A stretch of DNA of 35,184 nucleotides from NCBI GenBank assembly GCA_018668255.1, contig JABISZ010000073.1, forward strand, positions 1 through 35,184. Reading direction: 5' to 3'. The translations under genes and the position numbers were made by a program. Source of the DNA: Pseudomonadota bacterium (GTDB lineage Bacteria > Pseudomonadota > Gammaproteobacteria > Ga0077536). Below, one piece after another: positions 1 to 35,184 of the stretch. The notes under the pieces were generated by a model. It was given only the letters and a program-made list of their open reading frames with translations. It was not told where the DNA came from and ran no database searches. Each line of letters starts with the position of its first letter. The first letter of the stretch is position 1.

Positions 1-218
1 CGCGCCCCACAACAGAAGAGCGTCGTTTGGCGGTAAAGGCCACTAAAGCTATGGGGCTGGCAGTGGCTGGTGTTGACATTATTCGTTCGAAAACCGGACC
101 ATTGCTGTTGGAGGTTAACTCTTCGCCCGGTTTAGAGGGGATCGAAACCGCAACCGAAAAAGATGTTGCGAGAATGATGATCACGGCGATCGAACTCCAA
201 TTAAAATGGAGCGGGTAA
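1..218 (+). CDS. rimK: RimK, ribosomal protein S6 glutamate ligase, C-terminal fragment
   Basis: This is the 3' end of an ATP-grasp ligase gene; the reading frame is already open at base 3 and ends with TAA at 216-218. RimK adds glutamate residues to the C-terminus of ribosomal protein S6 in the cytoplasm. The visible 71 residues carry the typical end of the family: a [19 protein letters not shown] stretch, then [15 protein letters not shown], where the E and N of EVN are the magnesium-ATP ligands of the ATP-grasp fold. The segment would be about the last quarter of a protein of roughly 300 residues; the rest lies outside the window. The internal TTG at 27 is not the true start, because homology continues upstream of it. 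The next sequence downstream is a decayed gene tail, so the operon context is lost. Confidence 0.9.
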
Positions 219-437
219 CTACTAGCTCTAGTTTTTCCAGAAGAGTCGAATTAGACCGTACGAATTTAAGCAGAGATTGTTTGAGGGCACGGAGGGAAAT
301 GATTAGAACTTCAGAGGCACGGGAAAATCTCCGCCCTTGGAGTTCTTAGGCTAGCAATGTAAACAAGACGCTTATACTTAAGGAGTACAATTTGTAAGAG
401 ACAAGTTTGTCTGCAGCAGATTGGACACCCTAGTGAC
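219..437. other. Intergenic stretch without a recognised feature
   Basis: Between the rimK stop and the amidohydrolase remnant I see no open frame that resembles a protein, no tRNA and no clear terminator. The frame of the following remnant stays open from about 363, but that part does not look like the family. Confidence 0.5.
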
Positions 438-560
438 TGGCGTCGTATCACTGCAGGGATTGGTTATCGATATACTTTAGTGAACGGTCAGGTAACCTTC
501 ATCGACGGAGAAGCCACCGGTGCAACGCCAGGAAACCTCTTGAGAAACGGCCATGCCTGA
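438..560 (+). pseudogene. C-terminal remnant of an amidohydrolase / N-acyl-D-amino-acid deacylase
   Basis: The plus frame 438-560 reads WRRITAGIGYRYTLVNGQ, then VTFIDGEATGATPGNLLRNG and a stop at TGA 558-560. This is the pattern of the last strands of amidohydrolase family 3 enzymes (D-aminoacylase type), whose C-terminus usually reads VNG-x-VTxxDGE-x-TGAxPGxxLR. No start codon, metal-binding histidines or catalytic core are present, so about 40 residues remain of a protein usually of 500 or more. I read it as the stump left by a deletion or rearrangement between rimK and the repeat at 619. The family call rests on a short C-terminal motif only. Confidence 0.5.
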
Positions 561-618
561 TGCTAGCAAGTAGGCAATTTAAAGATTGAGCGAAATAGGC
601 TAATTCCTCCGAAACCCT

Positions 619-721
619 CCCCCTTAAATACCTAAGGGGGCGGGGGCCTTATATCGGATAACGGTATATATAATCCCCCACTCTTATACTTGAGAGGAGC
701 CACTGAAGTGGCTCCATCTCG
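619..721 (+). repeat. Dispersed repeat family 1, copy A (about 103 bp, full length)
   Basis: This is the first of four copies, all in the same orientation. The shared core is CTTAAATACC, then GGGGGCGGGGGCCTTATAT, then TATATATAATC, then CCCACTCTTATACTTGAGAG, and it ends in a hairpin with arms GGAGCCACT and AGTGGCTCC. In copy A the left end forms an extra dyad (CCCCCTTA...TAAGGGGG). It lies directly 3' of the TorF-like gene, which is on the minus strand. Confidence 0.85.
692..720 (-). terminator. Hairpin at the 3' end of the TorF-like gene (part of repeat copy A)
   Basis: GAGA-GGAGCCACT and AGTGGCTCC-A-TCTC form a stem of 13 pairs with one bulged A and a 2-nt centre (696-704 with 707-715, extended by 692-695 with 717-720). 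It begins 11 bases after the stop of the minus-strand porin gene. There is no U-run behind it, so it may protect the 3' end of the mRNA rather than terminate by itself. Confidence 0.5.
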
Positions 722-731
722 AGTGTCTGAC

Positions 732-1514
732 TTAGAACGTACTAGAGACTGAAAATACGACTCCATCACAATTACTTGCTTTATCACATACGTTATCGGC
801 ATCATTCCACGATAGGTCTAAAGTAATTGCCCTAATGTCAACGCTGGCACCTACAGCATAGTGAAAATAGTCGACGCCAGTATCCCCTTTACCAGCTGCG
901 AGGTCTTGCCATCCAGCTGAGAAATAAGGAGAAATCCCCATCGGCAGGGTAATTGAGAGCGACCCATTGACGTACACTCCGTCATCGAAACCTCCGCTAT
1001 AGTCGGGGGTCCAAGCTACTCCTAGCGATGCTGTTGGACTGTAGTCCATGTCAAAAGTTTTTGTGGTGGATGCATAAATTTCTGAGAAATCCGCCTCCGC
1101 TTTGCCGGCGTCAATGTTTTGACCTGTATACATGTAATACAAGTATCCGACGTCGTAGGATAATCCGTAAAGATCGAAGGCGTAGCCAGCATAATAATTA
1201 AGTTCTAAGGAAGCTTCGTTAGTAGCACTAGAATTAAATTCGAGACTCGATGCCCACACGCCAGCGTAGAATCCGGAGGAATGAGCGTAGTCGAAGCTCC
1301 CTTGTATAGCTGGGTCTCCATTTGTTTGCGACACACCACGGTATAAGTACTCTGTAGCGAGTGTCACGCTAGCGCTTAACGTATGAGGCGATTTTGCCTT
1401 GTGCTCATGTGAGGAATCACCTTCGTGTCCGCCCGCCAATAAGCTTGCTGAGCCGAGGAGTAGACATACAAACATAAGAAAATTCAGAAGATAGGTATTT
1501 TTCAATTTAAACAA
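732..1514 (-). CDS. TorF family putative outer-membrane porin
   Basis: This is a predicted outer-membrane beta-barrel protein of about 260 residues, of the TorF-like conserved family (TIGR02001 type). The N-terminus after the chosen start has a lysine, a hydrophobic stretch (LLNFLMFVCLLLGSASLLAGG) and a small-residue cleavage region, so it is exported. The mature part starts with the family motif VTLATEYLYRGVSQT, followed by NGDPAIQGSFDY and alternating aromatic strands, and it ends in F (SVSSTF), the usual C-terminal signal of a barrel. I chose TTG at 1514 because GGAG stands 9 bases before it and the result is a normal signal peptide. The open frame runs up to 1640, but that longer start would put 42 extra residues before the signal. 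The substrate is unknown. A repeat with a hairpin follows the stop. Confidence 0.8.
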   Translation of the reverse strand: MFKLKNTYLLNFLMFVCLLLGSASLLAGGHEGDSSHEHKAKSPHTLSASVTLATEYLYRGVSQTNGDPAIQGSFDYAHSSGFYAGVWASSLEFNSSATNEASLELNYYAGYAFDLYGLSYDVGYLYYMYTGQNIDAGKAEADFSEIYASTTKTFDMDYSPTASLGVAWTPDYSGGFDDGVYVNGSLSITLPMGISPYFSAGWQDLAAGKGDTGVDYFHYAVGASVDIRAITLDLSWNDADNVCDKASNCDGVVFSVSSTF

Positions 1515-1900
1515 TTTTATTTGCTCCGTTTTGATTAGGAAGTTTTTCGACGAGAATGAAAATATTCTCAAATTATAATTAGCAGTTTTTTGTCTAGATT
1601 CTGTACGCTGAAGACATAAATAGGGATCACTAGCGCACAACCGTATAGTCGAAAATTATTTGCAAAAGGTTACAACAACTTATTTAAACTAAAACCTGAA
1701 AAGTCTCAGTTTAGTGCTAGCCTATCGCAGAGCTTCTAATTTAATGGAGCCATTGATGTAGTCATGAGTGTGATTTGTATAGGCTCTGATATAAATTTTA
1801 ATTTTTCTACTCCTGCTTTGCTATATAACCTCCTTGATCGACAATGCAAAAAACATTCTAAATCTTTGATTTATAACCCTTTCTAAAGAACACATGAAAA
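1515..1900. other. Intergenic region between the TorF-like gene and the polyamine cluster
   Basis: This AT-rich divergent intergenic region should hold the promoter of the porin gene. No further open frame or RNA gene could be recognised. The promoter and leader of the rightward cluster follow at 1905-1983. Confidence 0.5.
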
Positions 1901-1904
1901 GTGC

Positions 1905-1933
1905 TTGCGTTTTCTATGAAACAAAAATAAATT
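1905..1933 (+). promoter_or_regulatory. Candidate sigma-70 promoter of the speD-like/speE/speD cluster
   Basis: TTGCGT at 1905-1910 and TAAATT at 1928-1933 are separated by 17 bases. Transcription would start near 1940, about 120 bases before the preferred start of the first gene, which leaves a long leader. Confidence 0.45.
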
Positions 1934-1948
1934 AGCGCTCGCTTATAG

Positions 1949-1983
1949 GGTTGCCCCCTTCGTGAGGGGGAAATAAATCAACC
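1949..1983 (+). promoter_or_regulatory. Structured leader element upstream of the speD-like gene
   Basis: GGTTG (1949-1953) can pair with CAACC (1979-1983). Inside it, CCCCCT (1954-1959) pairs with AGGGGG (1965-1970) around a TCGTG loop, leaving an AAATAAAT strand unpaired. The shape is a compact nested stem with an A-rich 3' bulge, in the transcribed leader of a polyamine-related operon. There is no U-run, so it is not a simple terminator. It matches no riboswitch class that I can name. Confidence 0.35.
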
Positions 1984-2060
1984 GTATCTAAGTGCTTTTG
2001 GAGTGGGTATCAGCTAATTTTACCCACATTTTTAGGCGTTACTCGGCGGGGGTAATTAAT

Positions 2061-2456
2061 GTGACTCGACCTATCTGGGGGCAACACCTCATACTCGACC
2101 TTGCGAAGTGTCCGCGCAACTTGCTCGTCAATGAATACCATCTTCGCTGCTGGGTGAAGGAATTAGTTGCTGCAATTGATATGGTATCTTATGGCGAACC
2201 CCAACTAGAGCACTTTGCAGCTCATTCTTTTGAGGCTGCTGGCTATACATTGCTTCAGCTTATAGAGACTTCTAATATTTGTGCACACTTTGCTGAAAAC
2301 TTGGGCCAAGTTTACATAGACATCTTTTCATGCAAGTCATTCGATAATGATACTGCAGAGTCTGTTTGTTCTAAATACTTTGAGCCGCAAGTTATCGAGA
2401 GACATTTGATTGACAGGGGTGCGTTTGAATCCCTTCCTGCAAGGGCTGCTGGATAA
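2061..2456 (+). CDS. SpeD-like pyruvoyl decarboxylase paralogue with altered active-site loop
   Basis: This 131-residue protein belongs to the S-adenosylmethionine decarboxylase (SpeD) superfamily, but not to its canonical branch. It aligns almost without gaps with the canonical SpeD two genes downstream. The residue matching the pyruvoyl-forming serine (S71, in ETSNICAH), the catalytic His (H76) and the catalytic Cys (C91, in DIFSC) are all kept, with the same 5 and 20 residue spacings. The canonical SESHISIHTWPE loop is replaced by IETSNICAHFAEN: the Glu before the serine becomes Thr, and the Trp and Glu of TWPE are lost. The serine eight residues earlier is Thr. A different substrate is therefore likely, possibly an amino acid. 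I chose GTG at 2061, with GGGGG eight bases before it. The longer start at 1992 lacks a binding site and adds unrelated residues. The stop directly abuts the speE start. Confidence 0.75.
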   Translation: MTRPIWGQHLILDLAKCPRNLLVNEYHLRCWVKELVAAIDMVSYGEPQLEHFAAHSFEAAGYTLLQLIETSNICAHFAENLGQVYIDIFSCKSFDNDTAESVCSKYFEPQVIERHLIDRGAFESLPARAAG

Positions 2457-3317
2457 GTGGGCGGGCAATTTGTAGAGACACTTTATTCGGGTAAGGTGTT
2501 CCAGGGTTTCGAGTTTAACGAAATACTCTTTGAGGCTAAAACGCCGTATCAAGCTATATCTATTTATCAAACCGATATGCTAGGTCGAGTACTCGTTCTT
2601 GATGGTGTCATTCAAACGACTGAAGCTGATGAGTTTATTTATCATGAGATGTTAACTCATATCCCACTCTTTTCTATTGACGGACCTGAGCGGATTTTAG
2701 TTGTTGGCGGTGGCGATGGTGGAACTGTGCGAGAGGCTTTGAAGCATCCGGTTAAACAGATTGACTTGGTCGAAATTGACCAAGGAGTAATAGACAGCTG
2801 TAGAACCTTCATGCCTACCTTGAATGATGCTGGTAAAGTTTTTGATGATCCAAGAGTTAATGTCGTCGTGCAAGATGCATTTGAATATATGAAAAATCAT
2901 CGCGGTGAATACGATGCTATTTTAATTGATTCAACTGACCCTATTGGTATGGCAGAGGCGCTCTATTCGAATAAGTTCTATCAACTGTGCTTTGATTCAC
3001 TATCTTCTGGTGGAGTGATTAGCGCCCAAGATGGCGTTGTTTTTTTTCAAAGGGATGAGGCTGCTAGCACGATATCCAAGTTCCGGGAGTTGGGGTTGTT
3101 TGCTGGAGCTTACACTGCAGCAGTCCCAACTTATTATGGGGGGCTTATGACTTTTGGAATTTCTGGATATAACAGCTGTGTTCTCGCCCCTAATCATGAT
3201 GTCTTAGAAAAGAGGCATGCAAGTTTAGAAGGCACCACAAGACACTATTCGCCTAAAGTCCACGTTGCCAGTTTTGTGATGCCACCCTGGATTAAATCCG
3301 CTTTGGATGGGGTCTGA
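2457..3317 (+). CDS. speE: Spermidine synthase SpeE
   Basis: This cytoplasmic aminopropyltransferase makes spermidine from putrescine and decarboxylated AdoMet. The protein has 286 residues, the normal length. It shows the N-terminal beta domain (residues 1-60, including VLDGVIQTTEADEFIYHEML), the AdoMet-type binding motif GGGDGG (84-89), the acidic VEID (105-108) that contacts the aminopropyl donor, and the catalytic DSTDP loop (158-162). YYGG with the following TFG sits in the C-terminal part, as in the family. The GTG start at 2457 follows the stop of the SpeD-like gene without any gap, so the two are translationally coupled; an AAGGG lies about 11 bases upstream. Canonical speD follows two bases after its stop. 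The cluster thus supplies both the enzyme and its decarboxylated donor. Confidence 0.95.
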   Translation: MGGQFVETLYSGKVFQGFEFNEILFEAKTPYQAISIYQTDMLGRVLVLDGVIQTTEADEFIYHEMLTHIPLFSIDGPERILVVGGGDGGTVREALKHPVKQIDLVEIDQGVIDSCRTFMPTLNDAGKVFDDPRVNVVVQDAFEYMKNHRGEYDAILIDSTDPIGMAEALYSNKFYQLCFDSLSSGGVISAQDGVVFFQRDEAASTISKFRELGLFAGAYTAAVPTYYGGLMTFGISGYNSCVLAPNHDVLEKRHASLEGTTRHYSPKVHVASFVMPPWIKSALDGV

Positions 3318-3319
3318 AT

Positions 3320-3733
3320 ATGAAGGCTGCCCCAGACCACTTCAAGGTTGATGCTACGGGAGTTCAATATGCTGGCGATCATTTATCGATTGAGCTTTGG
3401 GGAGCTGATCAATTGGTAGATGCGTCTCATATTGAGAGGGTATTGAGTCTTGGCGCAGAAACTGCTGGGGCAACTATTTTACATTCTTATTTTCATGCTT
3501 TTGGTGAAGGCATGGGTGTGAGTGGCGTTTTGGTTCTTTCTGAAAGTCATATTAGCATTCACACTTGGCCTGAACGCAGTTATGCTGCGATTGATATTTT
3601 TATGTGTGGCGACTGCAATCCTTATGATGCAATTCCTGTTATAAAAGCTGCTTTTCATCCGCAAAAAATAGACACACATTTTGTTAAGCGTGGGGTTATT
3701 GATAACACAACCCATTTGGAACTTGTATCTTGA
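3320..3733 (+). CDS. speD: S-adenosylmethionine decarboxylase proenzyme, canonical SpeD
   Basis: This pyruvoyl enzyme decarboxylates AdoMet to the aminopropyl donor used by SpeE. The 137-residue proenzyme is of the short class found in many bacteria and archaea. The self-cleavage site is ES at residues 75-76 within SESHISIHTWPE; S76 becomes the pyruvoyl group, H81 and C96 (DIFMC) are the processing and proton-transfer residues, and S68 is the extra conserved serine. The loop carrying W83 and E85 is intact, unlike in the paralogue at 2061. ATG 3320 lies two bases after the speE stop, so it is the last gene of the operon, and a hairpin with a T-rich tail follows. An intact SpeD here means that the upstream SpeD-like gene is not needed for AdoMet decarboxylation. 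Confidence 0.95.
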   Translation: MKAAPDHFKVDATGVQYAGDHLSIELWGADQLVDASHIERVLSLGAETAGATILHSYFHAFGEGMGVSGVLVLSESHISIHTWPERSYAAIDIFMCGDCNPYDAIPVIKAAFHPQKIDTHFVKRGVIDNTTHLELVS

Positions 3734-3751
3734 TTCGAGGGAATTCAGTCC

Positions 3752-3784
3752 AGCATCGTTTTAAAAGTCCGGTGCTTTATATTT
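3752..3784 (+). terminator. Rho-independent-type terminator after speD
   Basis: AGCATCG (3752-3758) pairs with CGGTGCT (3770-3776), allowing one G-U pair. The loop is 11 bases and a T-rich tail (TTTATATTT) follows. It lies 19 bases after the speD stop. Confidence 0.55.
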
Positions 3785-3870
3785 CCCAATATTATATAAG
3801 CTATTGATTGCTAATAAAAAAATATTGGTTGATTTGCGCCAAAGATTCACTAATATTTGAGCTGCATCAA

Positions 3871-3894
3871 AAAAGTAGACATATAGTAGACAAA
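3871..3894 (+). repeat. GTAGACA repeat, copy 1
   Basis: The motif has two direct GTAGACA units separated by TATA and flanked by A-runs. The same 24 bases recur exactly at 9200-9223. In both places a copy of repeat family 1 follows about 60 bases downstream, so the two motifs form one composite repeat. Confidence 0.8.
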
Positions 3895-3950
3895 AAGTTA
3901 ACTCGGAGAGTATTTGTTACTCTGCGGAGCCTGCCTAAGCGCTCAATACC

Positions 3951-4054
3951 GACCACTTAAACACCGAAGGGGGCGGGGGCCTTATTTCCGGTAATACTAT
4001 ATATAATCACCCACTCTTATACTTGAGAGGAGCCACTGAAGTGGCCCCATCTCG
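3951..4054 (+). repeat. Dispersed repeat family 1, copy B (full length)
   Basis: This full-length copy differs from the consensus at few positions (for example TTTCCGGTAATACT in the middle). It ends in the same hairpin (4025-4053), with one G-U pair in the stem. It lies directly 3' of the second minus-strand outer-membrane protein gene, exactly as copy A lies next to the first. Confidence 0.85.
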
Positions 4055-4061
4055 CAGCTAT

Positions 4062-4823
4062 TCAAAACCTAAAATTGACACCTAGGCGAAATGTAGAGAA
4101 TTGGCCTTTATTTTTCACCGAATAGGTCTTTGCGTCGCCATTGACGTATGTACCATTGACAACATTAGTCTTTGTCCCAAGGTCGACGAAAAGATATTCT
4201 GCTTTGACGCTCCATCTAGACGCCACAGAGTACTCTGCACCGGCTCCAACTACTCCGCCAAAACGTGTGTCTCGGGCAGAACTTGACCAAGAAGTGTCCC
4301 ATGCATCATATGTTGTATAGTCTACTTCAAAGCGACTCTTGCTCTCTATACGTCCCATAGCGGCGCCTCCTGTAACGAATAGGAGAAGATTTTGGTGAGG
4401 TGCATAGCCAATTCGTCCTCGCAGAGTGCTAAACCAATCAACTTTACTATCGTGATGATAATAATCCTCAGCGTAGCCATAATCCGCATAAATAGATTCG
4501 CTATCTTCCAGCTGACTATCATTGAAGTCAGCCTCTATCCCAACCACAATGTCTCCGTATTGTCTGTTAGCTCCAACCTGAATTCCACCAATGAATGAAT
4601 GCTCTTCATCCTTACTTTTAACGCCGCCTGCTCCTCGAGCATCGATGTTGCCAGCATTATGACCATAGCCCGCATTGATGCCAGCATAAAAGCCTTGCCA
4701 GAGATTAGTCGTTGGACTTTTCGCTGAAGACTCGGGGTTATTTACATTTGATTCGTCAGCAGAAACGCTGTTTATGCAAACGCATATGAGAAGCAGGATT
4801 AGGCTGCATTGTAATTTTTTCAT
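4062..4823 (-). CDS. Outer-membrane beta-barrel protein, Omp25/Omp31-like
   Basis: This is a predicted small outer-membrane barrel of about 253 residues. It starts with a signal peptide (MKKLQCSLILLLICVCINSV, cleavage likely after SA). The motif WQGFYAGINAGYGHNAG opens the mature domain, as in the Omp25/Omp31/RopB-like porin family. Then come GGIQVGANRQYGDIVVGIEAD, RGRIGYAPHQNLLLFVTGGAA, GVVGAGAEYSVASRWSVKAEY and a final GVNFRF with a terminal F. I chose ATG 4823, with GAGGAA about 11 bases upstream, because it yields a proper signal peptide; the open frame extends to 4946, but the extra 41 residues do not fit. Its function is structural or as a non-specific channel; no substrate can be read. 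A repeat with hairpin follows the stop. Confidence 0.8.
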   Translation of the reverse strand: MKKLQCSLILLLICVCINSVSADESNVNNPESSAKSPTTNLWQGFYAGINAGYGHNAGNIDARGAGGVKSKDEEHSFIGGIQVGANRQYGDIVVGIEADFNDSQLEDSESIYADYGYAEDYYHHDSKVDWFSTLRGRIGYAPHQNLLLFVTGGAAMGRIESKSRFEVDYTTYDAWDTSWSSSARDTRFGGVVGAGAEYSVASRWSVKAEYLFVDLGTKTNVVNGTYVNGDAKTYSVKNKGQFSTFRLGVNFRF

Positions 4824-4945
4824 TATTCTAGATTTTCCTCGTCGGTGTATCAAAAAAATATGTAAATCCCGAGCCTCCCCAAGCTCCAGGATTGAGGCGA
4901 CGGATTCTACCTGATAACGCGCTGTAAAACTCAGGCTAAATAACA

Positions 4946-4986
4946 CCTAAAACCCATAAATCTAGGGCAAAGCACCTATTTATCAT
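4946..4986 (+). repeat. Dispersed repeat family 2, copy 1
   Basis: The core TAAATCTAGGGCAAA-R-CACCTA, with CCTAAAAC about 10 bases before it and ATCAT after it, recurs at 8805-8846 in the same orientation. The copies bracket the MORN and photolyase genes. Conservation is partial outside the core. Confidence 0.55.
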
Positions 4987-5045
4987 TTCACGGTCAGCTT
5001 CACGTTCTCAGCGCTGCGAAAACAATTCTCAGATAGGACAAGACT

Positions 5046-5124
5046 GACCACTTAAATACCGAAGGGGGCGGGGGCCTTATATCGGATAACGCTATATATA
5101 ATCACCCACTCTTATACTTGAGAG
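5046..5124 (+). repeat. Dispersed repeat family 1, copy C (3' truncated)
   Basis: This copy is nearly identical to the consensus from GACCACTTAAATACC to CTTATACTTGAGAG. It stops just before the hairpin, where unrelated sequence begins at 5125. A coding remnant follows at once, so the right end looks cut by recombination. Confidence 0.85.
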
Positions 5125-5130
5125 ACGCCA

Positions 5131-5256
5131 TTAAGAAGAGTAGATTTATGGAATAGCCTTTTCAGGGAAAAAATAGATGAAAAATACGAGATAAATTTGA
5201 AAGTCAAAGATAGTGAAGCTGCACTGAACGGCATTCTCGTCCCAATCCCTTTGTAA
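5131..5256 (+). pseudogene. Coding-like remnant of unknown gene
   Basis: An open frame without a start codon ends at TAA 5254-5256. Its last part reads EINLKVKDSEAALNGILVPI, then PL and the stop; it looks protein-like but I do not recognise it. It begins where repeat copy C is cut off. Confidence 0.25.
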
Positions 5257-5278
5257 TCCAAAGAATACCGAAGACCAT

Positions 5279-5304
5279 CAAGAAACGGAAAGAAGATTAG
5301 CGAT
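5279..5304 (+). pseudogene. Leftover 3' end of a second MORN-type gene
   Basis: Just before the MORN gene stands a frame reading RNGKKISD and a stop, almost the same as the end of that gene (KNGKKVSD, stop). A third, more decayed version of the same bases is at 9667-9690. It looks like the tail of a former tandem duplicate. Confidence 0.4.
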
Positions 5305-5307
5305 TAA

Positions 5308-5607
5308 ATGAAAACTCTATTCACAGGGAAAGTAAGAAGGGAAAACCAAGAGGAATGGAGGGGTGGAGTACGAGTAGGTAAGTGGGTTCACTATTTCGAA
5401 AATGGACAGTTGCGTTACAAAGGAAGTTATAAGAACGGACTGAGAGAAGGTGAGTGGATTTTTTATCACGACAATGGACAGTTATACGGGAAAGGAAGTT
5501 ACAAGAACGGGAAGAAAGAAGGTGAGTGGATTGACTATCGAAAGGATGGAACTGTTAACAGCGAGAGGTCAGGAACATTTAAAAACGGAAAGAAGGTTAG
5601 CGACTGA
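5308..5607 (+). CDS. MORN-repeat (YwqK-like) protein
   Basis: This 99-residue protein is built almost wholly of MORN_2-type repeats. The units GKWVHYFENGQLRYKGSYKN, GEWIFYHDNGQLYGKGSYKN and GEWIDYRKDGT-x-GTFKNG repeat every 23 residues or so. Such proteins are often labelled YwqK family, sometimes as antitoxin-like, but the biochemical role of bacterial members is mostly unknown and I infer none. There is no signal peptide. A tail of another copy stands immediately upstream and a further decayed tail at 9667, so the gene belonged to a tandem family here. An overlapping frame 5450-5644 is a shadow of the repeats. Confidence 0.75.
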   Translation: MKTLFTGKVRRENQEEWRGGVRVGKWVHYFENGQLRYKGSYKNGLREGEWIFYHDNGQLYGKGSYKNGKKEGEWIDYRKDGTVNSERSGTFKNGKKVSD

Positions 5608-5806
5608 AAGGAAATTATCGAGGGAGGAGTATCTTTATTTGTAATTAATATTTCGAGCGCGATGGACTGAACAAAAAGCCGAAAGTTACCTGAATCCGCA
5701 AAGCTGTTTTTTTGATCCGAATTACACAGGTACGCGTAACTTTCTTACAACGTTAAGTGGCACAGCAGGAGATTTCATAGTCCCTGCAGCTCTTGGGAAA
5801 ATAACA

Positions 5807-5971
5807 ATGCGAAAATCCGACTTACCCGAAAAAATATGTGCGGTTTGCGACCGCCCTTTTTCATGGCGTAAAAAGTGGAAAACGGTTTGGGACGAAGTTC
5901 GCTATTGTTCTGACGCCTGTCGAAGAAATCGAAGCCAAAACCATTTAAAGAAAGACAAAGATGCTGTTTGA
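5807..5971 (+). CDS. DUF2256 small zinc-finger-like protein
   Basis: This 54-residue protein has the DUF2256 pattern: [34 protein letters not shown]. The four cysteines (C11, C14, C34, C38) form two CxxC/CxxxC pairs that probably bind zinc. DUF2256 genes are regularly found beside photolyase/cryptochrome genes, and this one overlaps the next photolyase-like gene by 11 bases in another frame, so they are likely one transcript. The role of the family is not established. The start ATG 5807 is preceded by GGGAAAA about 10 bases upstream. The length is normal for the family. Confidence 0.85.
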
Positions 5972-7103
5972 ACCAACACGAGCTGAAGGTTTGGCGCGTA
6001 TGGCAACCTTTGTTCCGAGGGCAGGCAAGTCGTATCAAGAGCGCCGGAACTTCGACCTTGGTGAAGCTCCAATCTCAGCAGTTTCACAATTGTCACCTTG
6101 GTTGCGCCATCATCTCATATCAGAACAAGAGGTGCTGACCTCAGCCCTTGAACAGCACAATTTTCAAACTGCAATTCCATACGTCCAGCAAGTGTTTTGG
6201 CGCGGTTATTTCAATGGTTGGTTAGAACAGCATCCAACGGTTTGGATGAGCTACAAGGCGCAACTGGCCAAAGCCCAACAAAACCAAAACCATGACTACG
6301 CCGAAGCTATTGCAGGCCAAACTGGAATCCTGTGCTTTGACCACTGGTGTAATACTTTGAAAGACGAAGGCTACCTGCATAATCACGCCCGCTTGTGGTT
6401 CGCATCAATCTGGATTTTCACTCTCAGACTACCTTGGGAATTGGGGGCGGCCTTTTTCCTTGAACATCTTCATGATGGCGACCCTGCATCAAACACACTC
6501 AGTTGGCGTTGGGTGGCCGGCTTGCATACCAAAGGTAAAAATTATGTCGCAACGGCTGACAACATAGAAAAATTCACCGACGGAAAGTTTCGCCCAACAG
6601 GGCAGTTGGCGCAGGCCCCTGCTCCGCTTGTAGAGGCCGAAGAGCATTTAATAGTCGCCTTGGCTCAACCACAAAACAAGCCCAACAAATCACACCTATT
6701 GGTCATCACCGAAGAAGATTGTCTTGCAGGAGTAAAAACTCATCCTTTGTGTTCAGGCATTTTGGGGCTGGTTTCGCCCGATGCCACACATTTCGCTCAA
6801 CGGGCTGTTCAAAACACCGTCGCCGACCTTGGAGGACACACTTATGTTGGCCACCACTGGAGCACGGAGATCGCTCGTGCAGCCAAGAATGTGCAGACTA
6901 CAAATGTCGTGACTTCGTACATTCCCGTCGGCCATGTCTCTGACGGCATGGTTGTTGCTAAAAATAACTTGAAAGGGCATGGGATTCAATTGACCATGTC
7001 CACTCGACAATATGACCTTCAGGTCTGGCCAAACGCGGCAAAAGGTTTTTTTAGGTTAAAAAAGAAAATTCCTAACATCCTTGAGGCTTTGAACATTGGC
7101 TGA
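5961..7103 (+). CDS. Photolyase-like FAD-binding protein with apparently permuted domains
   Basis: This 380-residue protein starts directly with the all-helical FAD domain of photolyases, without the usual N-terminal antenna domain. The FAD region is clear: [18 protein letters not shown] near residue 80, then [20 protein letters not shown] (about 119-138), [40 protein letters not shown] and [17 protein letters not shown]. After about residue 230 comes an alternating strand-helix region ([18 protein letters not shown], a helix with [14 protein letters not shown], then [24 protein letters not shown]) and a final [16 protein letters not shown]. This resembles the alpha/beta antenna domain placed at the C-terminus, so the domain order looks swapped. 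It may be a light-dependent DNA repair or sensor protein. It overlaps DUF2256 upstream (11 bases) and the full photolyase downstream (8 bases). Confidence 0.7.
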
Positions 7104-8637
7104 AGGGAAAATCGCAGTCCCCCACATCGTCTGGTTTAAACGTGATCTGCGCCTACATGATCACGCCCCCCTTTGGCATGCTTCCCAACAAAACGCACCA
7201 ATTATCCCATTGTATATTGTTGAACCCAATTACTGGAACCAACCTTTCGCCTCTCGCCGCCATTGGCATTTCATCCATGACTGTTTGACCGATTTAGAAA
7301 AAGGGCTTCGCCAGCTTGGCCAACCTTTAATTGTGCGTGTGGGCGAGGCTTGTGAGGTTATTAAAGAACTACATTGTCAGCGCGGAGTAGCAAAACTTTG
7401 GGCACACGAAGAAACTGCTGATCTTTGGACCTTTGAGCGAGACAAGGCGGTTTGGGAAACCTGTACAAACCTAGGCATTCAAGTCCAGGAGTTTCCAACA
7501 AACGGTGTGATCCGCAGACTGAAAAGCCGCGACAATTGGAGCGTTATTCGAAACCAACGAGTTTCAACCACAGTTTTTCCAAAGTCGAAAAAATTACTAC
7601 CTGTAGCCAATGTCGAGGGTGTGACACTACCAGCCAAAGACCACCCGATGTTTGGTGCACAATTGACTGGAACCACACAAAAAGGCGGGCGTCATAGAGC
7701 TATCGAAGATTTACAGAGTTTTTTAGAAGAGCGATCATCAAACTATTTAAGGTATATTTCAGCACCCGGCGCGTCCGAGTTTTCCTGTTCGCGTCTTTCC
7801 GCGCATTTGGCATTTGGGGCATTGTCCACGCGTGAAGTTGTCCAAGCATTAGATAGGCGGCGCAAACAACTTAGCCCAATGGATAAAACTAAGTTTGCGC
7901 GCAACCTAACCGCTTTTGGGTCACGACTTGCGTGGCGATGTCACTTCATTCAAAAGCTCGAAGATCAGCCAAGTATCGAAACACATTGCATGCACCCAGC
8001 GTTTGAAGGGCTGCGTGAAAAAGAACACCGCGAGGACTATTTTGAGGCGTGGAAAGCGGGCCAAACAGGCATTCCATTTGTCGACGCATGTATGCGTAGT
8101 TTGATCAGCACTGGTTGGATTACTTTTCGCATGCGTGCGATGCTGGTTAGCTTTGCGAGTTACCAACTTTGGCTCGACTGGCGTAAAACAGCACCCTACC
8201 TCGCTGGTTTATTCACTGATTATGAACCAGGTATCCACTATAGTCAGTTTCAAATGCAATCTGGCGTAACAGGTATCAATGCGATCCGTATCTATAACCC
8301 TATAAAGCAAGGCTTGGACCAAGATCCAAAGGGGATTTTTGTAAGTAAATGGGTTCCCGAACTACGGCATATCAAAGACGAGGCAATTCACCAGCCTTGG
8401 CTGCAGGAACAAACGCTTTTCAGGGCTAAGAGCGACCAGAAAGATGCCACCTACCCCACACCTATCGTCGACCTGACGCTTTCTGTAAAAGCCGCAAAAG
8501 ATAAACTTGCGGCGGTGCGCAAAAGTGAAGCCTTCTTTATGAAGAAGAACGCTGTGTACACTAGGCACGGTAGTCGCAAGCGCGCAGCCAAATCGAAAAG
8601 CCAAAAACCAAAACCCAATCAACTAAAGCTATTCTGA
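7096..8637 (+). CDS. DNA photolyase / cryptochrome family protein, full length
   Basis: This 513-residue protein has the standard order of the family. The N-terminal antenna alpha/beta domain (VWFKRDLRLHDHAPLWHAS, then PIIPLYIVEPNYW, and SRRHWHFIHDCLTDLEKGL) is followed by the C-terminal FAD-binding helical domain with RLSAHLAFGALSTREVVQAL, TGIPFVDACMRSLISTGWI and RMRAMLVSFASYQLWLDWR. QSGVTGINAIRIYNPIKQG is the usual flavin and DNA-side segment. It would repair cyclobutane dimers or act as a blue-light sensor; I cannot tell which by eye. The C-terminus has a basic tail (SRKRAAKSKSQKPKP). TTG 7096 is the only suitable start and overlaps the previous gene by 8 bases, so the pair is translationally coupled. 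Codons such as CCC, CGC and GGC look richer here than in the polyamine genes, which fits acquisition by transfer. Confidence 0.88.
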   Translation: MAEGKIAVPHIVWFKRDLRLHDHAPLWHASQQNAPIIPLYIVEPNYWNQPFASRRHWHFIHDCLTDLEKGLRQLGQPLIVRVGEACEVIKELHCQRGVAKLWAHEETADLWTFERDKAVWETCTNLGIQVQEFPTNGVIRRLKSRDNWSVIRNQRVSTTVFPKSKKLLPVANVEGVTLPAKDHPMFGAQLTGTTQKGGRHRAIEDLQSFLEERSSNYLRYISAPGASEFSCSRLSAHLAFGALSTREVVQALDRRRKQLSPMDKTKFARNLTAFGSRLAWRCHFIQKLEDQPSIETHCMHPAFEGLREKEHREDYFEAWKAGQTGIPFVDACMRSLISTGWITFRMRAMLVSFASYQLWLDWRKTAPYLAGLFTDYEPGIHYSQFQMQSGVTGINAIRIYNPIKQGLDQDPKGIFVSKWVPELRHIKDEAIHQPWLQEQTLFRAKSDQKDATYPTPIVDLTLSVKAAKDKLAAVRKSEAFFMKKNAVYTRHGSRKRAAKSKSQKPKPNQLKLF

Positions 8638-8717
8638 TCAGAGGCACCCTTATGAGATTAGTAGTAAAATCCATATATTGAACAATACAAATTTTCGCGT
8701 GACTAAACGGGTGTGAG

Positions 8718-8792
8718 ATGAAATCTTATGACGAGTTCTACGAGAGAACAGGGAAGGTTTTTAAAAAACTTCAAGAAAAGATAAAAATCTAA
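8718..8792 (+). CDS. Possible 24-residue peptide gene
   Basis: ATG 8718 opens a frame for a charged, possibly helical peptide (MKSYDEFYERTGKVFKKLQE plus four residues). There is no good ribosome-binding site beyond GTGTGAG, and I recognise no family. It may be chance or a remnant; evidence is weak. Confidence 0.2.
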   Translation: MKSYDEFYERTGKVFKKLQEKIKI

Positions 8793-8804
8793 GCTAATTA
8801 ACTT

Positions 8805-8846
8805 CCTAAAACACCCCTAAATCTAGGGCAAAACACCTAAAATCAT
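8805..8846 (+). repeat. Dispersed repeat family 2, copy 2
   Basis: The core TAAATCTAGGGCAAA-R-CACCTA, with CCTAAAAC before it and ATCAT after, matches 4946-4986. With that copy it brackets the MORN and photolyase block of about 3.8 kb. Confidence 0.55.
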
Positions 8847-9062
8847 GGGATCATATTAATAGTATCTAACTAATTGATTGTATTGTATTTTATTTTACTC
8901 ACTTATGTTGTATTCCCCGACTTGAGCATAATAAAAAAAAGGATGCAAAAAGTATGTGTAAATTAGTTTCAAATGAAGATAGAGAGAAATAGTCTAATTC
9001 TCCTTATAAGCCTACAAATATAAGCTTAAGGCTTATGTAGCGGGGGATTTAGCTTAGAAATT

Positions 9063-9136
9063 TGGCTGGGATAGAAGGATTCGAACCCTCACCGGCGGAG
9101 TCAGAGTCCGCTGTCCTACCGTTAGACGATATCCCA
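9063..9136 (-). tRNA. tRNA-Gln (anticodon CTG)
   Basis: Read on the minus strand, the molecule starts TGGGATATCG and ends TATCCCA-G-CCA, so the acceptor stem is 7 pairs and the CCA end is encoded. The anticodon arm is GCGGA-CTCTGAC-TCCGC, giving anticodon CTG for the glutamine codon CAG. The T arm has the GGTTCGAATCC pattern. It lies alone, with repeat family 2 upstream on the plus strand and the GTAGACA repeat 64 bases beyond its 5' end. Confidence 0.95.
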
Positions 9137-9199
9137 TAAGTATTTGTATAATAACAGTTAATTACTCTCTGACTTAAAACAACTGCTTAACATTTTATA

Positions 9200-9223
9200 A
9201 AAAGTAGACATATAGTAGACAAA
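9200..9223 (+). repeat. GTAGACA repeat, copy 2
   Basis: This is an exact second copy of the 24 bases at 3871-3894, 5329 bases downstream. It lies 64 bases outside the 5' end of tRNA-Gln and, as in copy 1, precedes a copy of repeat family 1. Confidence 0.8.
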
Positions 9224-9286
9224 TCTTTCACTCAGGCCCGCTTTGTATCCGATTTCTTCTAACTAAGCCCGATAGATTAACATGAA

Positions 9287-9350
9287 CCACTTAAATACCG
9301 AAGGGGGCGGGGGCCTTATATTGGGGAAATAACGAGTATAGATAACAATC
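9287..9350 (+). repeat. Dispersed repeat family 1, copy D (partial, degenerate right half)
   Basis: The left half (CCACTTAAATACCG, GGGGGCGGGGGCCTTATA) matches the other copies. The right half has small insertions and changes (TTGGGGAAATAACG, GTATAGATAACAATC) and lacks the hairpin. Its end runs into AGGAG, the ribosome-binding site of the DUF1330 gene at 9363, so part of the repeat now serves as the leader of that gene. Confidence 0.75.
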
Positions 9351-9362
9351 AGGAGACCATAT

Positions 9363-9653
9363 ATGGCAGCCTATTTTCTAGCAGAAATCACTATTCATCA
9401 CCCGGAGAAAATGGGAGCTTATTTTGATAGGGTTGAATCTACTGTCGCGGATCATGAAGGGATATATCTCACGCGCGGTGGTAACACTGAGATTGTCGAA
9501 GGCTCTATAGGCGAACATCCTCTAAAAGTATTGTTGCAATTTCCTACCATGGAGAAATTAAAGAGCTGGTATCACTCTCCAGAGTATCAAGAAATCATAG
9601 GAAATCGATTAGACAATGCGGATGGCAATGCTATGTTTATCGAAGGTGTTTAA
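9363..9653 (+). CDS. DUF1330 domain protein
   Basis: This 96-residue protein fits the DUF1330 family, small dimeric alpha-beta barrel (EthD-like) proteins. Visible marks are MAAYFLAEITIHHPEKMGAY at the start, RGGNTEIVEG in the middle, and VLLQFPTMEKLKSWYHSPEY, QEIIGNRL near the end; the W-Y-x-S-P-E-Y piece is the best family signature. No enzymatic role is established for the family. The start ATG 9363 has AGGAG seven bases before it. The gene stands directly behind the partial repeat copy D. It is a single gene without an obvious partner; the helix-hairpin-helix gene follows about 100 bases on. Confidence 0.85.
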   Translation: MAAYFLAEITIHHPEKMGAYFDRVESTVADHEGIYLTRGGNTEIVEGSIGEHPLKVLLQFPTMEKLKSWYHSPEYQEIIGNRLDNADGNAMFIEGV

Positions 9654-9666
9654 CAGAAAATACACA

Positions 9667-9690
9667 TAGAAAAGATTGGCGATTAAAAGG
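9667..9690 (+). pseudogene. Decayed tail of a MORN-type gene
   Basis: The bases AGAAAAGATTGGCGATTAAA resemble the stop-codon region of the MORN gene and its upstream remnant (AAGAAG-R-TTAGCGA-Y-T). This is the third place with that tail. The match is short, so it could be chance. Confidence 0.3.
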
Positions 9691-9751
9691 AAATGCTCTT
9701 AGAGTAGGTTAGATGCATTTTAGCTGTAATGACGAACTATAGGACATCAAG

Positions 9752-9988
9752 ATGCCATTTGTTGAGGAAGAAAGAAAGATACTGTTGGAAGTTAAAGGGA
9801 TAGGTCCAGTCATTATTCAGCGGTTCGAAGAAATCGGGATACATTCTCTACAGGAGCTTAGTGAATACGAAGCTGAAAACATCGCTGACCTAGTAGCCGG
9901 CATGCTAAGGACTAGCTGCTGGAAGAATAGTCCTCAGTCGAAAAAAGCTATTAATGCTGCAATTGACTTAGCCCAAAAGACAATATGA
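9752..9988 (+). CDS. Helix-hairpin-helix protein (pathogenicity-locus/Cdd1-like)
   Basis: This 78-residue protein has one helix-hairpin-helix motif near its N-terminus: LLEVKGIGPVIIQRFEEIGI, followed by HSLQELSEYEAENIADLVAG. The last part carries SCWKNSPQSKKAINAAIDLA, the conserved CWK-SP-x-A-x-x-A-I pattern of the so-called pathogenicity-locus (PF11731, Cdd1-like) family. Such motifs usually contact DNA without sequence specificity, but a role in repair or recombination is only an inference. It starts at ATG 9752 after an ACATCAAG stretch; the ribosome-binding site is weak. It is one gene among repeats and remnants, in the accessory part of the window. Confidence 0.8.
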   Translation: MPFVEEERKILLEVKGIGPVIIQRFEEIGIHSLQELSEYEAENIADLVAGMLRTSCWKNSPQSKKAINAAIDLAQKTI

Positions 9989-10075
9989 AGTATAAGGAAA
10001 GTTCTGAGGGAACCAAGAATGGCTCTGGCCTATCTCGCCCAGTTTTTTAGGACTAATCTTTTTGTCCTTTCATTT

Positions 10076-10098
10076 GTAATAGCATCATTCTCTATTAC
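10076..10098. terminator. Hairpin between two convergent genes
   Basis: GTAATAG (10076-10082) and CTATTAC (10092-10098) pair perfectly around nine bases. The site lies between the helix-hairpin-helix gene (plus) and the TPR gene (minus). The T-tail on either side is short, so termination is uncertain. Confidence 0.3.
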
Positions 10099-10112
10099 TT
10101 GGTCGCAATTAT

Positions 10113-11786
10113 CTAATAGCTGGCCGGCATTAGGTCTACATCAGCCAGTTGCCAAACATCCTTAGCTTTGCGTTCTATGATCTCAGCTTCATCAGTCTTA
10201 TTTTGCGCCTCTAATGACGCGACAAGCCCAAACATTGACCATCCATTTCTAGGATAGAACTTTAAGTCGTCCCTGTAAGTTTGTTCCGCAAGATCAAATT
10301 TCTTTTCAAGCATCAGTGATCTGGCTAGAGACTGCCGGGTAGGATAGTACCAAAATGGTGGCTCCATATACGGGAGTGTATCTTGATAGTTGACAGCGTT
10401 TTGATAGGATTTTGACGCTAAATCATAATTTTCTTCGGCCTCATGGATAGCTCCTTGCAGAAGAAATTGCGCTATGCCGAGCAAGGTCTTAGCGGGGTTA
10501 GATGCTTTAACAATTTTGCTGACCTCTTCTGACTCTATAAGGGGAGCAATTTCAACCAGCTCTTTTTTAGCGCTGTCTATATTACCTTTCGCTGCTAACG
10601 CTGTGCCTCTAGCATAATGTCGTATACCTTTAGAATATTTGAATTCTGCTATGTCTTCCGGAAAATCAAGCACATCTTCCCACCTAGAGAATCTCACCAT
10701 AGATAGTAAAGGTAGAGTTCTGAAGTACTCTAGCATTGGGAATTTCTTGATCATTTCTATTCTGACGTAGTTTGAAACTTTTATACCTGATTCTATAGAT
10801 AAAGCGCTTCTGCCCTCCATAGCGGCTGATGCCCAGAGAAAATGAATATTGTGGGGGTAGTACGCAGCGGGGTAGAAACCTTGTGCGTTACATTGTGCAA
10901 TATATTCTTCATCTACCTGGGCAGCATCTATATTTGCTTGCGACGCGTCGTTATACCTACCTACTCGCCAGAAGATATGTGATGGCATGTGAACTAGATG
11001 ACCAGAGCCGGGTACAAGTTTACCGAGCCTGTCTGCATAAGGCTCTGCTCTTTCGGGTGTTTTTGATGCTTCAACCGCATGAATATACAGGTGGATAGCT
11101 AAAGGGTGGTCTGGATTAATCGACAGCACAGACTCTAGAGTTGCGAGAACTTTTTTAGTGTCAGGCTTTGGAGTCCCCTCATCTGTCCAATAGTTCCAAG
11201 GCATGGTGTTCATTAAAGCCTCAGAAAAAAGAGACGCCGCATCATTATCTTCAGGGTATTTATTTTTTAGGGCTTCCATTGCCACAGCATAACTAATGTC
11301 CAGAGGAGCTCGCGGCGTTGATGGTTCTCCGTTATACCGCTGGGATAACGCATCTATATAGTCGCGCTCATTTTGTGTTAAGTGCCCGCTATTATCTTGG
11401 GCTTTTTGTATTGCCGAGAATGCGCCGACTCTTTGTTCGGCACTCATTACTGCTTTCCCGCTGCTAGTAACGTTTATGTTGGGGCCAGTTGCTAGAGCTT
11501 CTCCCCAGAAGCACATGCCACATGTTGGGTCGAGTTTTTGTGCCGCCCTAAAGCTTCTAATCGATTCTGCGTGGTTGAATCCGAAGGCGAGTATTAAGCC
11601 TTGGTTAAAATAACGTTGTGCTCCTTCATGCCCGGTAGTGATCAAATGAGAATGATTGCCTAAGCCTTCGAAGATTGGAGCTCCAGCTTCTTTCGCAAGT
11701 TTACTATCATTAGGCTCTACAGAGCCTTCACACCCAACTAGTAATGAAAAGCACAGAAAAAACATCAGGTGGTAAAAGCATTTCAT
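10113..11786 (-). CDS. TPR-repeat lipoprotein
   Basis: This protein of about 557 residues has a lipoprotein signal: MKCFYHLMFFLCFSLLVGC with the lipobox LLVGC, so the cysteine is the anchor and the protein sits on the outer side of the inner membrane or in the outer membrane. It is full of helical tetratricopeptide-type segments, for example AQRYFNQGLILAFGFNHAES, and LDPTCGMCFWGEALATGPNI, a family-typical CxxC stretch. Later parts include MEPPFWYYPTRQSLARSLML and YPRNGWSMFGLVASLEAQ. The protein is a member of a common but poorly studied TPR family; partner and function are unknown. I prefer ATG 11786 (GGGAA about eight bases before) over the in-frame ATG five codons earlier, which has no ribosome-binding site. 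It has no operon partner. Confidence 0.8.
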   Translation of the reverse strand: MKCFYHLMFFLCFSLLVGCEGSVEPNDSKLAKEAGAPIFEGLGNHSHLITTGHEGAQRYFNQGLILAFGFNHAESIRSFRAAQKLDPTCGMCFWGEALATGPNINVTSSGKAVMSAEQRVGAFSAIQKAQDNSGHLTQNERDYIDALSQRYNGEPSTPRAPLDISYAVAMEALKNKYPEDNDAASLFSEALMNTMPWNYWTDEGTPKPDTKKVLATLESVLSINPDHPLAIHLYIHAVEASKTPERAEPYADRLGKLVPGSGHLVHMPSHIFWRVGRYNDASQANIDAAQVDEEYIAQCNAQGFYPAAYYPHNIHFLWASAAMEGRSALSIESGIKVSNYVRIEMIKKFPMLEYFRTLPLLSMVRFSRWEDVLDFPEDIAEFKYSKGIRHYARGTALAAKGNIDSAKKELVEIAPLIESEEVSKIVKASNPAKTLLGIAQFLLQGAIHEAEENYDLASKSYQNAVNYQDTLPYMEPPFWYYPTRQSLARSLMLEKKFDLAEQTYRDDLKFYPRNGWSMFGLVASLEAQNKTDEAEIIERKAKDVWQLADVDLMPASY

Positions 11787-12064
11787 GTTCTTATTTCCCA
11801 TTTATTATTCAGATAGGTGGATTATGAACGTGCAGACGGGCTAGCCAATTTTTTTATACAACTAGGCTTACTAGATCGCTATTTAGTACCGAATGTACAG
11901 GGTAGATTAAAGTTTAAAAATTATAAGACTTGGATGGACTTAACGTCTAGCGCTATGTGACAGTTTTTACAATGGAATTGTGTAATTTGATTGCTTTTGG
12001 ATCTTAATATTACCCTTGTTGGACGGGCTGGCGATAACAAGCAGGGTACAGGGAGCCTCTCGAA

Positions 12065-12457
12065 TTATCTCTTACTATACTGAGGTCGTTTTCTTGCTTT
12101 GTGTAGGCCAACTTTCTTTCTCTCAACCTCTCTCGCATCACGAGTGACAAACCCTGCAGCTCTTAATGACTGTTTCAAGGTTTCTTCATACTTTATCAAC
12201 GCTCTTGTAATACCAAGACGAATGGCACCTGCTTGTCCTGTAATACCACCACCTTTAACAGTTACATTAATATCGAAATATTTGACCATATCAACTGTTT
12301 CTAGAGGTTGAGCTACTACCATCCGGCCAGTTTCTCTCGGGAAATACTCCATCATTGGCTTTCCGTTTATGACGATATTTCCCGTTCCCTTAGTCATGAA
12401 GACCCGTGCAGTGGAAGATTTTCTTCTGCCAGTACTGTAGTGAATATCTGATGCCAT
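12065..12457 (-). CDS. rpsI: 30S ribosomal protein S9
   Basis: This 130-residue S9 is of normal length. Clear signs are [17 protein letters not shown]-like start ([20 protein letters not shown]), [19 protein letters not shown] in the middle and the C-terminal tail [14 protein letters not shown]. The tail ends in the invariant SKR and reaches into the ribosomal P site. The ATG at 12457 lies four bases after the rplM stop, so the two are one operon, as in most bacteria. Its frame has only the usual antisense shadows. Nothing is unusual. Confidence 0.98.
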
Positions 12458-12461
12458 TGTT

Positions 12462-12890
12462 TTATATTTCCAGTGGTATTGGTTGTTGTGCGATGTGGTC
12501 GTGTTGTGGTCCCGAGAAAACTTTTAGTTTTCTATACATATCTCGCCCTAAAGGGCCTTTCGGCAGCATGCCTTTAACTGCACGCTCGATTATCTGCTCA
12601 GGTGCTTTTGCAAGTAAATTCTCAAAATTCATTTGCTTTAATCCACCAATATAGCCGGAATATCTATAATACATCTTATTTTGTGCTTTGTTCCCCGTGA
12701 CTCGGATTTTCTCAGCGTTGATAATGACGATGTAATCACCTGTGTCCATATGAGGTGTATACTCAGCTTTATGCTTGCCTCTAAGGCGTGATGCTACTTC
12801 GGTAGCTAATCTGCCGAGTACTTTGTCTGTAGCATCGACTACATACCATTTGTGGTTTATTGTTGCCGGTGTTGCCGTGAACGTTCTCAT
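12462..12890 (-). CDS. rplM: 50S ribosomal protein L13
   Basis: L13 is an early-assembling protein of the large subunit. The 142-residue sequence is of standard length. Typical stretches are [60 protein letters not shown], and the region around [18 protein letters not shown] near the C-terminus. It is the first gene of the rplM-rpsI operon and is transcribed to the left, divergent from coq7; the shared 100-base gap must hold both promoters. In E. coli, L13 represses its own operon by binding the leader; whether that holds here cannot be seen. Confidence 0.98.
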
Positions 12891-13004
12891 TTGCGCTTCT
12901 GTACTCTAAAAAATGATGCGCAATGTTAAGATTTGCTAGGCGCTCTGTCAATGTGATATTGCAATATGAGGGCTAAGTTTTGAGTTTAGTTAAAAGGAGT
13001 GTTC

Positions 13005-13658
13005 GTGAAAAGTAAGTCTGGGGCAGTTTTATCTCTTTTTGATCGGGTTATATTAGGTATCGATCATGGGCTACGTGTGGTTGCAGGGCCTGAAAAAACT
13101 AGGGGGCGCGTTTATCCCGCTGAGGATGTCACAGAGACGACCCTGACAAACGCTGAAAAGTCACACAGTGTCGGTTTGATGAGAGTTAATCATGCTGGTG
13201 AAGTCAGTGCGCAGGCGCTGTACCTTTCCCAAGCAATGTTTTCTAAAAAGCCAGAGTTATACAAGGTTTTTATGGATGCCGCGTCAGAGGAAAAGGATCA
13301 TTTATGGTGGTGTAAAAAGCGGATAAAGGAGCTTGGAGGGCGGACCAGCCTGCTCGATGGCTTTTGGTTTGCGGGCGCTTTTGTTATAGGAACTGGCGTT
13401 GCACGGCTGGGAGATCATATGTCCTTAGGATTCGTTGAAGAGACCGAAGCTCAAGTTGTGGCACATCTGGATGGCCATCTCAAAAAAATGGCACCGACTG
13501 ATATGCGAAGCCGTTCTATCATAGAGGAGATGAGACGAGATGAAGCGAAGCACGGAGAGCATGCAAGCGAACTAGGGGCCCAGCGCTTACCTAAGTTTTT
13601 TAGGAGATTGATGAAACTTCAGTCCCGTTGTATGACTTTCTTGGCCTATAAGGTTTAG
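13005..13658 (+). CDS. coq7: Coq7, demethoxyubiquinone hydroxylase
   Basis: This di-iron monooxygenase hydroxylates the 6 position of 2-polyprenyl-3-methyl-6-methoxy-1,4-benzoquinone, the penultimate step of ubiquinone synthesis, at the inner membrane. The 217-residue protein keeps the iron ligands of the ferritin-like fold in four segments: MRVNHAGEVSAQALY, SEEKDHLWWC, EETEAQVVAHLDGH and RRDEAKHGEHA. Two short hydrophobic helices (FWFAGAFVIGTGVARLG) probably dip into the membrane. I chose GTG 13005, because AAGGAG at 12994-12999 stands five bases before it; the GTG at 12999 overlaps that binding site and cannot be the start. A DegQ-like gene follows after about 60 bases. Confidence 0.95.
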   Translation: MKSKSGAVLSLFDRVILGIDHGLRVVAGPEKTRGRVYPAEDVTETTLTNAEKSHSVGLMRVNHAGEVSAQALYLSQAMFSKKPELYKVFMDAASEEKDHLWWCKKRIKELGGRTSLLDGFWFAGAFVIGTGVARLGDHMSLGFVEETEAQVVAHLDGHLKKMAPTDMRSRSIIEEMRRDEAKHGEHASELGAQRLPKFFRRLMKLQSRCMTFLAYKV

Positions 13659-13720
13659 GCTAAATCTCCTGTGATGTTGTTGAGTCGATAATTACAGATA
13701 GTTTTTGGTAAACTGATAGG

Positions 13721-15106
13721 GTGCTTAACCTGAATAAAATCCTACATTTGTGTTGTCCTTTGCCTGCGATAGTTCTTATCGCCAACTGCGGTGCGTGTCT
13801 AGCAGCTATTCCTATCTCTATGTTAGGGCAGGGAGTTCCGACGCTGGCTCCAATGTTGGAAGAGGTTGTACCTACTGTAGTCAACATCGCTACTGAGGGT
13901 TTTGTGGAGCAAAGCGCTCATCCTTTTTTTTCGGATCCATTTTTCAGTCAATTTCTCGAAATGCCTCAGCGGCGCTCTCGTCGTAAGACCCAAAGCTTGG
14001 GTTCAGGCGTGATTGTAGATGCTGGGAATGGCTTAGTTCTTACAAATGCTCACGTGATAGAAAATGCTCAAAAAATCACAGTCAATTTGCTAGATGGCCG
14101 AGAGTTTAAAGCCGAGGTAGTAGGGAGCGATCCGGAAACAGACATAGCAGTCATAAAAATAGCTTCGGATGACCTGATTGGGATTAATCTAGCTGAGTCT
14201 AATGATTTAAGGGTTGGCGATTTTGTGATTGCTATTGGGAACCCTTTTGGTTTAGGGCAGACAGTGACGTCTGGGATTGTAAGTGCTTTGGGTAGAAGTG
14301 GGCTTGGAGTTACAGGATACGAAGATTTAATTCAAACAGACGCGTCAATAAACCCAGGAAACTCAGGAGGAGCGCTCGTAAATCTGAATGGCCGACTCGT
14401 AGGCCTTAATACAGCGATCTACTCGGGGACTGGAGGCAATATCGGCATTGGTTTTGCCATTCCCATTGATATGGTGAAGCAGGTAATGAGCCAACTCGTT
14501 GAGTTTGGAGAAGTCACTCGCGGTTTTATAGGTGTGGAGTATCAGAACTTAACCCGAGAACTATCACAAGCATTTGGATTAGACCAATATCTAGAAGGTG
14601 TTGTCTTAGTAGAGGTCTTGGATGACTCCCCTGCTGGGAAAGCTGGTTTGGAGGTTGGTGACGTTATCACACGAATTAACAATAAAAGAATCAAAAATGC
14701 AATTCAGTTTGATAATGAAATAGCGATGAACAGGGCAGGCGCTGAAGTTGATATTAGTTACTTGCGCCGAGGCCGCCAAAAAAGTATTTCTCTGTTAATT
14801 GGGACTAATGAAGCTCTTGACAACAAGGCTAGTCTCAAAAATGAACGTTTCTCTAATACTACTGTAGGAGAGATCCCCAGGGAATCTGATCTGTACGACA
14901 AGGTTTCAGGAGTAATGATATACAGCCTTAAGAAAGGCTCGAGGACGTGGAGTTCTGGATTGAGAGAAGGTGACATAATTGTTTCTGTTAATCGATATGC
15001 TTCACCCTCTATTGATACTTTTGTGAATTTGTTAGCCAGATTTAAAGGCCCACTTAGACTAAAGGTGTATAGAGGTTATCGGTCTGGTTTCATCACAGTA
15101 CCGTAG
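13721..15106 (+). CDS. degQ: DegQ/Do family periplasmic serine protease
   Basis: This 461-residue envelope protease degrades misfolded periplasmic proteins. After a signal peptide (residues 1-29, hydrophobic LPAIVLIANCGACLA) comes the trypsin-like domain with the triad H111 (TNAHVIE), D141 (DPETDIAVIK) and S215 (NPGNSGGALV). IAIGNPFGLGQTVTSGIVSA and the loop after it are typical of HtrA proteins. Two PDZ domains follow, around residues 265-350 and 375-455; the GVVLVEVLDDSPAGKAGLEV and GLREGDIIVSVNRYAS motifs mark them. The length fits DegQ or DegP. The LA loop is short, as in DegQ rather than DegP, so the symbol is a best guess. GTG 13721 is the first start; TAGGG stands upstream. It converges with the zinc metalloprotease gene, leaving three bases between the stops. 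Confidence 0.9.
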   Translation: MLNLNKILHLCCPLPAIVLIANCGACLAAIPISMLGQGVPTLAPMLEEVVPTVVNIATEGFVEQSAHPFFSDPFFSQFLEMPQRRSRRKTQSLGSGVIVDAGNGLVLTNAHVIENAQKITVNLLDGREFKAEVVGSDPETDIAVIKIASDDLIGINLAESNDLRVGDFVIAIGNPFGLGQTVTSGIVSALGRSGLGVTGYEDLIQTDASINPGNSGGALVNLNGRLVGLNTAIYSGTGGNIGIGFAIPIDMVKQVMSQLVEFGEVTRGFIGVEYQNLTRELSQAFGLDQYLEGVVLVEVLDDSPAGKAGLEVGDVITRINNKRIKNAIQFDNEIAMNRAGAEVDISYLRRGRQKSISLLIGTNEALDNKASLKNERFSNTTVGEIPRESDLYDKVSGVMIYSLKKGSRTWSSGLREGDIIVSVNRYASPSIDTFVNLLARFKGPLRLKVYRGYRSGFITVP

Positions 15107-15109
15107 ACG

Positions 15110-15793
15110 TTATCGTTTCAATAGTCGCAACCATTTCCAGACATTTAGCAAGCTAGCAAGAGATGCTGCAACATAAGTTAGAGCGCAGACAGTCAGTATT
15201 TTTCTTGCGGCGGGAAGATCAGCATCGTCTAAAAAGCGACCTCTCAAAATAGGCAAGGCTCTATTAAAACTTGCGTCTATTTCAACAGGCAAAGTTATTA
15301 AATGGATCCCAATCGGTAAAATCATTGAACAAATAGCTATCGCCAGCAGGCCAGCTCCGGCCATTGGGGCCCGCGTGAGAAGAGTCACGATGGGAGCTGC
15401 TATTAGGATAATGGATGCCATTCGTTCGAAAAAAAATGCTGCATGAACTAATTTGGTGCGTGTTTTCAGAGGGCCGAAACCAATATGATCTTGTATCGCA
15501 TGTCCCACTTCGTGGGCTGCTATCACCACAGCCGAGAGTGACCTTCCATGGTAGATCGACTCGCTCAGGACTACACTTTTCGTTTGCGGATTAAAATGAT
15601 CACCGACGCCAGAAGCCGCCATCTCAACTTGATACGTTCGAGGGAGTGCTTTCTCTATAAGAAAGATCGCTAATTCTGAGCCGGTTCCAGGTATGTCGGA
15701 CCGGTCATTAGAATGAAGCTTTATGATTCTTTTTGCCCAAATCTGAGGGAGGAATGAACCAATTAGGAGAATGAGTCCCAAGATAATATACAT
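15110..15793 (-). CDS. YugP-like neutral zinc metallopeptidase
   Basis: This 227-residue membrane protein carries the zinc motif HEVGH at residues 94-98 (in VVIAAHEVGHAIQDHIGF), the HExxH signature of the YugP/PF04298 family. It starts with a hydrophobic helix (YIILGLILLIGSFLP) and has further membrane segments after the motif (SIILIAAPIVTLL, GAGLLAIAICSMILPIGIHL) and one near the C-terminus (VCALTYVAASLASLLNVW). LPVEIDASFNRAL contains the Glu that serves as the third ligand in related enzymes. The substrate is unknown; the active site would face the membrane or cytoplasm. It lies antisense and convergent to the DegQ gene, so both genes end within three bases. ATG 15793 is the only early start. 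Confidence 0.88.
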   Translation of the reverse strand: MYIILGLILLIGSFLPQIWAKRIIKLHSNDRSDIPGTGSELAIFLIEKALPRTYQVEMAASGVGDHFNPQTKSVVLSESIYHGRSLSAVVIAAHEVGHAIQDHIGFGPLKTRTKLVHAAFFFERMASIILIAAPIVTLLTRAPMAGAGLLAIAICSMILPIGIHLITLPVEIDASFNRALPILRGRFLDDADLPAARKILTVCALTYVAASLASLLNVWKWLRLLKR

Positions 15794-15926
15794 ATTATAG
15801 GTTTGTCTTTGGTAATAGTTTTAGGACAACGGTAGTCCTGATAACATAGTCAAATAGTGGTCTCATCGCAACTGAGATTTTCGATGAGCTAGTTTTTTGC
15901 CCAGCAAATAGAGAAGTTATTGAAAT

Positions 15927-17039
15927 ATGACCAGACTCGGTAAATCGCCTGAAGATTGCTATTTATCTGATGTGAAATCGGGTGAAGTGGAGCGTGATGA
16001 GTCTCAGTTGGTCGCAGTGCACCACCTTCAGAGTATATTTGAGAACTTGCGTAAGTCACCAGAGCGCAAGCCTTCCAATATACTTTCTAAAGTCCCATTT
16101 CTTAAAGGCTCTAGTTGGAAGCCTGTGGCTGGTCTTTACTTGTGGGGTAGTGTCGGTCGTGGGAAGACTTATGTAGTTGATAGTTTCTATCAGTGCTTGC
16201 CTTTTAGCAACAAAACTCGTCTGCACTTCCACAGTTTCATGGAACAAACCCATGAAAAGCTGCATTCAGTTAAAAACGAGGCTGACCCCTTAGCAATTGT
16301 TGCCGCCCAATGGGCGTGTAAGATGAGAGTTTTATGTTTAGACGAATTCCATGTGTCTGACATTGCGGATGCAATGATTCTGGCAAACTTGTTCAGAGGT
16401 TTGTTTGAAAACGGAGTTACCGTAATTGCGACGTCGAATCAGGCGCCGGACATGCTGTATGCGGGAGGCTTACAACGAGCGCGATTTTTGCCTGCTATCG
16501 AACTCATTAAAAAAAATATGCAGGTGCTCGAGCTTAAAGGCTCCGAAGATCACCGACTACGAGCTCTAGAACGTGCTCCTGTCTACTATTGTTGCGCTAG
16601 TGGGGAGTGTTATGGAGAGTTAGAAAGAAGCTTTCAGTCGTTATCCTCTGGTGCTCCGCGGGCAACAGGAGAAGTTTTAGTGCGTGGCCGCTCCATTCCT
16701 GTGATAAGAAAAGCCGATGGAGTGGTCTGGTTTGACTTTAAAACCCTTTGTGAAGGAAACCGATCGGTTTCCGATTACATAGAGCTGGCGAGGCTGTACC
16801 ACACTATCATTTTAAGCGATGTTCCAGTATTTGGGACGGATGACAACGATGCTGCAAAAAGATTCGTGAATTTCGTAGACGAAATCTATGATAGAAATGT
16901 GAATTTAGTCGTGTCGGCTGAGCGAGAACCTATTGAATTATATAGAGGTTCTCGTTTAAGCTCTCAGTTTTTGAGAACGGCTAGTCGTCTTCACGAGATG
17001 AGGTCACATGAATATCTGGCGGCATCCCATAATCCATAG
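15927..17039 (+). CDS. zapE: ZapE (AFG1-like) ATPase
   Basis: This AFG1/ZapE family P-loop ATPase acts at the division site in E. coli under low oxygen or stress. The 370-residue protein has Walker A GSVGRGKT (74-81), the following DSFYQCLP, Walker B LCLDEFHVSD (136-145), and sensor I TVIATSNQAPDMLY. LQRARFLPAIELI is the conserved segment following it, and LARLYHTIILSDVPVF and KRFVNFVDEIYDRNVNLVVSA mark the C-terminal part. The start ATG 15927 follows TTATTGAAAT. In many gammaproteobacteria zapE stands next to rplM-rpsI; here it is 3 kb away, with coq7 and two protease genes between them. The gene is single, with the small 17153 gene about 110 bases downstream. Confidence 0.93.
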   Translation: MTRLGKSPEDCYLSDVKSGEVERDESQLVAVHHLQSIFENLRKSPERKPSNILSKVPFLKGSSWKPVAGLYLWGSVGRGKTYVVDSFYQCLPFSNKTRLHFHSFMEQTHEKLHSVKNEADPLAIVAAQWACKMRVLCLDEFHVSDIADAMILANLFRGLFENGVTVIATSNQAPDMLYAGGLQRARFLPAIELIKKNMQVLELKGSEDHRLRALERAPVYYCCASGECYGELERSFQSLSSGAPRATGEVLVRGRSIPVIRKADGVVWFDFKTLCEGNRSVSDYIELARLYHTIILSDVPVFGTDDNDAAKRFVNFVDEIYDRNVNLVVSAEREPIELYRGSRLSSQFLRTASRLHEMRSHEYLAASHNP

Positions 17040-17085
17040 ATTAAAAAGTAAAATATTATAATAAACAGTATATTAAAAGAACATA

Positions 17086-17118
17086 TTGACAATATTAATT
17101 ATTAATATACGCTATGTT
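17086..17118 (+). promoter_or_regulatory. Promoter with a perfect palindromic operator
   Basis: TTGACA at 17086-17091 is a perfect -35 box. It is directly followed by the 17-base perfect palindrome ATATTAATTATTAATAT (17092-17108), and TATGTT (17113-17118) is a possible -10. The -10 spacing is 21 bases, longer than ideal, so the exact start is unsure. A repressor bound to the palindrome would sit between the boxes and block the 17153 gene. Confidence 0.45.
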
Positions 17119-17152
17119 ATCTTAAGTTACATTAATAAAAGATGTTTTGGGG

Positions 17153-17368
17153 ATGGATAAGTTGTCAATAAAAGCATGTGACTCCGTGTCAAGTGAGATC
17201 GATATTGCCCGGTTAATTGGCAGACATTATGGAGATGGTGGTATCTACCTTTCTCAAGATGGCCATGAACAAGAAACCTTTTCTAGAGCTATTTCGGGTG
17301 GTTTTGTGAGTAGTGAAGGCTTTTTGACTCGAAAAGGAAGAGAGCTTTTAGCACAGCTTAATCTCTAA
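17153..17368 (+). CDS. Small hypothetical protein
   Basis: This 71-residue protein is of a family I do not recognise. It is soluble, mixed in charge, and predicted helical at both ends: SSEIDIARLIGRHYGDGGIY, LSQDGHEQETFSRAISGGFV and SSEGFLTRKGRELLAQLNL. The shape is compatible with a small winged-helix or regulatory protein, but that is only an impression. ATG 17153 is taken, since GGGG precedes it; a TTG at 17147 is an alternative. A promoter with a palindrome stands about 35 bases upstream and a hairpin with a T-run directly downstream, so it is a complete single-gene unit. This supports a real gene despite its size. Confidence 0.6.
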   Translation: MDKLSIKACDSVSSEIDIARLIGRHYGDGGIYLSQDGHEQETFSRAISGGFVSSEGFLTRKGRELLAQLNL

Positions 17369-17390
17369 AGTAGCGGTTCCTGCTGCTTTT
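17369..17390 (+). terminator. Terminator of the 17153 gene
   Basis: AGTAGC (17369-17374) pairs with GCTGCT (17382-17387), with one G-U pair, and TTTT follows. It starts right after the stop codon. Confidence 0.5.
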
Positions 17391-17413
17391 AGGAATAATA
17401 GTTCATTATTCGC

Positions 17414-18706
17414 TCAACTCAGACCCTTTGAATTGAGATGGAGATCGGGCCATATTTTCCATGCCCACCCCAACCCTATCAGGCTTGCGAAGCTGACAAC
17501 GCCGAATAATTGAGGCTCGTTAAAACCGAAACTATAGATAACAATTGCCACAAGTGCTGAAAGCACCATAGATACAGCATTAAGTATGTTCAGGCCAGCT
17601 AAAGTTCTGGCGCTTCGTAATGGGTTTAGGTCTCTTTGAAGACAAGCGTAGAGAGGAATAATATAGAGAGCTCCAAAAAATCCGATTGCGAATAAATCGA
17701 ATAATAAGCGGTTAGCGACGGTGGAATGCACGAAATTAGCCACGGTAGTCGTGTTAAGTGCCGATACAGGAGTACCTATTAAAAACACATCAAAAGCTGC
17801 AAGTATTACACCGCCGCCGCCTATGGTTACTAAGGACAATTTGATTTTGTTTTTAGAGATGACTGCACATGTGAATGCACCAATGCCTATGCCAATTGTG
17901 AATATGACGTTCACTAGTGTAATAAATTGATTATCAGAATTGAGCAGTGTCTTTGCATAGGTGGGCAGTGCCGCTAGGTAACTCGAGCCGCAAAACCAGA
18001 AAGCTGAGATCATTATTGTGACAAGTAATAGTTGATTATCATAAGTGATTTCCCGAATAGTTGTAGTAGTTGCCCGCATAGCATTCATTTCAAACTGTAA
18101 AGTAGGTTCACTAGCACTCGCATCAGGAATGAACTGTGCAGTCAGTCTTCCAAGGACCGCAATAGAAGCGCATACTGCAACAATTAGAAGGGCCTCGGTT
18201 TCGCCTTGACCCACTAAAAGCCCACCCGAAATAGTACCTAGAAGTATGGCCATGTATGTAGTCGCTTGAAGTGCGGCATTCGCGGAAGTAAGCTCTTCTT
18301 TTTTGACATGTTGGGGAAGAATTGCGTACTTTAATGGCCCGAAAAAAGTGGATTGGGTGCCCATTAGGAAAAGAGCAAGCAGTAGTAAATAGTAATTGCT
18401 CGCGATAAATCCATAACCTGATAGCACTACAATTCCTATCTCTGTGGACTTGATTTGTCTTATGAGTCTCGCTTTCTCAAATTTGTCAGCTATTTGCCCC
18501 GCTATGGCAGAGAACAACAGAAATGGGGCTATGAATATTGCGCCTGTGAGCGCGATGAGAGAGCGACTGGCACTGTCGTCAATTGTACCCCCTGTGGCGA
18601 AGAGCATAATAATAGCGAATCGTAAGGTGTTGTCGTTGAACGCACCTAGGAACTGAGTGGCGAGGAGTGGGCCCAGCCTTTTGGACAAAATGAGCTGCGT
18701 CTTCAC
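17414..18706 (-). CDS. MFS transporter, LplT-like
   Basis: This integral inner-membrane protein has 430 residues and about twelve hydrophobic segments. The N-terminal motif GPLLATQFLGAFNDNTLRFA is that of the LplT-type family of major facilitator proteins, which in E. coli flips lysophospholipids. The loop after the second segment reads GQIADKFEKARLIRQIKSTE, with the MFS D-K/R signature, and FFGPLKYAILPQHVKKEELT is also typical. In Pseudomonas an MFS gene stands between uvrA and ssb; here the order is MFS-ssb-uvrA, but the three are still together. The substrate cannot be decided from sequence. The start is GTG 18706, and no clear ribosome-binding site is seen. The stop of ssb lies about 50 bases upstream on the same strand. 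Confidence 0.85.
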   Translation of the reverse strand: MKTQLILSKRLGPLLATQFLGAFNDNTLRFAIIMLFATGGTIDDSASRSLIALTGAIFIAPFLLFSAIAGQIADKFEKARLIRQIKSTEIGIVVLSGYGFIASNYYLLLLALFLMGTQSTFFGPLKYAILPQHVKKEELTSANAALQATTYMAILLGTISGGLLVGQGETEALLIVAVCASIAVLGRLTAQFIPDASASEPTLQFEMNAMRATTTTIREITYDNQLLLVTIMISAFWFCGSSYLAALPTYAKTLLNSDNQFITLVNVIFTIGIGIGAFTCAVISKNKIKLSLVTIGGGGVILAAFDVFLIGTPVSALNTTTVANFVHSTVANRLLFDLFAIGFFGALYIIPLYACLQRDLNPLRSARTLAGLNILNAVSMVLSALVAIVIYSFGFNEPQLFGVVSFASLIGLGWAWKIWPDLHLNSKGLS

Positions 18707-18758
18707 GACTTAAATAGTCGCGGTTGATGCGCGGCGGCAGCTTTGGTCTTTTATTCTT

Positions 18759-19220
18759 CTAGAATGGAATGTCGTCATCGAACGGCTGCGATACTGCTTT
18801 ATTAACTGGCTGATCTCCCGTTCCACTTGCGGATGGTTGTGGTGCATTGCTTGTGGATGGTTGTGGTGCATTGTTAGTCCCTCCTTTACCCCCAAGCATT
18901 TGCATTTCATTCGCGACGATCTCAGTGGTGTAACGATCGTTGCCATCTTTATCTTGCCATTTTTGTGTCCTGATCCTGCCTTCGACATAGATCTGCGATC
19001 CTTTTGTTAGATATTGCGTAACTACTTCCGCAGTCCTTCCAAAAAAAACGACACGGTGCCATTCAGTCCTTTCTTGGAGCTCCTGAGTCTCTTTATCGCG
19101 CCACGATTCAGCAGTAGCAAGACGAACCGTAGTTACGGCACCTCCGTTCTGAGTAGTCCTGCTCTCAGGATCTGCACCTAGATTGCCAATTAGAGTTACT
19201 TTGTTTACGCCTCTTGCCAT
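18759..19220 (-). CDS. ssb: Single-stranded DNA-binding protein
   Basis: This 153-residue SSB protects single-stranded DNA in replication and repair. The OB-fold domain covers about residues 1-110: [60 protein letters not shown] and [21 protein letters not shown] flexible linker follows, and the acidic tip FDDDIPF closes the protein; it is the docking site for partner proteins. The linker contains a 19-base direct repeat in the gene (NAPQPS-x-S twice), so its length may vary between strains. ATG 19220 has AGGAG ten bases before it. uvrA starts divergently 181 bases away. Confidence 0.98.
18831..18873 (-). repeat. Two-copy tandem repeat in the ssb linker
   Basis: The 19-base unit GGATGGTTGTGGTGCATTG occurs at 18831-18849 and 18855-18873, with a period of 24 bases (eight codons). 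It encodes the NAPQPS repeats of the SSB linker and could expand or contract without frameshift. Confidence 0.85.
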
Positions 19221-19339
19221 TTTTCAAATCTCCTATAAATCTGTTCGCTACTTCATGATAGAATCTTTCTCGCAAATTTCCTATTGAGTTAAACAAAACA
19301 AATTCGACAACTTCTATAAGAACCCAATATAGTTGATGG

Positions 19340-19367
19340 TTGACATTAAAATTATGCTTCCTATTTA
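19340..19367 (+). promoter_or_regulatory. Candidate promoter of uvrA
   Basis: TTGACA at 19340-19345 and TATTTA at 19362-19367 are separated by 16 bases. No CTGT-N8-ACAG LexA box is visible between ssb and uvrA. Confidence 0.5.
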
Positions 19368-19400
19368 AGCACTTATTTGTAGGAAGGCACAACGGAGCCC

Positions 19401-22241
19401 ATGGATACAATTCTTTTACGCGGCGCGCGGACCCACAATTTAAAAAATATCGATCTTGACTTACCTCGTGACAAGCTAATTGTCATCACTGGGTTGTCCG
19501 GATCAGGAAAATCGTCACTTGCCTTTGACACAATCTATGCCGAGGGACAGAGAAGATATGTCGAGTCTCTGTCTGCTTATGCGAGACAGTTTTTGTCGGT
19601 TATGGAAAAGCCCGATATTGATCATATTGAAGGACTATCTCCGGCAATTTCAATTGAGCAAAAATCTACATCTCACAACCCTCGATCTACAGTAGGGACG
19701 ATAACAGAGATCTATGACTACCTGAGGCTACTCTTTTCTAGAGTGGGTCAACCTCTTTGCCCGGATCATCGCGAGAACTTGGCCGCTCAGTCTGTGTCAC
19801 AGATGGTTGACAACGTACTGAGCCAGGATACGGGCCGTCGTTGGATGTTGGTAGCACCTATAATTCGAGATAAGAAGGGAGAACACCAACAGGTGTTTGA
19901 TAATTTAGCTCGGTTGGGTTACGTACGTGCGCTAGTGGATGGTGACGTTGTAGCCTTGGATGATCCCCCGGCTTTGGAGTTGCGAAAAAAACATAACATC
20001 GACGTTGTTGTTGACAGGTTTCGTATTCGCGACGACTTGAAGCAGCGGCTTGCCGAGTCTTTTGAGTCCGCCCTAGAGCTAGGAGATGGTTTTGCCAGAC
20101 TCTGTTCGATGGACGACGGACCACCAATTGATATCCTATTTTCATCGAAATTTGCCTGCCCGTTGTGCGGCTTTAGTATCGAAGAGCTCGAGCCTAGACT
20201 TTTTTCATTTAATAACCCTGTTGGAGCCTGTCTGACTTGTGATGGACTTGGTAATGCTCAGTACTTTGATGAAGAGCTTATTGTGCAGCAACCAGAGGCA
20301 AGTCTTCCGGCTGGCGCAATTCGAGGTTGGGATAGACGCAACACCTACTACGCGCAATTAATTGATTCGCTGGCTCGTCACTATGGCTTTGATATTGATA
20401 CTCCTTTTGAGGACCTCCCTGACAATGTTAAAAAAGTTGTTCTTCGAGGGAGTGGAGAAGAAAAGATCGGGTTTCGATACTCCAAGTCAAATGGAAAAAT
20501 TGAAGTTCGAAACCATGTTTTCGAGGGTGTGGTTGCTAATATGGAGCGACGATATAAAGACGCTGATTCGAATATCGTGCGGGAAGAGTTAGGACGTTAT
20601 GTTGGTATTAAAATCTGTGACTCCTGCGATGGGACCAGATTGAATAGAGCAGCTCGGAATGTTTTTATCGGAGACTTTAACCTATCGCAAATCACCTCAA
20701 TGTCGATAGAAGAAAGTCAGGTATTTTTTGAGAATTTGCATTTAGAAGGCCAGCGTGCCGAGGTAGCTGAACGAATAATTAAAGAAGTTAATTTACGTTT
20801 GCAGTTTTTAATTAATGTTGGACTCAATTACTTGACGCTTGACCGAAGCGCAAGCACGCTTTCCGGAGGCGAAGCTCAAAGGATAAGACTTGCAAGTCAA
20901 ATAGGTGCGGGCTTAGTGGGGGTCATGTATGTTTTAGATGAACCTTCTATTGGTCTTCACCAACGAGATAATCAGCGACTACTGGACACATTAATCGATC
21001 TTAGGGATAGGGGTAACACTGTGATCGTTGTTGAGCATGATGAAGATGCTATTAAAATGGCTGATTATGTAGTTGATATGGGGCCTGGTGCAGGTATTCA
21101 TGGTGGCCACATAGTGGCACAAGGGACGCCGCTTGAGGTCGCGAATTGCGCAGACTCAGTGACTGGAAAATATCTTTCCGGACGACGCGTAATAGAAATT
21201 CCAGAGCAGCGTGCTCCTTATGATGCAAGTCGTGTCCTAGAAATAATAGAAGCAAGTGGGAACAACTTAGATAATGTTACAACAGAGATTCCAGTCGGAT
21301 TACTGACTTGCGTCACTGGTGTTTCTGGTTCTGGTAAATCGACGCTGATCAACGACACCCTATACTTGACGGCAGCTCGAGATATAAATGGTGCGTCAGC
21401 GATTCCTTCAGACTGTGGGGAGATTTTAGGTTTAGGTTATTTTGATAAGGTCGTGGATATCGATCAAAGCCCTATTGGCAGGACACCTCGGTCTAATCCG
21501 GCAACCTACACAGGCTTATTTACTCCGATAAGAGACCTGTTCGCAGCGGTCCCAGAATCAAGAGCAAGGGGTTATAATCCAGGCCGATTTAGTTTTAACG
21601 TGAAAGGTGGTCGCTGTGAAGCCTGTCAGGGTGATGGATTAATTAAAGTTGAAATGCACTTTCTGCCTGATGTGTACGTTCCATGTGATGAATGTAAAGC
21701 GAAACGCTATAACCGAGAGACTCTGACTATATTGTATAAAGGGCGGACGATTAGTGAAGTGTTGGATATGACCGTCGAGGAAGCTTGTAAATTTTTCGCC
21801 TCTGTCCCTGTTCTTTCCACGAAGCTCAAAACACTTGTGGAAGTAGGGCTTTCCTATATACGCATCGGTCAAAATGCGACAACTCTGTCTGGGGGAGAGG
21901 CTCAGCGAGTTAAACTGTCTCGAGAGCTTTCCAAGCGCGACACGGGTAAAACGCTTTATATTCTTGATGAGCCGACAACGGGACTTCATTTTCACGATAT
22001 AGATCAGTTGTTAAAGGTATTGCATAGTCTCCGCGATCGGGGAAATACAGTGGTAATTATAGAGCACAACTTGGATGTCATCAAAACCGCTGACTGGGTT
22101 ATCGACCTAGGTCCGGAGGGTGGTAAGAATGGCGGACGGATTATCGGAGTAGGAACTCCTGAGGACCTTGCGAAAAATAGTAATTCGTATACTGGAGAAT
22201 ATCTCTCAGCCACTTTAAAACGAAAAAAAATGATGTCTTAA
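19401..22241 (+). CDS. uvrA: UvrA, excision nuclease subunit A
   Basis: This ATPase of the ABC class recognises damaged DNA and loads UvrB in nucleotide excision repair. The 946-residue length equals the family norm (about 940). Two ABC modules are present. In the first, Walker A GLSGSGKS spans residues 31-38, a zinc-type CPLC and CLTC region follows, and the signature [14 protein letters not shown] is near residue 488. The second has [10 protein letters not shown] near 640, [16 protein letters not shown]-x-CDEC as the zinc hook, and [15 protein letters not shown] near 830. Walker B sites read [13 protein letters not shown] and [17 protein letters not shown] six bases before ATG 19401 is a good ribosome-binding site. 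The gene is divergent from ssb; the kinase gene follows 35 bases later. Confidence 0.98.
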
Positions 22242-22276
22242 GTGGACACCGAATAAATCTATAGGAGAAAAATAAA

Positions 22277-23215
22277 ATGTCGATTTTGATTTGTGGGTCT
22301 TTTGCGTATGACAACATAATGGGTTTTGGGGAGAGGTTTAAAGACCATATCCTTCCAGACCAGCTGGACATCCTAAATGTATGTTTCTTAACGCCGACTT
22401 TGAGAAGGGAGTATGGTGGTGTCGCGGGGAATATTGCATATAATTTAAAAATGATAGGTGCAGACCCCATTCCCATGGGGACTGTGGGTGAAGATTTCGC
22501 CCCTTACGCTGCTTGGATAGACAAACTCGGTATTTCTCGAAAAAGTGTTGTTGGAGTTCCAGGGACTATGACTGCGCAGGCTTTTATTACAACTGATGTT
22601 GACGGCAATCAGATTACACTTTTTCATCCTGGAGCTATGGATGCTTCCGCTCAGAATAGCGTTAATGATGCGCCAAAATCTCGGTTGGCAATTGTCTCTC
22701 CTGACGGGCGAGAAGGTATGATTCTGCATGCTCAACAGTTGGTTTCAGCAGACATCCCTTTTGTTTTTGACCCCGGCCAAGGTTTACCTATGTTTAGTGG
22801 GCCCGAGTTGGTTAAGTTTATAAAGCAGGCCCAGTGGATTATAGTGAACGCTTATGAGGCTGAGTTGATGCAAGAGAAGACCGGGATGGGGGTTGCCGAT
22901 ATCGCTGGTCAAGTAGATGCTTTGATCGTTACAAGAGGTGGTGAAGGTTCAGATATTTATGCTGATGGGAAACATGTAAAAATACCTGTAGCTCCTGTTT
23001 CTGCAGCTTTAGATCCGACAGGCTGTGGAGATGCTTATCGTGCTGGGATTTTGTTTGGGATTGAACAAGGCCTCTCTTGGGAGGTGTCTGGTCGCGTTGC
23101 TGCTTTATTAGGGGCAATCAAAATCGAGAGTCACGGGACGCAGAACCATAAGTTAACTCGTTCTGACTTTGAGGCACGATACCTTATCAGTTTCGGTTTA
23201 CCCTTAGTCTGGTGA
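22277..23215 (+). CDS. PfkB-family sugar/adenosine kinase
   Basis: This 312-residue ribokinase-type kinase phosphorylates a small sugar or nucleoside with ATP. The N-terminal GG motif region is REYGGVAGNIAYNLKMIGAD, and the C-terminal signature DPTGCGDAYRAGILFG includes the catalytic Asp (of GD). FDPGQGLPMF and WIIVNAYEAELM are similar to bacterial adenosine kinases, which is my best guess, but ribose or another substrate is possible. Length is normal. AGGAG stands nine bases before ATG 22277. It is transcribed with uvrA upstream and lgt downstream, each within 40 bases, so they may form one transcription unit. Confidence 0.87.
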   Translation: MSILICGSFAYDNIMGFGERFKDHILPDQLDILNVCFLTPTLRREYGGVAGNIAYNLKMIGADPIPMGTVGEDFAPYAAWIDKLGISRKSVVGVPGTMTAQAFITTDVDGNQITLFHPGAMDASAQNSVNDAPKSRLAIVSPDGREGMILHAQQLVSADIPFVFDPGQGLPMFSGPELVKFIKQAQWIIVNAYEAELMQEKTGMGVADIAGQVDALIVTRGGEGSDIYADGKHVKIPVAPVSAALDPTGCGDAYRAGILFGIEQGLSWEVSGRVAALLGAIKIESHGTQNHKLTRSDFEARYLISFGLPLVW

Positions 23216-23237
23216 TAATGCGGAGGTTCATGTCCTT

Positions 23238-24020
23238 GTGATTTTTTTTCCTGATATTGATCCTGTTGCACTGCGTATTGGTCCGCTGAGTATTTACTGG
23301 TATGGGTTGTCTTACTTAATTGGAATTGCCATAGCTTGGAAATATTTGTCGGTTAAAGGCAAGCGCTTAGGTTCAGTATGGGATGGGGAAAAGGTGTCGG
23401 ACGTTATTTTCTACGCCGCCTTAGGTGGTATAGTAGGCGGGCGTCTTGGTTATATTCTATTTTACAATGCTGCAAGTTATCTCGATGCTCCTTTGAGTAT
23501 TTTCTCTATTTGGGAAGGGGGCATGTCCTTTCATGGGGGAGTCTTGGGAGTTACAGCAGCCCTTTTTTGGCTATCTCGAAAATGGGGAAAGACTTTTTTA
23601 TCGCTAACTGACTTCATTGTTCCGGCACTTCCTATATGCTTAGGGTTAGGCAGAGTTGCTAATTTTGTCAATCAAGAACTATGGGGTGCTCAGACGTCTC
23701 TTCCATGGGGCGTTGTCTTCACAAATCCCGCTGCTGGTTTTATAGCGAGACACCCCACCCAACTTTATGAAGCGCTGTTGGAAGGGCTGGTGCTATTCTA
23801 TCTACTGTATCTCCTTGGCAGACGGGCGAGACCCTTAGGAGTGCTCTCAGGGTGGTTTCTTTGCCTTTATGGTACTTTTCGTTGTGGTGTAGAGTTCTTT
23901 AGACAGCCTGATGCTCACATAGGGTACCTTGCGGCAGACTGGTTCACTATGGGCCAAGCTTTGAGCGTTCCGATGATATTGGTCGGGCTAATGTTGGTCC
24001 TGCGTAATAGAGTTTTATAG
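23238..24020 (+). CDS. lgt: Prolipoprotein diacylglyceryl transferase
   Basis: Lgt moves diacylglycerol from phosphatidylglycerol to the lipobox cysteine of prolipoproteins, in the inner membrane. The 260-residue protein has seven membrane segments. Family marks are WYGLSYLIGIAIAWKYLSVK, GGIVGGRLGYILFYN, WEGGMSFHGGVLGV, GLGRVANFVNQELWG with the catalytic-face Arg, and RHPTQLYEALLEGLVLF. R-V-x-N-F and H-P-T-Q-L-Y are the best conserved. GTG 23238 is the start. The gene lies in the common gammaproteobacterial order lgt-thyA-folA. Confidence 0.96.
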   Translation: MIFFPDIDPVALRIGPLSIYWYGLSYLIGIAIAWKYLSVKGKRLGSVWDGEKVSDVIFYAALGGIVGGRLGYILFYNAASYLDAPLSIFSIWEGGMSFHGGVLGVTAALFWLSRKWGKTFLSLTDFIVPALPICLGLGRVANFVNQELWGAQTSLPWGVVFTNPAAGFIARHPTQLYEALLEGLVLFYLLYLLGRRARPLGVLSGWFLCLYGTFRCGVEFFRQPDAHIGYLAADWFTMGQALSVPMILVGLMLVLRNRVL

Positions 24021-24071
24021 GCAATAAGATTTCCATGGGTAATATATTGGCTGAGGGCGTTAGCTTGATAA

Positions 24072-24092
24072 TTATATCTCGACGAGATATAA
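24072..24092. promoter_or_regulatory. Perfect 21-base palindrome before thyA
   Basis: TTATATCTCG (24072-24081) and CGAGATATAA (24083-24092) are exact reverse complements around one base. The site ends 23 bases before the thyA start, as an operator or short mRNA hairpin would. The factor is unknown. Confidence 0.5.
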
Positions 24093-24115
24093 AACAATGA
24101 TGTTGAGTAAAGAAT

Positions 24116-24910
24116 ATGAATAGCTATCTACAGCTGCTTCGTCATGTCCGTGATCATGGCGTTAGAAAGCAAGATCGCACGGGTACTGGAACACTAAGTG
24201 TCTTTGGGTACCAGATGAGATTTAAACTGTCCGAAGGCTTTCCCTTATTAACGACTAAAAAAGTGCATTTGAAGTCTATTATTCACGAATTAATTTGGTT
24301 TCTCCGAGGAGACTCTAATATCGCTTATCTGAAAGAAAATGGGGTAAGTATCTGGGACGAGTGGGCTGATGATGCGGGAGAGCTAGGTCCAGTATATGGT
24401 GTTCAATGGAGGTCTTGGGAAAATCCGAATGGCGAGACCATAGATCAGGTAAGAGACGTTCTAAAAGAAATAGCTGTAAATCCAGATTCGCGACGCCTAA
24501 TCATCAGCGCCTGGAATGTGAGTGATGTAGGCGATATGGCGCTTGCGCCCTGCCATGCTTTATTTCAATTTTATGTTGCCGACGGTAAGTTATCTTGCCA
24601 GTTATACCAGCGCAGTGGTGATGTCTTCTTAGGCATTCCTTTTAATATTGCTTCCTACGCTTTGTTAACAATGATGATTGCGCAAGTATGTGAACTGGAA
24701 GTTGGTGACTTCGTGCATACTATTGGAGATGCACATGTATATTTAAACCACTTGGAACAGACTGATTTGCAGCTGTCTAGAGAGTGTCGGACCCTTCCTG
24801 AGATGAAAATAAATTCGTCAGTGTCGAGTCTTTTTGACTTTAAGTACGAGGACTTTCAATTGGTGAACTACAACCCACACCCTCATATTAGTGCTCCTGT
24901 TGCAATTTGA
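24116..24910 (+). CDS. thyA: Thymidylate synthase
   Basis: ThyA methylates dUMP to dTMP with methylene-tetrahydrofolate, releasing dihydrofolate that FolA reduces. The 264-residue protein has the length of the E. coli enzyme. Motifs: [60 protein letters not shown], and [10 protein letters not shown] with the catalytic cysteine at position 146. [18 protein letters not shown] and [15 protein letters not shown] complete the active site, and the C-terminus ends in APVAI. The folA gene follows 18 bases after the stop, so the folate cycle is encoded as one unit. A palindrome sits in its leader. Confidence 0.98.
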
Positions 24911-24928
24911 CCTAGGCTTAATTAAATA

Positions 24929-25426
24929 GTGTCAGCATCAAAATTAAGCTTGATAGCCGCGGTTGATATGGCGCTAGTTATCGGTGTAGGGGGTGAACTG
25001 CCTTGGCACCTGCCCAATGACCTTCAGAGGTTTAAGCAGCTTACGATGGGTAAGCCAATTATTATGGGTCGTAAAACCTTCGAGTCCATAGGGAGGCCTT
25101 TGCCAGGGCGTAAAAATATCGTTTTGACTAAAAATATTGATTTTTCTGTGGAGGGGATTGAGTGTTATTCCTCTCTAATCCTGGCTTTAGGTGCGTTAGA
25201 AAACGAGGAAGAAGTTTTTGTTATAGGGGGCGGGATGATTTATAAAGAGGCCTTGCCTCGGGTTACAACAATTTATCTTACCGAAGTCATGACGCAGTTG
25301 GATGGTGATGCGTACTTTCCTAATTTTGATTTGTCTGAATGGAAAGAGGTGTCTTCAGAATTGCGTGAAAGTGATGCAGACCATCTTTATTCATATCGTT
25401 TTCGCCATCTGGAAAAAATCGCCTAG
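24929..25426 (+). CDS. folA: Dihydrofolate reductase
   Basis: FolA reduces dihydrofolate with NADPH and so restores the cofactor spent by ThyA. The 165-residue protein shows GVGGELPWHLPNDLQRFKQL, with the substrate-binding Asp in PND, then MGKPIIMGRKTFESIGRPLP, GRKNIVLT, and VIGGGMIYKEALP for the NADPH site. YLTEV-x-T and DAYFPNFD are near the C-terminus. GTG 24929 is the start. Its last four bases overlap the apaH stop on the opposite strand. Nothing in the active site is unusual. Confidence 0.97.
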   Translation: MSASKLSLIAAVDMALVIGVGGELPWHLPNDLQRFKQLTMGKPIIMGRKTFESIGRPLPGRKNIVLTKNIDFSVEGIECYSSLILALGALENEEEVFVIGGGMIYKEALPRVTTIYLTEVMTQLDGDAYFPNFDLSEWKEVSSELRESDADHLYSYRFRHLEKIA

Positions 25427-26262
25427 CCGACTGGGTGTTGTTCTGCTTCTACCGAGAATATTTCTCTGTCTTCAAGCCGCATGGCGGTTAGTTCCCTGCC
25501 CCACACTGCTCCAGTGTCTAGTGGATATACCGAGTGTTTTTCCCATTCTACTCTAGGCAGGTTTAACGATGCCCAGTGCCCGAACAGGATGCGGGTATTT
25601 GCCGTTTTCCTAGCTGGCATCAAGTACCAAGGGACCAGTTCTGCGGAGGCGGCCATCGGAGTTCTTTTCTCGGAGAAGTTCATGGCGCCTTGTTTGGTAA
25701 AATACCTACACCGAGTCAAGCAATTTGCTATGAATCTTAGCCGGTCATTACCAGCTAGCCTATCGTTCCAAGTAGTAGGCTCATTACCATACATTGAGAG
25801 AAGAAACTCACTACTTGTGCCTTCGTTAGCTAACACCGACTCTAGCTCCTTAGATAAACCAAGAGTTTTGTCCAGCGACCATTCTGGAGGGACGCCAGCA
25901 TGAACCATTGCAAAATCAAGTTTTGCATCCCAGTGGAAAAATGATTGATTTTTGAGCCACTCAACAATTTTACTGCAGTTTGGAGAAGCTAAAATATCGT
26001 GAAAAGTGTCTTTTGAGTTTTTTATTGACGTTCCTGAAGCCACTAATGCAAGTAGGTGCAATTCATGATTCCCTAGGACAATTTTTGCAGCGGGCCCTAG
26101 CCTCATAACTAGGTCGATAACGGCTAACGAAGAGGGTCCCCTATTTATGAGATCTCCAGCTAACCACAGTACGTCGGTCCGTTTGTCGAAATCGATTAAT
26201 TTCAGGAGTCTTGATAGCTCATTGTGGCAGCCTTGAACGTCGCCTACTGCATAGGTCGGCAA
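25423..26262 (-). CDS. apaH: Diadenosine tetraphosphatase ApaH
   Basis: ApaH splits Ap4A symmetrically into two ADP and also decaps Np4-capped RNA in enterobacteria. The 279-residue protein is a metallophosphatase: YAVGDVQGCHNELSRLLKLI holds the first metal site (GDVxG), VLWLAGDLINRGPSSL the second (GDxxxRG), KIVLGNHELHLLALV the third (GNH), and MVHAGVPPEW the fourth. RILFGHWASL and YPLDTGAVWG are near the C-terminus. TTG 26262 is the only start matching the family. It follows apaG by 15 bases, as in E. coli, and converges with folA. Confidence 0.95.
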   Translation of the reverse strand: MPTYAVGDVQGCHNELSRLLKLIDFDKRTDVLWLAGDLINRGPSSLAVIDLVMRLGPAAKIVLGNHELHLLALVASGTSIKNSKDTFHDILASPNCSKIVEWLKNQSFFHWDAKLDFAMVHAGVPPEWSLDKTLGLSKELESVLANEGTSSEFLLSMYGNEPTTWNDRLAGNDRLRFIANCLTRCRYFTKQGAMNFSEKRTPMAASAELVPWYLMPARKTANTRILFGHWASLNLPRVEWEKHSVYPLDTGAVWGRELTAMRLEDREIFSVEAEQHPVG

Positions 26263-26277
26263 GTTTATTTACCTGTT

Positions 26278-26673
26278 CTAGTGGAGGGCATTTGGAATCG
26301 CCAAGTGGAAACTAGGCACCGGGGCCTTAAATCTCGTGCCATCAGACGCAAGCATTCCATAGGAGCCATTCATTGTGCCAAAAACTGTTGAGATTTGTGA
26401 GGCGCTGCTATAGGTGAATATTTCTCCAGGCTCCAAAAGAGGTTCTTTGCCTACAACTCCTCTACCACGGACTTCCTGAGTAGCTCCTTCGCCGTCAATA
26501 ATTATCCAGTGTCTATCTTCTAGACGAGCGGCTATCTCTCCCGTATTCGTTAGGGTGATCGTGTATGCGAACACGTATCGGCTCGCCCCTGGATCAGATT
26601 GGGCTTCAAGGTAGTTACTTACTCCATTGACCGAGATCTGGTAGATGATTTTTCCTTTAGGTTCCTGAAGCAA
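26278..26673 (-). CDS. apaG: ApaG
   Basis: ApaG is a small fibronectin-like beta protein linked to magnesium/cobalt tolerance; its mechanism is unclear. The 131 residues are normal. SDPGASRYVFAYTITLTNTG, EIAARLEDRHWIIIDGEGAT, QEVRGRGVVGKEPLLEPGEI and FTYSSASQISTVFGTMNGSY are the conserved parts; the pyrophosphate-binding glycines lie in RGRGVVG. TTG 26673 is used, with AAGGGA about nine bases before it. In E. coli the gene follows ksgA; here ksgA is 7.2 kb away. ubiK ends just upstream on the same strand. Confidence 0.95.
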   Translation of the reverse strand: MLQEPKGKIIYQISVNGVSNYLEAQSDPGASRYVFAYTITLTNTGEIAARLEDRHWIIIDGEGATQEVRGRGVVGKEPLLEPGEIFTYSSASQISTVFGTMNGSYGMLASDGTRFKAPVPSFHLAIPNALH

Positions 26674-26694
26674 GCGACTTATTCCCTTTTCTCA

Positions 26695-26934
26695 TTAAGT
26701 ACTTTTCATATTTTTGATAATGGTTTCTAAATCTTCTAATTGTTTATGAGCCTTCTGCAGTAATTCATTTTGGGCATCAAACTCTTCCCGAGTCACTAGA
26801 TTGGCCCGCTTCAGAAAAGAATGTACTAATGGTTTGGAAGTGTTTTTGAATTCTTCTGCCAGTATCCGGGGATCTTCTGGGAGAATTTTTTTAATTCGCT
26901 GTGCCAAGATTTCTATTTTTTGAAAATCAAACAA
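26695..26934 (-). CDS. ubiK: UbiK-type ubiquinone biosynthesis accessory factor
   Basis: UbiK (formerly the BMFP or YqiC family) is a small helical protein that assists assembly of the ubiquinone-synthesis complex through UbiJ. The 79-residue protein fits: ILAQRIKKILPEDPRILAEE at the start, then SFLKRANLVTREEFDAQNEL and LQKAHKQLEDLETI, a predicted coiled coil to the C-terminus. The family signature R-x-x-V-x-R-E-E-F-D is nearly complete. A ubiK gene beside glnK-amt is also found in Pseudomonas. A perfect 8-bp inverted repeat stands 16 bases upstream, in the gap shared with glnK. Together with coq7, two genes of the ubiquinone pathway are in the window. Confidence 0.88.
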   Translation of the reverse strand: MFDFQKIEILAQRIKKILPEDPRILAEEFKNTSKPLVHSFLKRANLVTREEFDAQNELLQKAHKQLEDLETIIKNMKST

Positions 26935-26950
26935 TTTGGTGCCCTCTATA

Positions 26951-26972
26951 GATTAGCTATTTTAAGCTAATC
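26951..26972. promoter_or_regulatory. Inverted repeat upstream of ubiK
   Basis: GATTAGCT (26951-26958) and AGCTAATC (26965-26972) are perfect arms around ATTTTA. It lies just before the ubiK start and could be an operator or a leader hairpin. Confidence 0.4.
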
Positions 26973-27002
26973 GCCCTTAGTTAAGTCAAGCGGCGATAAA
27001 AT

Positions 27003-27019
27003 TGCATTATTGTGGTGCG
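27003..27019 (+). promoter_or_regulatory. NtrC-like activator site upstream of glnK1
   Basis: TGCATT-ATTGT-GGTGCG resembles the NtrC consensus TGCACC-N5-GGTGCA, with the right half nearly complete. It is about 65-80 bases before the sigma-54 promoter, the usual place for an enhancer-type site. Confidence 0.5.
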
Positions 27020-27081
27020 CTTTTATGATTCAGTAAATATGACCCTAGCAGGCTAGGACACAAATAATAATAGTTTTTTTT

Positions 27082-27097
27082 TGGCACGCATAATGCA
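27082..27097 (+). promoter_or_regulatory. Sigma-54 promoter of glnK1-amt1
   Basis: TGGCACGCATAATGCA fits the -24/-12 consensus TGGCACG-N4-TTGCA with one change. GG (27083-27084) and GC (27095-27096) are 10 bases apart, as required. It predicts control by nitrogen through RpoN and NtrC. Confidence 0.75.
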
Positions 27098-27158
27098 TGT
27101 ATTTAGATACTCTAGCAGGAAGAGCTTAAGCTTCTTTGCTTTTTTAAGTTTAGTTTAA

Positions 27159-27515
<357 letters not shown>

Positions 27516-27552
27516 GAGTTTACATAGTTTATATAATTTGGAGGATTTTAAA

Positions 27553-28800
27553 GTGGATGCGTCTGTAATTGAAGTCAAGTATGCAATGGACACCTTTTAC
27601 TTCCTAGTCATGGGTGCGTTCGTCATGTTAATGGCGTGCGGTTTTTCTATGCTCGAGGCTGGATTGGTTAGAAGTAAAAACACAGCGGAAATTTTAACGA
27701 AAAACATCGTTCTCTACGCGGTAGCATGCACCATGTACTTGCTCTGCGGATATGCGTTCATGTACCCAGGGGAAGGAGTTAATCTGCTCTGGCCTGGTCT
27801 ACCTAGTATTCTTGGAGGCGTCGATAATACTGCTGCTGATGTTATCGCTAGTGAGGGCGATATTTATTACTCCGGGTTATCGGACTTTTTCTTTCAAGCG
27901 GTCTTCGTTGCTGCTGCAATGTCAGTGGTCTCAGGAGCCGTCGCTGAGAGGATGAAGCTATGGTCATTTCTGGCATTTGCAGTTGTGATGACAGGGTTTA
28001 TTTATCCTATCGAAGGCTATTGGAAGTGGGGTGGTGGCTATCTTAATGAAGCAGGGTTTCTTGATTTTGCAGGCTCTGGAGTTGTGCACATGACTGGCGC
28101 GGTTGCCGCTCTAGCTGGCGTAATGCTTCTCGGTGCCAGGAAAGGCAAGTATGCTTCAGACGGAACCGTCAATCCTATCCCAGGGGCCAACTTACCTCTT
28201 GCCACTCTTGGAACATTCCTATTGTGGTTTGGTTGGTTCGGTTTCAATGGCGGTTCTGAGCTGGTTATGTCTAATGTGGCCGAAGCTAATGCGGTGGCAA
28301 TGATTTTTGTCAACACAAATGCAGCAGCAGCAGGTGGTTGTATTGCGGCTTTAATCACGGCCAGATTACTTTTTGGTAAAGCTGATCTGACCATGGTTCT
28401 AAATGGCGCATTGGCAGGGCTCGTCTCTATCACAGCTGAACCTTTAACTCCGACTCCTTTGCTAGCCACCATAATTGGTGGGATAGGTGGGGTCATAGTA
28501 GTGCTCTCAATAGTTGGCCTTGACAAGTTCAAGCTTGACGATCCGGTCGGTGCCATCTCCGTTCATGGTACTGCAGGAATTTGGGGCTTACTTGCTGTCT
28601 GCCTCAGTAATTCGGATGCTACTTTGTATGCCCAGTTGCTAGGTATTGCAATGATATTCGCTTGGGTCTTCATCACATCGTTCATAGTTTGGTCAGTGAT
28701 AAAAGCTTTAGCCGGTATAAGAGTTAGCGAAGAAGAAGAAATGGAGGGTGTTGATAAATCAGAGTGTGGTTTAGATGCATATCCAGAATTTACTAAATAG
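27553..28800 (+). CDS. amt: Ammonium transporter Amt (copy 1)
   Basis: This ammonium channel of the inner membrane has 415 residues and about eleven membrane segments. Key parts are MLMACGFSMLEAGLVRSKNT, then AVAERMKLWSFLAFAVVMTG, FLDFAGSGVVHMTGAVAALA, with the structural Asp and pore His, and DDPVGAISVHGTAGIWGLL with the second pore His. There is no signal peptide: the N-terminus is short and goes directly into the first segment. GTG 27553 is chosen because GGAGG at 27540-27544 stands eight bases before it; the TTG at 27538 overlaps that site. It follows glnK1 closely and is expected to be gated by it. The C-terminal tail KECGLDAYPEF-like segment (SECGLDAYPEF) is the usual GlnK-interacting region. 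A terminator follows. Confidence 0.95.
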   Translation: MDASVIEVKYAMDTFYFLVMGAFVMLMACGFSMLEAGLVRSKNTAEILTKNIVLYAVACTMYLLCGYAFMYPGEGVNLLWPGLPSILGGVDNTAADVIASEGDIYYSGLSDFFFQAVFVAAAMSVVSGAVAERMKLWSFLAFAVVMTGFIYPIEGYWKWGGGYLNEAGFLDFAGSGVVHMTGAVAALAGVMLLGARKGKYASDGTVNPIPGANLPLATLGTFLLWFGWFGFNGGSELVMSNVAEANAVAMIFVNTNAAAAGGCIAALITARLLFGKADLTMVLNGALAGLVSITAEPLTPTPLLATIIGGIGGVIVVLSIVGLDKFKLDDPVGAISVHGTAGIWGLLAVCLSNSDATLYAQLLGIAMIFAWVFITSFIVWSVIKALAGIRVSEEEEMEGVDKSECGLDAYPEFTK

Positions 28801-28842
28801 CAAACAAGACCTGTAACTAACTATATGACTAGTTGAACACAG

Positions 28843-28878
28843 AAGCTGGAGAAATCTGTCTTATCTAGCTTATTTTTT
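28843..28878 (+). terminator. Terminator after amt1
   Basis: AAGCT (28843-28847) pairs with AGCTT (28867-28871), extended inward by imperfect pairs, and is followed by TTTTTT. It separates the two glnK-amt modules. Confidence 0.5.
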
Positions 28879-28942
28879 GATAAAAGCGGTCTTCTATTTT
28901 GAGCCAGATAGAGAGAAAGCGGAGTGAAAATGCTACACTCAC

Positions 28943-28971
28943 TTGTCGAACGCGTTAATAGCTCGTATTGT
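28943..28971 (+). promoter_or_regulatory. Candidate sigma-70 promoter of glnK2
   Basis: TTGTCG (28943-28948) and TATTGT (28966-28971) are 17 bases apart. No GG-N10-GC sigma-54 pattern is seen here, so copy 2 may be expressed differently from copy 1. Confidence 0.4.
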
Positions 28972-29042
28972 AAAGATGAGCTACTTTCGGGAACACTTTC
29001 TATCTTGAACCTGAATCAAGTATGACCTTAGGGAGAAAACTA

Positions 29043-29381
29043 GTGAAATTAATTACCGCAGTTATAAAGCCTTTCAAGCTAGAGGATGTCAGAGATGCAT
29101 TGTCTGCAAATGGCATACAAGGGATGACCGTCACGGAGGTCAAAGGCTTTGGCCGTCAAAAAGGTCACACTGAGCTTTATCGTGGTGCAGAGTATGTGGT
29201 CGATTTTCTCCCTAAAATAAAACTTGAGATAGCAGTAGACGATTCTCAGCTAGATGAGACTCTGGAGATTGTGAAAGTGGCTGCCAATAGCGATTCCATC
29301 GGCGACGGTAAAATTTTTGTCAGCGATTTAATTGAAGTTGTGCGAATAAGAACTGGAGAAACAGGGAAAGACGCTTTATAG
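29043..29381 (+). CDS. glnK: PII signal protein GlnK (copy 2)
   Basis: This is a second PII protein of 112 residues, the same length as copy 1. ITAVIKPFKLEDVRDALSAN, then [34 protein letters not shown] and [20 protein letters not shown] are shared, with Y51 in the T-loop. The middle (KVAANSDS in place of KNSSTTGK) and the LDE/QVAE segments differ, so the copies diverged mostly outside the T-loop. GTG 29043 is chosen: AGGGAG stands seven bases before it. The ATG 21 bases earlier would add seven non-homologous residues and overlaps that site. It pairs with amt2. Confidence 0.95.
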   Translation: MKLITAVIKPFKLEDVRDALSANGIQGMTVTEVKGFGRQKGHTELYRGAEYVVDFLPKIKLEIAVDDSQLDETLEIVKVAANSDSIGDGKIFVSDLIEVVRIRTGETGKDAL

Positions 29382-29434
29382 ATCTCTCCTGTTTGATGGC
29401 TGTTTTACTGAGTATTCATAGGGAGTTAAAAAAG

Positions 29435-30712
29435 ATGCAGTATTTTATTGGTATTTTGGGTTTGACTACCGTGCCCAGTTTGGCTTTGGCGGATGGGTTG
29501 GATAGCGGAGACACGGCGTGGCTTTTGACCTCGACCGCCTTAGTCTTGTTTATGACCATCCCAGGTTTAGCCCTTTTTTATAGTGGTCTAGTCCGCGCAA
29601 AGAATACATTGTCTGTACTGATGCAGTGCTTCGCTATTACTTGCTTAATGTCTCTGTTGTGGATGTTTGCGGGTTACGGGCTAGCCTTTGGAGATGGCGG
29701 AGCCTGGAATAATTTTATAGGCAGTGGCAACATTATGCTGGCGGACGTGACGCGTGCCGGAATGAGCGGGGCTGTTCCAGAAACCGTATTCATTATGTTT
29801 CAAATGACATTTGCCGTGATTACTCCCGCTCTCATAGTTGGGGGCTTCGCTGAAAGGATGAAGTTTTCGGCTGTTCTTGTATTTAGTACTCTCTGGATGT
29901 TTGTTGTATATGTGCCCGTATGCCATTGGGTATGGGGTGGAGGTTGGCTCGCTCAGATGGGCTTGCTTGATTTTGCGGGCGGCACTGTTGTCCATATCAA
30001 TGCTGGTGTCGCCGCGATAATTGCGGCGATGGTTCTGGGGAAACGTAAGGGATTTCCTAATAGTGCAATGCCACCGCATAACTTAACTATGACTGTCACT
30101 GGGGCTGCAATGCTTTGGGTAGGATGGTTTGGTTTTAATGCTGGCAGCGCAGTTGCCGCAAATGGGGACGCCGGAATGGCGATGTTAGTGACACATATAT
30201 CCGCAGCAGCCGGTTCTCTGGCATGGATGTGTATTGAATGGGTAAAACATGGGAAACCGAGTGTCTTAGGCATAGTAACTGGAATGGTCGCCGGACTGGG
30301 CACTATTACCCCTGCATCAGGATATGTAGGCCCCATTGGCGCGCTAGTCATTGGGATTTCGGCGGGGATAGTTTGCTATTACAGCACTCAATATATTAAG
30401 CGGACGTTGAAAATCGACGACTCGCTAGATGTTTTTCCTGTGCATGGGGTAGGAGGCATACTAGGTACTATTTTTGCTGGCGTTTTCGTAGCAGAGCAGT
30501 TTGGTGGGATTGGATATGCTCAGGGAGTTACGATGAGTTCCCAGCTGATTGTGCAACTGTATGGAGTTCTTGCCACTACCTTTTGGTGCGGCATTATGAC
30601 ATTAGTGTTGTTATTGTTAACCAAGAAGCTAGTTGGTTTAAGAATCACTGAGGATCAAGAAAATGTTGGCTTAGATGTTTCTGAGCATGATGAGCGGGGC
30701 TATATCATATAG
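29435..30712 (+). CDS. amt: Ammonium transporter Amt (copy 2, with signal peptide)
   Basis: This is the second ammonium channel. The protein of 425 residues begins with a cleavable signal peptide (MQYFIGILGLTTVPSLALA, then DGLDSGDTAW), as in E. coli AmtB, while copy 1 has none. Main parts: IPGLALFYSGLVRAKNTLSV, GGFAERMKFSAVLVFSTLWM, WGGGWLAQMGLLDFAGGTVV, HINAGVAAIIAAMVLGKRKG with pore Asp and His, and VFPVHGVGGILGTIFAGVF with the second His. ATG 29435 is chosen because AGGGAG is nine bases before it and it gives a proper signal peptide. The upstream TTG at 29393 is not needed. It follows glnK2 within 54 bases, so the pair is a second complete module. Confidence 0.95.
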   Translation: MQYFIGILGLTTVPSLALADGLDSGDTAWLLTSTALVLFMTIPGLALFYSGLVRAKNTLSVLMQCFAITCLMSLLWMFAGYGLAFGDGGAWNNFIGSGNIMLADVTRAGMSGAVPETVFIMFQMTFAVITPALIVGGFAERMKFSAVLVFSTLWMFVVYVPVCHWVWGGGWLAQMGLLDFAGGTVVHINAGVAAIIAAMVLGKRKGFPNSAMPPHNLTMTVTGAAMLWVGWFGFNAGSAVAANGDAGMAMLVTHISAAAGSLAWMCIEWVKHGKPSVLGIVTGMVAGLGTITPASGYVGPIGALVIGISAGIVCYYSTQYIKRTLKIDDSLDVFPVHGVGGILGTIFAGVFVAEQFGGIGYAQGVTMSSQLIVQLYGVLATTFWCGIMTLVLLLLTKKLVGLRITEDQENVGLDVSEHDERGYII

Positions 30713-30764
30713 TTGTAAGGCTTGTTTGCTTTGGTTAGTCAGCGAGTCTCACTATTATTAAATA

Positions 30765-31622
30765 ATGAAAAATTACTTTGAAAAAAAGACAAGGTTTAGT
30801 AATTTTTTCTGCGTTGCAGGTACGCCGATCGCGCATAGTAAATCCCCTGTGATTCATACTTTGTTTGGTGAAGGCGTAAATCTAGAATTGACATATGAAA
30901 AAGTTGAGGTGAGTTCTGGGTGCTTAGGAGTAGCGATAGAGCAGTTTAAAAAAGCCGGTGGGATAGGAATGAATGTCACAGTTCCTTTAAAGGAAGAGGC
31001 TTTTGATATCGCGGATGATCAATCTGATAGAGCTATTAAAGCTGGTGCAGCAAATACTTTGTGTTTCAAAGATGGAAGAATAGTTGCTGACAATACCGAT
31101 GGTAGCGGAATTGTTCGTGATCTTAAGCTGAATAATTCTATTACTTTAGAAGGAAAAACGATCTTGATTTTAGGAGCGGGTGGCGCTGCCAAGGGCATTA
31201 TTCCTGCCTTGATTAAGGAAAACCCTTTCTCGATAAAAGTCAGTAACCGCACAATCTCCCGTGCTGAAGCACTGGTGGAATTCACCAAGGACTATCCTTT
31301 AGAGGTACTAGAATGGGGAAAAAAATTAAGTTACCGTCCAGACATCGTCATAAACGCTACGTCTTTAAGCTTGTCAAATGACCTCCCGGCGATCGGTAGT
31401 CAAACCATAGGGCCTGGGAGTGTTGTTTACGACATGGCGTACACTGTTGGACCTACCAATTTTATGCGCTTTTCCGAATCACTGGGTGCTACTCAAATAT
31501 TGGATGGACTTGGTATGTTAGTTGAGCAAGCTGCTGAAGCGTTTTTCCTCTGGCATGGTATATTTCCAGACACTTCTTCGATTATTGAATATTTGCGTAA
31601 TGAGAATAGTTCAAATGCCTAG
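30765..31622 (+). CDS. aroE: Shikimate dehydrogenase
   Basis: AroE reduces 3-dehydroshikimate with NADPH in the chorismate pathway. The 285-residue protein has GTPIAHSKSPVIHTLFGE for shikimate binding, then NVTVPLKEEAFDIAD with the catalytic Lys, DNTDGSGIVRDL with the catalytic Asp, and GAGGAAKGIIPALI with SNRTISRAE for NADPH. LGMLVEQAAEAFFLWHG is near the C-terminus. It is slightly longer than usual at the N-terminus, since about 15 residues precede FFCVAGTPIAHS. There is no clear ribosome-binding site at ATG 30765. It lies apart from any aro operon, behind amt2, and its end overlaps the dctM stop by four bases on the other strand. Confidence 0.94.
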   Translation: MKNYFEKKTRFSNFFCVAGTPIAHSKSPVIHTLFGEGVNLELTYEKVEVSSGCLGVAIEQFKKAGGIGMNVTVPLKEEAFDIADDQSDRAIKAGAANTLCFKDGRIVADNTDGSGIVRDLKLNNSITLEGKTILILGAGGAAKGIIPALIKENPFSIKVSNRTISRAEALVEFTKDYPLEVLEWGKKLSYRPDIVINATSLSLSNDLPAIGSQTIGPGSVVYDMAYTVGPTNFMRFSESLGATQILDGLGMLVEQAAEAFFLWHGIFPDTSSIIEYLRNENSSNA

Positions 31623-32938
31623 AGCAGGCCGTTCATCTTATCGACAGTGTTTGGCAGCCATAATACGGCATTAGGGAAGGATATAATCAGAGCAAGCACA
31701 ATGATCTGTATCAGTACAAAGGGAGTGATCCCTTTATAAATGTGTGAGAGCTTTATCTCGGGTGGAGAGACCGCTTTGAGATAAAAAAGTGAAAAGCCAA
31801 ATGGTGGTGTTAGAAAAGACGTTTGAAGATTGACTGCTATGATTAACGCGAACCATAGCAAGTCGATGCCAAGGCTTCTAGCTATCGGTTCGAGTATAGG
31901 TACCACAATAAAACAAATTTCAACGAAATCTAGGAAAAATCCTAGAATAAAAATAACCACCATACTCACAATAACAAACGTGAACTGGCTACCAACACCA
32001 GTCGTATAAAAAAGACTACTCACAGCCTGATCGCCTCCTAGACTTTTAAAGACCATCCCGAAAGCCGTTGCTCCGACAAGAATTAGAAAAACCATGCTAG
32101 TCAGCTTCACCGTTTCTAAGGCGGCGCTGTTCAGTATTGACCACCGCATTCGCTTTCGGCTAACGGCAATTAGAATAGCCCCTAAAGCGCCAAGGGCAGC
32201 CGATTCAGTCGGCGATGCTATCCCCAGAAAAATCGAGCCTAGCACTGATAGCATTAAGACTAGCGGGGGCGTTAGAGACTTGATTATTTCGGCTCTCGAG
32301 AAAGTGCCTTCTTTTAATGTTACAGCAGGAGCGACAAGAGGATTTTTCCTAGAAATCACCATTACGTAGGAGATGTATAAGCCGACGAGTAGTAAGCCAG
32401 GCAGCAGTGTTGCCATGAAGAGCCTGCCCACAGGGACCCCCATAATGTCAGCAAGAAGTATCGCTACTATACTTGGTGGAATTACCTGTCCTAGGGTCCC
32501 TGAGGCTGCTATTGTGCCACAAGCCAGAGAGCGGTCATATCCATGTCTAAGCATTGTTGGTAATGCAATCACCCCCATAGTGACGACTGTGGCGCCGGCC
32601 ACTCCTGTAGTAGCAGCGAGTAAAGCACCAACGAGTATCACTGCAATAGCAAGGCCGCCCTTTTTTTTCCCAAAAAGCGCAGCGCTAGTCTCTAGTAAGT
32701 CTTGTGCTAGGCCAGATTTTTCGAGAATAACGCCCATTAATACGAACAAAGGGACTGCCAGTAAGGTAAAGTTAGTCATTATTCCCCAAATTCGAAGGGG
32801 CAGTAGCTGAAAGAAGTCTATTCCTAAAGCAAATGTACCGAAGAAGATAGACACAGCGCCAAGAGTAAAAGCGACGGGATAACCCAACAAAAGAGCAGGA
32901 ATTATCACTACGAACATTCCTAATGCATAATATTCCAT
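31619..32938 (-). CDS. dctM: TRAP transporter large permease (DctM)
   Basis: This is the large membrane subunit of a tripartite ATP-independent periplasmic transporter, driven by sodium. The 439-residue protein has about twelve membrane segments. GYPVAFTLGAVSIFFGTFAL, then LLAVPLFVLMGVILEKSGLA and ATTGVAGATVVTMGVIALPT are typical of DctM, as is GTLGQVIPPSIVAILLADIM and LQTSFLTPPFGFSLFYLKAV. Length is normal. It follows dctQ after five bases. The substrate is set by the binding protein, which is not present here, so the solute (probably an organic acid) is unknown. The stop overlaps aroE. Confidence 0.93.
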   Translation of the reverse strand: MEYYALGMFVVIIPALLLGYPVAFTLGAVSIFFGTFALGIDFFQLLPLRIWGIMTNFTLLAVPLFVLMGVILEKSGLAQDLLETSAALFGKKKGGLAIAVILVGALLAATTGVAGATVVTMGVIALPTMLRHGYDRSLACGTIAASGTLGQVIPPSIVAILLADIMGVPVGRLFMATLLPGLLLVGLYISYVMVISRKNPLVAPAVTLKEGTFSRAEIIKSLTPPLVLMLSVLGSIFLGIASPTESAALGALGAILIAVSRKRMRWSILNSAALETVKLTSMVFLILVGATAFGMVFKSLGGDQAVSSLFYTTGVGSQFTFVIVSMVVIFILGFFLDFVEICFIVVPILEPIARSLGIDLLWFALIIAVNLQTSFLTPPFGFSLFYLKAVSPPEIKLSHIYKGITPFVLIQIIVLALIISFPNAVLWLPNTVDKMNGLL

Positions 32939-32943
32939 AGGGA

Positions 32944-33453
32944 TTAAACTTTATTCCTCTCGCGAAAGGCTGCTAAGGCAGTGATAATGCCTTGAATACA
33001 CAGTAGTGAGGCTCCTAACGGAATCAATGACTTAACTATCCACCGGTGAGTGAGGCCACCAGGGTCTGGAGAAGTCTCGGCATAGTCGAATGCATCGAAT
33101 ACAAAAGCACCCGAGCTCCACACGATAACGCCACAAAAAGGGAGTAGGAAAAAAAGAGCTCCAAGCAGGTCAATCAGCTTTCTTGTGCGCTGACTGCAGA
33201 ATTTACTTTTAAAAAAAATGTCCACTCTAACATGTTGGTCACACCTCAAAGTGTAAGCCGAACCTAGCAAGAAAACAGCACTAAAAAGGTGCCATTCGAG
33301 CTCCTGAAAAGCTACAGAGCCTTGATTTAAGAAGTAGCGCATGAACACATCAAGAGCAGTCACGGCCATTAGAAGAACTAGAGCATATGCGGACAACTGT
33401 CCGAAGAGATCGATAATAAGACCGGGGGTTTTTGTAATTCGTTTACTAAACAT
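32944..33453 (-). CDS. dctQ: TRAP transporter small permease (DctQ)
   Basis: This 169-residue small membrane subunit has four hydrophobic segments. AYALVLLMAVTALDVFMRYF is the first, SVAFQELEWHLFSAVFLLGS with the conserved E-W-x-F-x-x-x-F-L-L-G signature is the second, then LLGALFFLLPFCGVIVWSSG and SLIPLGASLLCIQGIITALA. VRVDIFFKSKF is the loop before the third. It stands first in the pair with dctM. Normally dctP, the periplasmic binding protein, is next to these genes; upstream here are 440 bases without a gene. ATG 33453 is the start. Confidence 0.92.
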   Translation of the reverse strand: MFSKRITKTPGLIIDLFGQLSAYALVLLMAVTALDVFMRYFLNQGSVAFQELEWHLFSAVFLLGSAYTLRCDQHVRVDIFFKSKFCSQRTRKLIDLLGALFFLLPFCGVIVWSSGAFVFDAFDYAETSPDPGGLTHRWIVKSLIPLGASLLCIQGIITALAAFRERNKV

Positions 33454-33705
33454 TTGGCTTGTTGAGATGCACTTTAATTTTACTGATAATTCCCTATATT
33501 ATCATGAACAAAGCAGGCAATCTTCATGCATGATTCGACGCTTTAAGGCGCTTGGAAGTGTAATTTTTCTGAGTGGATTTGATAATTTATGCACACTTAC
33601 TTTGCTCGAACACCACAGAAGTAGCAACTTATCGTATAAAAGCACTAATTAGCTCTTACATAGTTACTTAAGTATATGTTTATGCTCAATTTATTTTAAA
33701 AATGG

Positions 33706-33849
33706 CTAATTTTTGACCGATCTATCAATGTAAGCCTGTTTTGCGGCCTTCAGGAACTCTTTGTCTAGCTTGTTCACAAGGTTATCCACAGAAACTGTGG
33801 GTAACCTTGTGAAGTCTTCTACAGTTATATTTTTCAGCAGGTCTCGTGT
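33706..33849 (-). pseudogene. 3' remnant of an unrecognised gene
   Basis: A minus-strand frame without a start codon runs from just after a stop at 33850-33852 to TAG at 33706-33708 and encodes about 47 residues. It includes TVEDFTRLPTVSVDNLVNKL and DKEFLKAAKQAYIDRSVKN. It looks protein-like, ends in a charged helix, and lies on the same strand between ksgA and dctQ. I do not recognise the family; it could be the end of a lost gene, perhaps a binding protein. The DnaA-box hairpin lies within it. Confidence 0.35.
33773..33813. repeat. Large inverted repeat with a perfect DnaA box
   Basis: TTCACAAGGTTATCCACAG (33773-33791) and its reverse-complement partner CTGTGGGTAACCTTGTGAA (33795-33813) form 19-base arms with one mismatch around AAA. 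The left arm has TTATCCACA (33782-33790), a perfect DnaA box; the right arm read backward has TTACCCACA. There is no T-run, so it is not a usual terminator. Confidence 0.7.
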
Positions 33850-33896
33850 TTAAGGTGAGTGTCTCCGTGACTGGCTGCGCTAGCTATAGAGACTAA

Positions 33897-34682
33897 CTAA
33901 AGTGAATGAAATTTCCTCTTTGCCAGTGCTTCATAAGAGGAGATAGAGATATTTTCCGCGCGGTCTTTCGGATCTATTCCAGCTTCTCTCAGAGCATCTG
34001 CAGTGAAAATTTTACATAGTGAGTTCGCGATAGTTTTACGCCTGGTATTAAATGCAGTTCGGACGATGTCTTCCAGGCATTTTTCGAAATCGGGTGATAC
34101 GTCATGTTCTTTTTTGATGAACCTCACGACAGCAGACTGCACTTTTGGGATTGGCTCAAAAGAGTTCTTATCAACCTGAAAATGGTACTCTATTTGTGCT
34201 TTCCTTTGAGCCATTATTGATAATCGACCATATGGTTTTGTACCACATATCGCGGTGAAACGCTCAGCAACTTCCTTCTGAAGCATGAATATCATTTCCG
34301 ACCATATCCCTCGGTAATTTAATAGTTTGATGATTAGAGGTGTAGCGATATTGTAAGGAAGGTTGCCGACAATCTTCCACTCCGTAGAATTGATAGTTAG
34401 CTTTTCTATATCGCAATTTAAAATATCTTCGTTCGAAGCTAAAAAATTATCAGCCTCCCTATAGTGATTTTTCATTTGTGCATATAGGTTTCGGTCAATT
34501 TCTACCGCTGTTACTCTCGAACCAGCATCTACAAGATGATCAGTAAGGGCTCTTGCTCCTGGCCCGACCTCTAATATGTGTTCCTCGGGCTGTGGCCGAA
34601 TTAGGCTGATTATTTTGTCAATAACATATTCATCGGTAAGGAAATTTTGACCGAACCGTTTTCGAGCCCTTGGAAGGTTCAT
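33897..34682 (-). CDS. ksgA: 16S rRNA (adenine1518/1519-N6)-dimethyltransferase
   Basis: KsgA (RsmA) dimethylates two adenines near the 3' end of 16S rRNA during late small-subunit assembly. The 261-residue protein shows ARKRFGQNFLTDEYVIDKII, then EVGPGARALTDHLVDAGSRV (AdoMet site), VEIDRNL, and the catalytic NLPYNIATPLIIKLL. FMLQKEVAERF and PKVQSAVVRF are further family parts. In the AdoMet loop the usual GPGLGALT reads GPGARALT, so the third glycine is Arg. ATG 34682 overlaps the pdxA stop by four bases (ATGA), so they are coupled. In E. coli apaG follows directly; here it is 7.2 kb away. Confidence 0.95.
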   Translation of the reverse strand: MNLPRARKRFGQNFLTDEYVIDKIISLIRPQPEEHILEVGPGARALTDHLVDAGSRVTAVEIDRNLYAQMKNHYREADNFLASNEDILNCDIEKLTINSTEWKIVGNLPYNIATPLIIKLLNYRGIWSEMIFMLQKEVAERFTAICGTKPYGRLSIMAQRKAQIEYHFQVDKNSFEPIPKVQSAVVRFIKKEHDVSPDFEKCLEDIVRTAFNTRRKTIANSLCKIFTADALREAGIDPKDRAENISISSYEALAKRKFHSL

Positions 34683-35184
34683 TTTTTTTGGCTTTTTTGC
34701 GTTGTTACTATGGCTTTTGCAAGGTCAATGGCTGCGATAAGACTTCCTACCGAAGATTTACCAGTACCTGCTATGTCTAATCCCGTTCCATGATCCACGG
34801 ATGTTCGCACTATAGGTATGCCTAAAGTGACATTGACAGCCTCTCCAAAACCCAATGTTTTGAGGGCTGTCAAGCCTTGGTCATGGTACATACTTATAAT
34901 GGCATCGTATTTTTCTTGCTGTGATGCTGTAAACGCACTATCAGCGGATACTGGCCCTGTAACTTTTATACCTGTATTTCTTAATTCCATGGCTGCTGGA
35001 GAGATTATCGTAATTTCTTCCTGACCTAGGTATCCGCCCTCTCCTGCATGGGGGTTGAGCCCACATAACCAGATATTAGGTGAATTTATCCCAAATTTCT
35101 CGTTTAATTCTTGATGAACAATGGTTGTGACGTGTTTTATTAGTGTGCTCGTAACTGCATTGGGAACGTCTTTTAAGGGGATGT
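34679..35184 (-). CDS. pdxA: 4-hydroxythreonine-4-phosphate dehydrogenase, 5' truncated by the window
   Basis: PdxA oxidises 4-phosphohydroxy-L-threonine in pyridoxal phosphate synthesis. Only the C-terminal 167 residues or so are in the window; the frame is open to the right edge. Visible motifs are IPLKDVPNAVTSTLIKHVTT, GLNPHAGEGGYLGQEE with the metal-binding His, then YHDQGLTALKTLGFGEAVNV and VRTSVDHGTGLDIAGTGK, with the second metal His (VDHG). It is upstream of and overlaps ksgA by four bases, as in the pdxA-ksgA pair of E. coli. The ATG at 34990 is internal, because the family sequence continues before it. Confidence 0.95.
   Translation of the reverse strand, partial: IPLKDVPNAVTSTLIKHVTTIVHQELNEKFGINSPNIWLCGLNPHAGEGGYLGQEEITIISPAAMELRNTGIKVTGPVSADSAFTASQQEKYDAIISMYHDQGLTALKTLGFGEAVNVTLGIPIVRTSVDHGTGLDIAGTGKSSVGSLIAAIDLAKAIVTTQKSQKK

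What the first reader, a model, noticed from the sequence alone, without database searches (positions are those of the whole stretch)
2061..3733. SpeD paralogue with altered substrate loop in a SpeD-like/speE/speD operon
The first gene keeps the pyruvoyl serine, the catalytic His and the catalytic Cys at the exact SpeD spacings, but ES is TS, TWPE is lost, and the serine eight residues before is Thr. Because a canonical speD is two genes on, the first enzyme likely does something else. SpeD homologues that became ornithine or arginine decarboxylases are known in bacteria; that would make this operon a full route from amino acid to spermidine.
Basis: partly seen in the sequence, partly recalled or inferred. 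Interest (0 to 1): 0.6.

Follow-up and report, generated by a model that had tools for sequence, protein, structure and literature searches.

The report
Ornithine decarboxylase evolved from SpeD
A marine gammaproteobacterium carries a compact three-gene operon in which a re-purposed copy of the enzyme SpeD very probably makes putrescine from ornithine, so that the operon alone covers the route from ornithine to spermidine; this is a new member of an enzyme family already described in 2023.

Summary
ORF 2061-2456 encodes a 131-residue class-1b SpeD homologue with Ser71, His76 and Cys91 at the Thermotoga maritima spacings, but with ES changed to TS and HTWPE to HFAEN. It is followed without a gap by speE (2457-3317) and a canonical speD (3320-3733).

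The protein has all four residues (Gln66, Thr70, Phe77, Tyr85) that Li et al. 2023 (PMC10407285) give as diagnostic of SpeDC, the pyruvoyl-dependent ornithine decarboxylase. The validated AdoMetDC (phage phiN3) and arginine decarboxylase (phage HTVC201P) that I checked lack at least one. It shares a clade with the Anaerolinea thermophila SpeDC, a species whose enzyme was assayed. The 98%-complete genome has no other recognised ornithine or arginine decarboxylase, and no agmatinase or agmatine deiminase, so arginine decarboxylation would lead nowhere. The operon is conserved in the family.

No activity was measured. SpeDC-speE-speD clusters are already published, so this is a new member of a known kind. 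I found no earlier report from Gammaproteobacteria in the papers searched. One by-product may be new: single-ORF SpeDC-SpeE fusions in two alphaproteobacterial genomes and one archaeal genome.

The parts
2061..2456 (+). speDC: SpeD-derived, predicted pyruvoyl-dependent L-ornithine decarboxylase, 131 aa, GTG start
   Evidence: PF02675 69 bits; below the AdoMetDC equivalog cut-off; four SpeDC-diagnostic residues; SpeDC clade; AlphaFold model pLDDT 93.7 matches T. maritima AdoMetDC 1tlu, TM 0.79/0.88
2271..2273 (+). codon of Ser71, predicted self-cleavage site and source of the pyruvoyl group (T. maritima Ser63)
   Evidence: alignment; invariant in 49 homologues
2256..2258 (+). codon of Gln66, SpeDC-diagnostic residue 1
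   Evidence: PMC10407285
2268..2270 (+). codon of Thr70, SpeDC-diagnostic residue 2 (Glu in AdoMetDC)
   Evidence: PMC10407285
2286..2288 (+). codon of His76, processing/catalytic His (T. maritima His68)
2289..2291 (+). codon of Phe77, SpeDC-diagnostic residue 3 (Thr in AdoMetDC, start of TWPE)
2313..2315 (+). codon of Tyr85, SpeDC-diagnostic residue 4 (usually Ala in AdoMetDC)
2331..2333 (+). codon of Cys91, catalytic Cys (T. maritima Cys83)
2457..3317 (+). speE: spermidine synthase (aminopropyltransferase), 286 aa, GTG start directly after the speDC stop codon
   Evidence: NF002010 302 bits over cut-off 260; TIGR00417 278 bits over 249.55
3320..3733 (+). speD: canonical class-1b S-adenosylmethionine decarboxylase, 137 aa
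   Evidence: TIGR03330 122 bits over cut-off 75.65; SESHISIHTWPE motif

Best explanation
The first gene encodes a SpeDC enzyme. The proenzyme is predicted to cleave itself between Thr70 and Ser71, turning Ser71 into a pyruvoyl cofactor. The pyruvoyl group would form a Schiff base with L-ornithine and decarboxylate it to putrescine, with His76 and Cys91 taking part as in AdoMetDC. SpeD (third gene) makes decarboxylated AdoMet, and SpeE (second gene) transfers its aminopropyl group to putrescine to give spermidine. Shown here: fold, conserved catalytic residues, diagnostic residues, operon, phylogeny and gene absences. Inferred: self-cleavage, substrate, product and flux.
For: All four SpeDC-diagnostic residues named in PMC10407285 are present. 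Validated counter-examples lack at least one: phiN3 AdoMetDC has Gln, Phe and Tyr but Asp for Thr; HTVC201P arginine decarboxylase has Gln and Thr but Ser for Phe and Gln for Tyr. The protein lies in one group (SH-aLRT 89) with A. thermophila SpeDC (L209; its 140-aa length equals that of the assayed BAJ63311), apart from all 26 SpeD-type rows. The genome (98% complete) has no PF01276, PF00491, PF04371 or PF01862 match, and its only PF02784 match is lysA. speDC-speE-speD is conserved in the family. Among family genomes with speD, a PLP-type OKR decarboxylase occurs in 2 of 16 with speDC and 6 of 10 without (Fisher p = 0.026, genomes not independent). Fold: T. maritima AdoMetDC is the top hit.
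Against: No activity measured. Identity to the validated-species SpeDC is only about 42%. The tree rests on 129 columns, and a bona fide AdoMetDC (phiN3) is sister to the group. The genome is in 106 contigs, so an absent gene could be missed. Two family genomes have both speDC and an OKR decarboxylase.
Confidence: 0.9

Rival explanations
1. It is a SpeD-derived arginine decarboxylase (SpeDA) that makes agmatine, which is turned into putrescine or, after aminopropylation, into spermidine by a ureohydrolase.
For: SpeDA enzymes exist (PMC10407285, PMC9992855). Many SpeE enzymes accept agmatine (PMC11107197). The AdoMetDC-specific Pro is lost here, as in SpeDA.
Against: Phe77 and Tyr85 are present, whereas the assayed arginine decarboxylase HTVC201P lacks both. 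The genome has no agmatinase/ureohydrolase and no agmatine deiminase. SpeDC can be told apart by the four residues.
Confidence: 0.05
2. It is still an AdoMet decarboxylase, redundant with the second SpeD, like the divergent phage phiN3 enzyme.
For: phiN3 SpeD shares Gln, Phe and Tyr with SpeDC and is an AdoMetDC (PMC9992855); it is the closest outgroup.
Against: phiN3 lacks the Thr. A canonical speD is in the same operon. The AdoMetDC equivalog model rejects the protein. Without it the genome has no known route to putrescine.
Confidence: 0.03
3. It is a non-catalytic partner of SpeD, like the trypanosome prozyme.
For: The two paralogues are encoded together wherever the full locus was read in this family, and class-1b SpeD is a dimer (own knowledge).
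Against: Ser, His and Cys are invariant in 49 homologues; a prozyme would be free to lose them. Homologues occur with no SpeD in the flanks read, up to 5 kb, and assayed homologues are active as purified single proteins (PMC10407285).
Confidence: 0.02

Closest known systems
SpeDC, pyruvoyl-dependent L-ornithine decarboxylase derived from class-1b SpeD (Anaerolinea thermophila BAJ63311, Ca. Atribacteria PIU25646 and others; PMC10407285)
   Same: Fold, pyruvoyl Ser/His/Cys, all four diagnostic residues, clustering with speE and speD
   Different: About 42% identity; gene order here is speDC-speE-speD (Chloroflexota loci: speD-speDC-speE); gammaproteobacterial host
Phage-encoded SpeD-type ornithine decarboxylases (LBP, UCP01-04; PMC9992855)
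   Same: Same family by motif; IMG/VR contigs carry homologues of up to 53% identity with all or nearly all diagnostic residues
   Different: Most of the 80 viral loci read have the gene alone; none has a detectable speE in the stretch read
Class-1b AdoMetDC (T. maritima 1TLU, B. subtilis SpeD)
   Same: Fold (TM 0.79/0.88, rmsd 1.5) and processing residues
   Different: ESH to TSN, HTWPE to HFAEN; 19% identity over the structural alignment; fails the equivalog cut-off

Membership tests
SpeDC | Pyruvoyl Ser, processing His and catalytic Cys at class-1b spacing | tested here: met
   Ser71, His76, Cys91; +5 and +20 as in T. maritima
SpeDC | Diagnostic Gln, Thr, Phe and Tyr in the central region | tested here: met
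   Gln66, Thr70, Phe77, Tyr85; the published logo is a figure that is not held, so positions were matched by order and by the A. thermophila sequence
SpeDC | Falls in a clade with assayed SpeDC proteins, apart from SpeD | tested here: met
   67-row group with A. thermophila SpeDC (same species as an assayed enzyme, different isolate), SH-aLRT 89; short alignment
SpeDC | Genome lacks canonical ODC/ADC and the agmatine-to-putrescine enzymes | tested here: met
   genome 98% complete
SpeDC | Decarboxylates ornithine, not AdoMet, arginine or lysine | not testable with these tools
   Needs purified protein
Class-1b AdoMetDC (TIGR03330) | Score over the curated equivalog cut-off | tested here: not met
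   38.6 bits, cut-off 75.65
Class-1b AdoMetDC (TIGR03330) | Conserved Pro after the processing His (HTWPE) | tested here: not met
   HFAEN
SpeDA arginine decarboxylase | Agmatine-using enzymes (SpeB or AguA/AguB) in the genome | tested here: not met
   No PF00491 and no PF04371 match

The most novel reading that the evidence does not exclude
The operon's SpeDC, SpeE and SpeD work as a physical unit: a SpeDC/SpeD hetero-oligomer, or channelling with SpeE as the natural SpeDC-SpeE fusions hint, so that putrescine passes directly to SpeE.
Probability: 0.08. Interest if true: 0.5.

Novelty: new member of a known kind. Interest (0 to 1): 0.22.

Why it matters
It extends the SpeDC ornithine decarboxylase to a clade of Gammaproteobacteria, where a family search would call the gene AdoMet decarboxylase. 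It explains how these organisms can make putrescine without a PLP-dependent decarboxylase. The conserved operon, the many phage copies and the SpeDC-SpeE fusions make the spread of this route traceable.

Tried and rejected
The Thr-for-Ser change eight residues upstream was checked as a marker and dropped (both residues occur in both groups). Three of the four diagnostic residues alone are not enough, because phiN3 has three and is an AdoMetDC. The only PF02784 hit of the genome was checked as a possible hidden ODC/ADC and is lysA (470.9 bits against a 297.9 cut-off). One alignment call failed on a stop codon and was repeated without that row. The promoter scan found nothing above chance. The terminator-like sites (4 found, 2.0 expected) all lie inside coding sequence and were not read as signals. 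Rfam found only a tRNA in the window.

Full report
Observation. The window holds three tightly packed genes on the + strand: a SpeD-like ORF (2061-2456), speE (2457-3317, GTG directly after the TAA of the first) and speD (3320-3733). The first protein is a true AdoMet_dc family member (PF02675, 69 bits). It falls far below the curated AdoMetDC equivalog cut-off (38.6 against 75.65 bits), which the third gene's product passes (122 bits). The two paralogues are 28% identical. Ser71, His76 and Cys91 sit at the T. maritima spacings; ESH has become TSN and HTWPE has become HFAEN. An AlphaFold model (mean pLDDT 93.7) matches T. maritima AdoMetDC best (1tlu, TM 0.79/0.88, rmsd 1.5, 19% identity).

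What it is. Li et al. 2023 (PMC10407285) showed that SpeD homologues in many bacterial and archaeal phyla have become arginine (SpeDA) or ornithine (SpeDC) decarboxylases. They gave Gln, Thr, Phe and Tyr in the central region as diagnostic of SpeDC. The window protein has Gln66, Thr70, Phe77 and Tyr85. The Anaerolinea thermophila homologue (L209) also has all four, and its 140-aa ORF equals in length the assayed BAJ63311 of that species. The logo itself is a figure not held here, so I matched positions by order and by that sequence. Two assayed outliers were checked. The phiN3 phage AdoMetDC has Gln, Phe and Tyr but Asp for Thr. The HTVC201P phage arginine decarboxylase has Gln and Thr but Ser and Gln in place of Phe and Tyr (activities from PMC9992855). 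In these comparisons only the full set marks an ornithine decarboxylase.

Phylogeny. In a 97-row tree all 67 SpeDC-type rows, including the window's protein and A. thermophila SpeDC, form one group (SH-aLRT 89), apart from 26 SpeD-type rows. phiN3 and the pelagiphage arginine decarboxylases branch just outside. With 129 columns the inner forks are weak, and the placement next to phiN3 is a caution.

Genome. The window's assembly (2.3 Mb, 98% complete) has exactly two AdoMet_dc proteins, both in this operon. It has no OKR-type decarboxylase, no arginase/agmatinase family protein, no agmatine deiminase and no PvlArgDC. Its one Orn/Arg decarboxylase-family hit is lysA. So the SpeD paralogue is the only recognisable source of putrescine, and arginine decarboxylation would be a dead end. 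Uptake of putrescine was not examined.

Relatives. Orthologues occur in 15 other genomes of the same GTDB family; the 13 aligned are 62-75% identical. Fourteen were read in full, and all 14 lie in speDC-speE-speD order. Five genomes of the same genus (73-92% complete) lack speDC and speD. Among the family's genomes with speD, an OKR decarboxylase is found in 2 of 16 with speDC and 6 of 10 without (Fisher p = 0.026, not corrected for relatedness). That fits functional replacement of one ornithine decarboxylase by another, though four genomes with speD have neither. More distant homologues lie in Alphaproteobacteria, Thiotrichaceae, Chloroflexota, DPANN archaea and many phage contigs.

Mechanism. 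Predicted: self-cleavage at Ser71 gives a pyruvoyl group; ornithine forms a Schiff base and is decarboxylated to putrescine; SpeD provides decarboxylated AdoMet and SpeE joins the two. The residues and genes are shown; the reaction is inferred.

Novelty. The enzyme class and its clustering with speE and speD are published, including the plan of searching for two SpeD genes in one genome. What is added is a gammaproteobacterial family that uses it. I found no earlier mention in the papers held, but most subscription papers are not searchable here, and Li et al. estimate at least 1,000 homologues. It is a new member of a known kind.

Noticed in passing
L166:4968-6233, L167:4842-6239, L207:4620-5864: SpeDC and SpeE fused in one ORF (421, up to 465 and 414 aa) in two alphaproteobacterial MAGs and a Ca. 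Diapherotrites archaeon; in L167 the SpeDC end runs straight into SpeE without a linker. The papers read on SpeD fusions describe SpeD-SpeDC and SpeD-aminopropyltransferase fusions, not this one. Could be tested for activity and channelling.
   Followed up: partly
L081, L084, L097, L101, L104, L108, L118, L122: IMG/VR contigs with a SpeD gene directly next to a SpeDC gene, so some phages may carry both decarboxylases of the spermidine route.
   Followed up: no
L214 (Microcystis phage MaAM05, MW495066): Phage record with two SpeD homologues followed by speE and an agmatinase (speB): possibly a complete arginine-to-spermidine operon in a phage, if the second SpeD (ESH, HSFI instead of HTWP) is an arginine decarboxylase.
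   Followed up: no
G001-G005 (same genus as the window): None of the five same-genus genomes (73-92% complete) has speD or speDC, or an OKR decarboxylase: possible loss of spermidine synthesis in the genus, or regain in the window's lineage.
   Followed up: no
L138, L141: Contigs titled Klebsiella pneumoniae MAG carry this operon and match genomes of the window's family; the organism label in the record looks wrong.
   Followed up: no
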